Positions 1 to 64,000 of a DNA stretch of 64,000 nt are shown here, piece after piece. The notes beneath the pieces were generated by a model. That model saw nothing but the letters and a program-made list of their open reading frames with translations. It ran no database searches and was not told the origin of the DNA. The stretch is from contig JAVSMU010000001.1 in NCBI GenBank assembly GCA_032027045.1, forward strand, positions 1,058,646-1,122,645, given 5' to 3'. Source of the stretch: Truepera sp. (lineage in GTDB: Bacteria; Deinococcota; Deinococci; Deinococcales; Trueperaceae). The first letter of the stretch is position 1, and each line of letters opens with the position of its first letter. The position numbers and the translations under genes are program-made.

Positions 1-1
1 C

Positions 2-817
2 GCGTGGCAGGGCCTCGAGCGGGTGCCGGCGACGGCCGAGAAGGTGGCCCACCTGCGGAACCTCCTGGCCGCGGGGTTCGATCACCTCGACCTCGGTTCC
101 TTCGTCTCGCCCAAGGCCGTGCCGCAGATGGCCGACACCGAGGCCGTGCTCGAGTCCCTGAGCGCCCGGCCGGGCGTTGACCTGCTATGCATCATCGGTA
201 ACGAGCGTGGACTCACCCGCGCTGCTGCCGCCAAGGGCGTAACGAGCGTCGGATACCCCCTTTCGATCAGTGACACGTTCCAGCACCGCAACCTCGGTCG
301 CTCGATCCTGGAGTCGTGGGACGAGCTGAGCGCCCTGTGCGCCCAGGCGGAGCGGCTCGGCCTCGACCTCGTCGTGTACGTGTCGATGGGGTTCGGGAAC
401 CCCTACGGCGACCCGTGGAGCCCGAAGGCGACCGCGGCCGCGGTGGAGCGGCTGAGGGCCATGGGGGTCGGGCGCATCGCACTGGCCGATACGGTAGGTA
501 ACGCCGGGCCCGACGAAGTCGAGGCGGTCCTGGCGGAAGTGACCGACCCGGCCGGGCTCGGCCTGCACCTGCATGCCGCCGGCAACGACTGGCGACCGCT
601 GCTCCAGGTGGCGCTGCGCCACGGCGTCAGGTGGTTCGAGGGTGCGCTGGCGGGGGTGGGAGGCTGCCCCTTCGCCGCCGACGAGCTGGTAGGCAACCTA
701 CCGACGGAGCGCGTGCTTCCGTGGTTGGAAGGCGAGGGTCTGGCCGTGGCGCCCGACCTCACGGCCCTACCCGACCTGGCGGTGGAGGCCCGGAGGCTGG
801 CAGGCCTGCGGAACTAG
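2..817 (+). CDS. hydroxymethylglutaryl-CoA lyase, 5' truncated by window edge
   Basis: The frame is open from base 2, so the true start lies upstream; the GTG at 23 is internal to the expected N-terminus. The protein is an aldolase-type TIM barrel that cleaves HMG-CoA to acetyl-CoA and acetoacetate, as in leucine breakdown. Family signatures visible are GSFVSPKAVPQMAD near the start, the HLHAAGN segment that corresponds to the metal-binding HxHxxxG motif, and the glycine-rich GVGGCPFA loop with the conserved cysteine. It converges on nrnA with only 4 bp between the stop codons. A related carboxylase-lyase family member is possible, but the Cys loop favours HMG-CoA lyase. Confidence 0.85.
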   Translation, partial: AWQGLERVPATAEKVAHLRNLLAAGFDHLDLGSFVSPKAVPQMADTEAVLESLSARPGVDLLCIIGNERGLTRAAAAKGVTSVGYPLSISDTFQHRNLGRSILESWDELSALCAQAERLGLDLVVYVSMGFGNPYGDPWSPKATAAAVERLRAMGVGRIALADTVGNAGPDEVEAVLAEVTDPAGLGLHLHAAGNDWRPLLQVALRHGVRWFEGALAGVGGCPFAADELVGNLPTERVLPWLEGEGLAVAPDLTALPDLAVEARRLAGLRN

Positions 818-821
818 GGGC

Positions 822-1844
822 TCAGTCGGCCGTAACCGCCTCGCGCTCCAGCTCCGCGCGCACGGCCGCGAGCATCTTGGCCTCGGCCGCCGCCATCGGG
901 CCCGGCAGCGTGGCTCCGGCAGCCGCCACGTGGCCGCCGCCGCCCAGGGCCAAGCAGATCCGCTGCGCGGAGACGCCGGCGCGGGTGCGAACGCTGACCT
1001 TCACGACGTCGCCGCGCTCCTTCAGCAGCACCGCCACCAAAGCGCCCTCCGCGTAGCGGATGACGCCGACGAAGTCGTCGGAATCGTCGTCCGCACCCTC
1101 CCCGCGCATCTCGCTCGTGAGTTTGGCGTACACCAGGCGGCCGCCGTACGCGAACTCGACGGTCGCCATCACCTTGGCCAGGAGGGCGAAGTATGAGCGG
1201 GGGCGCCACTGCAGTCGGTCCGTGAGGTCACCCAGGTCCACACCGGCCTCGAGGAGTTCGCCGGCCACGTTGAGCGTCTCCTTGTTCGTGTTCCCGAAGC
1301 GGAAGTTGCCCGTGTCCATGAGGATGCCCGCCAGGCATGGCGTTGCGATGGCGGGGGTCCAGCGGACGCCCAGGGCGTCGATGAACTCCTTGATCAACAC
1401 GGCCGTGGCGGCCTTGCTCGGCTCCACCACCGCCAGGTCGCCGAAGCGCTCGTTGGTACCGTGATGGTCGATGTTGAAGAGCGCTGCCGCCCCATCCAGG
1501 GGAGCTCCGGCGGCGCGCGAGGGTTCCCCGACGTCGAGCACGAACAGCAGCGAGTCCGGGGGTAAGACCTCGAGTGGGCCGGAGAGCTCGCCGGGTTCGG
1601 CGAGGAACTGGAGGAACGCGGGTGGCGTAAGCGGGACGGTGACATCCTTGCCGAGTGAGCCGAGCGCGCGGGTAAGCGCCAGGGAACTACCGAGAGCGTC
1701 GCCGTCGGGGTCGACGTGAGCGACCACTACGATGGGGCCCTCCCAGGCGCGGGCGCGGTCGGCCATCTCGGCCAGAACCTCGGAGTAGGCGGCGTCGCCG
1801 CGGTTGTCGACGAAAGAGGACATGAGAGCCATGATACTCGGCAC
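822..1844 (-). CDS. nrnA: DHH/DHHA1 phosphoesterase, NrnA-like (oligoribonuclease / pAp phosphatase)
   Basis: About 340 residues. The motifs of the DHH family are present in order: HVDPDGDALGS near residue 43, LDVG near 104, IDHHGTN near 125, DTGNFRF, and the C-terminal GGGGH of the DHHA1 domain near residue 301. Members use two metal ions to degrade nano-RNA or c-di-nucleotide breakdown products and to dephosphorylate pAp. I chose the GTG at 1844 because a GGGAG ribosome site lies 7 nt upstream; the open frame continues 12 codons further and would overlap the divergent protease gene. The exact substrate (nano-RNA, pAp or c-di-AMP product) cannot be read from sequence. Confidence 0.85.
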   Translation of the reverse strand: MPSIMALMSSFVDNRGDAAYSEVLAEMADRARAWEGPIVVVAHVDPDGDALGSSLALTRALGSLGKDVTVPLTPPAFLQFLAEPGELSGPLEVLPPDSLLFVLDVGEPSRAAGAPLDGAAALFNIDHHGTNERFGDLAVVEPSKAATAVLIKEFIDALGVRWTPAIATPCLAGILMDTGNFRFGNTNKETLNVAGELLEAGVDLGDLTDRLQWRPRSYFALLAKVMATVEFAYGGRLVYAKLTSEMRGEGADDDSDDFVGVIRYAEGALVAVLLKERGDVVKVSVRTRAGVSAQRICLALGGGGHVAAAGATLPGPMAAAEAKMLAAVRAELEREAVTAD

Positions 1845-1858
1845 CCGCGATCTCCCTT

Positions 1859-1865
1859 CATAATG
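1859..1865. promoter_or_regulatory. candidate overlapping divergent -10 elements (nrnA / protease)
   Basis: The 7-mer CATAATG reads CATAAT on the plus strand, 6 nt before the ATG at 1871, and CATTAT on the minus strand just upstream of the nrnA ribosome site. Both are one base from the TATAAT consensus. A single AT-rich core could therefore serve both divergent genes. No clear -35 was seen. Confidence 0.4.
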
Positions 1866-1870
1866 TGACC

Positions 1871-3232
1871 ATGGAGCCAATGGACGACCCCGAGAAGCTC
1901 AGGGCCGAAGAGGATGCGCTCAGGGCCGGAGGGCACACGGCCGGGACCGAGGAGGATGCGTTCAAGGCCGGCGAAGGGCCGGCGGTGGCCGGCGAGGAAC
2001 CGTTCAGTGCCGGCGCGGTTGGGAGCGACGACCGTGCGCTGACGAGGTCCAAGCGGCTGGGTCAGGTCAGGGTATTCACCTGGTTGTTGCTAGGGGTCTT
2101 GGCGCTGGCGGCCGTGCTGGGAAGCCAACTCAGGCCGGAACCCAGGCTCGTGCACGTGGCCGGCACGCCACCGGTCATCGAGGCTCCCACGGGCGCGCTG
2201 CTGACCGCGTTCGAGAGGGCGCGCGACGCCACCGTGAGGCTCGAGGCGCGCTGCTCCGACAGCGTGCTCGGCGTAGGCACCGGCTTCTTCGTCTCCGAAG
2301 ACGGGTTGCTGCTGACCGCCTACCACGTGGTGACGGCCGAGGAGACGACCCGCTGCCGCGCCCAACTCGTGGCCATCACCACCGACCACCTGGAGTACTC
2401 GGTGGAACTGGTGGGGTTCGACGCCTACATGGACCTCGCGGCGCTCAGGGCGAACGTGACGACCCTGGTGCCCTACATCCCCCTTGCCACGCGCCTGCCG
2501 AGCCCGGGCACCGGCGTGGTGGCGATCGGCAACAGTCGCGACGACTTCATGGGGGCAAGGGCCGGTCGCGTCACCCGGTTGGGTGTTCATGCCGGGCGCG
2601 CCGACTTCGCCGACGACACCATCGAACTCACCAACTCGCTGGCGCCCGGTGATTCCGGCGGCCCCGTGGTCAACGGCCGCGGGGAGGCCGTGGGAGTCGT
2701 CAGTTACATCAGCTTCAACCCGGCGGCCATGAGCTCGCAATCATTCGTGCCGCCCTTCTTGCAAGGCCTGAGCCTCACGCGGGACTTCGCCGGTTACGCG
2801 GTGCCCGTCACGCAGCGAAGCGACCTCGTGAACGCCGTCCTGGCGGGCCACCGCCGCGACGTGCCGGTGGTCGGGTTCCGGTGGCTCGAGGGCATGGATT
2901 ACGACCCTGCGACCAGCCCGCACTACCTGGGCGCTCGTCCCGGCCCCATCGTCGACAGCGTGGAGGCCGGTGGGCCCGCCGACCTCGCGGGCCTGCGGGG
3001 GCTGCGGCAGACCACCGTCACCAACGCCGACGGCACGGTCTCGCTCGAGCCGGTCGGTGACGTGATCGTCGCCGTCGACGGCACCCCCACCCCGACCTTC
3101 TACGACCTCCTGTCGCTCATACGTTCCAAGAACATAGGCGACGTCGTCACGCTCACCGTCCAACGAGGGAACGCGACCTTCCGCGTACAGCTCGAGCTGC
3201 GCGCCAGGTCGTCGGTGTTCGCGAAGGGCTAG
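1871..3232 (+). CDS. membrane-anchored HtrA/DegP-like serine protease with PDZ domain
   Basis: 453 residues. Layout: an acidic, Glu/Ala/Gly-rich cytosolic N-terminus of about 60 residues containing imperfect repeats of the type EEDAxxAG, one membrane segment near 66-86 (WLLLGVLALAAVLG), a trypsin-like domain, and a C-terminal PDZ domain near 355-445. The catalytic triad is visible: His152 in TAYHVV, Asp188 in YMDLAAL and Ser262 in PGDSGGPV. Such proteins degrade or sense misfolded envelope proteins. Start chosen at ATG 1871, which lies 6 nt after a CATAAT element; an in-frame GTG at 1865 is the alternative. It is transcribed divergently from nrnA. Confidence 0.88.
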   Translation: MEPMDDPEKLRAEEDALRAGGHTAGTEEDAFKAGEGPAVAGEEPFSAGAVGSDDRALTRSKRLGQVRVFTWLLLGVLALAAVLGSQLRPEPRLVHVAGTPPVIEAPTGALLTAFERARDATVRLEARCSDSVLGVGTGFFVSEDGLLLTAYHVVTAEETTRCRAQLVAITTDHLEYSVELVGFDAYMDLAALRANVTTLVPYIPLATRLPSPGTGVVAIGNSRDDFMGARAGRVTRLGVHAGRADFADDTIELTNSLAPGDSGGPVVNGRGEAVGVVSYISFNPAAMSSQSFVPPFLQGLSLTRDFAGYAVPVTQRSDLVNAVLAGHRRDVPVVGFRWLEGMDYDPATSPHYLGARPGPIVDSVEAGGPADLAGLRGLRQTTVTNADGTVSLEPVGDVIVAVDGTPTPTFYDLLSLIRSKNIGDVVTLTVQRGNATFRVQLELRARSSVFAKG

Positions 3233-3290
3233 AGCCCGCGGATTTCAAGTAAGTAGGGTGCGCTTCAGCGGCGCCCGAATAGGACGCGGG

Positions 3291-3367
3291 TGGTGGGCGA
3301 TAGTGGACTCGAACCACTGACCTCGTCGTTATCAGCGACGCGCTCTAACCAGCTGAGCTAATCGCCC
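3291..3367 (-). tRNA. tRNA-Ile (anticodon GAT)
   Basis: Read on the minus strand the 77-nt gene has a perfect 7-bp acceptor stem (GGGCGAT with ATCGCCC), a D-arm beginning TAGCTCAGCTGG, an anticodon loop CTGATAA giving anticodon GAT, a T-arm with GGTTCGAGTCC, discriminator A and an encoded CCA end. This decodes AUC and AUU. The rare AUA codon would need the lysidine-modified tRNA made by TilS, whose gene lies at 33499. Confidence 0.96.
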
Positions 3368-3423
3368 ACGTGCGCTCGTGCCGGTAGTCCGCAAGCCGAG
3401 AAGGCCGGGCCCGAGCGAAGCGG

Positions 3424-3452
3424 AGGATATCACGGGCCACAGGGGTGCGCAA
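3424..3452 (-). promoter_or_regulatory. candidate promoter of tRNA-Ile
   Basis: On the minus strand TTGCGC (3452-3447) and TATCCT (3429-3424) are separated by 17 bp, about 57 bp upstream of the mature tRNA 5' end. Confidence 0.5.
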
Positions 3453-3556
3453 CCAACCATCAGCCGGCAAGGAACATGTTCAGCTGACGCGCCAACGCCT
3501 GAAGGCGGGAAGCGTCCTTGAGTCCCAAGGTTACTTCCGGGAACCCACGCCGCCGG

Positions 3557-3562
3557 TACAAT
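3557..3562 (+). promoter_or_regulatory. -10 element TACAAT of leaderless ispH
   Basis: TACAAT ends 6 nt before the GTG start of ispH and there is no ribosome site, so transcription should begin at or next to the start codon. This matches the TANNNT leaderless arrangement known from Deinococcus. Confidence 0.65.
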
Positions 3563-3568
3563 GCGGCC

Positions 3569-4678
3569 GTGAGCATCGAACGCCTCTACCTTGCCAAACC
3601 GCGCGGCTTCTGCGCCGGCGTGGTCATGGCGATCGACGCGGTCGAGGAAGCGGCCACCGAGGCTCGAGCCCGGCGCGAGGGTGACATCGCCGTTTACCAC
3701 GACATAGTGCACAACAAGACGGTGGTCGAGCGCCTCGAGGACGAGCACGGCGTGACCTTCGTCGAGCGCCTGAGTGACCTCGAGGCGGCCCGCTCGGAGG
3801 CCGCCGCGGTGGGCCGCGAGATCGGCACCACGGTCGTCTTCAGCGCTCACGGCGTGAGCCCCGTGGTCCGGCAACGGGCGGCCCAGTTGGGGCTCACGAC
3901 GATAGACGCCACCTGTCCGCTCGTGACGAAGGTTCACAACGAGGCCAAGAAGTACGCGGCGCAGGGTTTCCATATCCTGCTGGTCGGCGACTCCACGCGT
4001 CACCAGGAGGTGATCGGCACTCTCGGCGAGGCCCCTGAGCAGACCACGGTCGTGGCGGTGCTCGGCAACCGGAAACACGACCCCGAGCTCGCCGACCCGC
4101 GGACGGTCACGGTTCCCGACCCGGAGAAGGTCGTGGTGCTGACCCAGACGACCCTCTCGGTAGACGACACCATGCGCACCGTCAGGCTCCTCAAGGAGCG
4201 GTTCCCCAAACTCCTCGTGCCACCCTCCGACGACCTCTGTTTCGCCACCAAGAACCGGCAGGACGCCGTCAGGTCGATAGCGCCGCGCTCCGACGTGTTC
4301 CTCGTCGTCACGAGCGAGGCGAGTTCCAACGGCATGCGGCTGTTGGAGCTGGCGGCCGAGCTTACCGGCAACGCGCACCGCATCGAGTCGGTCGCCGACG
4401 TAAGGCCGGAGTGGCTGGAGGGCGCCAGGACCTTGGGCCTGAGCTCTGCGGCCAGCACCCCCGACGATCTCGTACAGGCCGTGGTGGCTCACTTCCGCGC
4501 CCTCAACCCGGCCCTGGAGGTCGTAGAGGAGGGCGCGTGGGAGAACATCACGTTCCGCAAACCCCGCAGAGTCCCGCCACCTGCGTCGAACTCGGAAGCG
4601 CAGAGGCCCGCTACACGAGGGCCCGAGGCGCAGAGGCCCGATATCCGAATACCAGAAACGCTGAAAGGCGAAGCCTGA
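3569..4678 (+). CDS. ispH: 4-hydroxy-3-methylbut-2-enyl diphosphate reductase (IspH/LytB)
   Basis: 369 residues. IspH is the last enzyme of the MEP pathway and reduces HMBPP to IPP and DMAPP using a [4Fe-4S] cluster. The three cluster cysteines are visible: Cys15 in RGFCAGV, Cys116 in DATCPLV and Cys224 in [11 protein letters not shown], as is the family segment FSAHGV. The GTG at 3569 gives the canonical short N-terminus and sits 6 nt after a TACAAT box, so upstream in-frame starts were rejected. The C-terminus carries a 30-residue tail with a duplicated EAQRP motif beyond the usual domain end; it looks disordered. Confidence 0.96.
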
Positions 4679-4695
4679 GCACGCTGCGACGCCAC

Positions 4696-5745
4696 ATGAC
4701 GAGGCCACTGTCGGTAGCGCCGATGATGGACCTTACGGACCGCCACTTCCGCTACCTCGTGCGTAGAGTCACGCGGCGCACGCTTCTGTATGGCGAGATG
4801 CTGACGGCCGCCGCCGTTCTGCGTGGCGACCGCGACCGGCTGCTGGGCTTCGACCCGGAGGAGAGCCCCGTCGTCTTGCAGCTCGGCGGCGATGATCCAG
4901 TGGCGCTGGCGGAGGCGGCCGGGATAGGGGCGGAGTACGGCTACGCGGAGGTGAACCTCAACGTCGGTTGCCCCTCCCCGCGCGTCAGTAGCGGCAACTT
5001 CGGCGCTTGCCTGATGAAGGAGCCGGAGCGCGTCGGCGCGGCGGTCATGGCCATGCGTGCGGCGGTCGGGGTACCCGTGACGGTGAAGCACCGCACCGGG
5101 GTGGACGACAGGGACTCGTTCGAGGAGCTGCTCGCGTTCGTCGACGAAGCTGCCGGCGCGGGTGCCGACGCCTTCGTGGTGCACGCGCGCAAGGCGTGGC
5201 TGAAGGGCCTCAGCCCGAAGGCGAACCGCAGCGTGCCTCCGCTCGACTACGGCGCGGTTTACCGCCTCAAGCGGGAGAGGCCGGAGCTGGTGATCGAGCT
5301 GAACGGGGGAGTGCCCGACCTCGAAGCCGCGGCGGAGCACCTGAGGCACGTAGACGGGGTCATGCTCGGCCGCGCCGTGTACGAGGACCCGTTCGTGCTG
5401 GCGGGAGCCGACGACCTCCTCTCCCGCTTTGATCCAGGGCCCCAGGGGGGCGACGCGCCCGGCGCGCCAGGGGTCGGCCCCAGCCCGCGGGCGGTGGTGG
5501 AGGGCATGTACCCGTACGTCGAGGCACAACTGGCGCAGGGCGTGCCGCTGCACGCGATCACCAGGCACATGCTGGGCCTGTTCCGGGGTCGCCCAGGCGC
5601 CAGGGCTTGGCGCCGCATGCTCTCGGAGGGCTCGCACGAGCCGGGCGCCGGCGTCCGGGTGTTGGCGGCCGCCCTGGCGGCGCTGCCCGCGGACGTCGCC
5701 GACGGCGGGCTCAGCCGAGTTGCCGCAGGTACTCGCGCGAGATGA
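4696..5745 (+). CDS. dusA: tRNA-dihydrouridine synthase A
   Basis: 349 residues, an FMN-dependent TIM-barrel enzyme that reduces uridine in the tRNA D-loop. The N-terminus SVAPMMDLTDRHFR and the catalytic-cysteine region GNFGACLM are typical. The segment KAWLKGLSPKANR followed by PPLDY is the DusA signature, so the target is likely U20/U20a. It starts 17 bp after ispH with no clear ribosome site and is probably co-transcribed. Its 3' end overlaps the convergent acyl-CoA dehydrogenase gene by 35 bp. An apparent upstream extension in this frame runs antiparallel to nothing and overlaps ispH, so it was not used. Confidence 0.92.
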   Translation: MTRPLSVAPMMDLTDRHFRYLVRRVTRRTLLYGEMLTAAAVLRGDRDRLLGFDPEESPVVLQLGGDDPVALAEAAGIGAEYGYAEVNLNVGCPSPRVSSGNFGACLMKEPERVGAAVMAMRAAVGVPVTVKHRTGVDDRDSFEELLAFVDEAAGAGADAFVVHARKAWLKGLSPKANRSVPPLDYGAVYRLKRERPELVIELNGGVPDLEAAAEHLRHVDGVMLGRAVYEDPFVLAGADDLLSRFDPGPQGGDAPGAPGVGPSPRAVVEGMYPYVEAQLAQGVPLHAITRHMLGLFRGRPGARAWRRMLSEGSHEPGAGVRVLAAALAALPADVADGGLSRVAAGTRAR

Positions 5746-6898
5746 TCAGGTGCTGGATCTCGTCCGTACCCTCGCCGATCCGGGTGAGGCGCGCATCGCG
5801 CCAGAAGCGTTCCACCTCGAAGTCCCGCAAGTAGCCGTAACCCCCGAGCACCTGGATGGCGGCGTCGCAGGCGTTCACCCCGGCCACGCTGCCCTTCAGC
5901 TTGGCCATGGCGGCGGCCATCGTGTAGTCGCGCCGCTGGTCGCGCAGCACCGCCGCCTTGCGCACGAGCAGGCGCGCGGCTTCCAGTTCCGTGGCGGCCT
6001 CGGCGAGCTTGAACGCCACGGCCTGATGCCGCCACAGGGGCCGGTCGAACTGGCGCCGTTCCTGCGCGTAGGCCGCTGCCCGCTCCAGCGCCGCCCGGCC
6101 CAGACCGATGCCCATGGCGCCGATCCCGATGCGGCCGCCTGAAAGGACCGTGGAGACGTCGGCGAACGCGGCGCCTTCCTCGCCGAGGAGGGCCGCCGAC
6201 TCCACCCGCGCGCCCTCGAAGGAGAGGGGCGTCGTGTCGGACGAGTGGAGGCCCAACTTGTGCTCGGGCTTGCCGCGCACGAGGCCGGGCGTGGAGCCGT
6301 CGAGCACGAAGGCACTTATGCCGTCGGAGCGCGGGGCGTCCGGCGCCGCTTCGGAGGTGCGGGCCATGACGACGTACGTTCCGGCAACGGTCCCCTGGGT
6401 GATGAACTGCTTGCTGCCGCTGAGCTCGTAACCGCCCTCCACCGCCACCGCGCGCATGGACAGCGACGCCGCGTCCGAACCCGCCTCCGGCTCGGTCAGG
6501 GCCCAGGCGCCCAGCTTCTCGGCCGTAGCCAACGCCGGGAGGTAGGCGCGCCTTTGCGCGGGGTTCGCCGCCACCAGCAGGTGCCCCACACACAGCGAGT
6601 TGTGAGACGCCACGGTGAGCGCCAGGGAGCCGTCGACGGCGGCGATCTCCTCGATCACCAGCGCCGCCGTGGTCGTGTCGAGCCCCGCCCCGCCGTACTC
6701 CTCGGGTACTTGCAGGCCGAAGATGCCCATGGCGCCGAGTTCCTTGACGATGGCGTGGGGGAACTCGCCGGTCGTGTCTCGCGTGATGGCCCCGGGCGCC
6801 ACCTCGCTCTTGAGGAAGGCCTTGAGGGGCCCCAGGATGGCGCGCTGGTCCGCGGTCAGGTCGAACCACGCGGGCGCGGCCGGTTCAGGATCTACCAT
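5711..6898 (-). CDS. acyl-CoA dehydrogenase
   Basis: 395 residues, the full length of the family. It oxidises acyl-CoA to trans-2-enoyl-CoA with FAD, passing electrons to ETF. The N-terminal helical domain is followed by the signature ALTEPEAGSDAAS, the beta domain, and the C-terminal helical domain with LGGYGYLRDFEVERFWRDAR. The residue matching the short-chain-type catalytic base is Glu376 in GEGTDEIQ. With the HMG-CoA lyase at the left edge it suggests branched amino-acid or fatty-acid breakdown, but the chain-length preference is not readable. The ATG at 6898 sits 6 nt after TAGGTT, so it is probably leaderless. Confidence 0.93.
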   Translation of the reverse strand: MVDPEPAAPAWFDLTADQRAILGPLKAFLKSEVAPGAITRDTTGEFPHAIVKELGAMGIFGLQVPEEYGGAGLDTTTAALVIEEIAAVDGSLALTVASHNSLCVGHLLVAANPAQRRAYLPALATAEKLGAWALTEPEAGSDAASLSMRAVAVEGGYELSGSKQFITQGTVAGTYVVMARTSEAAPDAPRSDGISAFVLDGSTPGLVRGKPEHKLGLHSSDTTPLSFEGARVESAALLGEEGAAFADVSTVLSGGRIGIGAMGIGLGRAALERAAAYAQERRQFDRPLWRHQAVAFKLAEAATELEAARLLVRKAAVLRDQRRDYTMAAAMAKLKGSVAGVNACDAAIQVLGGYGYLRDFEVERFWRDARLTRIGEGTDEIQHLIISREYLRQLG

Positions 6899-6904
6899 CC
6901 ACCC

Positions 6905-6910
6905 AACCTA
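6905..6910 (-). promoter_or_regulatory. -10 element TAGGTT of leaderless acyl-CoA dehydrogenase gene
   Basis: On the minus strand TAGGTT is followed by 6 nt and the ATG at 6898; no ribosome site is present. Confidence 0.55.
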
Positions 6911-6954
6911 TGCCCACGAATGGGCGGCTGCCCGTGCGTGGCCGGCGTGCCTGG

Positions 6955-6960
6955 TACACT
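6955..6960 (+). promoter_or_regulatory. -10 element TACACT of leaderless aroH
   Basis: TACACT is followed by a 7-nt spacer and the ATG of aroH, with no Shine-Dalgarno sequence. Confidence 0.6.
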
Positions 6961-6967
6961 CCGCGCC

Positions 6968-7351
6968 ATGGAGAACCAGGTGTGGGTCAGGGGCATCAGG
7001 GGGGCCACCACTGTTGCGGCTGACGAGCCCGAGCTCATCCTCGAGGCCACCCGTGAGCTGCTCGAGGCGATGCTCGAGCAGAACGACATAACCGACTTCG
7101 GACTCATCTCCTCGGTGTTCTTCACCGCCACGGAGGACCTCACCTCCACCTTCCCGGCGGAGGGCGCCCGGGCCATCGGCATGACCTCGGTCCCGCTCCT
7201 CTGCTTCCAGGAGATCCCGGTGCCCGGCAGGCTGGCGCGCTGTGTCAGGGTGATGCTCCTGCTGCACACCCCGAAGCAACAGGCCGACATGAGGCACGTC
7301 TACCTGCGGGAGGCCAAGAGCCTGCGGCCGGATCTCGTCAGCGCCCAGTAG
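6968..7351 (+). CDS. aroH: chorismate mutase, AroH class
   Basis: 127 residues, the size of the monofunctional trimeric AroH enzyme that converts chorismate to prephenate for Phe and Tyr. Diagnostic segments are WVRGIRGATTV at the N-terminus, the central LISSVFFTATEDL, PLLCFQEIPV, and the C-terminal MRHVYLREAKSLRPD. It is transcribed alone, divergently from the acyl-CoA dehydrogenase, and converges on the ArsR-type regulator with 4 bp between stop codons. The genes that make chorismate lie far away at 41607-44959, so aroH is not part of that operon. Confidence 0.95.
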   Translation: MENQVWVRGIRGATTVAADEPELILEATRELLEAMLEQNDITDFGLISSVFFTATEDLTSTFPAEGARAIGMTSVPLLCFQEIPVPGRLARCVRVMLLLHTPKQQADMRHVYLREAKSLRPDLVSAQ

Positions 7352-7355
7352 GGGC

Positions 7356-8399
7356 TCAGTCAGGCGGCGCGAGGGTCTCCTCCAGGGCCGCGAGTATCTC
7401 CTTCACCGCGTCACGGTCGAGCCGATAGTAGGAGCGGTTGCCGCGCTTCACGACCTGGACCAGTTCCAGCTCACGCAGGAGGCGTAGGTGGCCGCTGGCG
7501 GTCGGCTGGGTCACGTTCAGCTGCTTGGCGAGGTCGCCCACCGTCAGCGGGAAGCGTGGCAGGCGGGCAATGAGCAGCAGCAGCAGGAGCCGCGTGGGGT
7601 CGGCGAAGGCCTTGAGGCGGTTCGCGAGACGCACCACTCCCTCCTTCTGCTCCTCGTAGATGTCCTCCGAGCGCACCCCGTAGCCGATGCACAGGCGGCT
7701 TCGGACCTGGAACTTGAAGCCACCTCGCGTCGCGAAGTAGAGAGGCACCACGAGCGTGCGCCCCTGCCGCCCGAAAGCCCGGATGTCGGCCACGTTCTCC
7801 TCGAAGCTCACGAAGTGGTGCACCGGCAACGACCGGGCCAGGTCGTTGCTGGCGCGCACGGCGGCGCGGAGGTCGCGGCTCGCGGCCGCCGTGACCTGCA
7901 CGCCGCCGTCCTCCCAGGCGGCTCGCAAGTGACTCCAGAGATGTCCGAGGTTCTCGGCCAGGCACGAGGCCGCCGCCCCGTCCAGCGCCTCGAACGACGC
8001 CTTGAGCGCGGCGTAGCTGCCGCGGGGATCGTCGGGATCGTCCTCGAAGCGGGCCGGGTCGAACACCCGGGTGAACTCCGCCAAGAGCCTGCCGGGCAAA
8101 CTGGGCAGGTCGCCCAGGAAGCGCTCGGGCGACTCGTCGTCTTCGTAGCCGAACGCGCAAGCCAACAGGAGCGCCTCGTAGCCCGTGAACCCGGTGTCCG
8201 CGGCGGGAAGGGTCGCAAGCCACTTCGGCGGGTGGTCCCTGAGTTCCCGCAGCCACGGCAGCGGGGTGTTCGGACTGGATGGGCCCAGCAGTCGGTAGTA
8301 GGCGTAGCACAACTCGATCACGGCCGCCGGCCTGATCACCAGCTCGGCCGGCCCCTCGCGCGGGCCCAGGACTCCTTCGCCTGGTTCGGCGTCCGTCAT
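7356..8399 (-). CDS. ArsR-type winged-helix transcriptional regulator with long N-terminal domain
   Basis: 347 residues. The last 90 residues form an ArsR-like winged helix (KAFADPTRLLLLLLIARLP, then the recognition segment LNVTQPTASGHLRLL and the wing KRGNRSYYRLD). No CxC-type metal site is visible in the HTH. The first 250 residues are an uncharacterised domain, alpha-helical in look, as in larger ArsR-like regulators. The ATG overlaps the stop of the upstream small gene as ATGA, so the two are translationally coupled. What it senses and controls is unknown; the divergent glycerate kinase gene at 8696 is an obvious candidate target. Confidence 0.8.
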   Translation of the reverse strand: MTDAEPGEGVLGPREGPAELVIRPAAVIELCYAYYRLLGPSSPNTPLPWLRELRDHPPKWLATLPAADTGFTGYEALLLACAFGYEDDESPERFLGDLPSLPGRLLAEFTRVFDPARFEDDPDDPRGSYAALKASFEALDGAAASCLAENLGHLWSHLRAAWEDGGVQVTAAASRDLRAAVRASNDLARSLPVHHFVSFEENVADIRAFGRQGRTLVVPLYFATRGGFKFQVRSRLCIGYGVRSEDIYEEQKEGVVRLANRLKAFADPTRLLLLLLIARLPRFPLTVGDLAKQLNVTQPTASGHLRLLRELELVQVVKRGNRSYYRLDRDAVKEILAALEETLAPPD

Positions 8400-8677
8400 T
8401 CCCAGTCGCGCACTGGAAGCAGGCTGCCGCCATCCACCGTAGCGAGGGTCACCTTGTGAGCGCGCGTCATCGTCACCTCGAGGACGGCGTTATCGAGCGT
8501 GTTCGGCCCCACCAGCGCCTTGCGCACGAAGTACGAGTTGCCCTGCAGGCTCATCTCGCTCGTCTTGGAGAGCCGAACGTGGATTATCTCCCCGTTGCGG
8601 TCGGTGCGCACCTGGCAGAACAGCGCGTTGGGGTCTTCGCGGAACCGCGGGTCCTGGCGCCTGAACAGTCCGAACAT
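8396..8677 (-). CDS. small hypothetical protein, coupled to ArsR-type regulator
   Basis: 93 residues, no family recognised. It is soluble-looking, with a charged N-terminus (FGLFRRQDPRF) and predicted beta-rich middle, one Cys and no membrane segment. The ATG at 8677 lies 6 nt after a minus-strand TACAAT, so it is read as a leaderless mRNA. Its stop overlaps the start of the ArsR-type gene (ATGA). The two-gene unit faces the glycerate kinase gene across only 18 bp. Confidence 0.7.
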   Translation of the reverse strand: MFGLFRRQDPRFREDPNALFCQVRTDRNGEIIHVRLSKTSEMSLQGNSYFVRKALVGPNTLDNAVLEVTMTRAHKVTLATVDGGSLLPVRDWE

Positions 8678-8682
8678 GAGAC

Positions 8683-8689
8683 TATTGTA
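8683..8689. promoter_or_regulatory. overlapping divergent -10 elements of two leaderless genes
   Basis: The plus strand reads TATTGT (8683-8688), 7 nt before the GTG at 8696. The minus strand reads TACAAT (8689-8684), 6 nt before the ATG at 8677. Five base pairs are shared, so the two polymerases cannot occupy the site together. Confidence 0.65.
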
Positions 8690-8695
8690 GCCAGC

Positions 8696-10012
8696 GTGAG
8701 TGCTCTCGAAGCCGACCTGCTGAAAGAGGCGCTGGCCGATGCGCTGAAGGCCGCCGACCCGACCACCGCAACGCGCCTCAACCTGCCGCCGCCGCCCAAA
8801 GGGCGCCTGATGGTAGTTGGCGCCGGCAAGGCAGCGGCGTCGATGGCGCTGGCCGCCGAGCAGGGTTACCGCGGCCGGGCCCGACCGGAGGGCCTGGTCA
8901 TCACCAGTTACGGCCACGCGCTACCTACCGAGCGAGTCGAGGTGTTGGAGGCGGCGCATCCCGTGCCCGACGAGGCGGGGGTGGCGGCCACGCGCAAGCT
9001 GCTGGACCTGGTGAAGAGCGCCGGCGAAGACGACCTCGTCTTGTGCCTACTGTCGGGCGGCGGATCGGCACTGGCCTGCGCCCCGAGTGGCCTGACCCTG
9101 GACGACAAGGCCTCGCTAACGAGGGAACTACTCGCGGCAGGGGCGGACATACACTCAATGAACGCCGTGCGTAAGCACCTCTCCAAGGTAAAGGGCGGCT
9201 GGTTGGCCGCCGTCTCCGGCGCCCCCGTCGTGACGCTTGCCGTCTCCGACGTCGTGGGCGACGACCCCGCCACCATAGCCTCGGGGCCGACCGTCGCCGA
9301 CGAGACCACGTTCCAGCAGGCCCTCGAGGTGGTCACCGACCTGGCCCCCGGCGCCGCCGCCGCGCGCGCCGCGTTGGAGGCCGGGCTGAGGGGGGAGAGG
9401 CCCGAGACCCCCAAGCCCGGGGACGAACGCCTCGAGGAGTCGCGTTTCGTGCTGGTGGCCTCGGGCGCCGACGCTGTCGGAGCCGCCGTGGCCAGACTGC
9501 GCGCCGCGGGGGTGGTTGTGCTCGCCGAGGACCCGCTGGTCACCGGCGACTCCGCCGAGACCGCGCTGCGCCAGGCGGACGAGGTCAAGCGCGCCCTGGC
9601 GGCCGCCCCCGCAGGCGAAGCCGTCGCGTTCGTGTACGGCGGCGAGACGACGGTGAACCGCCGCACCGGCCGCCTCGCCTTCGGTATGGCCGACGGCCGG
9701 CCCGTGGAACCCCCCGTCAGAGGAGGACCCAACGGCGAGTGGGCGCTGGCGTTCGCCAGCGCCATGTCCGGCGGACCGCCGATGTGGCTTCTCGCCGTCG
9801 ACACCGACGGGATCGACGGCGACTCCGACGCCGCGGGTGCCCTGCTGGGGCCCCGCCAGTTGAGTCACCTGAGCCTCGTCCAGGTAGCCGACTACCTGCG
9901 CCGCCACGACTCTCACACCCTGCTGAGCGCCGTGGGCGGTCTGGTAAGCACCGGCCCGACCCGCACGAACGTCAACGCCCTCCGCATCGCGCTCTTCCCG
10001 CCCCGCGTCTGA
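8696..10012 (+). CDS. glycerate kinase, type-2 (MOFRL) family
   Basis: 438 residues. The family phosphorylates D-glycerate, normally to 2-phosphoglycerate, linking glyoxylate/serine metabolism to glycolysis. Recognisable segments are VVGAGKAAASMA, LLSGGGSALA, the NAVRKHLSKVKGG substrate loop, SDVVGDDPATIASGPT and the C-terminal MOFRL domain with YGGETTV and AVDTDGIDG. The true start is the GTG at 8696, 7 nt after TATTGT; about 80 upstream in-frame codons run antisense through the divergent gene and were rejected. It may be controlled by the divergent ArsR-type regulator because their promoters overlap. Confidence 0.92.
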   Translation: MSALEADLLKEALADALKAADPTTATRLNLPPPPKGRLMVVGAGKAAASMALAAEQGYRGRARPEGLVITSYGHALPTERVEVLEAAHPVPDEAGVAATRKLLDLVKSAGEDDLVLCLLSGGGSALACAPSGLTLDDKASLTRELLAAGADIHSMNAVRKHLSKVKGGWLAAVSGAPVVTLAVSDVVGDDPATIASGPTVADETTFQQALEVVTDLAPGAAAARAALEAGLRGERPETPKPGDERLEESRFVLVASGADAVGAAVARLRAAGVVVLAEDPLVTGDSAETALRQADEVKRALAAAPAGEAVAFVYGGETTVNRRTGRLAFGMADGRPVEPPVRGGPNGEWALAFASAMSGGPPMWLLAVDTDGIDGDSDAAGALLGPRQLSHLSLVQVADYLRRHDSHTLLSAVGGLVSTGPTRTNVNALRIALFPPRV

Positions 10013-10058
10013 GCCCCAGGGGGTTGCCCCGAGGCTCGCCGGGCGGGCGCCTTGCGGT

Positions 10059-10064
10059 TATGCT
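10059..10064 (+). promoter_or_regulatory. -10 element TATGCT of tsaC-purE-purK
   Basis: TATGCT is followed by 8 nt and the ATG of tsaC; no ribosome site is visible, so this looks like another leaderless or near-leaderless start. Confidence 0.5.
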
Positions 10065-10072
10065 CACGACCG

Positions 10073-11065
10073 ATGGAAGTGCTCGCCCCCACGCCGGCCA
10101 ACGTGGCGCGTGCCACCCAGCGGCTGCGCGTGGGCGGCCTCGTGGGCATGCCCACCGAGACGGTGTACGGCCTGGCCGCCGCTGCCCGTGACGAGGCGGC
10201 GGTGAACCGCGTCTTCGAGCTCAAGGGGCGGCCCCGCAATCACCCCCTCATCGTTCACCTCGGGTCCGCGGCGCAGCTGCTTTCCTGGGGAGAGCCGCTT
10301 GATGACCGAGCCGGCCTGCTGGCGGACGCCCTGTGGCCGGGCCCGCTGACCCTCGTCTTGCCACGGGCCAAGGGGGTGCCCGACAGCGTCACCGGCGGAC
10401 AACCGACGGTGGCGCTGCGCGTGCCTTCTCACCCGGTGGCCAACGAGCTCTTGCGGGCGTTCGGAGACGGGGTGGCCGCGCCGTCGGCCAACCGGTTCGG
10501 TCGCCTCAGCCCCACGGCGGCCGCGGACGTCGTGGCGGAGTTCGCCGGTGAGGACCTGCTGGTGCTCGACGGCGGGCCCTCGTCCGTCGGCCTGGAATCG
10601 ACCATCGTCGACCTCACCACCCCGGCAACGCGGCTGTTGAGGCCCGGCGGCGTTTCCCGCGAGGAGCTGGAAGCCCTCCTGGGGCGCGTCGTCGAGCTGC
10701 CGGTAGCCGCCGACCACGGCACGCCGCGCGTGCCCGGCAGCCACGCCAGCCATTACGCCCCCGGAGCGCCGACCGCGCTCGTAAGCGCAGCCGAGCTGGC
10801 GCAGATGGAGGGCGACGGCCTCGCCGTACTGGCACGGGGTGAGGCGCCGCGAGGCTGGGGCGGCGTGTGGCAGAGGCTCCCCGACGACGCGGCGGGTTAC
10901 GCGGCTGGGATGTACGCCGCCCTCAGGCGGCTCGACGCCACCCACCCGAAGGCCATACTCATAGAGAGCGTGCCCGACCGACCCGAATGGCTGGCGGTAC
11001 GAGACCGGCTGACGCGCGCCAGCGCGCCGCGTCCTGGTGCGACCTTGCCGAGGAGGAGCGCATGA
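10073..11065 (+). CDS. tsaC: L-threonylcarbamoyladenylate synthase (Sua5/YwlC type)
   Basis: 330 residues, the long Sua5 form with an extra C-terminal domain rather than the short TsaC. It makes threonylcarbamoyl-AMP for t6A37 in ANN-decoding tRNAs. The YrdC domain is clear: [47 protein letters not shown] and [13 protein letters not shown]. The linker [11 protein letters not shown] marks the junction to the Sua5 domain. ATG 10073 was chosen as it follows a TATGCT box. Its last codon overlaps the purE start (ATGA). Confidence 0.93.
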
Positions 11066-11595
11066 CCGACCCCGAGACGGGGCCCACTTCTGCTGCCGCC
11101 CTGGTAGCCGTCGTGATGGGCTCGACGAGCGACTGGGAGACCATGCGTCATGCCGCCGAGCTGCTCGAGCGCTTGGCCGTACCGCACGTCTGTCAGGTGG
11201 TCTCGGCGCACCGCACCCCCGACAGGCTGGCCGAGTTCGCCAAGGGGGCGGAGGCGCGGGGCCTCGAGGTGATCGTGGCCGGGGCCGGCGGCGCCGCGCA
11301 CCTGCCCGGGATGCTGGCAGCCAACACGACCCTACCGGTCCTCGGCGTGCCGGTCCTCAGCGACGCGCTGCGCGGGCTCGATTCGCTCCTGTCCATCGTC
11401 CAGATGCCCCGCGGCGTACCCGTGGGCACGCTGGCGATCGGCCCGGCCGGCGCCCTGAACGCGGGCCTACTGGCGACGAGCATCCTGGCCCTGACGCGGC
11501 CCGAACTGCGGGCGCGCCTAAGCCGGTACCGCGCCGAGCAGACGGCCGCGGCCGCCGCGAGCACCCTTCCGAGCCCCAACTTCGCGGCGGAGTGA
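11062..11595 (+). CDS. purE: N5-carboxyaminoimidazole ribonucleotide mutase
   Basis: 177 residues. PurE moves the carboxyl group of N5-CAIR to C4, the second half of the AIR carboxylation step in purine synthesis. The class I signatures are [12 protein letters not shown] near residue 17, [25 protein letters not shown], the [22 protein letters not shown] loop and [15 protein letters not shown]. It starts in an ATGA overlap with tsaC and is followed 4 bp later by purK, its pathway partner. The Ala/Thr-rich last 20 residues look like a disordered tail. Confidence 0.95.
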
Positions 11596-11599
11596 CGCC

Positions 11600-12781
11600 T
11601 TGGCGCAAGTGACGCGGCCCGTACTCCCGGGAGGCACCATCGGTGTGCTGGGCGGAGGGCAGCTCGGCCGCATGCTGGCGCTGTCGGCGCGCCGCGCCGG
11701 TTACCGCTTGCACGTGCTCACCGACTCTGCGGAGTCACCGGCGGCCCAGGTGGCCGACCGTCACGTGGTGGCGAGTTACGACGATGTCGACGCCGTCGCC
11801 GAGTTCGCGAGCGGGGTCGACGTGATCACGATCGAGTTCGAGAACGTCTCGAGTGTGGCCCTCGAGGCCGCCGGTCGCATCACACCGGCGCGCCCATCGG
11901 CCGGGGCGCTGCACGTCAGCCAGAACCGGCTGCGCGAGAAGGAGTTCCTGCGCGCCAACGGCTTCGCGCACGCGCGCTTCGTGGCCGTTTCCGACGCGGC
12001 CGTTCTCCAGGAGCTCGCCCCGAGCTGGTTCCCCTTCGTGGCCAAGTCGGCCGGCTTCGGCTACGACGGCAAGGGCCAGGCCGTGGTGGCGGGTCCGGAC
12101 GGGCTGCCCGCGGCGGAGGCGCTCCTGACCGGCGGGCCCATCGTGTTGGAGGAGCGCGTCGAGCTGCAGGCCGAGCTGTCTGTCGTGGCCGCGCGCTCAG
12201 CCTCCGGGCGGGTAGTCTCGTACCCGCCCTTCATCAACCACCACCGCGAGGGTGTGCTCGACACCACGCTGTTCCCGTGGCCCAGCGGCGACGCCCCCAT
12301 GGGCCTGCCGGCCGGCGCCACCTGGCCCAGGCTGGTCGCTGAGGCGCAGGACGCGGCGGCCGAGGTACTCGCGCTGCTGGACTTCGTTGGCGTGGCCTGC
12401 GTGGAGTTCTTCGTAACCGACGGGGACGAGCTGCTGGTCAACGAGATCGCCCCCCGGCCACACAACTCCGGGCACCTCACCATCGAGGCCTGCTCCATGA
12501 GCCAGTTCGAACTGCAGTGGCGGGCGGTCTGCGGACTGCCGCTCGGCAGCGTGCGGCCCCTCGCGCCCGCCGCGATGGTCAACCTCTTGGGAGACGTCTG
12601 GAACGCTGGGGAGCCCCGCTGGGAGAGGGCCCTGGAGCAGGGCGGCGTGAGCCTCCACCTCTACGGCAAGGCGGAGCCGAGGCCGGGCCGGAAGATGGGG
12701 CACCTCACGGCCGTCGCGGGCACGCTGGAAGAGGCCGAGCGCGCGGCGCTGGCCGCTCGCGCCTCCTTGGCGCGCACGTGA
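11600..12781 (+). CDS. purK: N5-carboxyaminoimidazole ribonucleotide synthase
   Basis: 393 residues with an ATP-grasp fold. PurK uses ATP and bicarbonate to carboxylate AIR, and PurE takes the product. Seen: the N-terminal Rossmann-like GVLGGGQLGRMLALSA, FENVS in the middle of the pre-ATP-grasp domain, the ATP-grasp segment FVAKSAGFGYDGKGQ, and the C-terminal EIAPRPHNSGHLTIEAC. Start assigned to TTG at 11600 because a GGAG ribosome site is 7 nt upstream; the GTG at 11609 is an alternative. It ends the tsaC-purE-purK unit. Confidence 0.94.
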   Translation: MAQVTRPVLPGGTIGVLGGGQLGRMLALSARRAGYRLHVLTDSAESPAAQVADRHVVASYDDVDAVAEFASGVDVITIEFENVSSVALEAAGRITPARPSAGALHVSQNRLREKEFLRANGFAHARFVAVSDAAVLQELAPSWFPFVAKSAGFGYDGKGQAVVAGPDGLPAAEALLTGGPIVLEERVELQAELSVVAARSASGRVVSYPPFINHHREGVLDTTLFPWPSGDAPMGLPAGATWPRLVAEAQDAAAEVLALLDFVGVACVEFFVTDGDELLVNEIAPRPHNSGHLTIEACSMSQFELQWRAVCGLPLGSVRPLAPAAMVNLLGDVWNAGEPRWERALEQGGVSLHLYGKAEPRPGRKMGHLTAVAGTLEEAERAALAARASLART

Positions 12782-12840
12782 CCAGTAGGCAGCTGCCGTG
12801 TCAACTCAAAACTAATTCGTACCGGGGGGTGGGCTGCTGC

Positions 12841-12870
12841 TTGCCAACACCCCGGCGCGGGGTATATAGT
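12841..12870 (+). promoter_or_regulatory. promoter of the str-S10-spc-alpha ribosomal block
   Basis: TTGCCA (12841-12846) and TATAGT (12865-12870) are separated by 18 bp in a locally AT-rich stretch. The predicted start near 12877 gives an untranslated leader of roughly 155 nt before rpsL, unusual in a window where most other promoters are leaderless. Confidence 0.6.
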
Positions 12871-12884
12871 AACTAGGTTTGTCT

Positions 12885-12914
12885 GCCCTCGGCCCGCAGC
12901 GTTGGGCCCAGGGC
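12885..12914 (+). promoter_or_regulatory. strong hairpin in the rpsL 5' leader
   Basis: GCCCTCGGCCC (12885-12895) pairs with GGGCCCAGGGC (12904-12914): 10 of 11 positions pair around an 8-nt loop. It starts only about 8 nt after the predicted transcription start. There is no following T-run, so it is more likely a regulatory or stabilising structure than a terminator. Confidence 0.5.
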
Positions 12915-13032
12915 GAGTTTGTCGTGTGCTGCGGCGCAGGCCGTGAACGACGTCAAGCTACACAGAGTTCGAGGCCTTATCGCCGCACCCGGGAACGTTC
13001 AGGGCGCGAGACCACACGAGGGAGTGATCGTT

Positions 13033-13428
13033 CTGCCGACCGTAAACCAGTTGCTCCGCAAGGGGCGCAGGAAGATCGAAAAGAAGAGCAAGACCCCCGC
13101 ACTGAAGGGGTCGCCGCAGCGGCGTGGCGTGTGCACCGCCGTCAAGACGCAGACTCCGAAGAAGCCGAACTCGGCGCTTCGCAAGATCGCGCGTGTGCGC
13201 CTGGCCGGCGGCCAAGAGGTCACGGCCTACATCCCGGGCGAGAAGCACAACCTCCAGGAGCACTCCGTCGTGCTCATCCGTGGCGGCCGTGTGAAGGACC
13301 TCCCCGGCGTTCGTTACCACATCGTCCGCGGTGCACTCGACGCCCAGGGCGTCGGTGTGGGCCGCTACGTGCAGCGCAACAAGGGCCGCAGCAAGTACGG
13401 CACCAAGAAGCCGAAGGCAGGGAAGTAA
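13033..13428 (+). CDS. rpsL: 30S ribosomal protein S12 (apparent CTG start)
   Basis: 131 residues. S12 lies at the decoding centre and is the streptomycin target. The sequence [11 protein letters not shown], the [12 protein letters not shown]-like loop ([12 protein letters not shown]) and the [10 protein letters not shown] segment are typical. The canonical N-terminus is reached at a CTG codon at 13033, which lies 8 nt after a GGAG ribosome site at 13021-13024. The only nearby standard start, GTG 13024, overlaps that ribosome site and would add three residues. I therefore annotate CTG as the start. A short insertion GVGRYVQR is seen near the C-terminus relative to Thermus S12. Confidence 0.93.
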
Positions 13429-13431
13429 GCC

Positions 13432-13902
13432 ATGGGACGTAGAAGGCGCGCAGAGATCCGGAAGCTTCAACCCGACCTGGTCTACTCCGACACGACCGTG
13501 ACCGCCCTGGTGAACAAGCTGATGCGAGACGGCAAGAAGAACACGGCCAGCCGCATCTTCTACGGCGCTTGCCGCCTCATCCAGGAACGCTCCGGCCAGG
13601 AGCCGCTCAAGGTCTTCCGCCAGGCGCTCGATAACATCCGGCCTCGCATAGAGGTCCGTAGCCGCCGGGTCGGCGGCTCCACCTACCAGGTGCCCGTCGA
13701 GGTCATCCCCCGCCGCTCACAGTCCCTCAGCCTCCGCTGGCTGGTGGCCGCTTGTGACGCGCGACCCGAGCGCACCGCTGTCGAACGCGTCGCGGGGGAA
13801 CTCCTCGACGCCGCCGCCGGCCGGGGTGGCGCCGTGAAGAAGAAGGAGGACGTCGAGCGGATGGCCGAGGCGAACCGCGCCTACGCCCACTACCGTTGGT
13901 GA
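13432..13902 (+). CDS. rpsG: 30S ribosomal protein S7
   Basis: 156 residues, full length. S7 nucleates assembly of the 30S head by binding the 3' major domain of 16S rRNA. Recognised from MGRRRRAEIRKLQPD, VGGSTYQVPVEV, the RRSQSLSLRWLV helix and the C-terminal AEANRAYAHYRW. It begins 3 nt after rpsL with a GGGAAG ribosome site. A 65-nt gap separates it from fusA. Confidence 0.98.
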   Translation: MGRRRRAEIRKLQPDLVYSDTTVTALVNKLMRDGKKNTASRIFYGACRLIQERSGQEPLKVFRQALDNIRPRIEVRSRRVGGSTYQVPVEVIPRRSQSLSLRWLVAACDARPERTAVERVAGELLDAAAGRGGAVKKKEDVERMAEANRAYAHYRW

Positions 13903-13967
13903 ACTCGCCCGCCGGCCGGCCCTATGCGGCCGCCGAGCACGAGTAGAGCGACCACGACAGAACTGAT

Positions 13968-16037
13968 ATGACGACAACGATCACGGATCTTCACAAGACG
14001 CGCAACATCGGTATCGCCGCGCACATCGACGCCGGCAAGACCACGCTCACGGAGCGGATCCTTTACTACACCGGCCGCATACACAAGACCGGCGAGACCC
14101 ACGAGGGCGCGGCCCAGATGGACTGGATGGCGCAGGAACGCGAACGCGGCATCACCATCACGTCCGCCGTGACGCAGGCCTTCTGGCACGACACGCGCAT
14201 CAACGTCATCGACACGCCCGGCCACGTGGACTTCACCATGGAAGTCGAGCGCAGCATGCGCGTGCTCGACGGCGCCGTCGCGGTGTTCGACGCCAGCCAG
14301 GGAGTCGAACCGCAGAGCGAGACCGTATGGCGGCAGGCCGACAAGTACCACGTGCCCCGCATCGCCTTCGCCAACAAGATGGACAAGACCGGGGCATCCT
14401 TCGAGCTCGTCCTCGATTCCATGCAGGACCGCCTCGGAGCGGTCGCCGTCCCGCTCCAGTGGCCCATCGGCGCCGAAGACTCCTTCGAGGGCATGATCGA
14501 CCTGCTCGACATGAAGGCCATCTACTATCACGACGACCTCGGCGTGAAGATCGAGATCGAGGACATACCCGCCGAGCTTCAGGCCCTGGCCGACGAGAAG
14601 CGCGCCCTCATGGTCGAGCGCGTGGCGGAGTTCAACGACGACGTCGCGATGTACTACCTCGAGGGCCAGGACGTGCCGAACGACCTGCTGCGCGAGGCGA
14701 TCCGCAAGGGCACCATCGCCCTCGACTTCTTCCCCGTGTGCTGCGGCTCCGCCCTGAAGAACAAGGGCGTGCAGCGGCTGCTCGACGCCATCGCCGCGTA
14801 CCTGCCGTCGCCACTCGACATCCCACCCGTGCCGGGCGTCAACCCCGAAACGGGCCAACCCGACAGCCGTCCGGCCGAGATCGATGGCCCCACGGCGGCG
14901 CTGGCGTTCAAGATCGCCACGGACCCCTACGTCGGTCGCCTCGTCTTCGTGCGCGTCTACTCGGGTGCGCTCAAGGCCGGCACGTACATCTACAACGTCA
15001 CCAAGGGCCGCCGCGAGCGCATCGGGCGCCTGCTGAAGATGCACGCCAACTCGCGCGAGGAAGTCGACGTCATCGAGGCCGGCTCGCTGGGCGCGGTGGT
15101 GGGTCTCAAGGACACCACCACGGGTGACAGCCTCAGCGACATGGAACACCCCATCATCCTCGAGTCCATCGAGGTCCCCGAGCCCGTCATCACGGTGGCC
15201 ATCGAGCCCGCCTCGAAGGCCGACCAGGACAAGCTCTCCAACGGGCTAGTGAAGCTGACAGAGGAGGACCCCACCTTCCGCGTCGAGTCGGACCCCGAGA
15301 CGGGCCAGACCAAGATCTCGGGCATGGGTGAGCTGCACCTCGAGATCATCGTGGACCGCCTGAAGCGCGAGTTCCACGTGAAGGCCAACGTCGGCGCGCC
15401 CCAGGTCGCCTACCGCGAGACCATCTCCAAGCCGGTCGACGTCGAGGGCAAGTTCGTGCGCCAGTCCGGCGGCCGCGGTCAGTACGGCCACGTCAAGATC
15501 AAGGCCGAACCCCTGCCGCGCGGCACCGGCAACGTGTTCGAGAACCAGGTGGTGGGCGGCACCATCCCCAAGGAGTTCCTCCCCGCGGTCCAGAAGGGCG
15601 TGGAAGAGGCCATGCAGAGCGGCCCGCTCCTCGGTTTCCCGATCGTCGACATCAAGGTCATGCTCTACGACGGCTCTTACCACGAGGTCGACTCCTCGGA
15701 GATGTCGTTCAAGATCGCGTCCTCCATGGCCGTTCGCGAGGCCATGAAGCAAGGCGGCGCCCAGGTGCTGGAGCCCATCATGCGCGTCGAGGCGACCACG
15801 CCCGACCAGTACATGGGCGACGTCATCGGGAGCCTCAACTCCAGGCGCGGCCAGATCCAGGGCATGACACCTCGCGGTAATGCCCACATCGTGACCGCCA
15901 ACGTTCCGCTCGCCGAGATGTTCGGCTACGCCACCGACCTGCGCAGTCTTAGCCAGGGTCGCGCTACGTTCTCGATGTTCTTCGATCACTACGAGGCAGT
16001 GCCTCGTGGCGTGCAAGAAGAACTGTTGAAGAAATAA
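13968..16037 (+). CDS. fusA: elongation factor G
   Basis: 689 residues, a translocase GTPase with five domains. G-domain motifs are AHIDAGKTT, the switch I/II region [11 protein letters not shown] and DTPGHVDFT, and NKMDKTG. Domain IV includes the GQYGHVKI segment. Codon third positions are overwhelmingly C or G, which makes the abrupt change in the next gene (tuf) easy to see. Fusidic-acid and elongation function cannot be separated from a paralogue by sequence alone, but the str-operon position supports the main EF-G. Confidence 0.98.
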
Positions 16038-16072
16038 TCAGGATTCTAGGTAGTACTTAAGGAGCTTTGATC

Positions 16073-17290
16073 ATGGCTAAGGGTGTTTTTGAGCGTACGA
16101 AGCCGCATGTGAATGTTGGGACGATTGGTCATGTTGATCATGGGAAGACGACGTTGACGGCGGCGATTACGTTTACTGCGGGTTCGGCTGATGCTTCGGT
16201 TGAGGTGCAGTCTTATGATGCGATTGATAAGGCGCCGGAGGAGCGGGCTCGGGGTATTACGATTAATACTTCGCATGTTGAGTATCAGACTGCGGCGCGG
16301 CATTATTCGCATGTTGATTGTCCGGGGCATGCGGATTATGTGAAGAATATGATTACGGGTGCGGCGCAGATGGATGGTGCGATTTTGGTGGTGTCGGCTG
16401 CTGATGGTCCGATGCCGCAGACGCGTGAGCATATTGTGTTGGCGCGTCAGGTGGGTGTGCCGTTTATTGTGGTGTTTTTGAATAAGGTTGACATGGTTGA
16501 GGATGTGGAGTTGTTGGAGTTGGTGGAGATGGAGGTGCGTGAGCTTCTGTCTGCGTATGAGTTTCCGGGGGATGATTTGCCGGTGGTGAGGGGGTCGGCG
16601 TTGCGGGCGTTGGAGGCGTTGGTGGCGTCGCCTAAGTTGCCGCGTGGTGAGAATGTTTGGGTTGATGGGGTGTGGGAGTTGTTGGATGCGGTTGATGCTT
16701 ATATTCCGACGCCGGTGCGGGATGTGGATAAGGCGTTTTTGATGCCGGTGGAGGATGTGTTTACGATTACGGGTCGTGGGACGGTGGCGACTGGTCGTAT
16801 TGAGCGGGGTGTGGTGAGGACGGGGGATGAGGTTGAGATCGTGGGGTTGTCTGATACTCGTAAGAGTGTCGTGACGGGTGTGGAGATGCATAGGAAGACG
16901 TTGGATTCGGGGATGGCTGGGGATAATGTGGGGGTTTTGTTGCGGGGTGTGGGGCGTGATGATGTTGAGCGGGGTCAGGTGTTGGCTCGGCCGGGTTCGA
17001 TTACGCCGCATACGGTGTTTGGTGCGAGTGTGTACATTTTGAGGAAGGAGGAGGGTGGTCGTCATTCTGCTTTTTTCTCTGGTTATCGTCCGCAGTTTTA
17101 TTTTCGGACGACTGATGTGACGGGTGTGGTGTCTTTGCCGGGTGGGGTGGAGATGGTTATGCCTGGGGATAATGTTGAGTTGTCGGTTGAGTTGATCAAG
17201 CCGATTGCGATGGAGGAGGGGTTGCGGTTTGCGATTCGTGAGGGTGGTCGTACGGTGGGTGCGGGTGTCGTGACCACCGTCGTCAAGTAA
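16073..17290 (+). CDS. tuf: elongation factor Tu, with strongly deviant codon usage
   Basis: 405 residues. EF-Tu delivers aminoacyl-tRNA to the ribosome as a GTP complex. Motifs are [10 protein letters not shown], the effector loop [21 protein letters not shown] and NKVDM, then domains II and III. The protein has the Thermus-type insertion around [14 protein letters not shown]. Start at ATG 16073 with a TAAGGAG site 8 nt upstream. Odd: the first 139 codons all end in G or T, none in C or A, and leucine is mostly TTG; C-ending codons return only sporadically later and dominate the last few codons (GTC, ACC, ACC, GTC, GTC). Neighbouring genes prefer C/G endings. The protein itself looks vertically inherited. 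Confidence 0.98.
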
Positions 17291-17292
17291 TC

Positions 17293-17613
17293 ATGGCAGC
17301 CCCACGCATTCGCATCAAACTGAAGGCCTTCGATCATCGTAGCCTCGACACCTCGGCTACCAAGATCGTCGAGACCGTGCGCCGCAGTGGCGCCAAGGTC
17401 GTCGGCCCCGTTCCGCTGCCCACTCGCATCAGGCGCTTCTGCGTCCTTCGGAGCCCCTTCACCGACAAGGACAGCAGGGAACACTTCGAGATCCGGACGC
17501 ACAACCGGCTCATCGACATCAAGGCGCCGACCAAGAGCACCATCGACTCGCTCATGCACCTCGACCTCCCGACCGGGGTCGACATCGAGATAAAGACCGT
17601 CGGAGGCCGTTGA
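17293..17613 (+). CDS. rpsJ: 30S ribosomal protein S10 (NusE)
   Basis: 106 residues. S10 is part of the 30S head and, as NusE, partners NusB in antitermination. [13 protein letters not shown] and the [19 protein letters not shown] loop are diagnostic. It starts 2 nt after the tuf stop with no visible ribosome site, so translation probably depends on coupling to tuf. C/G-ending codons resume immediately. Confidence 0.98.
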
Positions 17614-17615
17614 CA

Positions 17616-18236
17616 GTGAAAGGAATCCTCGGCACCAAGGTGGGCATGACCCAGGTGTGGCAAGGCGACCGGCTCGTGCCGGTGACCGTCGTGCTCGCCG
17701 GTCCGTGCCCCGTGGTGCAACGCAAGACCCCGGGCACCGACGGTTACTCCGCGGTGCAGCTGGGGTGGGACGAGCTCCCCGCCAAGGCGGTGAACCAGCC
17801 GACCGCGGGTCACTTCAAGCGCGCCGGCGTGGCGCCCCAGCGGCACCTGGTCGAGTTCCGCGACTACGCGCCCGAGACCGACGAGGTCAAGGCGGACGTG
17901 TTCAGCGCCGGCGAAGCCGTCGACGTCACGGGAATCAGCAAGGGCCGCGGCACGGCGGGGGTCATGAAGCGCTGGAACTTCAGCGGCCTGCCCGCCTCTC
18001 ACGGCGTGAAGAAGAAGCACCGTTCGCCCGGCTCCATCGGGCAACGCAAGTTCCCGGGCCGCGTCTACAAGGGCAAGCGCATGGCCGGCCAGTACGGCAA
18101 TGAGGTCGTCACGATCATCGGCCTCGAGGTCGTCGAAGTCCGCGTGGAAGACAACCTGCTCCTCCTGAAGGGCTCCATCCCGGGCCCGAACGGCGCCCTG
18201 GTGCAGGTGCGGCAGTCGAACAGGAAGGTGAGCTGA
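17616..18236 (+). CDS. rplC: 50S ribosomal protein L3
   Basis: 206 residues, an early 23S assembly protein near the peptidyl transferase centre. GTG 17616 gives the canonical [15 protein letters not shown] and has GGAGG 9 nt upstream; a TTG at 17610 is too close to that site. The [13 protein letters not shown] segment is typical. It ends in a TGATG overlap with rplD. Confidence 0.98.
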
Positions 18237-18832
18237 TGTCGGTCACCGTCGACGTCGTCGGCAGCGGTCGCAAGGTCACGCTCGACCTGCCGGAACCCAA
18301 GGAGTCGGTGCTGCACGAGGTGGTCATGTGGCAGCTCGCCAAGCGGCGCCGCGGCACCGCCGCCACCAAGACGCGGGGCATGATCACGGGCTCCACCGCC
18401 AAGATCTACCCACAGAAGGGCACCGGCCGCGCTCGCCACGGCGACCGCAAGGCCCCGATATTCGTGGGTGGCAGCAAGGCCTTCGGCCCCCACCCCCGTT
18501 CGTACGCCTACACGCTTCCCAAGCGCGTACGGCGGCTGGGCCTCCAGATGGCCATCGCCGCGCGTGCCCAGGACGGCCGCCTCACGCTGGTCGATTCGTT
18601 CGGGGTCAACGGCAAGACGCGCGAGTTCGTGGCCTGGGCCAAGAGCAACGGCTTCGAGGGCAACGAGCGCGTGCTTCTCGTCACCGACGATGAGCTGGCG
18701 CGCCGCGCCGCGCGCAACCTGCCGTGGATCGACGTCCTCGCCACGGCGGGGCTCAACGTCTACGACATCTTGCGTGCCGGCCACGTGATCGCCGACGCCA
18801 AGCTGTTCGACACGGCCGAGGAGTCCGCATGA
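18236..18832 (+). CDS. rplD: 50S ribosomal protein L4
   Basis: 198 residues. L4 lines the exit tunnel with its extended loop ([19 protein letters not shown]) and in some bacteria autoregulates the S10 operon. ATG overlaps the rplC stop by one base (TGATG). No S10-type attenuator is visible upstream because rpsJ directly follows tuf. Confidence 0.97.
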
Positions 18833-19116
18833 ACCCGCACGACGTCATCTTTGCGCCGGTCCTCAGCGAGAAGGCCGTCCAGGCCATCGCCGACGGCAAG
18901 TACTCGTTCTACGTCCATCCGCAGGCCAACCGCGTGCAGATCCGCGAGGCCATCGAGACGGTCTTCAAGGTCGACGTGACCAAGGTCAACTTGCTCACCG
19001 TCACCGGCAAGGTCAAGCGCCAGGGGCGCTTCTCCGGCCGCCGCCCAGAGCGGAAGAAGGCCATCGTCACTCTCAAGGCCGGGCAGCGCATTCAGCAGCT
19101 CGAGGGCCTGTCGTGA
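18829..19116 (+). CDS. rplW: 50S ribosomal protein L23
   Basis: 95 residues. L23 sits at the tunnel exit and docks trigger factor and SRP. Recognised from PVLSEKA and the YSFYVHPQANR strand with VKRQGRFSGRRPERKKA. It begins in an ATGA overlap with rplD. Confidence 0.97.
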   Translation: MNPHDVIFAPVLSEKAVQAIADGKYSFYVHPQANRVQIREAIETVFKVDVTKVNLLTVTGKVKRQGRFSGRRPERKKAIVTLKAGQRIQQLEGLS

Positions 19117-19133
19117 AGGAGGAGGGATAGGTA

Positions 19134-19967
19134 ATGCCTACCAAGAGTTATCGCCCCTACACCCCCTCCCGTCGCAGCATGACCACGCTGGACTTCGCCG
19201 AGATCACTCGCGAAACCCCAGAGAAGTCGCTGGTACGCCCGATCAAGAAGTCGGGCGGTCGCAACCACCACGGGCGCATCACCTCGCGCTTCCGGGGCGG
19301 CGGCCACAAGCGCCGTTACCGCGTCATCGACTTCCGTCGCCGCGACAAGGAGGGCGTGCCCGCCAAGGTCGCCGCCATCGAGTACGACCCGAACCGCAGC
19401 TCCAACATCGCGTTGCTCCACTACCGCGACGGGGAGAAGCGCTACATCCTGGCCCCAGAGAAGCTCTCCGTGGGCAGCCTCGTGGTTAGCGGCGCCGACT
19501 CCGAGCCCGTGATTGGCAACGCGATGCCGCTACGGTTCGTGCCCGTCGGCACGGTCGTGCACGCCGTCGAGCTGCTCCCCGGCAAGGGCGCCCAACTGGC
19601 CCGTTCGGCCGGCACCAGCATCCAGATCCAGGGCCGCGACGGCATCTACGTGACGCTGCGCCTGCCCTCGGGCGAGCTGCGCAAGGTGCACGGCGAGTGC
19701 TACGCCACCGTGGGCGGCGTCGGCAACAGCGAGCACAAGAACATCGTCATCGGCAAGGCCGGCCGCAAGCGCTGGCTTGGCCGTAAGCCCCACCAGCGCG
19801 GTCGGTCCATGAACCCGGTCGATCACCCGCACGGTGGCGGCGAGGGTCGCTCCACGGGCGGACGCCCGCCGGTCAGCCCCTGGGGCCAGCAGGCCAAGGG
19901 CCTCAAGACGCGCAACAAGCGTAAGGGTTCGAGCCGCTTCATCGTGCGGCGCCGGAAGGTGAGCTGA
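19134..19967 (+). CDS. rplB: 50S ribosomal protein L2
   Basis: 277 residues. L2 is needed for subunit joining and peptidyl transfer. [11 protein letters not shown], the [15 protein letters not shown] segment and the C-terminal [14 protein letters not shown] with its conserved histidine are all present. It has an unusually strong GGAGGAGGG ribosome site in the 17-nt gap after rplW. Confidence 0.98.
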
Positions 19968-19969
19968 AC

Positions 19970-20239
19970 ATGGCGCGTAGCATCAAGAAGGGGCCGTTCG
20001 TAGACGGTCACCTCCTCAAGAAGATCGACGCGGCCAACGCCTCCGGCGACCGGCGCGTCATCAAGACCTGGAGCCGCCGTAGCACCGTCGTGCCCGAGAT
20101 GGTCGGACACACGATCGGCGTCTACAACGGCCGCCAGCACGTCCCCGTTTTCGTGCAGGAGACCATGGTCGGGCACAAGTTGGGCGAGTTCTCGCCCACG
20201 CGCACGTTCCGTGGCCACTCCGGCTCGCGGAAGGACTGA
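19970..20239 (+). CDS. rpsS: 30S ribosomal protein S19
   Basis: 89 residues. S19 pairs with S13 in the 30S head. [34 protein letters not shown] and [13 protein letters not shown] are typical of the family. Two nucleotides separate it from both rplB and rplV. Confidence 0.98.
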
Positions 20240-20241
20240 GC

Positions 20242-20589
20242 ATGCCCCAGCAAGCCAAGGCTTCCCTCCGCATGCTCAGGATCACGTCGCGCAAGACGCG
20301 GCTCGTGGCCGACCTCATCCGTGGCAAGGACGTTACCAAGGCCGAGGACATCCTGCGCTACACTGACAAGCGCTCCGCGTTGCCCATGCTGAAGGTGCTG
20401 AGGAGCGCCAAGGCGAACGCGGTCAACAACCACGACATGTTCGAGGACAGCCTCTTCGTCAAGGCGATCGAGGTCAGCGAAGGGCCGACGCTCAAGCGGT
20501 TCCTGCCCCGTGCCCGCGGCCGGGCGGACCTCCTGCGCAAGCGCACTTGCAACATCTCGATCACCTTGGAGGAACGCAGTGGGAAATAA
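20242..20589 (+). CDS. rplV: 50S ribosomal protein L22
   Basis: 115 residues. L22 lines the exit tunnel with its beta-hairpin. Seen: SPRKTRLV-like ITSRKTRLVADLIRG, NAVNNHDM and the hairpin-tip region GPTLKRFLPRARGRAD. Its 3' end overlaps rpsC by 11 bp. Confidence 0.98.
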   Translation: MPQQAKASLRMLRITSRKTRLVADLIRGKDVTKAEDILRYTDKRSALPMLKVLRSAKANAVNNHDMFEDSLFVKAIEVSEGPTLKRFLPRARGRADLLRKRTCNISITLEERSGK

Positions 20590-21364
20590 GATCAACCCCG
20601 TCGGCTTCAGGCTCGGCGTGAACAAGGACGCCTCGGCGCACTGGTACGCTTCGCCCGCCGACTACCCGCGCCTCCTGCAAGAGGACGAACTGATTCGTGC
20701 CGTCGTCATCAAGGACGTCGGTCACTCGGGCATCGCCCGCATCGAGATCGAGCGCGCCGCTCACAACATCAACGTGACCATCCACACGGCCAAGCCGGGT
20801 GTGGTCATCGGGCGTGGTGGCGAGGCCATCAAGGCGCTGCGCACGAAGCTGGGCGCCAAGATCCCCGGCACGATCGGCGTCAACGTCCAAGAGGTCTCCA
20901 ACCCGAACACCAACGCCGCACTCATCGCGCAGCGGATCGCCGAGCAGCTCGAGCGGCGCTTCGCGTTCCGGCGGGCCATGAAGCAGGCCGTTCAGCGCAC
21001 GATGGAGTCGGGCGCACGGGGCGTCAAGGTGCGCTGCTCCGGCCGCCTGGGCGGCTCCGAACAGGCGCGCCCGGAGTGGTACGCCGACGGCCGCGTGCCC
21101 CTGCAGACGCTGCGCGCAGACATCGATTACGGCACGGCCCGCGCGAACACCACCTACGGAGTCATCGGCGTCAAGGCGTGGGTGTTCCACGGCGAGATCG
21201 TCGGCGACAAGCAGCGCAAGGCGGCCGTGCTGCCGCGGCCGAAGGCCGACGACGACAAGAAGCGCAGGCGCCGGCCCGGCGCCAGGCGCCGCGACGGCAC
21301 CGGCAAGCCGGGCGCCCGCGACGCGCGCGACGCCCGGCCGCGGGCCCGTAAGGAGCGTGGCTGA
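20579..21364 (+). CDS. rpsC: 30S ribosomal protein S3
   Basis: 261 residues. S3 forms part of the mRNA entry channel. GTG 20579 gives the canonical MGNKINPVGFRLG start with GGAGG 6 nt upstream. The KH-domain GVVIGRGGEAIK and the GVKVRCSGRLGGSEQAR segment are present. The C-terminus carries a basic Arg/Ala/Asp-rich tail of about 40 residues beyond the core, likely disordered and rRNA-binding. Confidence 0.98.
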   Translation: MGNKINPVGFRLGVNKDASAHWYASPADYPRLLQEDELIRAVVIKDVGHSGIARIEIERAAHNINVTIHTAKPGVVIGRGGEAIKALRTKLGAKIPGTIGVNVQEVSNPNTNAALIAQRIAEQLERRFAFRRAMKQAVQRTMESGARGVKVRCSGRLGGSEQARPEWYADGRVPLQTLRADIDYGTARANTTYGVIGVKAWVFHGEIVGDKQRKAAVLPRPKADDDKKRRRRPGARRRDGTGKPGARDARDARPRARKERG

Positions 21365-21367
21365 GCC

Positions 21368-21793
21368 ATGTTGCTACCCAAGCGTGTCAAGTACCGCAAG
21401 CAGATGCGCGGTCGCATGACCGGCGCCACCAAGGGGGGCGACTACGTCGCCTTCGGCGACTACGGCCTGGTGGCCCTGGAGCCGGCCTGGATCAAGTCGA
21501 ACCAGATCGAGGCCGTCCGCGTGACCATGAGCCGTTACTTCCGCCGTGGCGGTAAGATCTACGTTCGCATCTTCCCTGACAAGCCCGTCACCAAGAAGCC
21601 GCAGGAAGTGCGGATGGGTAAGGGGAAGGGCGCTGTCGAGTACTGGGTCAGCGTAGTGAAGCCCGGGCGGGTGATGTTCGAGGTCGCCAACGTGACCGAA
21701 GAGCAGGCCAAGGAGGCCTTCCGCCTCGCGTCTCACAAGCTGCCGATCAAGGTCAAGATGGTCAAGCGGGAGATCTACGATGAAGCCCAATGA
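21368..21793 (+). CDS. rplP: 50S ribosomal protein L16
   Basis: 141 residues. L16 positions tRNA in the A/P region of the large subunit. [32 protein letters not shown] and the C-terminal [12 protein letters not shown] are diagnostic. It overlaps rpmC by 14 bp. Confidence 0.98.
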
Positions 21794-21977
21794 GGTGCGG
21801 AACATGAGCCTCGGCGAGATCACCGCCGAGGTGGAGAAGCGCCGCGAGGAGCTGTTCGACCTGCGGCTCCAGTCGGCCGTGGGGCACACCAGTAACCCGC
21901 GCCGCGCCCGCATGGCCAAGCGCGAGATCGCTAGGCTCCTCACCATCGCCAAAGAGAAGGCCGAGGGAACACGGTGA
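21780..21977 (+). CDS. rpmC: 50S ribosomal protein L29
   Basis: 65 residues, two-helix protein at the tunnel exit. [25 protein letters not shown]-type helix with the conserved LFDLRLQ and the [19 protein letters not shown] segment are present. It starts inside rplP and ends in a 4-bp GTGA overlap with rpsQ. Confidence 0.96.
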
Positions 21978-22225
21978 AGTCGAAGACAAGCATGCAGGGC
22001 CGCGTCGTGAGCAACAAGGCCGATAAGACCGTGACGGTCAACGTGGAGCGGCGCTTCAAGCACCCGCTTTACGGCAAGGTCGTCACCGTCTCGAAGCGCT
22101 ACCTCGCGCACGACGAAGAGAACTCCTATCAGGTCGGTGACCTCGTGGAGATAGCCGCCAGCCGCCCCATCAGTCGCCGCAAGCGCTTCGTCGTGTCGCG
22201 CTTGATAGAGAAGGCGCGCGCTTAG
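21974..22225 (+). CDS. rpsQ: 30S ribosomal protein S17
   Basis: 83 residues, OB-fold protein binding the 16S 5' domain. [27 protein letters not shown] and [14 protein letters not shown] identify it. GTG start overlaps the rpmC stop. Confidence 0.97.
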
Positions 22226-22244
22226 GCCGCGGGAGTGAGCTGAG

Positions 22245-22613
22245 ATGATTCAACAGGAAAGCTACCTAGACGTGGCCGACAACTCGGGAGCCCGCACCAT
22301 CCAGTGCATCCGCGTCCTCGGCACCGGCCAGCAGTGGGTCGGTTCGGTGGGCGACGTCATCGTCGCGGCCGTGAAGGACGCCATCCCGCACGCCGCCGTC
22401 AAGAAGGGCGACGTCGTGAAGGCCGTCATCGTGCGGACCAAGAAGGAAGTCAGCCGGAAAGACGGCTCGTCGATCCGCTTCGACACCAACGCCGCGGTCC
22501 TCCTGAACCCCCAGAACGAGCCGCGCGGCACGCGCGTCTTCGGGCCGGTAGCGCGCGAACTGCGCGAGAAGAAGTTCATGCGCATCGTATCGCTGGCCCC
22601 GGAGGTCCTCTGA
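22245..22613 (+). CDS. rplN: 50S ribosomal protein L14
   Basis: 122 residues, the most conserved part of the spc region; it forms an intersubunit bridge. [17 protein letters not shown] and the VVIVR-like [17 protein letters not shown] loop are typical, with [20 protein letters not shown] at the end. TGATG overlap leads into rplX. Confidence 0.98.
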
Positions 22614-22942
22614 TGTCCCAGGTCAAGTCGCGGATCAAGAAGGGCGACAACGTGAAGGTCATCGCCGGGAAGCACAAGGGGTCCCAGGGCGAAGTGATCT
22701 CCGTCGACCGCATCAAGGGCCGCGTGCTCGTCAAGAACGTGAACGTCATCAAGAAGGCGCAGCGCCCCACGCAGGAGAACCCGCGCGGCGGCTTCCTGGA
22801 GCAAGAGGCCTCGCTTCACCTGAGCAACGTGCAACTGGTCGACCCCCAGACGGGCACCCCCACCCGCATCGCCTATCGCCAGCTCGACGACGGGCGCAAA
22901 GTGCGCATCGCCGTCAAGAGCGGCGCGCAGTTGGACGAGTGA
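22613..22942 (+). CDS. rplX: 50S ribosomal protein L24
   Basis: 109 residues, an assembly initiator of the 50S subunit. The KOW motif [20 protein letters not shown] and the [18 protein letters not shown] segment are clear. Stop overlaps the GTG of rplE (GTGA). Confidence 0.97.
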
Positions 22943-23496
22943 GCAACGTGGAGAAGATCGAACTACCAATCAAGAAGCGCTTCGCGGCCATCCAGCCGCA
23001 ACTGGCGGAACGCCACGGTTACACCAACCCCATGGCCATCCCGCGCGTCGAGAAGATCGTCGTGAACATGGGGCTCGGAGAAGCCCGCGAGGACTCGAAG
23101 GTCATCGACAAGGCCTCCAAGGAGATCGCGGCCATCACCCTGCAGCGCCCGGCGGTCACGCGCGCCAAGAAGTCGGTGTCGAACTTCAAGGTCCGCGCCG
23201 GCATGCCGGTCGGCCTGCGCGTCACCCTGCGCGGCGTGAAGATGTGGGCGTTCCTCGACCGCCTCGTCAACATCGCCCTCCCACGCGTCCGCGACTTCCG
23301 CGGGGTTCCTTCCAACAGCTTCGACGGCCGCGGCAACTACAGCCTCGGCATCCGTGAGCAGATGGTCTTCCCCGAGATCAGCTTCGAGCAGGTCGACGCC
23401 ACCCGTGGCTTCGACGTCACCATCGTCACCACGGCTAAGACCGACGAGGAAGCGCGCTCGCTCCTCGAACTCCTCGGCATGCCGTTCAGGAAGTAA
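22939..23496 (+). CDS. rplE: 50S ribosomal protein L5
   Basis: 185 residues. L5 binds 5S rRNA and contacts S13 in the B1b bridge. [50 protein letters not shown] and [17 protein letters not shown] are canonical. GTG start in a 4-bp overlap with rplX. Confidence 0.98.
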
Positions 23497-23510
23497 GGGA
23501 AGGAGGAAGA

Positions 23511-23696
23511 GTGGCCACCAAGGCTCATATAGCGAAGTCCAAGCGCACCCCCAAGTTCGCCGTTCGCGCCGGCAACCGCTGCTCGCGCTGCGGCCGGTCG
23601 CGCGCCTACCTGCGCGATTTCGGCGTCTGCCGTATCTGCATGCGAGAACTTGCCCACGCCGGGCACCTGCCGGGCGTCGTCAAGGCGAGCTGGTGA
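23511..23696 (+). CDS. rpsZ: 30S ribosomal protein S14, zinc type
   Basis: 61 residues, the short zinc-binding form. Four cysteines sit in the CSRC and CRIC pairs, and the ending LPGVVKASW is canonical. GTG start after a GGAGGAAGA site. A 94-nt spacer with two hairpins follows before rpsH, the longest gap within the spc part. Confidence 0.97.
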
Positions 23697-23770
23697 GGCG
23701 CGAAGCGCGCCCGCTGACAATCGAGTCGAAGTAGTAGCGGGGAAAAGGTCGGCGCATACGCGCCGAAACC
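23697..23770 (+). promoter_or_regulatory. two hairpins in the rpsZ-rpsH spacer
   Basis: Hairpin one follows the rpsZ stop directly: GGCGCG (23697-23702), AAG loop, CGCGCC (23706-23711). Hairpin two: CGGCGC (23750-23755), ATAC loop, GCGCCG (23760-23765), flanked by GGT and ACC that can extend it. Neither has a T-run. The second lies just before the rpsH ribosome site and could be an RNA target for autoregulation or a processing site. Confidence 0.45.
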
Positions 23771-23790
23771 GCCCCCACGGAGGAAGGTAA

Positions 23791-24186
23791 ATGCAGACGG
23801 ATCCAATCGCAGATATGCTCACGCGCATCCGCAACGCCGTGGCCAAGGCCGAGGCAAGCGTCGACGTGCCGGCGAGCAAGTTCAAACTGGCCCTGGGCCA
23901 GGTGCTGGTCTCCGAGGGCTACCTCAAGTCGATCGAGTCGGTCGACAAGGACGGCAAGCCCTACTTGCGCATGGGGCTCAAGTACGGCCACAAGCGCACC
24001 CCGGTCATCCACTCCCTGAAGCGCGTCTCGACCCCGGGCCGCCGCGCCTACGCCAAGGCCGCGCACGTGCCCGTAGTTCGTGGCGGGCTCGGCCTCGCCA
24101 TCGTCTCCACTTCCCAGGGTCTCATGGTCGACCGCGAAGCTCGCCGCCAGAACGTCGGCGGGGAGATCGTCTGCGAGGTGTGGTGA
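23791..24186 (+). CDS. rpsH: 30S ribosomal protein S8
   Basis: 131 residues. S8 organises the central domain of 16S rRNA and represses the spc operon in Escherichia coli. MQTDPIADMLTRIRNA, the KRVSTPGRRAY segment and the C-terminal GGEIVCEVW are typical. GGAGGAAGG ribosome site upstream. Ends TGATG with rplF. Confidence 0.97.
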   Translation: MQTDPIADMLTRIRNAVAKAEASVDVPASKFKLALGQVLVSEGYLKSIESVDKDGKPYLRMGLKYGHKRTPVIHSLKRVSTPGRRAYAKAAHVPVVRGGLGLAIVSTSQGLMVDREARRQNVGGEIVCEVW

Positions 24187-24728
24187 TGTCGAGGATCGGC
24201 CGCTCACCCATCCCGCTGCCCAAGGGTGTCGAGACCAAGCTAATGGAGCCGGGCAAGGTGTCCGTCAAGGGACCCAAGGGAAACCTGGAGGTCGTCTTCA
24301 GCACGCGCCTGGGGCTCTTGCAAGAGGCCGGCACCCTCAGCATCACCCGCCCCACGGATCACCGGGAGGACCGCGCCCAGCACGGCCTCGCCCGTAGCCT
24401 CATCGCCAACGCCGTCACGGGCGTCACGCAGGGCTACGAGAAGAAGCTCGAGATCCACGGTGTGGGCTTTCGCTGCGCCAACAAGGGCAGCAGCCTCGAG
24501 TTGACCCTCGGCTACTCGCACCCGCTCACCGTCGAGGCCCCCGCGGGCATCACGATCCAGGCCACCGAGCCCACTCGCATCACCGTGAGCGGCATCGACA
24601 AGCAACTCGTCGGCCAAGTCGCCGCCGATATCCGCGCGCTGCGTCCACCCGACTCGTACCACGGCAAAGGTGTCAGGTACGCGGGAGAAACCGTCCGCCT
24701 CAAGCCCGGCAAGTCCGCGGCTCGCTGA
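24186..24728 (+). CDS. rplF: 50S ribosomal protein L6
   Basis: 180 residues, two-repeat protein near the sarcin-ricin loop. [33 protein letters not shown] and [16 protein letters not shown] are canonical. ATG 24186 overlaps the rpsH stop by one base; a GTG two codons upstream is less likely. Confidence 0.97.
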
Positions 24729-24742
24729 GCGCAGGTCAAGGA

Positions 24743-25096
24743 ATGAGCATGAACGCTACCGTACGCAAGGAACGTCGCGCCAACCGGACCCGCCGCCGGT
24801 TACGCAGGCCCGTCGAAACCGAACGCCTGCGCCTCTCGGTATTCCGCAGCGCCAAGCACATCTACGCGCAGGTCATCGACGACGCGCAAGGTCGCACCGT
24901 CGCAGAGGCCAACAGCAAGACGCTCGCCGCAACCGGCACCAAGTCGGAGCAGGCCAAGGAAGTCGGCAAGCTACTCGCCGAACGCGCCCTGGCCGCCGGC
25001 GTCAAGAGCGTCGTTTTCGACCGTGGCGCCTTCCGCTACCACGGCCGTGTCAAGGCCCTGGCAGAAGGGGCCCGTGAAGGAGGCCTCGAGTTCTGA
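24743..25096 (+). CDS. rplR: 50S ribosomal protein L18
   Basis: 117 residues. L18 binds 5S rRNA. The basic N-terminus [32 protein letters not shown] and the ending [26 protein letters not shown] are typical. It ends in a one-base overlap with rpsE. Confidence 0.97.
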
Positions 25097-25569
25097 TGGC
25101 TGATACCGACTTCGAAGATAAGGTCATCTTCATCCGCCGCACCGCCAAGACCTACAAGGGCGGCCGCAGGTTCCGCTTCGGCGCCATGGTCGTCATCGGC
25201 GACCGTAACGGCCGCGTGGGCGTCGGGCTGGGCAAGGCCCGCGAAGTGCCCGTGGCCGTGCAGAAGGGTCAGTACGTGGCCCGCCGCAACGTCATCAACG
25301 TGCCCATCGAAGAGGGTGGCACCATCCCCCACGAGGTCCTCGGCGAGCACGGCACCAGCCGCGTCATGCTGAAGCCCGCGGGCGCCGGGACCGGCGTCAT
25401 CGCCGGCAGCGTGCCTCGCGCCATCGTGGAACTCGCCGGTTACCGCAACCTCCTCACGAAGGAGCTCGGCAGTCGTAACCAGACGAACGTCGCCTACGCC
25501 GTCATCGAGGGCCTCAAGCAACTGCGCACCTACGAGGACTCCAAGCGTTTGAGGGAGGCGGCCGAGTGA
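25096..25569 (+). CDS. rpsE: 30S ribosomal protein S5
   Basis: 157 residues, fidelity protein at the mRNA entry site. [50 protein letters not shown] and the [15 protein letters not shown] segment identify it. Stop overlaps the GTG of rpmD (GTGA). Confidence 0.98.
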
Positions 25570-25742
25570 AGCTCAAGCTGGTCCGTAGCCTCATAGGCTC
25601 CACGAAAAGGCAGCGCGGCACGGTGAACGCACTGGGTCTCAAGAAGATCGGGGACGCGCGCAAGGTGGTCGACAACGAGTCGACCCGAGGGATGGTCGAG
25701 AAGGTCAAGCACCTCGTCGTCATCGAGGAGGAGAAGCGGTGA
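25566..25742 (+). CDS. rpmD: 50S ribosomal protein L30
   Basis: 58 residues, small bacterial-type L30. It begins [20 protein letters not shown] and continues with the family segment [15 protein letters not shown] and the C-terminal [10 protein letters not shown]. The GTG start overlaps the rpsE stop and its own stop overlaps the GTG of rplO, a chain of GTGA junctions that supports coupled translation. Confidence 0.96.
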
Positions 25743-26200
25743 AGCTCAACGAACTCGCCCCAGCAGCGGGCTCGAAGAAGTCGCGGAAGCGCGTCGGCCG
25801 CGGCGTGGGCAGCGGTCGCGGCAAGACCGCCGGCCGCGGGCAGAAGGGCCAGGCGAGCCGCTCCGGCTTCAGCCAAGGGGCCGGTTGGGAAGGCGGGCGC
25901 TCGCGCCTGATCATGCGCCTGCCGAAGCGCGGCTTCACGCGCGTCAAGGAGCCCTTGCAGCTCGTCAACCTCCGTGACCTCAACGGCTTCACCGAGGGCG
26001 GACAGGTCGGCGCTGAGGAGCTCGTGGCCGCCGGCGTCATCCGCCGCACCGACCACCCCGTCAAGCTGCTCGCCGACGGCGAGCTCGAGGTCAAGGGCCT
26101 GGTCATCACGGTCGATCGGGCCTCCAAGGGCGCCCTCAGTGCCGTCGCCGCCGCCGGCGGTCGAGTAGTCCTACCCGGCGCTCCGGCCGAGGGCGCTTAA
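25739..26200 (+). CDS. rplO: 50S ribosomal protein L15
   Basis: 153 residues. [20 protein letters not shown], the Gly/Arg-rich GVGSGRGKTAGRGQKGQ loop and QLVNLRDLNGF are typical of L15, a late 50S assembly protein. GTG start overlapping rpmD; secY follows 2 nt after the stop. Confidence 0.97.
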   Translation: MKLNELAPAAGSKKSRKRVGRGVGSGRGKTAGRGQKGQASRSGFSQGAGWEGGRSRLIMRLPKRGFTRVKEPLQLVNLRDLNGFTEGGQVGAEELVAAGVIRRTDHPVKLLADGELEVKGLVITVDRASKGALSAVAAAGGRVVLPGAPAEGA

Positions 26201-26202
26201 AT

Positions 26203-27519
26203 ATGCTGAAGGCCTTTCGCAACGCTCTGGTGATACCGGACTTGCGGGCCAAGCTGCTCGTCACGATCGGACTCCTGGCCGCATACCGCCTGATGGTCCA
26301 CATCCCCACCCCGGGAGTGGACATCCAGGCGCTGAAGGCCGGCGGGTTCGGTGGTGGCGTCTTCTCCCTGCTCAACTTCATCTCCGGTGGCAACTTCGAG
26401 GTCTTCTCGATCGCCGCGCTCGGGGTCATCCCCTACATCACGGCCAGCATCATCATCCAGCTGCTCCAAAGCACCTACCCGCCCCTTGAGAAGCTCTCCA
26501 AGGAGGGCGAGGAGGGTCGGCGCAAGATCACGCAGTACACGCGCTGGGGCGCCACGGCGCTGGGCGCCATCCAGGCGCTGTTCCTGGCCGTCGCCCTCAT
26601 CGGGCCCTCCGGCGCCCTCAAGGTGGGCTGGGCGAACGGGCCGTTCTTCTGGTTCGTCGTCCTCGTCACGCAGGTGGCCGGCATCACGGTCGTCATGTGG
26701 CTGGGCGAGAAGATCACCGAGTACGGCATCGGTAACGGCATCTCGCTCATCATCTACGCGGGCATCGTGGCCGCGTTCCCGGGTGCGCTCGGGCAGCAGT
26801 TCGCCCTCATCGGCGCGGGCGAATCCAACGTGTTCGGCCTGCTCTTCTACCTCGTGCTGCTCGTGGTCGCGATCGCGGGCATGGTGCTCGTGCAGCAAGC
26901 CGAGCGCCGCATCCCGGTGCAGTACGCCCGCAAGGTCGTCGGCCGCAAGGTGATGGGCGGCCAGACGACCTACATCCCGCTGCGGCTCAACGCCGCCGGC
27001 GTCATCCCCATCATCTTCGCCGTCGCCATCCTCGTGCTCCCGCAGACGCTCATCGGCGGCTTCCCCGAAGTGGCCTGGCTGCAGAGCCTGGGCGCCTGGT
27101 TCAACCCGTCACAGTGGCAGGGGCTGCTCTTCAGCACGCTGCTCATCGTCGGGTTCACCTACTTCTACACGCAGATCTCGTTCGACCCGCGCCGCATCAG
27201 CGAGAACCTTCGCGAGTACGGCGGCTTCGTGCCGGGCGTGCGCCCGGGTCAGCAGACAACTGAGCACCTCACCCGCATCACGAACAGGATCACGCTCTGG
27301 GGCGCACTCTTCCTGGGCCTGGTCAACGCGCTCCCGCAGACCTTCTCGTGGCTCACCGGCCAGCAGCAGCTCTCCCTGGTCTTCTCCGGGACGGGCCTGC
27401 TCATCATGGTGGGCGTTGCGCTCGACACTCTGCGTCAACTCGAGTCTCAACTCATGATGCGCCACTACGAGGGCTTCGTGTCCAAGGGCCGCATCCGCGG
27501 CCGTGGGAGGCGCTTCTAG
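26203..27519 (+). CDS. secY: protein translocase subunit SecY
   Basis: 438 residues with ten predicted membrane segments forming the Sec channel. MLKAFRNALVIPDLRAKLL, TPGVDIQAL, the PYITASIIIQLL segment and the cytosolic loop QQAERRIPVQYARKVVGRK, then FFYTQISF-like FTYFYTQISFDPRRISENLR are conserved. The C-terminal MMRHYEGFVSKGRIRGRGRRF is a basic cytosolic tail. The SecD-SecF partner is at 55940. Confidence 0.98.
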   Translation: MLKAFRNALVIPDLRAKLLVTIGLLAAYRLMVHIPTPGVDIQALKAGGFGGGVFSLLNFISGGNFEVFSIAALGVIPYITASIIIQLLQSTYPPLEKLSKEGEEGRRKITQYTRWGATALGAIQALFLAVALIGPSGALKVGWANGPFFWFVVLVTQVAGITVVMWLGEKITEYGIGNGISLIIYAGIVAAFPGALGQQFALIGAGESNVFGLLFYLVLLVVAIAGMVLVQQAERRIPVQYARKVVGRKVMGGQTTYIPLRLNAAGVIPIIFAVAILVLPQTLIGGFPEVAWLQSLGAWFNPSQWQGLLFSTLLIVGFTYFYTQISFDPRRISENLREYGGFVPGVRPGQQTTEHLTRITNRITLWGALFLGLVNALPQTFSWLTGQQQLSLVFSGTGLLIMVGVALDTLRQLESQLMMRHYEGFVSKGRIRGRGRRF

Positions 27520-28110
27520 GTGAGCGCGCACGGACCTGAGGTCGTCCTGCTCATGGGCCCACCGGGGGCCGGCAAGGGCACGCAGGCCAACCTGCTGGCC
27601 GCCAGCCGGGACCTGCTGAAGCTCTCGACGGGCGACATGCTCCGCGCACACGTCAAGGGCGGCACCGAGCTGGGCACCAGGGCGAAACGCGTCATGGACG
27701 AAGGCGGCCTGGTGTCGGACGACATCATCATCGCGATGGTGAAGGCCGAGCTGGACCGCTTGGACCCCATCCGCGTGCTGCTCGACGGCTTCCCGCGCAC
27801 CACCGTCCAGGCCGAGGCGCTCGACGAGCTCCTGGCCGACTACGGTGCCGCCATCGACGCCGCCATCGAGCTCAGGGTCGACGACCAGGAGCTGGTCCGC
27901 CGGCTACTGGGCCGCGCCCGGCAGGAGGGCCGCTCCGACGACAACGAGGCGACCATCCGCCGGCGAATGGCGGTCTACCGCGAGCAGACCGAACCGCTCC
28001 TCGACTACTACCGCAGGCAGGGCAAGGTCCATGACGTCGACGGCGTCGGCACCACCGAGGACGTCTTCGAGCGGATCGAAGCGGCCCTGGAAGGCGCCCT
28101 GGCATGGTAG
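27520..28110 (+). CDS. adk: adenylate kinase, short-lid form
   Basis: 196 residues. It interconverts AMP, ADP and ATP. Walker A is GPPGAGKGTQA; LSTGDMLRAHVK binds AMP; LLDGFPRT is the family signature. Residues after RLLGRAR go straight to the NEATIRRRM region, so the long, often zinc-binding LID insert is missing. GTG start abuts the secY stop with no gap. Overlaps map by 7 bp. Confidence 0.97.
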   Translation: MSAHGPEVVLLMGPPGAGKGTQANLLAASRDLLKLSTGDMLRAHVKGGTELGTRAKRVMDEGGLVSDDIIIAMVKAELDRLDPIRVLLDGFPRTTVQAEALDELLADYGAAIDAAIELRVDDQELVRRLLGRARQEGRSDDNEATIRRRMAVYREQTEPLLDYYRRQGKVHDVDGVGTTEDVFERIEAALEGALAW

Positions 28111-28904
28111 TCAAGCGCCAAAGCGAGCTGGACATCATGGCAGAGGCCGCCGTCATCAACCGCGAGGCCCTCGAGGTGGTCGAGGCGGCCGTGGCCCCCG
28201 GCGTCACCACGCGCGAGTTGAACGCGCTGGCCGAAGATGCTATCCTCTCACGCGGCGGGAAGCCCGCTTTCAAGGGTTACAACGGTTTCCCCGCCTCTAT
28301 CTGCGCCAGCCCGAACGAGGTGGTCGTTCACGGTTTCCCCGACGACCGCCGGCTAAGGGAAGGCGATATAATCTCGATCGACATCGGGACGTTCTATCGC
28401 GGGTACGCGGCCGACATGGCGCGCACCTACGCGGTGGGCGACGTCTCCGTCGAAGCCCGCAACCTCCTCGAGGTCACCGAGCGGTCGCTGACCGCCGGCA
28501 TCGAGAAGGCCCTGCCGGGCAAGCGCTTGGGCGACATATCCGCGGCCATTCAGGATGTCGTCGAGGCGGCTGGTTACTGGGTGATCAGGGAATTCGTAGG
28601 ACACGGCATCGGCCGGGAGTTCCACGAAGGACCGGAAGTGCCCAACTTTGGTAGTGCCGGTACCGGACCCCTTCTCCGTCCCGGCCTCGTCCTGGCGATC
28701 GAGCCCATGGTGGCTCAGCGGCGCACGCGCGTCGTCATCGCGGACGACGGCTGGACGGCCTCCACCGAGAACGGGAGCCTGGCGGCACATTTCGAGCACA
28801 CCGTAGCCATCACCGAAGATGGCCCTTGGGTGCTGACAGCGATCGGCGGAACCGGAGCCAAGAGCGCTCATCCGGCCGCCCCAGGAGGTGTGCATGGCGC
28901 GTAA
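28104..28904 (+). CDS. map: methionine aminopeptidase, type I
   Basis: 266 residues, pita-bread fold. It removes N-terminal Met from nascent proteins with two metal ions. Metal ligands appear in [17 protein letters not shown] (two Asp), [14 protein letters not shown] (His), LAIEPMV (Glu) and [12 protein letters not shown] (Glu); the substrate His is in VVHGFP. The last 20 residues are an Ala/Pro/Gly tail that overlaps infA by 11 bp. Confidence 0.97.
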
Positions 28905-29169
28905 GAGGTCGGGTCCGCCCAGAACCAAGAAACCACGCGTGGAGCGGTTGGAAGAAACGACTCAAGATACTATCCGCACTGAAGGCGTGGTACTTGAAGC
29001 GCGCCCCAACACGACCTTCCTGGTCCAGTTGGACGCCGGGCCCGAGATCCTTGCCCACGTAGGTGGCAAGATGCGCCGTCACTACATCCGGATCCTCCCA
29101 GGCGACCGCGTCGTCCTGGAGATCAGCACTTACGACCCCGAGAAGGGTCGGATCGTCTACCGCAAGTAG
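28894..29169 (+). CDS. infA: translation initiation factor IF-1 with N-terminal extension
   Basis: 91 residues; typical IF-1 is about 72. The S1-type OB fold from [18 protein letters not shown] to [22 protein letters not shown] is canonical. Before it lies an extension of roughly 20 residues, [20 protein letters not shown], strongly basic then acidic. The start ATG 28894 has AGGAGG 5 nt upstream, so the extension is real unless initiation occurs within the gene; GTG 28888 overlaps the ribosome site. Confidence 0.95.
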
Positions 29170-29179
29170 GAGTTGGGGC

Positions 29180-29296
29180 ATGAAAGTAAGGGCTTCAGTC
29201 AAACCAATGTGCGACAAGTGCAAGGTGATCCGCCGGCACGGTCGCGTCTACGTCATCTGCTCGGTCAACCCGACGCATAAGCAAAGGCAGGGCTGA
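29180..29296 (+). CDS. rpmJ: 50S ribosomal protein L36
   Basis: 38 residues, the zinc-binding form. [20 protein letters not shown] carries Cys11 and Cys14; Cys27 and His32 complete the site. It lies 10 nt after infA and 2 nt before rpsM. Confidence 0.97.
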
Positions 29297-29298
29297 GA

Positions 29299-29679
29299 GT
29301 GGCTCGTATCGCAGGTATCGACCTGCCGCGCGACAAGCGCATCGAGGCCGCCCTCCCGTACATCTACGGCATCGGCTGGAGCCGCTCCGTGGACATCCTC
29401 GCCAAGGCGTCGGTCGACCCCGGCACGCGCGTCAAGGACCTCACGGACTCCGAGGTCTCGCGCCTGCGCGAAGTCGTCGACCGCGACTACAAGGTGGAGG
29501 GTGACCTGCGCCGCGAAGTGCAGCTCAACATCAAGCGCCTCATGGACATCGGTTGCTACCGTGGCCTCCGCCACCGTCGCGGCCTTCCGGTCCGTGGGCA
29601 GTCCACCAAGACCAACGCGCGTACCCGCAAGGGACCGCGCCGCACCGTGGCCGGCAAGAAGAGGGCCCCGAAGAAGTAA
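29299..29679 (+). CDS. rpsM: 30S ribosomal protein S13
   Basis: 126 residues. S13 bridges to L5 in the 50[21 protein letters not shown], the helix-hairpin-helix region and the basic C-terminal [20 protein letters not shown] are typical. GTG start. Confidence 0.98.
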
Positions 29680-29692
29680 GGGACGCTGACCT

Positions 29693-30082
29693 ATGGCAAA
29701 ACCCACGAAGACCACGAAGAAGCGGGTCAAGCGCTCCCTCACCGAGGGCAAGGCGTTCATCCACGCTTCCTACAACAACACCATCGTCACCATCACCGAC
29801 ATGGCCGGCAACACCGTGGCCTGGTCGTCGGCCGGTTCCATCGGCTACAAGGGATCCAAGAAGGGCACGCCGTACGCGGCGCAGCTCGCGGCCGCCGACG
29901 CCACCCGCAAGGCCCAGAACATGGGCGTGTCGCAGGTCGACATCGTCATCAGGGGCACGGGCTCCGGACGCGAGCAGGCGATCCGTTCCATCCAAGCGAC
30001 GGGCGTCACCGTGCGCACCATAATCGACGACACCCCCACACCCCACAACGGCTGCCGCCCGCGCAAGCGGAAGCGTCCCTGA
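29693..30082 (+). CDS. rpsK: 30S ribosomal protein S11
   Basis: 129 residues. S11 lies on the platform near the E site. [39 protein letters not shown] and the ending [18 protein letters not shown] are canonical. A 39-nt gap with a G/C-rich potential hairpin separates it from rpsD. Confidence 0.98.
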
Positions 30083-30121
30083 GCTTGGGGCGCGGCCCCA
30101 TGATGGGGGCCTAGGAGAGAT

Positions 30122-30739
30122 ATGGGTCGATACAGAGGACCGATAGTCAAGATCTGCAGACGCGAGGGCGCCAACCTGGTGGAGACGCCGAAGGTGCAGC
30201 GCTACATGGAGAGGCACCCGTACCCCCCGGGGCAGCACGGCCAGCGTCGCCGTCGCAAGCCGAGCGACTACGGCGTGCGTCTGCGCGAGAAGCAGAAGCT
30301 GCGCTTCTACTACAACATGAGCGAGAAGCAGTTCCACAACCTGTTCGAGGAGGCCGAGCGCGCCGAGGGGTCGACGGGAACCGTCTTCCTGCAGTTCCTC
30401 GAGTCGCGCCTCGACAACGTCGTCTACCGCCTGGGCATCGCCTACACGCGGCGGCAGGCGCGCCAGTTCGTGGCTCACGGCCACATCCTGGTCAACGGCA
30501 AGCGCGTCGACGTCCCGTCGTACCGCGTGCGTCCGGCCGACGTCATCGAAGTGGCTCCCAACGCCAAGAAGAACCCCGTGATCCAGGCCAACATCGAGGA
30601 TCGTCGGCGGGGCAAGCTGAACCCGTGGCTCGAGTTCGACGGCGAAACCATGAAGGGCAGGTTCCTTCACCGCCCGGCCCGTGAGGACATCATGGTGCCC
30701 GTCAACGAGCTCCAGGTCATCGAGTACTACTCGCGCTAA
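30122..30739 (+). CDS. rpsD: 30S ribosomal protein S4
   Basis: 205 residues. S4 nucleates 30S body assembly and in some bacteria represses the alpha operon. [16 protein letters not shown], the basic Zn-less N-terminal domain ([20 protein letters not shown] without a Cys cluster) and the S4 RNA-binding domain [20 protein letters not shown] are present. Confidence 0.98.
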
Positions 30740-30780
30740 GCGGCGAGCAAACGAGTCAAGTCGCTACCGAGGAGGTACCG

Positions 30781-31719
30781 GTGCACATCATCCCAGAGTT
30801 CAAAGCCAAGGTCACGGGCAGTTATGGCGAGTTCGTGGTCGAGCCGCTTCCGCGCGGCTACGGCGTCACGCTCGGCAACCCGCTACGGCGCATCCTGCTG
30901 TCGTCGGTTCCCGGCACGGCCGTCACTAGCGTCTACATCGAGGACGTTCTGCACGAGTTCTCGACCATCGACGGGGTCAAGGAGGATGTCATGCAGATCA
31001 TCCTCAACCTCAAGGACCTCGTCGTGAAGATGCATGACGACGATCCGGTCACGCTCACGCTGCGCGTCGACGAGCCGGGCGAAGTGACGGCCAAGATGTT
31101 CGACGTCCCGTCTAACGCCGCCATAATCAACCCCGATCTGCACGTCGCCACCCTTGCCAAGGGCGGAAAGCTGGTCATGGAAGTGCGCGTCGAGCGCGGA
31201 GTGGGCTACGTCCCGTCGGAGGTGCACGGCACCAAGGACCGCATCAACTCCATCCCCGTCGACGCAATCTACACGCCGGTCCGCCGCGTCGCCTACCGCG
31301 TCGAGGACACCCGCGTCGGCCAGCGGACGGACCTCGACCGCCTCACCCTGCGCGTGTGGACCGACGGCAGCGTCGACCCGAGGGACGCGCTCGACGTCGC
31401 CGTCGACACCCTCCGCAGCCAGCTGAACGTCTTCACGGGCGACGGCTTCGCGGAGGAGGACGCCGCACCGGTGCTCGTCCTGGGCCCCAGCAAGACCGAA
31501 GAGGTCGAGCCGCTCGCCGAGACGGTCACGCTGAGCCTCGAGAGCCTCGACCTCTCCAGCCGCGTGCTCCACTCCCTGCAAGAGGAAGGCATCGACTCCG
31601 TCAACGCCCTCCTGGCCCTCTCGGAGCGCGACCTCAAGAAGGTCGGCGGGGTCGGCGAGAAGTCGCTCGAAGAGATCAAAGAGCGCCTCGCGGCGCGCGG
31701 CTACAACCTTAAGGAGTAA
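30781..31719 (+). CDS. rpoA: DNA-directed RNA polymerase subunit alpha
   Basis: 312 residues. The N-terminal dimerisation domain includes PLPRGYGVTLGNPLRRILLS, the C-terminal domain (SRVLHSLQEEGIDSVNALL and LKKVGGVGEKSLEEIKERL) contacts UP elements and activators. GTG start 41 nt after rpsD with an AGGAGGT ribosome site, the best match to the anti-SD seen in the block. Confidence 0.98.
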   Translation: MHIIPEFKAKVTGSYGEFVVEPLPRGYGVTLGNPLRRILLSSVPGTAVTSVYIEDVLHEFSTIDGVKEDVMQIILNLKDLVVKMHDDDPVTLTLRVDEPGEVTAKMFDVPSNAAIINPDLHVATLAKGGKLVMEVRVERGVGYVPSEVHGTKDRINSIPVDAIYTPVRRVAYRVEDTRVGQRTDLDRLTLRVWTDGSVDPRDALDVAVDTLRSQLNVFTGDGFAEEDAAPVLVLGPSKTEEVEPLAETVTLSLESLDLSSRVLHSLQEEGIDSVNALLALSERDLKKVGGVGEKSLEEIKERLAARGYNLKE

Positions 31720-31722
31720 CTG

Positions 31723-32079
31723 ATGCGCCACCTGATCCGCGGCCGCAAACTGAACCGCTCCAGCAGTCACCGCTCGGCCCTGGCACGCAGCCAGGCCACG
31801 GCACTGCTGCGGCACGGCCGCATCAAGACCACCCTCACGAAGGCCAAGAACCTGCAGCCCTTCGTGGAGAAGCTGATCACCACCGCCCGCGGCGGCGACC
31901 TCCACTCGCGCCGGCTGGTAGCCCGCGAGATCCACGATCTCGCCGTGCAGCGCAAGCTGATGGACGAGATCGCGCCCCGGTACCTGGAGCGACCCGGCGG
32001 CTACACGCGCATCTACCGCCTCACCTCGAGGCGCGGTGACGGCGTGCAAGAGGCCCTCATCGAGTTGGTCAACGACTGA
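31723..32079 (+). CDS. rplQ: 50S ribosomal protein L17
   Basis: 118 residues. [17 protein letters not shown], the [16 protein letters not shown] segment and the C-terminal [20 protein letters not shown] mark L17. It is the last gene of the ribosomal block; a strong terminator follows 62 nt later. Confidence 0.98.
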
Positions 32080-32140
32080 ACCTTTGAGACCCCCGGCAAC
32101 GGCTCCCGGCTGAACGAGACCGGGGCCGAACCGCCGCTAG

Positions 32141-32180
32141 GACCCGGCGCTCACTTTCGAGCGGGCGTCGGGTCTTCTTG
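32141..32180 (+). terminator. intrinsic terminator of the ribosomal block
   Basis: GACCCGGCGCTC (32141-32152) pairs with GGGCGTCGGGTC (32163-32174) as a continuous 12-bp stem with two G-U pairs and a 10-nt loop, followed by TTCTT. It lies between rplQ and the convergent deoB, so it may also stop leftward transcripts. Confidence 0.75.
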
Positions 32181-32236
32181 GTGGGGCATGGGTGCAGCAT
32201 GCGGGCGCGGCTGTCGGGGTCGGCGGGGGCGGACCC

Positions 32237-33379
32237 TCAGGCGAAGCTCGTGCCCACGCCCCCCCAAGCGACGCCGAGGAGGTCCGCGACGGTTGCACCC
32301 ACGTCCGCGAACGTGCGGCGCGTGCCCAACGCCCGCGCCTCCTCGCCCGGGCGGTAGTAGAGCAACAGCCCGTGTTCGCGCGTGTGATCGGTGCCCTTCC
32401 AAGTGGGGTCGTTGCCGTGGTCGCTCACGAACATGAGCGCGTCGCCGGGCGCGGTGGCGGCGACGAGTTCGGGGAGCCTAGCGTCGAACTCCGCGAGCGC
32501 CGCGGCGTACCCTCGCGGATCGCGGCGGTGTCCGTAAAGCGAGTCGAACTCGACCAGGTTGGTGAACACGAGCCCGGCGGGCCGCTCGCGCATGAGTTCG
32601 AGCGTGCGCTCGATCCCCAGCAAGTTGGTGCCCGCCGCCACCTCGCGGGTGAAGCCGCGGTGGGCGTAGATGTCGGGGATCTTCCCGACGCCGACGACCT
32701 CTTTGCCCGCGGCGGCGAGCGCGTCGAGCACGTTGGCGGGCGGGGCGAGGGAGTAGTCGTGGCGCTTCTCGCCCAGGCGCACGAAGGCGCCAGGCCCGCC
32801 CGTGAACGGGCGCGCGATGACGCGGGCAACGGCGTTCTCGCCCGTCAGGATCTCGCGGGCCGCCAGGCACCAGGCGTAGAGGGTCTCGAGCGGCACGACG
32901 TCGACGTGCGCCGCCACCTGGAACACGGAATCGGCGCTGGTGTAGACGATCGGGAAGCTCGTGCGCAGGTGCTCGGCGCCAAGTTCGTCCAAGATGACCG
33001 TTCCCGACGCGGGGTAGTTGCCGAGGTGGCCCCGGCCCGTCGCCGCGTCGAAGGCCGCCATGACGTCGTCCGGGAAACGCTGGAACGTCCGGAACGGATG
33101 CTCCAGCACCACGCCCATGAACTCCCAGTGCCCGGTGGTCGTGTCCTTGCCCTTGCTCAACTCCGCGAGCCGGCCGTAACTGGCGAGCGGGTCTGCCTCC
33201 CTTGGCAGGCTCGTGACGCCATCCACGAGGCCCAACCCCAGGCGCGCGAGGTTCGGAAGTTCCACGCCGGTGGCGGCGAGGGTGTGGTCGAGCGTGTGCG
33301 AGCCGGCGTCGCCGAAAGCCGCGGCGTCCGCCAGTGCGCCAACGCCGACCGAGTCGAGTACCACCAGTGTGACGGTCAT
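32237..33379 (-). CDS. deoB: phosphopentomutase
   Basis: 380 residues, alkaline-phosphatase superfamily. It interconverts ribose- or deoxyribose-1-phosphate and the 5-phosphates in nucleoside salvage. The nucleophile region is [18 protein letters not shown] near the N-terminus; [14 protein letters not shown] is the family segment with the phosphorylated Thr; metal ligands occur in ELDSL-like [12 protein letters not shown] and [22 protein letters not shown] 33379 follows TATACT by 6 nt, so it is leaderless. No other deo genes are adjacent. Confidence 0.95.
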
Positions 33380-33385
33380 TGGGAG

Positions 33386-33391
33386 AGTATA
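33386..33391 (-). promoter_or_regulatory. -10 element TATACT of leaderless deoB
   Basis: On the minus strand TATACT is followed by 6 nt and the deoB ATG; no ribosome site. Confidence 0.6.
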
Positions 33392-33425
33392 AGAGCCGCG
33401 GCCCGGCAGGCGACGCGCCCGCCGG

Positions 33426-33431
33426 TAGTAT
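33426..33431 (+). promoter_or_regulatory. -10 element TAGTAT upstream of tilS-tadA
   Basis: TAGTAT is followed by 5 nt and a GTG (33437) that opens a 21-codon ORF ending in an ATGA overlap with tilS. It faces the deoB promoter 35 bp away. Confidence 0.5.
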
Positions 33432-33436
33432 GTGGC

Positions 33437-33502
33437 GTGGTCGAACTTCGCGCGTGGTGCGCTTCCTCAGGCTTGCGGGGCATGCGGCGGCGGGGCACAT
33501 GA
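33437..33502 (+). CDS. candidate leaderless leader peptide before tilS-tadA
   Basis: 21 codons, GTG to TGA, product starting [16 protein letters not shown] and ending in an Arg-rich tail (RRRGT). It begins 5 nt after the TAGTAT box, where a transcript would start, and its TGA overlaps the ATG of tilS as ATGA. The tilS ATG has no good ribosome site, so its translation could depend on termination-reinitiation after this ORF. Translation of the peptide itself is inferred only. Confidence 0.42.
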
Positions 33503-35436
33503 CGCCGGCGGCGGGCCTGCTCGAGAGGTTCACGGCGCGACTGGATGGCCTGGCGCCTTCCGGCACTCCGTTGGTGGCCGCGGTCTCGGGTGGCGCCGAC
33601 TCCGTCGCGGCGGCGCTGCTGTTGAAGGCGGCGGAGCGACCATTCGTGGTGGCGCACTTCGATCACCGGCTCCGCGCCGGATCGGGGGAGGACGCGGCGT
33701 TCGTCGAGACCCTCAGCGAGTCGTTGGGCGCACCGTTCAGGCTTGGCGGCGCGGACGTGGCGCGAGTGGCCGAGGCCAAGGGCTGGAACCTGGAGGACGC
33801 CGCGCGGCGCCTGCGTTACGCCTTCCTCCACCGCGTGCTCCGCGAGTCCGGGGGCGGTGTGATTGTGGTGGCTCATACCGCCGACGACCAGGCCGAGACG
33901 TTCTTGTTGCAACTCCTGCGCGGCGCCGCTTTCCCGGCAGGCATGGCGGCGCGGCGGGGCGCGGTGGCGCGCCCGCTACTGACCGAGAGGCGCGAGGCCC
34001 TGCGCGATTACCTCCGCGAGGCGTCACAACCCTGGCGCGACGACCCGACGAACCTCGACCTCTCCCGGAACCGCGCCTGGTTGCGGCACGAGGTCATCCC
34101 GGCTCTCGAAGCGCGCTTCGTGGGAGTCAGCGGGCGTCTGGCTCACACGGCGGGCGAGCTGGCCGCCGCTCGGGAGGCACTGGAGGCCGAGGCGAGCCGG
34201 CGCTTCGGCGGTGGCGAGTCGCTGGACGCGGCCGCCCTCGCCGCCGCGCCCGCCGCCGTGCTACGTGTGGGCCTCGCTGCCAGGCTAAGGGCCCTCGGCG
34301 TGCCGGCCAGCGCCCGCCTGGTGTCCGCGCTCGAGGACGCGGTGCTTCGCTCGGCGCGGATGGGTACCAGCGCGCCGCCTTGGCGCCGCGACGTGGGCAG
34401 GGGAGTGACGGCCACGGTGGCGTACGGGCGCTTCTCGCTCGGGCGCGCGCCCGAAGGCGCCCCGGACCCGACGGCCGTGAGGGTGACCTCGGCGGAGCAG
34501 CTACCCGTTGGGGTGTCGCCGAGCGTCCTGGAGGGCCATCCGGACCTGGTCCTGCGGCGGCGGCTGGCAGGCGATCGCATCCGGCTGCCCTTCGGGAGCA
34601 AGCTCGTGAGCGACCTGCTGATCGACCGCAAGGTGCCCCGCTCCGACCGGGACGGGCTCACCATCCTGGCCGAAGGCAACGAGGTCTTGTGGGTGGAAGG
34701 TGTGGCCGCCGCTGTTGGCGTCGCCTCGCCTGGCGTCGCTTCGCCTGGCGTCGCTTCGCCTGGCGTTGCCTCGCCTGGCGGTGCCTCGCCAAGCGGTGAG
34801 TCGCCCAGCGGTGCCTCGCCAAGCGCCGCCGCCCGCTCCAGCGGCCTGGCGAGGCGCCAGGGCGAGGCCAGCCCGCTCGGCACGGACGAACACTTCATGG
34901 GCCTGGCGCTCGCGGAGGCCCGCCTCGCGCTGAGCTCGGGCGAAGTGCCGGTTGGCGCCGTGGTGGTCGTGGACGGCAAGGTCGTGGCGGCGGCTCACAA
35001 CCAAAGCGAGAGCGAGAGCGACCCCACGGCCCACGCCGAGGTGCTGGCACTAAGGGCGGCGGCCAAGGCGGTGGGTGATTGGCGTCTGGAGGGCGCCACG
35101 CTTTACGTGACGCTGGAGCCGTGCCCGATGTGCCTGGGGGCCACGTTGCAGACCCACGCCGCCGGGCTCGTTTACGGCGCGACGAACGTGCGCGAGGGCG
35201 CCCTGGGCGGGGTGGTCGATCTGGCAGCGGCCGGCTGGAAGCGCGTGCCCGTGGTTCGGGGCGGCGTTCGGGCGGCGGAAGCGGCGGCCCTCCTCAAGCG
35301 CGCGTTCGCGGCGAAGAGGGCGGCCTCCGCGGCGGGCGCCACGGCGGCGCCTGTCCCGCCGCCCGAACCGGGCGCCGGTACCCAGCCCAGCGAGGAGCCT
35401 CAACCGGATGATTCCCAGCAGGGCGGCACGAAGTAG
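33499..35436 (+). CDS. tilS: fusion: tRNA(Ile)-lysidine synthase (TilS) + tRNA adenosine deaminase (TadA)
   Basis: 645 residues in one frame. Residues 1 to about 400 are TilS: the PP-loop SGGADS at residue 30, HFDHRLR, the HTADDQAETFLL segment and the C-terminal TilS domain with RRRLAGDRIRLPFGSK. TilS makes lysidine at C34 of tRNA-Ile(CAU). Residues 407-441 are seven copies of a five-residue repeat (GVASP and variants). Residues about 467-610 are TadA, which makes inosine at A34 of tRNA-Arg(ACG): zinc ligands His512 in HAE with the proton-shuttle Glu514, Cys542 and Cys545 in PCPMC. The tail is Ala/Pro/Glu-rich. Both enzymes act on wobble base 34. Start ATG 33499 gives a normal TilS N-terminus; upstream in-frame GTG 33454 is possible. 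Confidence 0.92.
   Translation: MTPAAGLLERFTARLDGLAPSGTPLVAAVSGGADSVAAALLLKAAERPFVVAHFDHRLRAGSGEDAAFVETLSESLGAPFRLGGADVARVAEAKGWNLEDAARRLRYAFLHRVLRESGGGVIVVAHTADDQAETFLLQLLRGAAFPAGMAARRGAVARPLLTERREALRDYLREASQPWRDDPTNLDLSRNRAWLRHEVIPALEARFVGVSGRLAHTAGELAAAREALEAEASRRFGGGESLDAAALAAAPAAVLRVGLAARLRALGVPASARLVSALEDAVLRSARMGTSAPPWRRDVGRGVTATVAYGRFSLGRAPEGAPDPTAVRVTSAEQLPVGVSPSVLEGHPDLVLRRRLAGDRIRLPFGSKLVSDLLIDRKVPRSDRDGLTILAEGNEVLWVEGVAAAVGVASPGVASPGVASPGVASPGGASPSGESPSGASPSAAARSSGLARRQGEASPLGTDEHFMGLALAEARLALSSGEVPVGAVVVVDGKVVAAAHNQSESESDPTAHAEVLALRAAAKAVGDWRLEGATLYVTLEPCPMCLGATLQTHAAGLVYGATNVREGALGGVVDLAAAGWKRVPVVRGGVRAAEAAALLKRAFAAKRAASAAGATAAPVPPPEPGAGTQPSEEPQPDDSQQGGTK
34717..34821 (+). repeat. 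seven tandem 15-bp units encoding the TilS-TadA linker
   Basis: The unit GGCGTCGCTTCGCCT (Gly-Val-Ala-Ser-Pro) is repeated seven times in frame, the first four units nearly identical and the last three diverged to Gly-Gly-Ala, Ser-Gly-Glu and Ser-Gly-Ala variants. Copy number is likely to vary between strains. Confidence 0.85.
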
Positions 35437-35451
35437 CACCGGGGGGTGGGA

Positions 35452-35457
35452 TACACT
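35452..35457 (+). promoter_or_regulatory. -10 element TACACT of leaderless lepA
   Basis: TACACT is followed by 6 nt and the lepA GTG at 35464; the box is 15 bp after the tilS-tadA stop. Confidence 0.55.
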
Positions 35458-35463
35458 TGCCCG

Positions 35464-37251
<1,788 letters not shown>

Positions 37252-37254
37252 CGG

Positions 37255-38346
37255 TTGACTAGCAGGTCGGCCGGCAGTACCGGCGTTTCCGAGCAAGAGC
37301 CGGCGCGGCGGCGCGGCGGACCGCTCAGGCTGCGCCTGCAGGTCGCCCTAGTGATCGCGCTACTATCCGCTCTGCCCAACGTGATCCTGGTGGTCACGGC
37401 ACTATTGCCCGTTTACCGCGGTCCAGGTGGCGCCGCGGGCGCGGTGCTCGGGTGGCCGGTCGTGCTCTGGTTGGTGGGAGTCGTGGTGCTCTCGGCGCTA
37501 GTCGGCTACGTGCTCTCCGGCCAACTGCTGGCACCGCTCATCCGCGCCGCGCGTGAAGTGGAAGCGCTGCCGCGCGCCGCCTCGCGGCTCGCTGCCGCGC
37601 GCGTTCCGCTGAGCCCGGACGACCCTCCCGAGGTCGTCGCCCTCAAACGCTCCTTCAACACCCTCCTTGCCCAAGTGGAGCTGCAGGAGAGCCGGCGCAA
37701 CGCCTTCACGGCCGCCCTCATGCACGACCTGAAGACGCCCCTCATAGCCGCCAACAACCTCCTTACGGTCGTGCGCGACGACGACGCGCTCCCACGTGCC
37801 AGCAGGGTAGAGCTGGTGGCGCGCATCGGCAGCGAGATGGAGGCGCTTATCGACCTCGTGCAGAAGCTGGTGGACGCTCACCGGCTCGAGCGTGCCGACG
37901 TGCCGCTCGCGCCCCGCGACACGAGCCTTCTCGAGCTCGCCGAGGTCGTGATGCAACGCCTCGCTCCCCTCGCGGCGGAGCGAGGGATAGAGTGCACGGT
38001 GACCGGCGACGGGCGCGCACGCGTGGACCTGCGCGAAGCCGAGCGGGCACTCTACAACCTCTTCAGCAACGCCGTGCGTTATGCGCGCACGAGCATTCAC
38101 ATCGAGGTCTTCAACGCCATGGTGAGGGTGCAAGATGACGGTCCCGGACTCCCCGCACCACTCGAGAAGCTGGCCCAGCCGTTCGTTGGCCGCAACGTCG
38201 AGATAGCCGGCAAGGAGTACGCCAGCGGCACGGGCGGGCTGGGGCTCTTCATAGCCAGGCGGGTGCTCGAGGCTCACGGGGGCCGGCTCGTGTGCGAGGC
38301 CACTGGCAGCAGCGGCACGGCCCTGCTGGCCTACTTCGGCGGCTGA
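37255..38346 (+). CDS. membrane sensor histidine kinase
   Basis: 363 residues. Two N-terminal membrane segments (LQVALVIALLSALPNVILVV, and WPVVLWLVGVVVLSALVGYV) flank a very short periplasmic loop, so it likely senses within or at the membrane. A HAMP-like linker leads to a HisKA domain with phospho-acceptor His157 in MHDLKTP, then the ATPase boxes N (FSNAVRYA), G1 (VQDDGPGLP) and G2 (GTGGLGLFIARRV). TTG 37255 is the start, with GGAGGAG upstream. The response regulator follows 15 nt downstream. Signal unknown. Confidence 0.9.
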   Translation: MTSRSAGSTGVSEQEPARRRGGPLRLRLQVALVIALLSALPNVILVVTALLPVYRGPGGAAGAVLGWPVVLWLVGVVVLSALVGYVLSGQLLAPLIRAAREVEALPRAASRLAAARVPLSPDDPPEVVALKRSFNTLLAQVELQESRRNAFTAALMHDLKTPLIAANNLLTVVRDDDALPRASRVELVARIGSEMEALIDLVQKLVDAHRLERADVPLAPRDTSLLELAEVVMQRLAPLAAERGIECTVTGDGRARVDLREAERALYNLFSNAVRYARTSIHIEVFNAMVRVQDDGPGLPAPLEKLAQPFVGRNVEIAGKEYASGTGGLGLFIARRVLEAHGGRLVCEATGSSGTALLAYFGG

Positions 38347-38361
38347 GGAAGGGGGAAGGCG

Positions 38362-38997
38362 ATGGTCGACCGATCGAACGGTGCCGAGGGTGACGCGGCC
38401 AACGCTCCCTTGCGCGTCCTCATAGCCGACGACCACCCGCTCTTTCGCATGGGGTTGGCCCTGGCGCTGAAGGCGGATGGGTTCGAGGTGGTGGCCGAGG
38501 CCGAGAACGGCCGCCAGGCCGTGGAGCGTGCCAGGCACGCGGGCGTGGACGTCGTGGTGCTCGACGTCCGCATGCCCGAGCTCGATGGCATAGACGCGTG
38601 CACCATCATCACCAGCGCGGCCGACGCGCCGGTGGTCGTCATGCTCACCACGTTCGAGGAACCGGCGGTAGTGTTGGCGGCGCGGGCGGCGGGGGCCACC
38701 GCCTACCTGTCCAAGGAGACGAGCCCGCGAGAACTCGCCCGCATGCTGCGCCAGATCCTCGCCGACCCCGAGCGCGACTGGCTGCCCGAGGTGTCGGTGC
38801 CAGAACTGACGCCGCGAGAGGCGGAGGCGCTGGCCGCCCTGGCCCGCGGCCTCAGCAACAAGGCCATAGCCGCGGAGCTCGGCATCAGCCCCGAGACCGT
38901 AAAGGACTACCTCGAGAACGTCTACCGCAAGCTGGACGTCCGTGACCGGGTGAGCGCTGTGAGGCGCGCCGCCGAACTCGGGCTGGTTGCCGGCTGA
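38362..38997 (+). CDS. NarL/FixJ-type response regulator
   Basis: 211 residues. The receiver has ADDHPLFR acidic residues, phospho-acceptor Asp68 in VVVLDVRMPE, the switch Thr in MLTTFEE and Lys118 in LSKET. The C-terminal LuxR-type HTH is LTPREAEALAALARGLSNKA to SPETVKDYLENVYRKLDV. It is paired with the adjacent kinase. That kinase has a classic HisKA domain rather than the HisKA_3 domain usual for NarL partners, so the pairing is noteworthy. Targets unknown; the pilin-like genes that follow are a possibility only. Confidence 0.92.
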   Translation: MVDRSNGAEGDAANAPLRVLIADDHPLFRMGLALALKADGFEVVAEAENGRQAVERARHAGVDVVVLDVRMPELDGIDACTIITSAADAPVVVMLTTFEEPAVVLAARAAGATAYLSKETSPRELARMLRQILADPERDWLPEVSVPELTPREAEALAALARGLSNKAIAAELGISPETVKDYLENVYRKLDVRDRVSAVRRAAELGLVAG

Positions 38998-39123
38998 CGA
39001 GTGAGCCACTAGCATGCGTCGACGCTAGCCGAAGCGCCGCACCCGGGTAGCGCACGGCCAGGCACGAACCAAGAACCGTTGGGCTCGGACCCAGCGCGCG
39101 GCTGCGCCGAAGGCGGCCACGGC

Positions 39124-39129
39124 TACGGT
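39124..39129 (+). promoter_or_regulatory. -10 element TACGGT of the pilin-like gene cluster
   Basis: TACGGT is followed by 6 nt and the ATG at 39136; it would start a leaderless mRNA for four overlapping pilin-like genes. Confidence 0.5.
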
Positions 39130-39135
39130 GACGCC

Positions 39136-39642
39136 ATGGGCCGAACGCCAACCTCCACCCCCGGGCGCAGGCCACGCGCGCCCCGCTCGGGGCTGGTCCT
39201 GCTCGAACTGATCGTCGCCCTCGCCCTCTTGGCCATCCTGGCCTCCCTGGCGTACGCCTTCGGCCGGCCGAGCCACTCGGCGAGGGCCGCCCGCAGCGTC
39301 CGGGCCGCCATCTTGTGGGCGCGCACCGAGGCCATGTGGCGCGGCCTGCCCGTCAGCATCATCGAGCTACCGGACCGCTCGGGCTTCGTGGTCAGCGCCG
39401 CCTCCGACCGGGAGAGGCCCTGCGAAAGCGGCACGGAGCTTACTCGCGTGCGGCTATCGGAGCATCCGGGCGTGCGCCTGGTCGCGGGCCTGCCACGCGG
39501 CCTCGTTTGGTTGCCCACCGGGTCGGGCAGGAGTTGCAACGGAGGCGGGGTGATATCGGGCACCATCGAACTCACCGACGGTCGCGCCGGCGCCAGGGTG
39601 ATCGTCTCGGCGCTCGGGCGCGTGCGGCTGGAGGCGCCGTGA
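39136..39642 (+). CDS. type IV pilin-like protein, GspH/FimT type
   Basis: 168 residues. A basic leader (GRRPRAPRSG) precedes the prepilin cleavage site and the hydrophobic helix LVLLELIVALALLAILASLAYAF with Glu at mature position 5. The pattern AILWARTEAMWRGLPVSI is typical of FimT/GspH minor pseudopilins; two cysteines (PCESG and RSCNGGG) may form a disulfide. It would be processed by a PilD peptidase and prime pilus assembly. Its stop overlaps the next GTG (GTGA). Confidence 0.82.
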   Translation: MGRTPTSTPGRRPRAPRSGLVLLELIVALALLAILASLAYAFGRPSHSARAARSVRAAILWARTEAMWRGLPVSIIELPDRSGFVVSAASDRERPCESGTELTRVRLSEHPGVRLVAGLPRGLVWLPTGSGRSCNGGGVISGTIELTDGRAGARVIVSALGRVRLEAP

Positions 39643-40007
39643 GGTCCGGCTTCACGCTGGTGGAGGTGCTCGTGGCGCTGGCCATCCTGGCTGCGGTTGG
39701 GGGCGCGCTGGCGGGGTTACAGCAGGCGACCCTCAAGGCGCAGCGCGCTTCCGACGCTCTGCACTCAGCGGCCGCCATGGCGTCCAGCGAGCTCGTCCTC
39801 CAGCGCGTCGCGGCTTCCGCACAGGGTGGGGCGTGCCTGACGCCGCCGCCCAACCCCGACTTCGCCTGCGAAGTGGAGCGCACCTGCGTACCCGGCGCGC
39901 TCGGTCCTTGCTCCGCCGTAGCGTTGACGGTACGCGTCTCGCGGCCGCTCGGCCCCGCGTACGTGGTTCGCTCCGCCACGTTCCCCAGTTTGGAGCGCAC
40001 CCCGTGA
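39639..40007 (+). CDS. type IV pilin-like protein, GspI/PilV type
   Basis: 122 residues. Prepilin signal RSG then FTLVEVLVALAILAAVGGALA, with Glu5 present. The globular part is short and contains four cysteines (ACLTPP, DFACEVERTCVPG, GPCSAV), probably two disulfides. GTG start and GTGA stop overlaps on both sides show tight coupling within the four-gene pseudopilin unit. Confidence 0.82.
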   Translation: MRSGFTLVEVLVALAILAAVGGALAGLQQATLKAQRASDALHSAAAMASSELVLQRVAASAQGGACLTPPPNPDFACEVERTCVPGALGPCSAVALTVRVSRPLGPAYVVRSATFPSLERTP

Positions 40008-40627
40008 GTGGGCGAGGCGGCTTCACGCTGGTCGAACTGCTGGTGGCACTCGCCGTGGGCGGTATTCTCTTCGGCTTGCTCGGGCCGTCGTTGGCCGCGG
40101 GCAGGAAGTACTCCGCCGAGCTGGAAGCCAAGGCCGACACCAACACCGCGCTGCGCCTCGCCGCCGAGCTCCTGAGCGAGGAGTTGCGCCTGGCCGGCAG
40201 CGTGCCGTGGCCAGTGCCCGTAGGCCTGCCCGGAGTGGAGCCGGACCCCCTGGCTTGGCTTGCGCCGGCCCTCACCTTGACGGCGCGAGGGCCGGGCCAC
40301 GCGATCGGCATGCGGGCGGTGGATCACCGCGGCGCCGCCGGCCTGGTCCCGCGCGACCTCACCTTCGAGGTCGGCACCGACGCGCGGGGCGAGGCGCAGC
40401 TCTACCGGCGGCCGAGCGGCGCCAGCAAGCAACCGCTCGTCGAGCAGGTGGAGGCCCTACGCGTGGCTTGGGTGATCGATGCGGCAGGCGTGCGCCTGCC
40501 ACCTTACGCCGCCGACGGTTCGCGGCTGGCGGCGCTCGGGGTGGAGGTCGTGGTCGCCGACGTAGTACGGGAGTTCGTCGTCGAGCTGCCGTCGCGGCCC
40601 CTCGTCAGCGTCGGGGCCTTGCCGTGA
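40004..40627 (+). CDS. type IV pilin-like protein, GspJ/PilW type
   Basis: 207 residues. Prepilin signal SGRGG then FTLVELLVALAVGGILFGLLG, Glu5 present. The segment LRLAAELLSEELRLAGSVPW resembles the PilW/GspJ family. GTG start overlaps the previous stop. Together with its neighbours it probably forms the tip or priming complex of a type IV pilus used for adhesion, twitching or DNA uptake; which one cannot be decided here. Confidence 0.8.
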   Translation: MSGRGGFTLVELLVALAVGGILFGLLGPSLAAGRKYSAELEAKADTNTALRLAAELLSEELRLAGSVPWPVPVGLPGVEPDPLAWLAPALTLTARGPGHAIGMRAVDHRGAAGLVPRDLTFEVGTDARGEAQLYRRPSGASKQPLVEQVEALRVAWVIDAAGVRLPPYAADGSRLAALGVEVVVADVVREFVVELPSRPLVSVGALP

Positions 40628-41004
40628 GCTTCGAGAAGCGGGGCTTCGTGCTGGTGGCGGTGCTGGGCGCCATGCTGCTGGTGGCGGCTCTCATCTTCGC
40701 CGCCGTGTTCGCCACCACGCTAGGCGCCATGGCGGCCCGTAGCGCCGCCCGGGCGACGACCGAGGGCGCCGCCTTGCAAGGCGCCCTTGGTCTGGCCGCC
40801 GCGGAGCTGGTTGGCGGCGGTTGGCCACCGCCCAAGGAGTTGGGGCCCTGGCCGCGCCACGGGGTGCCCGCGCGGGTGAGCGTGAGCGAGGTCGGGCCCG
40901 GCACCGTTCACCTGGTCGCTCGGCTAGGCGCCGCCGAGCCCGCGCGGGCGGCGCAGCTCGTGCTGCAGCTCGAGCCCGAGCTGGTGGTGCGGTGGCGGCC
41001 CTGA
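40624..41004 (+). CDS. pilus assembly protein, PilX/GspK-like
   Basis: 126 residues. N-terminus SFEKRG then FVLVAVLGAMLLVAALIFAAVF lacks the Glu at position 5, as is usual for GspK/PilX-like tip proteins. The rest is Ala-rich with ARSAARATTEGAALQGALGLAA, a pattern like the start of PilX. GTG start overlaps the previous stop. No cysteine. Shorter than typical GspK, so it may be a minimal tip component. Confidence 0.7.
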   Translation: MSFEKRGFVLVAVLGAMLLVAALIFAAVFATTLGAMAARSAARATTEGAALQGALGLAAAELVGGGWPPPKELGPWPRHGVPARVSVSEVGPGTVHLVARLGAAEPARAAQLVLQLEPELVVRWRP

Positions 41005-41058
41005 ACCGCGCCGAGGCGCTCGCCTTGACACGAGTGGAGGAGGCTGAAACGATACGGC

Positions 41059-41601
41059 GTGACGAGCACCCAAGACACGACCCGGGCACTCCTTTGCGCC
41101 GCGCTCCTGGCCAGTGGCCGGCCGGTCGCCGGGAGGGAACTCGAGTCCTTGCTCGGCGTCAGCGCGGACGCCGTCGAGCGTGAGGTGGCAGCGCTGCGGA
41201 CCACGTTGGCCGAGGCCGGGCTGGGGATAGTCGTGGAGCACGTCGCGGGAGGCTATCGCCTCGTCGTCGACTCCGTGCTGGTCCCCGCGCTTGCCACGCT
41301 GCTGTCGCCGGCGCCGCTGCCGCGGCTCAGCCAGGCTGCCCTCGAAACTCTCGCCCTCGTGGCGTACCACCAGCCCGTGACGCGAGGGGAGTTGGAGGCC
41401 GCCAGGGGCGCGTCTTGCTCCTCGACGCTGGAGACGCTCCAGGAGCGCGAACTCATCAAGATCGTCGGCCAGCGCGAGGTGGTCGGGCGGCCCATGCTCT
41501 ACGCCACCACCGAGCGGTTCCTGCTCGAGTTCGGCCTGGCTTCGCTGGCGGACCTACCGCCCATGGAGAGCGATCAGGCGGCCAACTTCCTTCGAGGTTG
41601 A
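41059..41601 (+). CDS. scpB: segregation and condensation protein B
   Basis: 180 residues, two winged-helix domains. ScpB binds ScpA and SMC in chromosome condensation. Family features include ALLCAALLASGRPVAGREL, the RLSQAALETLALVAYHQPVTRGE segment and VVGRPMLYATTERFLLEFGL. The partner scpA is not adjacent, unlike in many genomes. A consensus TTGACA lies at 41025-41030, but the matching -10 is poor. GTG start. Confidence 0.93.
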   Translation: MTSTQDTTRALLCAALLASGRPVAGRELESLLGVSADAVEREVAALRTTLAEAGLGIVVEHVAGGYRLVVDSVLVPALATLLSPAPLPRLSQAALETLALVAYHQPVTRGELEAARGASCSSTLETLQERELIKIVGQREVVGRPMLYATTERFLLEFGLASLADLPPMESDQAANFLRG

Positions 41602-41606
41602 CCGGC

Positions 41607-42047
41607 TCAGGCCGCGCCGGGCTCCAGCTCTGCGAGGAAGCGGACGGCCAGGCGGTAGCCGGCCAAGCCCAGCCCGATTATGCTGCCCGCACACGCGGCC
41701 GCCACGAGGCTGCGGTGGCGGAACTCCTCGCGCGCCGCGGTGTTGCTCAGGTGGACCTCGACGACCGGAAGGTCGATGGCCTTGATCGCGTCGCGCAGGG
41801 CGACGCTGGTGTGCGTGTAGCCGCCGGGGTTCAAGACGATGCCGGTCGCCCCGTCGGCGCGCGCGCCGTGGAGCCAGTCGATGAGCTGGCCCTCGTGGTT
41901 GCTCTGCCGGCACGTGGCCGACGTCCCCAGCTCGGAGGCGGCCTGCCGGCACGAGCGGTCCACGTCCTCCAGAGTGAAGCTGCCGTAGACGTCGGGCTCG
42001 CGGCTTCCGAGCAGGTTCAGGTTGGGTCCGTTGAGTACGAGGATCAC
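41607..42047 (-). CDS. aroQ: 3-dehydroquinate dehydratase, type II
   Basis: 146 residues, the dodecameric type II enzyme that dehydrates 3-dehydroquinate in the shikimate pathway. MILVLNGPNLNLLGSREPDVYG contains the usual Asn/Arg/Tyr residues; QSNHEGQLIDWLH, NPGGYTHTSVALRDA and EVHLSNTAAREEFRH with catalytic His follow. ATG overlaps the aroB stop (ATGA). It is the last gene of the aroC-K-B-Q operon and converges on scpB with 5 bp between stop codons. Confidence 0.96.
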   Translation of the reverse strand: MILVLNGPNLNLLGSREPDVYGSFTLEDVDRSCRQAASELGTSATCRQSNHEGQLIDWLHGARADGATGIVLNPGGYTHTSVALRDAIKAIDLPVVEVHLSNTAAREEFRHRSLVAAACAGSIIGLGLAGYRLAVRFLAELEPGAA

Positions 42048-43198
42048 AGGTCTGCCTCCAGTTGGGCCCAGGCGGCCTCGAGTTCTAAGTCACTAAGGTC
42101 GGAGACGATCACGGGTCGGCCCACGTTCTCGAGGAGCACCATGCGCAGTTGGCCGCCAAGCGCCTTCTTGTCGCGTCTCATGAACGCCGACAGGGTGGCG
42201 AAGTCCGTGCGGGGCAGGGGAGCAGGAGCCACCCAGCGCAAGAACTCCAGCGTGCGTTCCACCAGGTCTGCGTAACCGCGTCCGCGGCCCACCAGGGCGG
42301 CGTAGACGAGGCCGTACGCCACGGCGTCGCCGTGTGCAAGGGCGTGCCCGCTGGCAGCTTCCAGGGCGTGGGCCAGCGTGTGGCCCAGGTTGAGGTGCGC
42401 GCGCGCACCATGCTCGCGCTCGTCGCTGGCGACCACGGCCGCCTTGACCGCGGCCGAGCGCGCCACCACGTCCGTCAGGCGCTCTACGGGCGCGTCCGGC
42501 GCCCAGCCCCGCCCCAGGGCGCCCAGGAGGTCGGGAGCGGCAAGCAGCCCGTGCTTGAAGGCCTCCACCGTGCCCTGTTGGAACTCGCGCAGGGGGAGGG
42601 TGCGCAGGGTCGCGACGTCCGCCACCACCGCCCGAGGTTGCCAGAACGCCCCGACGAGGTTCTTGCCTTGTGGCAGGTCGAGTCCGGTCTTCCCGCCCAC
42701 GCTGGCGTCGACCATCGCCAACAGCGACGTGGGGGCCTGGTAGAAGGCGACGCCGCGCATGTAGGTTGCGGCGACGAACCCGCCAAGGTCGCCCACGACC
42801 CCGCCACCCAACGCGATGACGGCGCCGTCGCGAGGCAGTCCGGCCGCGGCCAGGTCCTGTAGCAGCGACGAGTAGAGTGCCAACGACTTGCTTCCCTCAC
42901 CGGCTGGCACCACGAGGAGCTGCACGGACTTGCCCGCCGCCGTAAGGGCGTCGACGACCCGCTGGCCGTGGGCGCGGCCGACGTTCTCGTCGGTGATGAG
43001 CGCGACGCGCTCCTGAACGACGGCCTCCGGCAGCAACTCCTGCAACAGACCAGGGCCGACGGTGACGGAATAGGGCGGCTCGACCGCGACCTGCACGGCG
43101 ACCCTGCCGGACCGCCGACCGCTCACCGACGAAGACGCCGACGAGGACGAAGATGATGACGCCGACGATGACGTCGACGATGGCGTCTCGCGGCTCAT
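42044..43198 (-). CDS. aroB: 3-dehydroquinate synthase with poly-serine N-terminus
   Basis: 384 residues. AroB closes DAHP to dehydroquinate using NAD and zinc. NAD-binding GGGVVGDLGGFVAATYMRG, the ligand segment VEAFKHGLLA, and HLNLGHTLAHALE with HGDAVAYG are present. Residues 3-27 are almost all Ser, Ala and Thr, encoded by a degenerate trinucleotide tract at about 43128-43190. ATG 43198 overlaps the aroK stop (ATGA), which supports starting there despite the odd N-terminus; the catalytic part begins near residue 40. Confidence 0.95.
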   Translation of the reverse strand: MSRETPSSTSSSASSSSSSSASSSVSGRRSGRVAVQVAVEPPYSVTVGPGLLQELLPEAVVQERVALITDENVGRAHGQRVVDALTAAGKSVQLLVVPAGEGSKSLALYSSLLQDLAAAGLPRDGAVIALGGGVVGDLGGFVAATYMRGVAFYQAPTSLLAMVDASVGGKTGLDLPQGKNLVGAFWQPRAVVADVATLRTLPLREFQQGTVEAFKHGLLAAPDLLGALGRGWAPDAPVERLTDVVARSAAVKAAVVASDEREHGARAHLNLGHTLAHALEAASGHALAHGDAVAYGLVYAALVGRGRGYADLVERTLEFLRWVAPAPLPRTDFATLSAFMRRDKKALGGQLRMVLLENVGRPVIVSDLSDLELEAAWAQLEADL

Positions 43199-43788
43199 GC
43201 GCGGCCCCCATCGTCATGGCCGGCCGCCGCGTCCTGGTCTTGTTTCCAGGCCACCAGCCGCTCTACGATCTCCTCGACGACCTCCGTGGACGGGCGACCG
43301 TCCGTCGAGACCTTGAAGGAGGCCACCTCGTCGTAGGCCTCGGCGCGCGCGGCCATGAGCTCGGTTATACGCGCGAGTGGGTCCTCGTGCTCCAGCAGCA
43401 CGCGGCGGTGGCGGCGCGTGCGGCGCAGGACGGTCTCGGCGCTGGCCGTGAGGACGATCACCGGTCCGCGCGCGCGGAGCATGGCGCGGTTCTCGGGCCT
43501 CACGACCGTGCCGCCTCCCGTCGACACCACGACCTCGTCCAGCCTGACGGAGCGGCGCACGACCTCCGTCTCGTAGTCGCGGAAGACGGCCTCCCCGTAC
43601 AGCTCGAAGAGGTCCGCGATGCGCAGGCAACTCACGCGCTCGATGACGCGGTCGGTGTCGATGAAGGTCAACTGTAGTCGCCGCGATAGCTCCCAGCCGA
43701 TGCGGCTCTTGCCGGTACCCATGAACCCGGCCATGGCCAACCAAGTGACCACCCGCTCGGGTGGGAGGTGACGGTGGCGGGGAGACAT
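43195..43788 (-). CDS. aroK: shikimate kinase
   Basis: 197 residues. It phosphorylates shikimate at O3. Walker A is GFMGTGKS; the shikimate-binding IDTDRVIE, the RDYETEVVRR segment, GGGTVVRPENR and the LID Arg region (RRTRRHRRVLLEHEDPL) follow. It lies 16 nt after aroC. The C-terminal tail is acidic and Ala/Gly-rich. Confidence 0.95.
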   Translation of the reverse strand: MSPRHRHLPPERVVTWLAMAGFMGTGKSRIGWELSRRLQLTFIDTDRVIERVSCLRIADLFELYGEAVFRDYETEVVRRSVRLDEVVVSTGGGTVVRPENRAMLRARGPVIVLTASAETVLRRTRRHRRVLLEHEDPLARITELMAARAEAYDEVASFKVSTDGRPSTEVVEEIVERLVAWKQDQDAAAGHDDGGRA

Positions 43789-43804
43789 GAGGCCGGCTCG
43801 CGAC

Positions 43805-44959
43805 TCAGAAAGCCGCCGCGTAGGCGCGGTGGGCGCTCATGCGCTCGCTGAGCTCGCTCAGGGTATCGCCGCCGAACTTCTCCATGACGGCGTTGGCGAG
43901 CGTGAGCGCGGCCATGGCGAGCACCACGATGGAGGCGGCCGGCACGGCCGTGACGTCCGAGCGTTCGCGGGCGGCGTCGGCGACCTCGTGAGTCACCACG
44001 TCGACCGTTGCCAACGGTCGCATGAGGGTGGCGATCGGCTTCATGGCGGCGCGCACGACGAGCTCCTCGCCGTTGCTCATGCCGCCCTCCAGGCCGCCCG
44101 AGCGGTTGGAGGCGCGGCCGTAACGTTCGGCGCCGCCCACGATGGCGTCGTGCACCTGGCTGCCTGGGATGGTGGCGGCGCGCCAACCTTCACCGATCTC
44201 CATGCCCTTGATGGCGTGGATGCTCATGACCGCCTGCGCCAACCGGCCATCCAGCTTGCGGTCCCACTGGGTGAAGCTGCCGAGGCCCACGGGGACGCCT
44301 CGGAACCGGGCCTCCACCACCCCGCCCAGCGTGTCCCCGCGCTCCTTGGCGGCGTCGATCAGGTCGATGATGCGCTCCTCGGCGCCCGAGTCGAACGAGC
44401 GCAGCGGGCTGGCGTCCAGGTCGGACAGGCGGTCCCAGTCCATGTCACCGCTGCAGTCGACGCCGCCAAGGCTCATGACGCGGGCGCAGGCGTCTATGCC
44501 GAGCTCCTCCAGCAGCCGTATGGCCACCGCGCCGGCGGCCACGCGAGACGCGGTCTCACGCGCGGACGCCCGCTCGAGCACGTCGCGCAGGTCCTTGTGG
44601 CCGTACTTGATGCCGCCCGATAAGTCCGCATGCCCCGGGCGGGGTTGCGTGAGGGCGCGCTTGCGTGGCTCGTTGCCCGGCTCGGGCGCCATGACGTCTT
44701 GCCAGTTGGCCCAGTCGCGGTTGAGGATCTCCATGGCGAGGGGCGCGCCCGTGGTGCGGCCGGCGCGCACACCGCCCTTGAAGGTGGCGCGGTCCTGCTC
44801 GATGATCATGCGTTGCCCGCGGCCATAGCCGCCCTGGCGGCGCCGCAACCAGGGGTCGATGTGTTCCGCGGCCACGAGGGGAAGGCCGGCCGGGACGCCG
44901 TCGAGGAGGACCGTCAAGGCGGGGCCGTGTGACTCACCGGCGCTTAAGTACCTGAGCAT
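43805..44959 (-). CDS. aroC: chorismate synthase
   Basis: 384 residues. It removes phosphate from EPSP to give chorismate, needing reduced FMN. MLRYLSAGESHGPALT, RRRQGGYGRGQRM, the PRPGHADLSGGIKYGH loop, and the C-terminal RSGGLEGGMSNGEELVVRAA and RSDVTAVPAAS are signatures. First gene of the leftward aroC-K-B-Q operon. The ATG lies 6 nt after a minus-strand TACGCT, so it is leaderless, and a 7-bp dyad sits directly upstream of that box. Confidence 0.97.
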   Translation of the reverse strand: MLRYLSAGESHGPALTVLLDGVPAGLPLVAAEHIDPWLRRRQGGYGRGQRMIIEQDRATFKGGVRAGRTTGAPLAMEILNRDWANWQDVMAPEPGNEPRKRALTQPRPGHADLSGGIKYGHKDLRDVLERASARETASRVAAGAVAIRLLEELGIDACARVMSLGGVDCSGDMDWDRLSDLDASPLRSFDSGAEERIIDLIDAAKERGDTLGGVVEARFRGVPVGLGSFTQWDRKLDGRLAQAVMSIHAIKGMEIGEGWRAATIPGSQVHDAIVGGAERYGRASNRSGGLEGGMSNGEELVVRAAMKPIATLMRPLATVDVVTHEVADAARERSDVTAVPAASIVVLAMAALTLANAVMEKFGGDTLSELSERMSAHRAYAAAF

Positions 44960-44965
44960 CCGCTA

Positions 44966-44971
44966 AGCGTA
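44966..44971 (-). promoter_or_regulatory. -10 element TACGCT of the leaderless aro operon
   Basis: Minus-strand TACGCT is followed by TAGCGG and the aroC ATG. No ribosome site is present. Confidence 0.55.
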
Positions 44972-44991
44972 GCACGCGCGCAATCGCGTGC
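44972..44991 (-). promoter_or_regulatory. candidate operator dyad of the aro operon
   Basis: GCACGCG (44972-44978) and CGCGTGC (44985-44991) form a perfect 7-bp inverted repeat with a 6-bp spacer. It abuts the -10 element and covers the -10/-35 spacer, where a repressor would block polymerase. No regulator is assigned. Confidence 0.4.
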
Positions 44992-45130
44992 AGGTGGGGG
45001 CAAACGGCGGTTCGTCGGCCGGCCGGATGCCCGGTTTGCTGCCGCCCGCACGCTGGAGTCGCGCTCACGAGCGGGCGCGGGCGGCGGTCACCGGACGCCC
45101 GTCTGCCGTTGCCCCGCCAGGAGCGACGAG

Positions 45131-45160
45131 AAGGCGCCAGGCCCGAAAGGACCTGGCGCC
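45131..45160 (-). terminator. hairpin terminator after the pil operon
   Basis: GGCGCCAGG (45133-45141) and CCTGGCGCC (45152-45160) form a perfect 9-bp stem with a 10-nt loop, 31 bp downstream of the pilQ stop. On the minus strand it is followed by TTCTCGTC, a weak T-tract. The rest of the 230-bp gap to aroC holds G/C-rich sequence with no gene. Confidence 0.55.
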
Positions 45161-45190
45161 CAGGCGGTAAAGCGAAGCTTCAGCCGACGC

Positions 45191-46681
45191 TCAGTCGACC
45201 ACCTGCGCGGTGACGATCAGGAGCAGGTCGGTGGTCGTGTCCTCGGAAGTGGTGGAGCCGAAGAGCTCGCCGATGACCGGGATGTAGCCGAGCAGCGGGA
45301 CGCGCTTCTTCGTGAGCGTGAGCTGGTTCTGCATGAGGCCGCCCAGCAGCGCCGTTTGCCCTGGCTTCAGGTTGATGGTCGAGGTGACGGAGCGGTTCGA
45401 GAGGTTGAGGAAGCTCGGGTCGTTGGTCTTGGAGAGCACGTCCTCGACCTTCGCCTCGATGGTCAGCGTGACGCTGCCGTCGTTGGCCACTCTCGGAGTG
45501 ATGTCGAGCTGCACGCCGTAGGGGATCTCGCGCTCGATGTTCTCGCTGGCGCCCGGGATGCTGATGAAGATGGTGCCGCCCGATTGGATGCGCCCCTTCT
45601 GGTTGTCGAGGACCGTCACGTTGCCGTCGTCCACGCGCCGCGAGAGGCCCTGTGTCTCGAGGGCGTCGAGCACCGCCGAGATGTTGAAGGAGGAGACTGC
45701 CGCGGCAGTGTCGAAGATGAAGTTCAGGCCGGTGTCGAGGATGCTCGCCGACAGCTGGCCGAAGCCACCCGTGAGGTCGAGTCCCAGGTCGTAGGTGATG
45801 CTGTGCGCGACTTCCTGGATGCGCACCTGGACGTTGACCTGCTTACGGGCCTCGTCGAGCTGCGGGATCAGTTCCGCGAAGCGCGCCTGCACCGCGCGCG
45901 AGCCCGTGACTATCAGGGCGTTGGCGCGGGGCTCCGCCACTACGGTGAACTCTGCTGTGGGGGCGCTGGTGCCGTCGGCGGCGGTAGTCACCAGGTTGGT
46001 CGATTGCAAGACGGTGGCCAGGTCGGTCGCGACCGCGTTGTTGAGGAAGTAGGTGCGCTGCTCCAGCTGCACCTGCTCGGCCGCCGTGTCGAACTGCTCG
46101 AGGAGCCTGGTCACGCGGTCATGCTCGGCCTCGGTGCCGACCACCATCACGCTGTTGACTCCGGGCAGGCCCTGGGCGTCGAGGCCCGGGATCGCCTGCG
46201 TCAGGATCTGGACGACCTGCGCCGGGTCGGAGTTGACGCGGTAGAAACGCTGCTCCGTGGGGACGGCCGCGGGGGCCTCCGCCGGGGCAGGCGCCTCGCC
46301 CACGGCCTCGGCGGTCGCCGGGGCCCGCAGCTTGTTGACGGACGCGGGCGGCCCCACGACCACGAGGTCGTTGTCGAGGAGGACGTAATCGAGGTCGTTG
46401 AGGGTGAGGACGAGGTTCCACACCTGGCGGAAGGGCTTCGGATCGCCTATGTCGTAGACGATGGTCGAGTCGGGCACGTCGTCGGTCACGGCCGTGAGCC
46501 CGATGGCCTTGGCCAACGCCGTGATCATGACCGACAGTTGCTCGCCGTTGGTGCCCGTGCTGAACTCCACCGGCGCGTCGTAGCGCGCGTCGTCCGGCAG
46601 GGGCGTAAGGGTTCCCTGTGCTGTCGCGATCGCCAGAGTCGCGAGGAGGGTAAGAAGGAGGAAGGTTCGCTTCATGATCAC
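45191..46681 (-). CDS. pilQ: type IV pilus secretin PilQ
   Basis: 496 residues, shorter than Thermus PilQ. A signal peptide (KRTFLLLTLLATLAIATAQG) leads into N-domains (RFYRVNSDPAQVVQIL, TYFLNNAVATDLATVL) and the secretin core: VNVQVRIQEVAHSITYDLG, GVQLDITPRVANDGSV, LKPGQTALLGGL and VPLLGYIPVIGELF. It forms the outer-membrane channel through which the pilus passes, or DNA enters in competent Thermus. Start GTG 46681 overlaps the upstream stop; ATG 46675 is the alternative. Confidence 0.92.
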   Translation of the reverse strand: MIMKRTFLLLTLLATLAIATAQGTLTPLPDDARYDAPVEFSTGTNGEQLSVMITALAKAIGLTAVTDDVPDSTIVYDIGDPKPFRQVWNLVLTLNDLDYVLLDNDLVVVGPPASVNKLRAPATAEAVGEAPAPAEAPAAVPTEQRFYRVNSDPAQVVQILTQAIPGLDAQGLPGVNSVMVVGTEAEHDRVTRLLEQFDTAAEQVQLEQRTYFLNNAVATDLATVLQSTNLVTTAADGTSAPTAEFTVVAEPRANALIVTGSRAVQARFAELIPQLDEARKQVNVQVRIQEVAHSITYDLGLDLTGGFGQLSASILDTGLNFIFDTAAAVSSFNISAVLDALETQGLSRRVDDGNVTVLDNQKGRIQSGGTIFISIPGASENIEREIPYGVQLDITPRVANDGSVTLTIEAKVEDVLSKTNDPSFLNLSNRSVTSTINLKPGQTALLGGLMQNQLTLTKKRVPLLGYIPVIGELFGSTTSEDTTTDLLLIVTAQVVD

Positions 46682-47940
46682 CGCCTGATATCCAAGGAGA
46701 GCACCTGGGTGTTGTCGCCCAGCGAGAACTTAGCTTCGTAGCCGCGCAGGTCAGCAAGCACGATCTCGGTTTCCGGCAGGGACTGACCGAGGGTCAGGAC
46801 GACCGGCTGGTCGAACTGCTTGGAGCGGAACACTCCGACGCTCAATGGACCCAGTGCGGTGCCCGTGAAGCGCACGTCGTTGTCGCGCAAGTACCTGCTG
46901 AGAGCGTCCGCGCCTACCACCAGCGGAAGCGTGGGAGCGCTCGGCTTGCTGACCGACTCGGCGGTCGGCTGGCCGGGTCCGAGCACGTCTACTCCGGTCG
47001 GCGCAACGGTAGTGCTCGCCTCGCTGCCCGAGGCGGGAAGCGCGGAAGGTGCACTGTCCGGGGGCAGCCTGACGGCCGCCACGTCGGCCAGGTTCGCCGG
47101 GCCCGACGGCGTGGTCGGCGCCGTGCGCGCGTCACGCAAGATGTCGGGCGTGATCGGCAAGGTGCCGCTGGGCAGGGGCCGCGGTAGGTCGGAGGCGCGG
47201 GTCGGTGCGGGAGCCAACGCGCGGGGCGCGGGCGCCTGAACCGGCTTGGCGGTAGTAGCGCCGGGCGCCGTGGTGGGCGAGGTGCCCGCTTCCGCCGTTG
47301 TGGCGCCTGCCTGCGGGGTACCGTCCGAGTTCACTACCACGACTGTCGGCTCCTCGCTCGGCGCCGCGGCCAGGCTCCCGGGTTCGGCCGGGGCCGCTGC
47401 CACGGGTTGAGCCGGCGGTGCGGGCGGCGCCTGCACGACGACGGGGGAGAACGGGTTGATGCTGCCGCGGCGGCTCCCCTGCGGGCGCGTGGCGCCGGTA
47501 CCCTCGGCTTCCGCCTCGGGCGTCTCGGCCACGGGCGGCGAGGTGACGAGGAAGGGCAGGTCGTCCACGACGAGGTCGCGGAGCACGACGGTTGGCGGGG
47601 TGACCACGGCCGGCGCGGTGACCACGCCCGGCGCGGCGCCGGGGGTCGTGGTGACGGTCGCGCCGGAGGCCCCTGCCGCACCGCCCTCGGCGGCGCCCGC
47701 CGCGGCGGCGTCCTCGGTCCCGGCTGGAGCTTGGCCAGCGGCGCCGGGCGCCGCTGCCTCACCGGCCTCGCTGGTGGCGGGTGATGGAGTCGGCACGCCG
47801 GGTTGCGCGCTTGGCGTGCTGGACTGCGCGCTCACGGGCGTCGGCGTCTCGGGCTGGCTGAGGAAGTTGACCCAGAAGAACGCGGCCGCGGCGACCAGCA
47901 GGAGGGCGATCAGGATGCGTGCGGTTCTAGAAAGAGACAT
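46678..47940 (-). CDS. pilus assembly protein in the PilW/PilP position
   Basis: 420 residues. One N-terminal membrane segment (RILIALLLVAAAAFFWVNFL) is followed by about 290 residues of Ala/Pro/Thr/Gly-rich low complexity, and a conserved-looking C-terminal domain of about 85 residues (LVVGADALSRYLRDNDVRFT to DNTQVLSLDIRR). Gene order M-N-O-this-Q matches Thermus, where PilW occupies this slot and is needed for PilQ assembly; in Proteobacteria PilP does. I could not align it to either with certainty, so the role is inferred from position. Confidence 0.65.
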   Translation of the reverse strand: MSLSRTARILIALLLVAAAAFFWVNFLSQPETPTPVSAQSSTPSAQPGVPTPSPATSEAGEAAAPGAAGQAPAGTEDAAAAGAAEGGAAGASGATVTTTPGAAPGVVTAPAVVTPPTVVLRDLVVDDLPFLVTSPPVAETPEAEAEGTGATRPQGSRRGSINPFSPVVVQAPPAPPAQPVAAAPAEPGSLAAAPSEEPTVVVVNSDGTPQAGATTAEAGTSPTTAPGATTAKPVQAPAPRALAPAPTRASDLPRPLPSGTLPITPDILRDARTAPTTPSGPANLADVAAVRLPPDSAPSALPASGSEASTTVAPTGVDVLGPGQPTAESVSKPSAPTLPLVVGADALSRYLRDNDVRFTGTALGPLSVGVFRSKQFDQPVVLTLGQSLPETEIVLADLRGYEAKFSLGDNTQVLSLDIRR

Positions 47941-47943
47941 GGC

Positions 47944-48528
47944 CTACTGCTCCCCTGGATCGCTACCGGTGTACACGTAGACGGTGAACGAGAAGGCGGC
48001 GTTGAGGTTGGGGTCGCTCGACGTGTTGTCTTCGATGTCCAACGAGACGCTTCCGATCTTGGCGAAGCGCTGCATGGCCTCGAGCCGGTCGAGGTACGCC
48101 ATGGTCTCGGCGTAGGTGCCTTGGGTGGCGATGTTGAAGCCGATGGGCCGCACGTCTTGTACTTGCTCCTGGGCCGATCCCTGGCTGAACGACTGGATGG
48201 CGACGTCGGACTCCAGCGCGTTGGTGCGCAAGGAGTCTATGAGGCCCGCGATGTCGCTTTCACGCGGCAACTGAGCCAGGAAGTCGCGGCGGTCGGCCTC
48301 CAGCTCCGAGACCGCCAAGCGCAGGTTGGGCAGGTTGCGCCTGGCGTCTTCGCCGCGCCTTATGTCGGCGTCCAGCTGGGTGATGTTCGTCTCGAGCGTC
48401 GCGATGCGGTCCTGGGTTGGCGAGTAGAGGTAGAAGTACCAGACCACCGCCGCCAGGATCGACAGGACGAGGAAGATGATGGCCCAGTCGCGCTGCCTCA
48501 GCTTGCGGATATCGAACGAGCGGCTCAT
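47944..48528 (-). CDS. pilO: type IV pilus inner-membrane protein PilO
   Basis: 194 residues: a short cytosolic N-terminus, one membrane helix (DWAIIFLVLSILAAVVWYFYL), a coiled-coil (TQDRIATLETNITQLDADI) and a ferredoxin-like periplasmic domain with GFNIATQGTYAETMAYLDRL, typical of PilO/GspM-like proteins. It pairs with PilN to link PilM to the secretin. ATG overlaps the pilN stop. Confidence 0.87.
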   Translation of the reverse strand: MSRSFDIRKLRQRDWAIIFLVLSILAAVVWYFYLYSPTQDRIATLETNITQLDADIRRGEDARRNLPNLRLAVSELEADRRDFLAQLPRESDIAGLIDSLRTNALESDVAIQSFSQGSAQEQVQDVRPIGFNIATQGTYAETMAYLDRLEAMQRFAKIGSVSLDIEDNTSSDPNLNAAFSFTVYVYTGSDPGEQ

Positions 48529-49133
48529 TGGGCACCCTCTTGCAGGGCGCCGACGGTCAGCGAGTACTGGTAGAGGCCCTTGTCGCTATCGCGCTGCGCG
48601 TTCTGGAACACCACACCGTAGTTGGCGCTGTGCTCCAGGGCCCTGATGAACTCGGCCAGCACCTCCGGATTGACGACCGTGCCCGACACCGTCATCTCGG
48701 CGGACACCGGCTTGCCCTCGTAACGCTGTGGATCGGGGCTCGGCCTCGTGACGCTCTGCATCGAGAGCGAGCGGAAGTCGATATCGGGCCGCGTGCCCCC
48801 GCCCACCGGCAGTGTCTCGAGCAACCCCGCTATCTCGCCCGACCAGACGATGGTGTTCTCGCGCACGGAGCGCGCCACGGAGATGAGCTGGTTGAGTTGC
48901 TGCTGCCTTGACAACAGGTCGCGCTGCTCGCGGAGGAACGGCTGCAGCAGGGCGAGCTGGTCCTCGCGGGCCAGCTTCTCCCTGGCCAGGTTGTTGGCCG
49001 TGGTGTTGGCCGAGTACTGCATGATGCCGGCGACCACCAAGACGAGCAGGGGGAAGGCGACCGCCAACAGTCGCCAGTAGCCGGGCTCGCGTACGCGGCG
49101 AAGGTTCTTGGGAAGTAGGTTGATGTTAATCAA
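48525..49133 (-). CDS. pilN: type IV pilus assembly protein PilN
   Basis: 202 residues. The N-terminal MININLLPKNLRRVREPGYW is the conserved PilN motif that binds PilM. One membrane helix (LLAVAFPLLVLVVAGIMQY), a coiled coil, and a periplasmic ferredoxin-like domain (VTRPSPDPQRYEGKPVSAEM then a PilN-like FIRALEHS) follow. It overlaps pilM by 8 bp. Confidence 0.9.
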   Translation of the reverse strand: MININLLPKNLRRVREPGYWRLLAVAFPLLVLVVAGIMQYSANTTANNLAREKLAREDQLALLQPFLREQRDLLSRQQQLNQLISVARSVRENTIVWSGEIAGLLETLPVGGGTRPDIDFRSLSMQSVTRPSPDPQRYEGKPVSAEMTVSGTVVNPEVLAEFIRALEHSANYGVVFQNAQRDSDKGLYQYSLTVGALQEGAQ

Positions 49134-50313
49134 GGCCCGCCACCCCCCTCAGGGCGAGGCCGAGGGGCACCGCGAACTCCGCCGCCACCTTCTTGAGGTA
49201 GTGCGCATCGAAGCGGCCCTCGTCCACCGTGACGCTCAGCCATGGGTCGCCGAGCTCGACCTTGATGCCCAGGGCGTCGCCGATGGCCTCGGGTAAGCCC
49301 CGCAGCTTGGCGCCGCCGCCGGTGACCAGCATGCGGCTGATCGTGGCGTCGCCGGACTGCACGCGGAAGAACTCGAGTGACCGGCGGATCTCCGTGGTCA
49401 GCTCGACGAGCACGGGGCGCAGGGCCTCGTAGACCCTGGGAGCCGAGAACTGTTCGCGCTTGACGTCGAAGTTGAGGAGGTCTTCCTCGTCCTCGGTGGG
49501 GATGGTGGCCGTGCCGTATTCGGTCTTCACGTCCTCGGCCGCGTCGAAATCGAGGCCGAAGGCGCGCTGGACGGCGGTCGTGAAGTCATCCCCGCTGACG
49601 TTGATGTTGCGGTTCATGAGCACGCGTTGGCCGCGCACGAGCGTGATGGTCGAGGTGCTGGCGGCGATCTCGAGCACGACGCCGATCTCGTTGGCCTCGG
49701 TGAAGTTCTGGCCCGAGAGCGTCTGTTTCGTGAGGTGCTCCCCGTGGAGCGAGCCGCGCAGCGCCCGCAGGAGGGAGAACGGCTTGACGTCGATCACGTG
49801 CGGTTCGAGGCCGGCTTGTTTCAGGTACTCGACCTGCTGCGAGACCTCGTCGAGGCGGGCCGCCGCGATCACGACCTCCAGCTGGCCGCCTTCTTCGACG
49901 TCCTCCGGGTTGTCGAGGACGAAGTAGTCGAGGACCACCTCGTCGATGGGGAAAGGGATGTAGCGCTCTGCTTCCCAGCGGATCGCCTCGTCGAGTTCGG
50001 CGACCGTCATGCGCGGCACGTGGATGTTACGCGTGATCGCCTGACGGTTGCTGACGGCCGTGACCGTGAAGCGCTTCTGGATCCCGGCTTCGTGGAAGAG
50101 CGCCTTGATCTCTTCAGCTAGGCCTTGCGGATCGGTGACTTCGTCCTCGGTGACGAGGCCGGGAGGCATCGGCCGCACAGCCAGAGCACCCAAAGTGGGC
50201 GGGTTGCCGGCGCGAAGCTCCACCACCTTCAGCGCACTGGTCCCGACCTCGAGCCCTACTGCCTCGATCTTGGGACTTAGCAAGCGGGACATCCGCTCGC
50301 GCAATGAGACCAT
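49126..50313 (-). CDS. pilM: type IV pilus assembly ATPase-fold protein PilM
   Basis: 395 residues, actin-like fold. LLSPKIEAVGLEVGTSALKV gives phosphate loop 1; AIRWEAERYIPFPIDEVVLD is the family segment; VVLEIAASTSTITLVRGQRV is loop 2; MLVTGGGAKLRGLPEAI is the adenosine loop. It docks PilN on the cytosolic side. ATG 50313 was chosen because GGAGGA lies 7 nt upstream; the open frame extends a further 58 codons, which show no family similarity. Confidence 0.93.
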   Translation of the reverse strand: MVSLRERMSRLLSPKIEAVGLEVGTSALKVVELRAGNPPTLGALAVRPMPPGLVTEDEVTDPQGLAEEIKALFHEAGIQKRFTVTAVSNRQAITRNIHVPRMTVAELDEAIRWEAERYIPFPIDEVVLDYFVLDNPEDVEEGGQLEVVIAAARLDEVSQQVEYLKQAGLEPHVIDVKPFSLLRALRGSLHGEHLTKQTLSGQNFTEANEIGVVLEIAASTSTITLVRGQRVLMNRNINVSGDDFTTAVQRAFGLDFDAAEDVKTEYGTATIPTEDEEDLLNFDVKREQFSAPRVYEALRPVLVELTTEIRRSLEFFRVQSGDATISRMLVTGGGAKLRGLPEAIGDALGIKVELGDPWLSVTVDEGRFDAHYLKKVAAEFAVPLGLALRGVAGLD

Positions 50314-50341
50314 AAGCGTCTCCTCCTCGTAAATCTGGGGG

Positions 50342-50347
50342 AGTCTA
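50342..50347 (-). promoter_or_regulatory. extended -10 element of the pil operon
   Basis: Minus strand TGATAGACT combines a TG extension with TAGACT, giving a leader of about 22 nt that contains the GGAGGA site of pilM. The -35 is not recognisable. The rest of the 213-bp gap to dnaB (50348-50526) shows no gene. Confidence 0.45.
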
Positions 50348-50526
50348 TCACGGGCGCTTCGCGCCACCACGTGAAAAATGCCTTCTGAGCCGCTACCCCC
50401 AACGACCCGCCTGCGTGCCAGTATCGCGTCCACCACGGCAACCGCCGATGAGTCGTTCGTGAGCGGCTCGTGTAAGGAATCTTGCATCGCTCATGAGGGA
50501 AGCGGGCGCCTACCGTTGCGGGCCGC

Positions 50527-51858
50527 TCAGTGAGGGCCCTTGGCGAGGTCGTTGAAGCGCACGTGCGCGTTGTGGAACTGCAGCTCGAGGCTGCCGGTGG
50601 GGCCGTTGCGCTGCTTGCCGATGATGATCTCGGCGATCCCGTGCTTCTCGCTGTGGGGATCGTAGTACTCGTCGCGGTAGATGAACATCACGAGGTCGGC
50701 GTCCTGTTCGATGGCGCCGGACTCGCGCAGGTCCGAGAGCATGGGGCGCTTGTTGGGGCGGGCCTCGACGGCGCGCGAGAGCTGGGACAGGACGAGCACC
50801 GGCACCTCGAGCTCGCGGGCGAGGCCCTTGAGGCCGCGCGAGATGGCAGAGATCTCCTGCTGCCGGTTCTCGCTCGCGCTGCGGGCGCTGCCGGACATGA
50901 GTTGGAGGTAGTCGATGATCAGCAGGTCGAGGCCGTGCTCCGCCTGCAGGCGGCGCGCCCTGGAGCGCAGCTCCATCACGGTCAGGTCGGCGTGGTCATC
51001 GATGTACATCTTGGCTTCCGACAGCCGCCCGGCGGTGTCGGCGAGGCGTTGGAAGTCGCGGTCGGAGAGTTGGCCGGAGCGCACGCGCGACATGTCGACC
51101 CGCGCCTCCGCGCACAACATGCGCTGCACGAGCTGCACCCCCGACATCTCCAGGGAGAAGATGCCAACGGAGGCGCCCTCCTTGAGGGCGGCGTTGAGGC
51201 CGATCGTGAGGGCCAGCGCCGTCTTGCCCATGGACGGGCGGGCGGCCAGGACGTTCAGGCTGGAAGGTTGCAAGCCGCCGGTCAGGCCGTCGAGTTCGCG
51301 GAAGCCGGCACGGAGCCCCGAGACGGGGTTCGGGTTCGCGAAGCGTTCGTTGATGTCCTGGAAGGTCTCGGTGACGAGGGTTCGCATGCCGGCGAAGTTG
51401 CTGCGGCGCTTGCGGGTGGTGAGGTCGAAGATGGCCTTCTCGGCCGTGTCGAGCACCTCTTCAAGTGGCCCCGCCTGGTCGTAGGCCGCCTGCATGATGC
51501 GCCCGCCGGCGCTGATCAGGTCGCGCAGCGTGGCCTTCTCCTTGACGATCCGGGCGTAACTCTCCGCGTACGCCGCCGTGGGGACGGAGTCGGCGAGGCC
51601 GACCACGTACGCCACGGAACCCACGCCCTCGAGGTCGCCGGACTGCCGGAGCTCCTCGGTCAGGGTCACCAGGTCCATGGGCTCGCCGCGCCGGTGGAGC
51701 CTCTCGAGGGCCAGGAAGACCTTGCGGTGTGCTTCCTTGTAGAACTGTTCGGCTTGAAGCGTCCCCTCGAGGTTCCCATAGGCCTCGTTGTCCAGCAGGA
51801 TGCTGCCCAGGACGCTCTGTTCTGCCTCTAGGTTGTGCGGCGGTGTGCGGCCTTCCAC
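50527..51858 (-). CDS. dnaB: replicative DNA helicase DnaB
   Basis: 443 residues, no intein. The N-terminal domain starts RTPPHNLEAEQSVLGSILLD; the RecA-like domain has Walker A ARPSMGKTA, the Walker B region LDLLIIDYLQLM, and the arginine-finger region EISAISRGLKGLARELEVPV. It unwinds the fork as a hexamer. GTG 51858 follows TAAGAT by 6 nt and has no ribosome site, so it is leaderless. Confidence 0.97.
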   Translation of the reverse strand: MEGRTPPHNLEAEQSVLGSILLDNEAYGNLEGTLQAEQFYKEAHRKVFLALERLHRRGEPMDLVTLTEELRQSGDLEGVGSVAYVVGLADSVPTAAYAESYARIVKEKATLRDLISAGGRIMQAAYDQAGPLEEVLDTAEKAIFDLTTRKRRSNFAGMRTLVTETFQDINERFANPNPVSGLRAGFRELDGLTGGLQPSSLNVLAARPSMGKTALALTIGLNAALKEGASVGIFSLEMSGVQLVQRMLCAEARVDMSRVRSGQLSDRDFQRLADTAGRLSEAKMYIDDHADLTVMELRSRARRLQAEHGLDLLIIDYLQLMSGSARSASENRQQEISAISRGLKGLARELEVPVLVLSQLSRAVEARPNKRPMLSDLRESGAIEQDADLVMFIYRDEYYDPHSEKHGIAEIIIGKQRNGPTGSLELQFHNAHVRFNDLAKGPH

Positions 51859-51864
51859 CCCGGC

Positions 51865-51870
51865 ATCTTA
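51865..51870 (-). promoter_or_regulatory. -10 element TAAGAT of leaderless dnaB
   Basis: Minus-strand TAAGAT is followed by GCCGGG and the dnaB GTG. Confidence 0.55.
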
Positions 51871-51927
51871 CCCGGAGCCCGGAGCCCGGAGGCACCCCCG
51901 GAGGGCCCGTGGGAGGTCGGCGGCGGA

Positions 51928-51933
51928 TAGAAT
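51928..51933 (+). promoter_or_regulatory. -10 element TAGAAT of the plsY-like fusion gene
   Basis: TAGAAT lies 9 nt before the ATG at 51943, so the transcript has a leader of only a few bases at most. It diverges from the dnaB promoter 57 bp away. Confidence 0.5.
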
Positions 51934-51942
51934 GGGGCCCTG

Positions 51943-53808
51943 ATGGAGCTGCTGAGCACATGGGTCTTACCGCTGTTGACGGCATACCTGGTGGGCTCGC
52001 TGCCGCTTGGCGCGTGGTTGGTGCAGGCGGCTTCCGGCTTCGACCCGCGCGACGTCAACCCGCATCTCCTGGGCGTGGAGAACGTCTACAAGCTCGTCGG
52101 CCCCTGGGTGGCCGTGAGTTCCTTCGTGCTCGACATCCTCAAGGGCGCGCTCGGAGTCATCCTCGGGGCGTTCGTGATGGCCGCGGCCGGCGGCGCGACC
52201 AGCCTGATGTTCGACCCGCTCATGGGACTGAGGGTCACGAACCCTTGGTCATTGACTGGGCTTGGCAGCTTCACCGGCCTGTCAGCCGTTGCCCCGACGG
52301 ACTTCGCCACGGCGGCCGGGGCCGCGTTCCTCGGCGTACTGCTCGGCCACCTGCATCCGCTGCCCATCAGGCGGTTGGCCGCCGTGCCGCGAGGGCGCGG
52401 CAACGGCGTCGTGGTCGGCGCGCTTGCGGCACTGTTCGGTTTGGGCGTGCTGCCGTTCTGGCTGCCTACCGGCGCGGTGGCCGTCTACTCGACGGTGCTC
52501 GCACTCAGCGGGTTCGTCGCCCTCGCCAGTGTCGCCGGACTTGGCGCCCTGGCCGGGTTCGGACTGCTGGCCGCCGCGCTCGGCCTGCTGGACTGGGGCC
52601 CCGCTGTGGCGGTGCTTGCCACCGCCCTGGTCCTTCTCTGGCGCCACAAGGCCGCGCTCATGCGGATCAGGGACGGCACCGAGGCGCGCCTCGGCGCGCC
52701 ACCGCCCGTTCGCGGCCTCGATGCCAACACCGTGCTGTGCGCATTCATGGTTCACCCCCTCACCTACGACGACGTATGGCAGCCGCGGTCCAGCCGCTGG
52801 CTGCGCTGGGTGGTCGAGGCGCTCGTGCGTCCGGGCATCGTGCCTGAACGGTGGCTCAAGCGGCTCTTCCTCAACATCAGGCCGCAGTTCCACGGCGTCA
52901 TAGAGGGCATCGAGCTGACGGACGGCCGCAAGCTCAGGGTCCTGCTCATCTCGGCGCCCCTGATGCCCGATCAGTTCCGCACCAACCCCGACGACGCGCT
53001 GCGCATCGCCATCCAGGGGGCCCGCTTCGCTCACCGCCTGGGCGCCGAGGTGGTGGGGCTCGGAGCCCTGTGGTCCACGGTGGGGGAGAAGGGCGCGGCC
53101 GTGCAGGAGGCGGTGCCCGAGATCGTGGTCACCAACGGCGGCGCCTATACGGCCGCCACCGTGAAGGCCGCGGTTCCCGGCCTCCTGCGCCGCTTCAAGG
53201 CGCAGGGCGGCAGCCTCAAGAGCGCCAGCGCAGCCGTGGTCGGGGCCAACGGGGTGGTGGCGTTCGGGGTCGCTCGGATGGTGGCCCCCGAGGTAGGTGA
53301 GCTGCTGCTGGTGGGCCGTGACCGCGAGCGCCTCAACCGCTCGGCCGACAGCCTCCGTAAGAAGTACCCGCACACCCGCATCCTGGCGACCACCGACGTG
53401 GACGCCGTGGCGGGCTCCGACCTCATCTTCACCGCCACCTCGGACCCCAACCCCGTGATATTCGCGCACCACGTGAAGCCTGGCGCCTGGATCTACGACC
53501 TCGGCCGGCCCGTTGACGCCGACGAGAGCGTGCGCGAGGTTCCAGGGGTGGAGCTCGTGCCTGGCGGGGTCGTCAAGCCGCCCGGCAGCATGCGCAGCCG
53601 CATCGACCTGCGTTTCGGCGACGGCAACGTCCCCGCCTGCCTGGCGGAGACGATGATCCTCACCGCCACCGGGGAGTACTCCCGCCGCAGCCTGGGGAAC
53701 GGCACGCGCTCAGCCGACATCGAGTTCTACCTCCTCGAGGGCGAGCGCCTCGGCTTCGAGATCGTCACGCGCGACGCGCGCTTGGCGCCCGCCAAGGTGC
53801 CCGCTTGA
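51943..53808 (+). CDS. fusion: PlsY-like glycerol-3-phosphate acyltransferase + acyl-ACP-reductase-like oxidoreductase
   Basis: 621 residues. Residues 1-245 look like PlsY, the membrane enzyme that acylates glycerol-3-phosphate from acyl-phosphate: YLVGSLPLGAWL at the start, LDILKGALGVILGA in helix 2, LGHLHPLP followed by RGRGNGV in place of GGKGV, and a closing HKAALMRIRDGTE. The usual GSGNxGATN motif is replaced by a divergent HLLGVENV. Residues about 250-621 are soluble and resemble cyanobacterial acyl-ACP reductase: FMVHPLT, a Rossmann motif VVGANGVVAFG at about 433, LLVGRDRERL, the KPGAWIYDLGRP segment, GGVVKPPG, and Cys566 in ACLAETM, matching the catalytic Cys motif ACFAEAM. Predicted to form fatty aldehyde next to a membrane acyltransferase. 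Function is inferred. Confidence 0.8.
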   Translation: MELLSTWVLPLLTAYLVGSLPLGAWLVQAASGFDPRDVNPHLLGVENVYKLVGPWVAVSSFVLDILKGALGVILGAFVMAAAGGATSLMFDPLMGLRVTNPWSLTGLGSFTGLSAVAPTDFATAAGAAFLGVLLGHLHPLPIRRLAAVPRGRGNGVVVGALAALFGLGVLPFWLPTGAVAVYSTVLALSGFVALASVAGLGALAGFGLLAAALGLLDWGPAVAVLATALVLLWRHKAALMRIRDGTEARLGAPPPVRGLDANTVLCAFMVHPLTYDDVWQPRSSRWLRWVVEALVRPGIVPERWLKRLFLNIRPQFHGVIEGIELTDGRKLRVLLISAPLMPDQFRTNPDDALRIAIQGARFAHRLGAEVVGLGALWSTVGEKGAAVQEAVPEIVVTNGGAYTAATVKAAVPGLLRRFKAQGGSLKSASAAVVGANGVVAFGVARMVAPEVGELLLVGRDRERLNRSADSLRKKYPHTRILATTDVDAVAGSDLIFTATSDPNPVIFAHHVKPGAWIYDLGRPVDADESVREVPGVELVPGGVVKPPGSMRSRIDLRFGDGNVPACLAETMILTATGEYSRRSLGNGTRSADIEFYLLEGERLGFEIVTRDARLAPAKVPA

Positions 53809-54596
53809 ACGTCTACAGGATCGAGGGCCTGACGGGCGAGGCGGTGGAACTGGCGGCGCTGTGGGACCTGGGGTGCCTCGGCGTTCAGGAGGAGGAGGGC
53901 CCGGGTGGCCTCGCCTTACTGGCTTACTTCGAGGAGAAGCGAGCCCTGCCCGTACCCGGAGAGTGGTTGGAGCTGCCGGACGTGGATTACGTCGCTAGGT
54001 ACCAGGCGGGCCTCGGGCCGGTGCGCTTCGGGCGGCTGGTGGTGGCGCCGAGCCATAGCCGGGTAGAGCTGGTGGCGGGCGAGCTGGCCTTGTGGCTCGA
54101 TCCCGGCTCCGCCTTCGGCACCGGGCACCACGAGACCACGGCCATGGCCCTGACGGCCCTCACGCGCCTGGACCTCGCGGGGAAGAGCGTGCTCGACGTC
54201 GGTGCGGGCAGCGGCCTGCTGGCGATAGCCGCAGATCGGCTGGGGGCGGAGCACGCCTACGGGGTCGACAACGACGTGGCCACGATCGGCGTGGCGAGGG
54301 AGAACGCGGCGCGCAACTCCTCACGGGCCCGGTTCGCGCCTGGCACGCTGGACACGCCCGGCTTGCCCGGGCACTTCGACGTGGTCGTGGCCAACCTCTA
54401 CGCCGAGCTTCACCGGAGCCTGTTCCCCACCTACGTGAGCAGGGTCGTGGCAGGCGGCCGTCTGATCCTCAGCGGCATCTTGGCCCAGCGCAGGCAGCTG
54501 GTGGAAGAGGCCGCGCCGCCGTCCGCCGAACTGGTGGGGGAGGACCGGGCGGGCGACTGGTTGCTGCTCGAGTACGAGGTTGAGGGGCCGCGGTGA
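53805..54596 (+). CDS. prmA: ribosomal protein L11 methyltransferase
   Basis: 263 residues. An N-terminal L11-recognition domain precedes an SAM-dependent methyltransferase. DPGSAFGTGHHETT, VLDVGAGSGLLAIAADRLGA and VVANLYAELH (in place of NILA) are the family motifs. It starts at TTG in a 4-bp overlap with the fusion gene and overlaps rsmE by 4 bp, so this is an operon. The NLYAE variant leaves open a different protein substrate. Confidence 0.88.
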   Translation: MNVYRIEGLTGEAVELAALWDLGCLGVQEEEGPGGLALLAYFEEKRALPVPGEWLELPDVDYVARYQAGLGPVRFGRLVVAPSHSRVELVAGELALWLDPGSAFGTGHHETTAMALTALTRLDLAGKSVLDVGAGSGLLAIAADRLGAEHAYGVDNDVATIGVARENAARNSSRARFAPGTLDTPGLPGHFDVVVANLYAELHRSLFPTYVSRVVAGGRLILSGILAQRRQLVEEAAPPSAELVGEDRAGDWLLLEYEVEGPR

Positions 54597-55396
54597 GGCT
54601 CACCCGGGTGCTCGTGACTGAGTTGCGCACCGGCGAGGTGGTGCTGAGGGGGTCCGAGGCGCATCACTTGAGAGACGTGCTCAGGCTGGTTCCGGGGGCG
54701 CCCGTGGAGGCGTTCGACGGGCGCGGGAGCGTGGCCGAGGGCCGCGTCACGGCCGCCGACAAGGGCGGCGTCGTGCTCGAACTGGGTGAACCCCGCCATA
54801 GCCGTGCCGAACCGGGCTTGACGGTGACGGTGGCCGTCGCGCTGCTCAAGGGCGACAAGCTGGCCGGCGTGGTGAGGCAGTGCACCGAGCTGGGCGCGGA
54901 CCGCTTCGTGCTGCTCCAGACCCGCCACGCCGACGTGACTTCGCTGTCGGTGGCGAAGCGTCAGCGGCTTCAGCACGTGGCGGCGGAGGCCGCCAGGCAG
55001 AGCGAGCGGGCGCGCGTGCCGAGCATCGAGGGACCCGTGCAGTTGGGTCGCCTCGAGTGGGAGGGGGTCGCCATCGTGGCCGACCCCCGCGCGCCGCTGG
55101 CGTTGAGCGCCGCGCTGGGGACGCCTGGGGCCCGCGAACGCTTGACGCTCGTCACGGGCCCGGAGGGCGGCCTGGCCGCCAGCGAGGTCATGGAGTTGGT
55201 CGACCGGGGAGCCGTTGCCGCGAGCCTCGGTCCGCGCATCCTGCGCGCCGAGACGGCACCGGTTGCTCTGGCGGCGGTTGCGCTGTTGCGCGAGGCCGGT
55301 GAGTCGGCTCGCGAGGTGGAGGCCCCGGAGCCTGGCCGGGAGGACAACGCCCGTGAGCCGGTTCGGGAGGGCGAGGCCCTTGAATCCTCGCGCTAG
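54593..55396 (+). CDS. rsmE: 16S rRNA (uracil-1498-N3)-methyltransferase
   Basis: 267 residues, SPOUT (knotted) methyltransferase with an N-terminal PUA-like domain. Seen: GSEAHHLRDVLRLVPG, ALLKGDKLAGVVRQCTELGA, AAEAARQSERARVP, TGPEGGL and SLGPRILRAETA, which form the SAM knot. The C-terminal 35 residues are an acidic Glu/Arg-rich extra tail. GTG start. Confidence 0.94.
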   Translation: MRLTRVLVTELRTGEVVLRGSEAHHLRDVLRLVPGAPVEAFDGRGSVAEGRVTAADKGGVVLELGEPRHSRAEPGLTVTVAVALLKGDKLAGVVRQCTELGADRFVLLQTRHADVTSLSVAKRQRLQHVAAEAARQSERARVPSIEGPVQLGRLEWEGVAIVADPRAPLALSAALGTPGARERLTLVTGPEGGLAASEVMELVDRGAVAASLGPRILRAETAPVALAAVALLREAGESAREVEAPEPGREDNAREPVREGEALESSR

Positions 55397-55790
55397 GGCT
55401 CACCCCGCGAGGACGCTGGCTCTCGCCATCGGCACCCTCGTCGTGGTGGTCGCCTGCAGCCCCCTCTACATCCCGTTGGTGCCGGACGATGGGCTGCCCG
55501 CACCGCACCCCACGCGGCTGAGCGGCGACAGCTCCCTGGCCCTGAACGACGATGGTCGGCCACGCCTCGAGTTGGAGGTGCTCGACGTGCCTGCCGCCGG
55601 CTGGTTGGCGGTGCAGTGGCTGGGGCCCGACGGGCGCGAGGCCGCCTCGGAAAGCGTTCGCGTGGAACCGGGCGCCGCCAAGGCGGTGTTCGAGCTGCCC
55701 GCCGACGTGCCCCTGCGGCCCGGCGAGTGGCGAGCGGTGGTGTCTTACGGCGACGCCCTCCTGCGACAGTTCCTCCTCACGGTTCCCTGA
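55380..55790 (+). CDS. small exported lipoprotein of unknown function
   Basis: 136 residues from TTG 55380, which has a G-rich AGG ribosome region just upstream and overlaps rsmE by 17 bp. The N-terminus RARAHPARTLALAIGTLVVV is a signal peptide ending in the lipobox VVACS. The mature part is beta-rich (LELEVLDVPAAGWLAVQWLG, VFELPADVPLRPGEWRAVV) and resembles an immunoglobulin-like or periplasmic binding fold, but I recognise no family. It closes the operon. Confidence 0.65.
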   Translation: MNPRARAHPARTLALAIGTLVVVVACSPLYIPLVPDDGLPAPHPTRLSGDSSLALNDDGRPRLELEVLDVPAAGWLAVQWLGPDGREAASESVRVEPGAAKAVFELPADVPLRPGEWRAVVSYGDALLRQFLLTVP

Positions 55791-55816
55791 GCCCCGCAAG
55801 ACAGGATCCGAGCGAG

Positions 55817-55845
55817 GCGGGCGCGGTCCTCGGGGCCGCGCCCGC
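55817..55845. terminator. bidirectional hairpin between convergent operons
   Basis: GCGGGCGCGG (55817-55826) and CCGCGCCCGC (55836-55845) form a perfect 10-bp stem with a 9-nt loop between the lipoprotein gene and secDF. There is no T-run on either side, so any termination would be inefficient or Rho-assisted. An 11-bp direct repeat GCGCCCGGCCT lies between here and secDF. Confidence 0.5.
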
Positions 55846-55939
55846 TGTGATCGTGCCCGCTTGAATGCGCCCGGCCTGACCGCATTCGCTTGATCGCGCC
55901 CGGCCTCAACTGACTGGGTAGATGGGCGGGCGCCAGTCG

Positions 55940-58141
55940 TCAGGCCTTGGCGAACTTCTTGTGCCGCGTCTGATCGTGGCGGTGCTGCTGCCACTCGCGC
56001 ACCCACACGATGACGGGCGATACCAGGAAGATGCTGGAGAAGGTGCCGACCCCGATGCCCACCAGGAGAGTGATGCTGAAGCCGCGGAGGACGCTGCCCC
56101 CGAAGAACAGCAGCGCCAGGACCGGCAGCAGCGTGGTGGCCGAGGTGGCCACCGTGCGCGTGAGGGTCTGGTTCACCGCGAGGTTGACGAGCTCCCGGTA
56201 CGACTTGTTGCGGATGACGCGCACGTTCTCCCGGATGCGGTCCGAGATGATGATCGAGTCGTTGAGGGAGTAGCCGACCACGAACAGCAGGGCCGCGAGC
56301 ACCGGGATGGAGAACTCGATGCCGAACAGCGCCTGCACCCCCATGGTGATGGCCACGTCGTGCGCGCTTGCGAGCACGACCGCCAGGGCCACGACCCAGT
56401 TTGGCCAGAAGCGCCAGGCGAGGTACGCCAGCACGAGCAGCAGGGCGACGACGACGGCCATGATGGCGCCGCGCCTCAAGTCGGCGCCGACGGACGGCCC
56501 CACGAAGTCGGACGATAGCTTGGTGCTGCCCGTCGCGGCGGCGAGCTTCATGGCGAAGTCGTCGCTGGACGACTGAGACTCGTTACCGAGCCCCACGCGC
56601 ACCGACACCTGGCGCGAGCCGTCGGCGGCCTTCTCGCTCGACTCGACGATGGTGGCGCCCTCGCCGGTCACGCCGGGGAAGCCGAGCTCGTCGATGGTGC
56701 GCCGGATGTCCGTGATCGTGGTGCTCGCCGGCACCTCCAGGAGCGTGCTGGAGCCGCCCGTGAAGTCGGTCGAGAGGTTGAGGCCCGCCACGCTCGTGTA
56801 GACGATGGCCGCCACCGCCAGCAGACCGGTCGAGATGACCAGCGGCCTGGCGCGCTCCACCGGACGCAGGCCGCGCACCTCCCAACCCTTGGACATGTAG
56901 GTGCGGTCGCTCTTCAGCGCGAACAGCCCGAGCACGTACGGCACGACGACCGTGTTGACGAACACGGAGGCCACGATGCCGACGGCCAGCGTGATGGCGA
57001 AGCCGCGCACCGGGCCCGTCGTGTACTGGTAGAGGGCGAGCGCGGCGAGCAGCGTGGTGATGTTGGCGTCGATGATGGCGGAAAGCGAGTTGCCGAAGCC
57101 GCGCTTCATCGAGACGCGTAGGCCGCGCCCCTCGCGTAACTCCTCGCGGATGCGCTCGAACGAGATGACGTTGCCGTCCACGGCGGCCCCGATGGTCAGC
57201 ACGAGGCCGGCGAGGCCGGGGAGGGTGAGCGCGGCGCCGAGGCCGGCCAACACGGCGAAGATGAACAGCATCGCCAGCAGCACGCCGAACGACAGCACGC
57301 CACCGAAGAGCGGGCCGTAGTAGAGGAGGACGGCGAGGATGACGAGGGCGCCGCCGACGATCGCGGCCGTGGTCCCCTTGTTGATCGAGTCCTGGCCGAG
57401 CGTCGGGCCGATCGAACGCACCTCGTCGACCTTGAGGCTGATCGGCAGGCTCCCGGAGCGCAGCACGACGGCGATGTCGGTTGCCTCATCCAAGGAGTCG
57501 ATACCCGTGATCTGGCCGGAGTCGGAGATGCGCGACTGCAGCGTGGGGGCGGTGACGATGCGGCCGTCGAGGACGATGGCCATCCGGCGGCCTACGTTGC
57601 TCCCGGTGAAGTTCCCGAACGCCTGCACGTCCGCGGGCCTGATGCCGAAGACGACCACGGGGCCGGACGGCGCCCCCGGCACCTGCTGGAACTGGGCGCT
57701 GGCGGTCTGTACGATCTCGCCCGTGAAGGCCGCCGGCTCGAGGTCGTCCAGCGTGAGGGCGCTGGTGGGAAGGGAGTTCGCTTCGGCCTTCACGATGCGG
57801 AACTCGAGCACCGCCTGCTGGCCGATCAGGTCGAGGGCCCGCTGCTGGTCCTCGGAGGTGAGGCCGGGCAGCTCGACGCCGATCTTGTGGTTCCCGATCG
57901 TGGTCACGAGCGCCTCGGCGACGCCGAACTGGTTGACGCGGTTCTCGACGATGTTGCGGGCGGTGGCGAGGTCCTCCGGGTCGGGGTTGGGGACGTCGGC
58001 CACCAGCGTCACGCGCAGGCCGCCCTGCAGGTCGAGGCCGAGCTTGAGGGCGGGCCCCGGGCTCCAGGGCTGCCATAGGAACAGGACTGACAGGACGACG
58101 AGCGCCAACAGCGCTGCGCCGGTGAATACGCGGTTGTTCAT
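55940..58141 (-). CDS. secDF: protein translocase SecDF, single-chain fusion
   Basis: 733 residues with twelve predicted membrane segments. SecDF uses the proton gradient to pull proteins through SecYEG. The SecD half has LKLGLDLQGGLRVTLVADV, the large P1 domain and LTLPGLAGLVLTIGAAVDGN with FERIREELREG; the SecF half begins near residue 430 and has FTGGSS, SLNDSIIISDRIREN and TLTRTVATSATTLLPV. The single chain matches the Thermus arrangement. Last gene of the rimP-to-secDF operon; a GGAG site precedes ATG 58141. Confidence 0.97.
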   Translation of the reverse strand: MNNRVFTGAALLALVVLSVLFLWQPWSPGPALKLGLDLQGGLRVTLVADVPNPDPEDLATARNIVENRVNQFGVAEALVTTIGNHKIGVELPGLTSEDQQRALDLIGQQAVLEFRIVKAEANSLPTSALTLDDLEPAAFTGEIVQTASAQFQQVPGAPSGPVVVFGIRPADVQAFGNFTGSNVGRRMAIVLDGRIVTAPTLQSRISDSGQITGIDSLDEATDIAVVLRSGSLPISLKVDEVRSIGPTLGQDSINKGTTAAIVGGALVILAVLLYYGPLFGGVLSFGVLLAMLFIFAVLAGLGAALTLPGLAGLVLTIGAAVDGNVISFERIREELREGRGLRVSMKRGFGNSLSAIIDANITTLLAALALYQYTTGPVRGFAITLAVGIVASVFVNTVVVPYVLGLFALKSDRTYMSKGWEVRGLRPVERARPLVISTGLLAVAAIVYTSVAGLNLSTDFTGGSSTLLEVPASTTITDIRRTIDELGFPGVTGEGATIVESSEKAADGSRQVSVRVGLGNESQSSSDDFAMKLAAATGSTKLSSDFVGPSVGADLRRGAIMAVVVALLLVLAYLAWRFWPNWVVALAVVLASAHDVAITMGVQALFGIEFSIPVLAALLFVVGYSLNDSIIISDRIRENVRVIRNKSYRELVNLAVNQTLTRTVATSATTLLPVLALLFFGGSVLRGFSITLLVGIGVGTFSSIFLVSPVIVWVREWQQHRHDQTRHKKFAKA

Positions 58142-58208
58142 CAGGCTCCAAACGGTACTAGTCGATCAGGAAGGGTGGTTGAGTGGCGTGAGGGCAGCGG
58201 CCGCCGGG

Positions 58209-58577
58209 TCAACCGCCCTCCAACTCGAGCCGCCCCAGTGCCACGAGCCTGGCGCGCCTGGGTAGCGTCGACGCGGGCCGCTCGCGGGTGCGCAGTGGTC
58301 GCAGTTGGACGCGGCGCGCGGCCACGAGCGCGTTGGGAAGAACCAACAGCACCCCGGTAGCTGGGGCCGGCAGCCGCGCGCCGCCCTCCACCATGATCAG
58401 GACGGGCGCGCTCATGCCGCCTTCTGGCCCGCCTGCCGGTGCGGAGGCCCGGGCCAGCGAGTGGCTGAGGGGCAAGGGCAGGAGAGCCAGCGTGAACGCC
58501 AGCGCCAGCGGCGCCCAGTAGGGCCGACTCCTGAACCACCAGGACCGCCCGGGCGTGCCCGCTCGCCGCTCGTGCAT
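58209..58577 (-). CDS. small exported or membrane-anchored hypothetical protein
   Basis: 122 residues. The ATG overlaps the infB stop by one base (TGATG), which argues for a real coupled gene. A basic N-terminus (HERRAGTPGRSWWFRSR) is followed by a hydrophobic segment (WAPLALAFTLALLPLPLSHS) that is a signal peptide or anchor. The rest is short, Arg- and Leu-rich with no cysteine and no recognised family. It lies between infB and secDF, 67 bp before the latter. Confidence 0.55.
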   Translation of the reverse strand: MHERRAGTPGRSWWFRSRPYWAPLALAFTLALLPLPLSHSLARASAPAGGPEGGMSAPVLIMVEGGARLPAPATGVLLVLPNALVAARRVQLRPLRTRERPASTLPRRARLVALGRLELEGG

Positions 58578-60448
58578 CAGACCGCTTGCACCTCGACCAT
58601 GTCGTAGGCCTCGATGATGTCGCCCTCTTGCACGTTGTCGTAGTTCTGGAGGCTGATGCCGCACTCGTAGCCGGTGGTCACCTCGCGCACGTCGTCCTTG
58701 AAGCGCCGCAGGCCCGAGATCGAGCCCTTGTACACCTCCTTGCCGTTGCGCGAGATGCGCGCCTTGGCGCCGCGCCGCACCACGCCGTCGGTGACGTACG
58801 AGCCGGCGATGTTGCCGGAGCGGGGCACGCGGATGACCTGGCGCACCTCGGCGTGGCCGAGCACGCGCTCCTCGAACTCCGGCTCGATCTGGCCGCGCAC
58901 CATGCGCTCCACGTCGGCGACGAGTTCGTAGATGATGCGGTAGCTCTTCACCGGGATCCCCAGGCGTTCCGCCGACTTGAGCACGCTGCCGGGGGCCGTC
59001 ACGCCGAACGACAAGACCGAAGCGTTGGCCGTGGAGGCCAGCAGCAGGTCCGACTCGGTGGGGGCACCGACCTCGGCCAGCATCACCTCGATGTCGACCT
59101 CCTCGGTAGCCTCAGACTCCTTCTCGAGAACCCCCTTGATGGCCTCGAGGGTCCCCTGCGTGTCGGCGCGCAGGAGGATGTTGATGGTCTTCTTGGTGGG
59201 TTGGCCGAACAGGTCGGCCAGCGTGAGGCCCTTCTTGCCGATGGACTCGCGCTCGAGTTCCTGCCGCTCGTCGCGCCGCGCCGCCGCCGCCGCCTTGGCG
59301 GTGGCCTCGTCGGCCACGGCCTCGACGGTGTCGCCGGCGTGGGGCTGTTCGGAGAAGCCGAGGAGCTGCACGGGCATGGCGGGGTAGGCCTTGGCGATGG
59401 TCGCGCCGGTGTAGTCCGTTAGGCGCCGGACCTTCGCCCACGACTCGCCCGAGACCACGTAGTCGGCCACCTTGAGCTCGCCCTCTTGCACCAGCACTGT
59501 CACGAGGACCCCGGCGCGCTTGTCGAGGACCGACTCGATGATGACGCCTTTCGCGAAGCCGGTGTTGGCGGCGCGCAGGTCCTCGACCTCGGCCACCAGC
59601 GAGAGCATCTCCAGGAGGTCGTCGATGCCCTGGCCGCTGCGGGCGCTCAGCTCGACCGTGATGGTCTCGCCGCCGTACTCCTCGGGGATGAGCCCTGCCT
59701 GCATGAGGTCCTGCTTGACCTTCTCGACGTTGGCCTGCGGCAGGTCGACCTTGTTGATGGCGACCACGATCGGTACCCCGGCGGCCTTGGCGTGCGCTAT
59801 CGCCTCGCGCGTCTGCGGCATCACCGAGTCGTCGGCCGCCACCACGATGACCGCGATGTCGGTGGCGTTGGCGCCACGCTGGCGGATGGTGGTGAACGCC
59901 TCGTGGCCGGGGGTATCGAGGAAGGTCACGACGCCGTGCGGGGTCTGGGCCTGGTAGGCGCCGATGTGCTGCGTGATGCCGCCCGCCTCGCGCTCCGCCA
60001 CGCGCGACTTGCGGATGGCGTCGAGCAGTGAGGTCTTGCCGTGGTCGACGTGGCCCATGACGGTCACGACGGGGGCGCGCCGGGGCAGGCTCTCCTTCGC
60101 GGGCGCCTTCGCCTTGGACTTGGCGGGCGCCGGTTCTGCCTTGGCCCCCTTGCCGGCGGCGGGTTCCGCGGTGGCGACCTTGCCGGGCTTCGCCGCCTTG
60201 GCGGCCTTCGCCTCGGGCGTTAGCTTCGCCGCTGCCGCCTCGGGCTTCTCGGCGGCGGGCGCGGGCGACTCTACTGCCGTAGCGGTGTCACCCGCGACGA
60301 GCTGGCGCACCGTGTCGGCCGTTTCGGCGTCGAGGGTGCTGGAGTGGGACTTGTACTCCACGCCGATCTCGTCGAGGATCGCCAGCAGGGCCTTGTTCTC
60401 TATCCCAAGGTCCCTGGCTAGCTGGTAGATTCGGACTTTCTCTGACAT
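58577..60448 (-). CDS. infB: translation initiation factor IF-2
   Basis: 623 residues, a short-form IF-2. The N-terminal winged domain ([20 protein letters not shown]) is followed by an Ala/Lys/Pro-rich linker to residue 125, then the G domain with [17 protein letters not shown], the switch [18 protein letters not shown] and NKVDLP, then domains II-IV. It places fMet-tRNA on the 30S. The ylxR stop is adjacent upstream with no gap. Confidence 0.97.
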
Positions 60449-60757
60449 TCAAGCCTCCGAGGCGGGGTTCCCCGCGGTGCCTGGGGCGGTTCGGGGAGTG
60501 TGTGGGGGGAGGGCTGCTAGGAGCCCCCTCACCTGCTGCGCGTGGCCCTTGAAGGCCTGGCGCAGGCGTTTCTCGTTAGGTTCGGCGGCGCATTCGGCAC
60601 AGATCCAGGTGCCACGCCCACCGAGCCTGCGGCCGGGGTCGAGCCGGTAGCCGTCGTCTTGCCTGACCAGCCGCAACAGTTGCGACTGGGGCGCCACCTT
60701 GCGGCAGACGGCGCAGCGGCGTAGTGGGACGTGGCGGGTGCGGGCCTCGGCCGTCAT
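60449..60757 (-). CDS. ylxR: YlxR (RnpM) RNA-binding protein
   Basis: 102 residues. The family fold is recognised from RTRHVPLRRCAVCRKVAP, LLRLVR, and the GRGTWICAEC segment before the helix LRQAFKGHAQQV. Cysteines occur as CAVC and CAEC. The Bacillus homologue binds RNA and modulates RNase P. Position between nusA and infB is the conserved one. Its C-terminal tail is Pro/Thr-rich. Confidence 0.93.
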   Translation of the reverse strand: MTAEARTRHVPLRRCAVCRKVAPQSQLLRLVRQDDGYRLDPGRRLGGRGTWICAECAAEPNEKRLRQAFKGHAQQVRGLLAALPPHTPRTAPGTAGNPASEA

Positions 60758-60765
60758 CGGAACGC

Positions 60766-62025
60766 TCAGTTCTCCCCTTCGTCGGTGCCCGAGCGCACGG
60801 CTGCTTCTTCTTCGGCCTCGGAGGCCGCCGGCTCCGGCGCTGCCCCCGACCCGGTGGTGGCCCCTTCCGCCGTCCCCTCCGCCTGCTCCGACGCCTGGCT
60901 GAAGAGGGCGTCGAACGCGGAGTGGGTGCGTTCGGGTTGGGCCGTGTCGGCGCTCCTGGAAGCAGCGGCCTGGAAGGCGGCGTCGAAGTCGGACACCGAT
61001 TCCGAGCCCTGCAGGTCGATCTTGTAACCGGTCAGCTTCGCCGCCAGGCGGACGTTCTGGCCCGACTTGCCGATGGCCAGCGAGAGCTGGTCGGAGCCGA
61101 CGATCACCCGCGCCGCCTTGGCCTCGGTGTCTATCTCTATGCTCCCGACCTTGGCGGGCGACAGGGCGTTGCGGATGAACTCGCGGGGGTTCGAGTCGTA
61201 CTGGATTATGTCCACCCGCTCGCGCTGCAACTCCGCGGTGACGGCCTGGATGCGGCTGCCGCGGTGGCCGATGCAGGCGCCGATCGGGTCGACGTTGGGG
61301 TTGTTGGAGCTGACGGCGACCTTGGAGCGCTGGCCGGCCTCGCGGGCGATGGCCCGCAGCTCGACCGTTCCGTCGGCCACCTCGGGGATCTCCTGGCGCA
61401 TGAGGTACTCGAGCAACTCGGGTGCGGCGCGAGACACGTGGATTGAAGGGCCGCGGGGGCTCAGTTCGACGTTCTGCACGTAGACCTTGAGGCGCATGCC
61501 GACCATGTAGCGTTCGCCCTGGATCTGTTCCTTGGCGGGCATGATGGCCTCGCCGCGGCCCAGGTCCACGAAGACGTTGCGCTTGTTGTCGGTGCGGGCC
61601 ACGACGCCGGTCATGATGTCGCCGGCACGGTCCTTGTACTCCTCGAAGACGTACTCGCGCTCGGCCTCGCGGATCTTCTGCGTGATCACCTGCTTGGTGG
61701 TCTGCACCGCGATGCGCGTGAACTTCTCCGGGTCGACCGGGAACTCCATCTCCATGCCCACCTCGACCTCGTCGTCGAGGTCGAGGGCGTCCGCCAGGAG
61801 GATCTCCTTGGCCTCGTCCTCCACCGTCTCGACGACCCGGCGGATGATCATGATGTCCATCTCACCCGACTCGGGGTCGAGGTCGACCTCGATCTGATGG
61901 CCGGGCATGACGTTGCGCTCGAAGGCCTGGCTGAGCGCGTCTTCGAGGTCGGTAAGCAACTTTTCCTTGTCGAGGTTGCGCTCGGCAGCCAAGAGGTTGA
62001 GCGCGTCGACGAACTCTTTATTCAT
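60766..62025 (-). CDS. nusA: transcription termination/antitermination factor NusA
   Basis: 419 residues. The N-terminal polymerase-binding domain starts MNKEFVDALNLLAAERNLDK; the S1 domain has GDIMTGVVARTDNKRNVFVD; the two KH domains contain NVDPIGACIGHRGSRIQAV and the SLAIGKSGQNVRLAAKLTGY segment. The tail after residue 350 is Ala/Glu/Ser-rich and acidic instead of the C-terminal repeats found in gamma-proteobacteria. It sits downstream of three hairpins after rimP. Confidence 0.97.
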   Translation of the reverse strand: MNKEFVDALNLLAAERNLDKEKLLTDLEDALSQAFERNVMPGHQIEVDLDPESGEMDIMIIRRVVETVEDEAKEILLADALDLDDEVEVGMEMEFPVDPEKFTRIAVQTTKQVITQKIREAEREYVFEEYKDRAGDIMTGVVARTDNKRNVFVDLGRGEAIMPAKEQIQGERYMVGMRLKVYVQNVELSPRGPSIHVSRAAPELLEYLMRQEIPEVADGTVELRAIAREAGQRSKVAVSSNNPNVDPIGACIGHRGSRIQAVTAELQRERVDIIQYDSNPREFIRNALSPAKVGSIEIDTEAKAARVIVGSDQLSLAIGKSGQNVRLAAKLTGYKIDLQGSESVSDFDAAFQAAASRSADTAQPERTHSAFDALFSQASEQAEGTAEGATTGSGAAPEPAASEAEEEAAVRSGTDEGEN

Positions 62026-62081
62026 CCAGTATCTCCCTACCTATTCAGTTGTGGCCGCTTGGCGCTGAGCCACGCGGCAGT

Positions 62082-62163
62082 CCCGCGCCGGGTACGCGGG
62101 CCTTCGTTACGGGTGCTCAGGGCGCCGGCGCCCTGAGCAAGGTTCCGCGGGCCCTTCCCGCGG
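62082..62163 (-). promoter_or_regulatory. three tandem hairpins between rimP and nusA
   Basis: In order: CCCGCG/CGCGGG at 62082-62100 with a 7-nt loop; a perfect 24-bp palindrome at 62115-62138 whose left half is GCTCAGGGCGCC; and CCGCGGG/CCCGCGG at 62145-62163 with a 5-nt loop. They fill most of the 143-bp gap. There is no T-run on either strand, so an RNA-processing or Nus-related role is more likely than simple termination. Confidence 0.5.
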
Positions 62164-62168
62164 GGCGC

Positions 62169-62612
62169 TCAACGCGGTGTATCGGGCCATTCGGCCAGCC
62201 GCGCTAGCTCCATCTGGGCCACGTTCACGACGCGCTCGGTGCCGGCTACGTCGATGGTGACGTCGTCACCGCTAACGCCCTCGATGCGCCCCTTGAACGT
62301 CTCGCCGGCCACGCGGAACTTGGCCAGTAGACCGTGGAAGCGCTCGAAATGGCGGGTCCGCAGCAGCGGCCTCTCCGCCCCCGGAGACTCGACGTCGAGC
62401 CGGTAGGGGGTGGTGAAGGGATCGAGCCGGTCGAGTTCCAAGCCGTAGACCGCGGAGGCCCGGGCCACGTCCTCGATGCCGACTACCCCTTCGTCGAGGC
62501 GGTCGATGCGAAGCAGCACGCGACGCGAGCGCCCGGAAGTGCTTACGGTAACCTCCAGCACTTCGTACCCGAGGGGGCCCAACACCTCGGCGGCTGCCTG
62601 CGCCAGATCCAT
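62169..62612 (-). CDS. rimP: ribosome maturation factor RimP
   Basis: 147 residues. RimP assists 30S assembly. LGPLGYEVLEVTVSTSGRSR, LRIDRLDEGVVGIEDVARAS and DVESPGAERPL are the family segments, followed by a C-terminal SH3-like domain with KGRIEGVSGDDVTIDV. ATG 62612 has GGGAGG 4 nt upstream. First gene of the rimP-nusA-ylxR-infB-secDF operon. Confidence 0.95.
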   Translation of the reverse strand: MDLAQAAAEVLGPLGYEVLEVTVSTSGRSRRVLLRIDRLDEGVVGIEDVARASAVYGLELDRLDPFTTPYRLDVESPGAERPLLRTRHFERFHGLLAKFRVAGETFKGRIEGVSGDDVTIDVAGTERVVNVAQMELARLAEWPDTPR

Positions 62613-62642
62613 GCTACCTCCCGTGCGCGGACTCCCCCAACG

Positions 62643-62671
62643 AAAAGGCGGTGGGCCAGAACCCACCCGCC
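62643..62671 (-). terminator. candidate attenuator in the rimP-nusA-infB leader
   Basis: On the minus strand GGCGGGTGGG (62671-62662) pairs with CCCACCGCC (62655-62647) with one bulged G and a 6-nt loop, followed by TTTTCGTT. It lies between the predicted start site near 62693 and rimP at 62612, so it can only act on this operon's own transcript. Confidence 0.55.
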
Positions 62672-62699
62672 GGTCCCGCCGGGACTTTGTCCACCGGCA

Positions 62700-62729
62700 A
62701 TCTTACCGCTCCGGCCCGCATTACCACAA
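62700..62729 (-). promoter_or_regulatory. candidate promoter of the rimP-nusA-infB operon
   Basis: On the minus strand TTGTGG (62729-62724) and TAAGAT (62705-62700) are separated by 18 bp. The leader to rimP is about 80 nt. Confidence 0.5.
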
Positions 62730-62785
62730 GGGCCGAGCAAGCGTCGGTGCGCCTTCCGCCCACGCCAGGCATGGGCGTCGGGTCT

Positions 62786-62791
62786 TACAAT
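62786..62791 (+). promoter_or_regulatory. -10 element TACAAT of a leaderless hypothetical gene
   Basis: TACAAT is followed by 6 nt and the GTG at 62798. Confidence 0.6.
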
Positions 62792-62797
62792 CGCACG

Positions 62798-63298
62798 GTG
62801 ACGCCCAAGCACCCAACCAGCGCTTCGCCGCCGGCGACCCCGGACCGGGGCGGCTACGTGGAGGCCATGCGAGCGACCGCCGAGTTGGCGGACGTGGCGG
62901 CCCGGCTGTTGCCGGCGATGTTCCCCGAGAAGCGCTTCGTCAGCGCCATGGAGGGAGGCTGGGTGACGTTCGCGGCCAGACCGGCCCTGGCGCTGCAAGA
63001 TTCCAGGCGGCTCTTGGATCATCTTCACGATCTCGTAGCGAGGCCCGAGTGGCGGCGCCTGCACGCGGTGGCTCGCGAGGTGACCGACACGAGGGGCCGG
63101 CGGGTGGAGGTGCTCGTACCGCTGCCACCCGAGGCCTACGAGGGCGGGGAGGCGGTGGTAGGGCCGTTCCCCGACGAGGAGAGCGCCAAGGCGTGGTACG
63201 CGGGCGTCCAGGTGCATGGGCTCGCCGCCGACACGGTACGTCTGGCGGACGCGTGGCTCTGCGACCTCTTCTTGCTGAGCGAACTCCTCGACGACTGA
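62798..63298 (+). CDS. hypothetical soluble protein
   Basis: 166 residues, family not recognised. GTG 62798 lies 6 nt after TACAAT; earlier in-frame codons are upstream of the promoter and rejected. The N-terminal 20 residues are Thr/Ser/Pro-rich. The rest is helical with hydrophobic stretches such as ELADVAARLLPAMFPEKRFV, a beta segment GRRVEVLVPLPP, and a SPOR-like region FPDEESAKAWYAGVQVHGL. No signal peptide and only one Cys. It is monocistronic between rimP and pheS. Confidence 0.65.
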   Translation: MTPKHPTSASPPATPDRGGYVEAMRATAELADVAARLLPAMFPEKRFVSAMEGGWVTFAARPALALQDSRRLLDHLHDLVARPEWRRLHAVAREVTDTRGRRVEVLVPLPPEAYEGGEAVVGPFPDEESAKAWYAGVQVHGLAADTVRLADAWLCDLFLLSELLDD

Positions 63299-63445
63299 GG
63301 GACGCCTGACACCCGCTTGACGACCCCCTCACACCCGCTCGCGCCGCAGGCAGCCGCTAGGGCCGACGCGAACGGGCCCGGCCCGCTGCGTCTCGCGTTA
63401 CGACTGGAGGCGGGGCCGGGCCGGGGGTGGGTCTCGCGTGTCTCG

Positions 63446-63475
63446 TTGACACGCTCGGAGCGCGCAACTTACACT
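63446..63475 (+). promoter_or_regulatory. promoter of pheS
   Basis: Consensus TTGACA (63446-63451), 18-bp spacer, TACACT (63470-63475). The predicted start is at or near 63482, so an ATG at 63483 would be leaderless. Confidence 0.7.
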
Positions 63476-63482
63476 CGCCGAC

Positions 63483-63521
63483 ATGAGAAGCCCGCCGGCT
63501 TCGCAGCCTTTTACCCGCTGA
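63483..63521 (+). CDS. candidate leader peptide of pheS
   Basis: 12 codons, MRSPPASQPFTR then TGA, beginning 7 nt after the -10 element. It has one Phe codon (TTT), three codons before the stop. The E. coli pheST leader peptide is much richer in Phe. A G/C hairpin begins at the base after its stop codon. Translation is inferred from the promoter position. Confidence 0.4.
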   Translation: MRSPPASQPFTR

Positions 63522-63545
63522 GCGCGGCGCCGGAGGGGCCCGCGC
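63522..63545 (+). promoter_or_regulatory. first hairpin of the pheS leader
   Basis: GCGCGG (63522-63527) pairs with CCGCGC (63540-63545) around a 12-nt G/C-rich loop. It could compete with, or pause polymerase before, the terminator hairpin. Confidence 0.4.
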
Positions 63546-63553
63546 GGAACACG

Positions 63554-63581
63554 CCACTGCCCGGACCGGGTGGTGGTTTTT
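63554..63581 (+). terminator. candidate attenuator before pheS
   Basis: CCACTGCCCG (63554-63563) pairs with CGGGTGGTGG (63567-63576): ten pairs including two G-U, a 3-nt loop, then five T residues (63577-63581). It lies 41 nt upstream of pheS and downstream of its promoter. Confidence 0.65.
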
Positions 63582-63621
63582 GCTTGCGGCAGGGTAGTCA
63601 AGGAGAGGGTGAGCGCACACC

Positions 63622-64000
63622 ATGGCCGAGCACGACGCCGAAGTCGAAGGGAACCACCACGCGGACGCCAGGTCCGCCGAGGTGGCCACGTGGTTGGAGG
63701 CCGTTCGCTCGGCGGACGACCCGGCCGCGCTGCAGGACCTGCGGGTCAGGTTGCTCGGGAAGAAGGGCGAGATAACCCAGCGCCTCAAGGCCCTCGGGGG
63801 GATGGCGCCCGACGAGCGCCGGCTGGTCGGGGAGCAGTGGAACCGCGTCAAGGCCGCCCTGGGCGCGGCCTTGGACGAGCGCAAGGGCGAGCTCGAGAGG
63901 CGCGCGCTGGCGGCGCAGCTGGCCGGCGAGAGGGTAGACGTGACCCTGCCCGGCACGAGACCCCCCCAGGGCGGCCTGCACATCCTCACCCTCGTCACCA
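63622..64000 (+). CDS. pheS: phenylalanyl-tRNA synthetase alpha subunit, 3' truncated by window edge
   Basis: 126 residues are visible. The N-terminal coiled coil (LRVRLLGKKGEITQRLKAL) and the start of the core, RVDVTLPGTRPPQGGLHILT, match PheS, where LPG...GGxHPLT is conserved; here Pro is Ile. The first 20 residues are an Asp/Glu/His-rich extension. ATG 63622 follows an AGGAGAGGG site. Reading continues past the window end; pheT probably follows. Confidence 0.93.
   Translation, partial: MAEHDAEVEGNHHADARSAEVATWLEAVRSADDPAALQDLRVRLLGKKGEITQRLKALGGMAPDERRLVGEQWNRVKAALGAALDERKGELERRALAAQLAGERVDVTLPGTRPPQGGLHILTLVT

Follow-up and report, generated by a model that had tools for sequence, protein, structure and literature searches.

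Two divergent genes of Truepera sp. are separated by only 18 bp within the window, the 64,000-nucleotide stretch of DNA analysed here, which spans positions 1,058,646-1,122,645 of a single-contig genome of 2.92 Mb. The arrangement raises the question of whether a single seven-base element in this gap can provide the -10 promoter elements of both genes, with neither transcript carrying a leader. The features concerned are the following, in window coordinates.

7356-8399, minus strand: gene for a protein of 347 aa that ends in an ArsR-type HTH, second in the minus unit
8396-8677, minus strand: gene for P0001, a protein of 93 aa conserved in Deinococcota, at the head of the minus unit
8677-8675, minus strand: start codon ATG of the 93-aa gene (CAT on the plus strand), read directly
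8678-8695: intergenic gap of 18 bp between the divergent start codons, read directly
8683-8689: shared symmetric -10 core TATTGTA (TANNNTA), in a layout unique in the genome
8683-8688, plus strand: -10 hexamer TATTGT of the glycerate kinase gene, with a 7-nt spacer (8689-8695) to the GTG
8684-8689, minus strand: -10 hexamer TACAAT of the 93-aa gene, with a 6-nt spacer (8683-8678) to the ATG
8696-8698, plus strand: start codon GTG of the kinase gene, read directly
8696-10012, plus strand: gene for a glycerate 2-kinase-like protein of 438 aa (DUF4147 and MOFRL, from Pfam domains)

The plus-strand gene is predicted to encode a glycerate 2-kinase-like protein, with Pfam scores of 250 bits for PF13660 and 88 bits for PF05161, both above the gathering score, and with scores below the NCBIfam equivalog cut-offs. 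In-frame GTG codons lie upstream of its start (8456-8696, plus strand), and automatic annotation is therefore likely to extend the kinase N-terminally into the divergent gene, with a premature start. A simple gene caller, which missed the 93-aa gene, placed the kinase start at 8579. This candidate was rejected and the start is taken as 8696, because relatives carry in-frame stops. In three loci of the same genus (L003-L005), no in-frame start codon is present upstream of a kinase start that lies 17 bp from the P0001 start.

On the minus strand, P0001 matches no Pfam or NCBIfam family. The protein was found in 40 of the 41 related genomes searched, and an alignment of 24 sequences contains 16 invariant columns. 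Its structure is predicted to be all-beta in a confident model (mean pLDDT 91); the model matches no PDB structure at E <= 0.001, and a profile search against PDB sequences returned weak, short hits only. The next gene begins within the end of P0001, the two reading frames having 4 bp (ATGA) in common. Its product carries the ArsR-type HTH at the C-terminus, and the approximately 260 N-terminal residues are without an assigned domain. The original prediction placed an ArsR-type unit opposite the kinase. Such a two-gene unit is present, headed by the 93-aa protein and not by the ArsR gene; hence the direct partner of the kinase is the 93-aa protein, with the ArsR-HTH gene in second place.

Direct reading bears out the proposed geometry of the gap: TATTGT and TACAAT share five base pairs (8684-8688) and stand 7 and 6 nt from their start codons across 18 bp. 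At 8684 and 8688, the key -11A of each -10 element pairs with the key -7T of the other. A search for a Shine-Dalgarno sequence before both starts within the 18-bp gap found none for either gene. From the leaderless spacing, the 5' ends are predicted at 8677 (minus) and 8696 (plus), i.e. 19 nt apart, and the earlier figure of about 14 bp between the transcription starts is wrong. We propose that the gap is probably a bidirectional promoter of the Warman and Grainger kind, with both products predicted from sequence to be leaderless.

The pattern of -10-motif leaderless genes is published for Deinococcota (PMC12340547), and both genes fit it, with TANNNT 6-7 nt before the start and no Shine-Dalgarno sequence. 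The signature also stands out in this genome, of which we sampled 864 kb (30% of 2.92 Mb) in 40 stretches (L047-L086 of G000). TANNNT occurs before predicted starts 49 times at spacing 6 and 22 times at spacing 7, as compared to approximately 3-5 times at most other spacings. Among the leaderless -10 sites (n=105), a G is located two bases before the hexamer in 67-73% (about 70%). At the locus, GGC lies upstream of the minus hexamer TACAAT, with the G at this extended -10 position. An A directly after the hexamer, as in TANNNTA, is rare (6 of the 105 sites). Divergent pairs with gaps of at most 60 bp and TANNNT 5-8 nt before both starts number ten in the 864 kb, against 0-4 for control motifs, and the present pair alone has a gap below 38 bp, the other nine having separate promoters and gaps of 38-57 bp. 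A pattern search of the whole 2.92-Mb genome returned the exact layout once, at this locus and nowhere else, and two spacing variants of it not at all. The spacing peak, the scarce controls and the relatives described below support the original prediction of one seven-base -10 core for two divergent, putatively leaderless genes. That two TANNNT strings fell at such distances by accident is hardly credible, for, degenerate as TANNNT is, the spacing peak, the single genome match with near-zero controls and the conservation across genus and family all speak against it.

The two directions are likely unequal in strength. When both hexamers are scored with a weight matrix derived from these 105 sites, the minus hexamer TACAAT is near the median of these sites, whereas the plus hexamer TATTGT scores below all of them, at the bottom of random TANNNT, and is therefore predicted to be weak, with minus the stronger direction. 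Nor is there an accessory thymine at -18 in either direction (8678 is G for plus, 8695 is G for minus), although a T falls at -19 in the plus direction. It is conceivable, albeit unlikely, that the promoter works one way, with the minus direction alone being real. TATTGT would then merely reflect the symmetry of TACAATA, and the kinase would be served by weak upstream transcription or by a promoter that lies within the 93-aa gene. The rank of the plus hexamer, the 0th percentile among the leaderless sites, is in agreement with such a one-way promoter, as is a 4/6 match to TTGACA upstream of that hexamer. However, TTGACA-like matches are not enriched at the leaderless genes of the genome, and a -35 contribution was rejected on this ground.

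The relatives bear on the choice between one and two directions. Each of the 35 family loci examined, from 16 genera, has TANNNT before the P0001 gene at a spacing of 5-7. Within the host genus, TATTGTA is identical in 6/6 genomes, and in five of the six the kinase start is 17-18 bp away at spacing 7. The core of genus g7 is TATCCTA (or TATCGTA), with a gap of 18 bp and spacing 7 in three of the four genomes that have a nearby kinase; its plus hexamer TATCCT falls within the normal range of the weight matrix, in contrast to what a one-way promoter would suggest. Genera g11, g14 and g16 use AGTGTACCGT or AGTGTACCCT. This is a second register, where the minus hexamer is TACACT, the plus hexamer TACCGT or TACCCT, and the overlap is limited to the bases TA. 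The gaps are here 20-23 bp and the kinase start is located at a spacing of 5-6 nt. Every genome examined from these three genera retains the T6 of the plus strand, for which the minus hexamer has no need. The P0001 protein tree has many weak forks and is compatible with differing numbers of register changes. Two loci (L006 and L040) have a spacing of 10-11 nt to the kinase start, and the kinase mRNA would have to carry a short leader there.

The one-way reading draws further support from the symmetric seventh base, the A after the minus TANNNT, as TANNNTA is kept also where no kinase adjoins. The base is retained in g3, g6, g15 and g17, where the kinase is distant, and in g2, g9, g12 and g13, where no kinase was found nearby. 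Hence there is no core base whose conservation can be put down to the kinase alone, and the idea that the symmetric base is selected for the sake of the kinase was rejected as unproven. In three loci (L009, L013 and L016) the kinase start is 78-116 bp away and preceded by Shine-Dalgarno-like bases, with the symmetric TANNNTA before P0001 retained. A 5-nt Shine-Dalgarno-like match is present in three of the four loci with the kinase start 56-116 bp off, whereas none of the close-gap loci tested has a match longer than 4 nt; this contrast is as leaderless versus leadered expression would give. A leadered kinase mRNA at the present locus would be without the Shine-Dalgarno sequence that most distant-start relatives have, which argues against a one-way promoter. 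So does the finding that the kinase start is kept at leaderless spacing in five genera and across two hexamer registers, without a clear Shine-Dalgarno sequence. The position of the kinase start and the second register, where the conserved T6 of the plus strand falls outside the minus hexamer, are stronger evidence for plus activity than the conservation of the symmetric base.

For the preferred bidirectional promoter, we envisage the following mechanism. As the key A and T of each -10 element are paired with their counterparts T and A in the opposite one, the sigma factor would recognize TATTGTA whichever way it is read. Transcription to the minus side would yield a leaderless mRNA that encodes the 93-aa protein and, because of the 4-bp overlap, the ArsR-like protein as well; transcription to the plus side would yield a leaderless glycerate kinase mRNA. 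Both RNAs would begin at or within approximately 1 nt of their start codons (8677 and 8696), and the minus direction would be the more active. The core would hold one polymerase at a time, and the original claim that occupancy by one polymerase excludes the other follows from published work (PMC12825309). Measurable mutual interference should, however, require high activity in one of the two directions: at all five bidirectional promoters tested in E. coli the basal activity is too low for competition, and interference arises only once one direction has been strongly activated (PMC12825309).

For the same reason, the switch-like coupling originally proposed, between glycerate use and the regulator, is speculation. 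It holds that exclusion at the core places the kinase and the ArsR unit in alternative states, via glycerate or the ArsR-like protein, and we consider it very improbable. The two polymerase sites do overlap, and at this locus, as in several genera, the ArsR-HTH gene is part of the minus unit. However, the ArsR-like gene was not detected near the pair in g3, g6, g15 and most g7 loci, so that the pairing is independent of it, and the E. coli work speaks against switching at basal activity (PMC12825309).

The bidirectional promoter can be compared to systems already described. Bidirectional promoters of an 18-bp and a 23-bp class are known in E. coli and Salmonella (PMC12825309, PMC10268837), and the reciprocal -11A/-7T pairing in TANNNTA is that of the 18-bp class. 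The predicted start separation of 18-19 in the host genus corresponds to the former class, and the second register of the relatives, with only TA common, fits the latter. The starts here are predicted from sequence, and -18T, which is stimulatory but not defining in the published promoters, is missing. A further difference is that both products are here predicted to be leaderless protein-coding mRNAs, and the start-codon gap would thus be fixed by the promoter itself. The many leaderless genes of Deinococcota (PMC12340547) have the same TANNNT 6-7 nt from the start and no Shine-Dalgarno sequence, but here one core would serve two divergent genes; the words divergent and bidirectional are absent from that paper. 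Divergons of a regulator and its target, such as acrR/acrA (PMC12825309), likewise have a divergent promoter beside a regulator-containing unit, whereas the adjacent gene is here not the regulator and the ArsR-like gene is a neighbour in some relatives only. Our literature search, of incomplete coverage, found no description of doubly leaderless shared -10 promoters.

Similar arrangements are detected beyond the locus. In g20, which we infer to be a Thermus-like genus, pairs of start codons that flank TANNNTA at a distance of 17 bp from each other (pattern CAY-N5-TANNNTA-N5-RTG) occur 3-9 times per genome (158 sites in 27 genomes), as compared to four sites in total for the reversed control pattern, which is absent from 24 of the 27. 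At 20 of 33 sites inspected in four g20 genomes (L147-L179; G088, G027, G098 and G101), ORFs of at least 60 aa start exactly at both start codons. The pairs include Sir2 with NAD(P)H-hydrate dehydratase, indole-3-glycerol phosphate synthase with patatin, and histidine phosphatase with diacylglycerol kinase. A family-wide pattern with spacers of 5/6 was dropped as evidence, as control counts were similar in several genomes and its matches are attributable to chance. We see an even chance that doubly leaderless bidirectional promoters are recurrent in Deinococcota, with one symmetric core, starts approximately 17-18 bp apart, moves between the 5-bp and 2-bp registers, and both genes leaderless.

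If both starts are true, this is near the smallest possible divergent regulatory region, in which 18 bp are at once the promoter for two genes and the entire intercoding space, with no 5' UTR. The natural variants TATTGTA, TATCCTA and AGTGTACCGT offer tests of what -10 symmetry costs in strength, and the searchable pattern, present in many genomes of the Thermus-like genus, makes it possible to ask whether polymerase competition serves regulation. As a separate observation, the nine other divergent leaderless pairs of the genome sample, with separate -10 motifs placed back to back, may have a preferred spacing of 38-57 bp.
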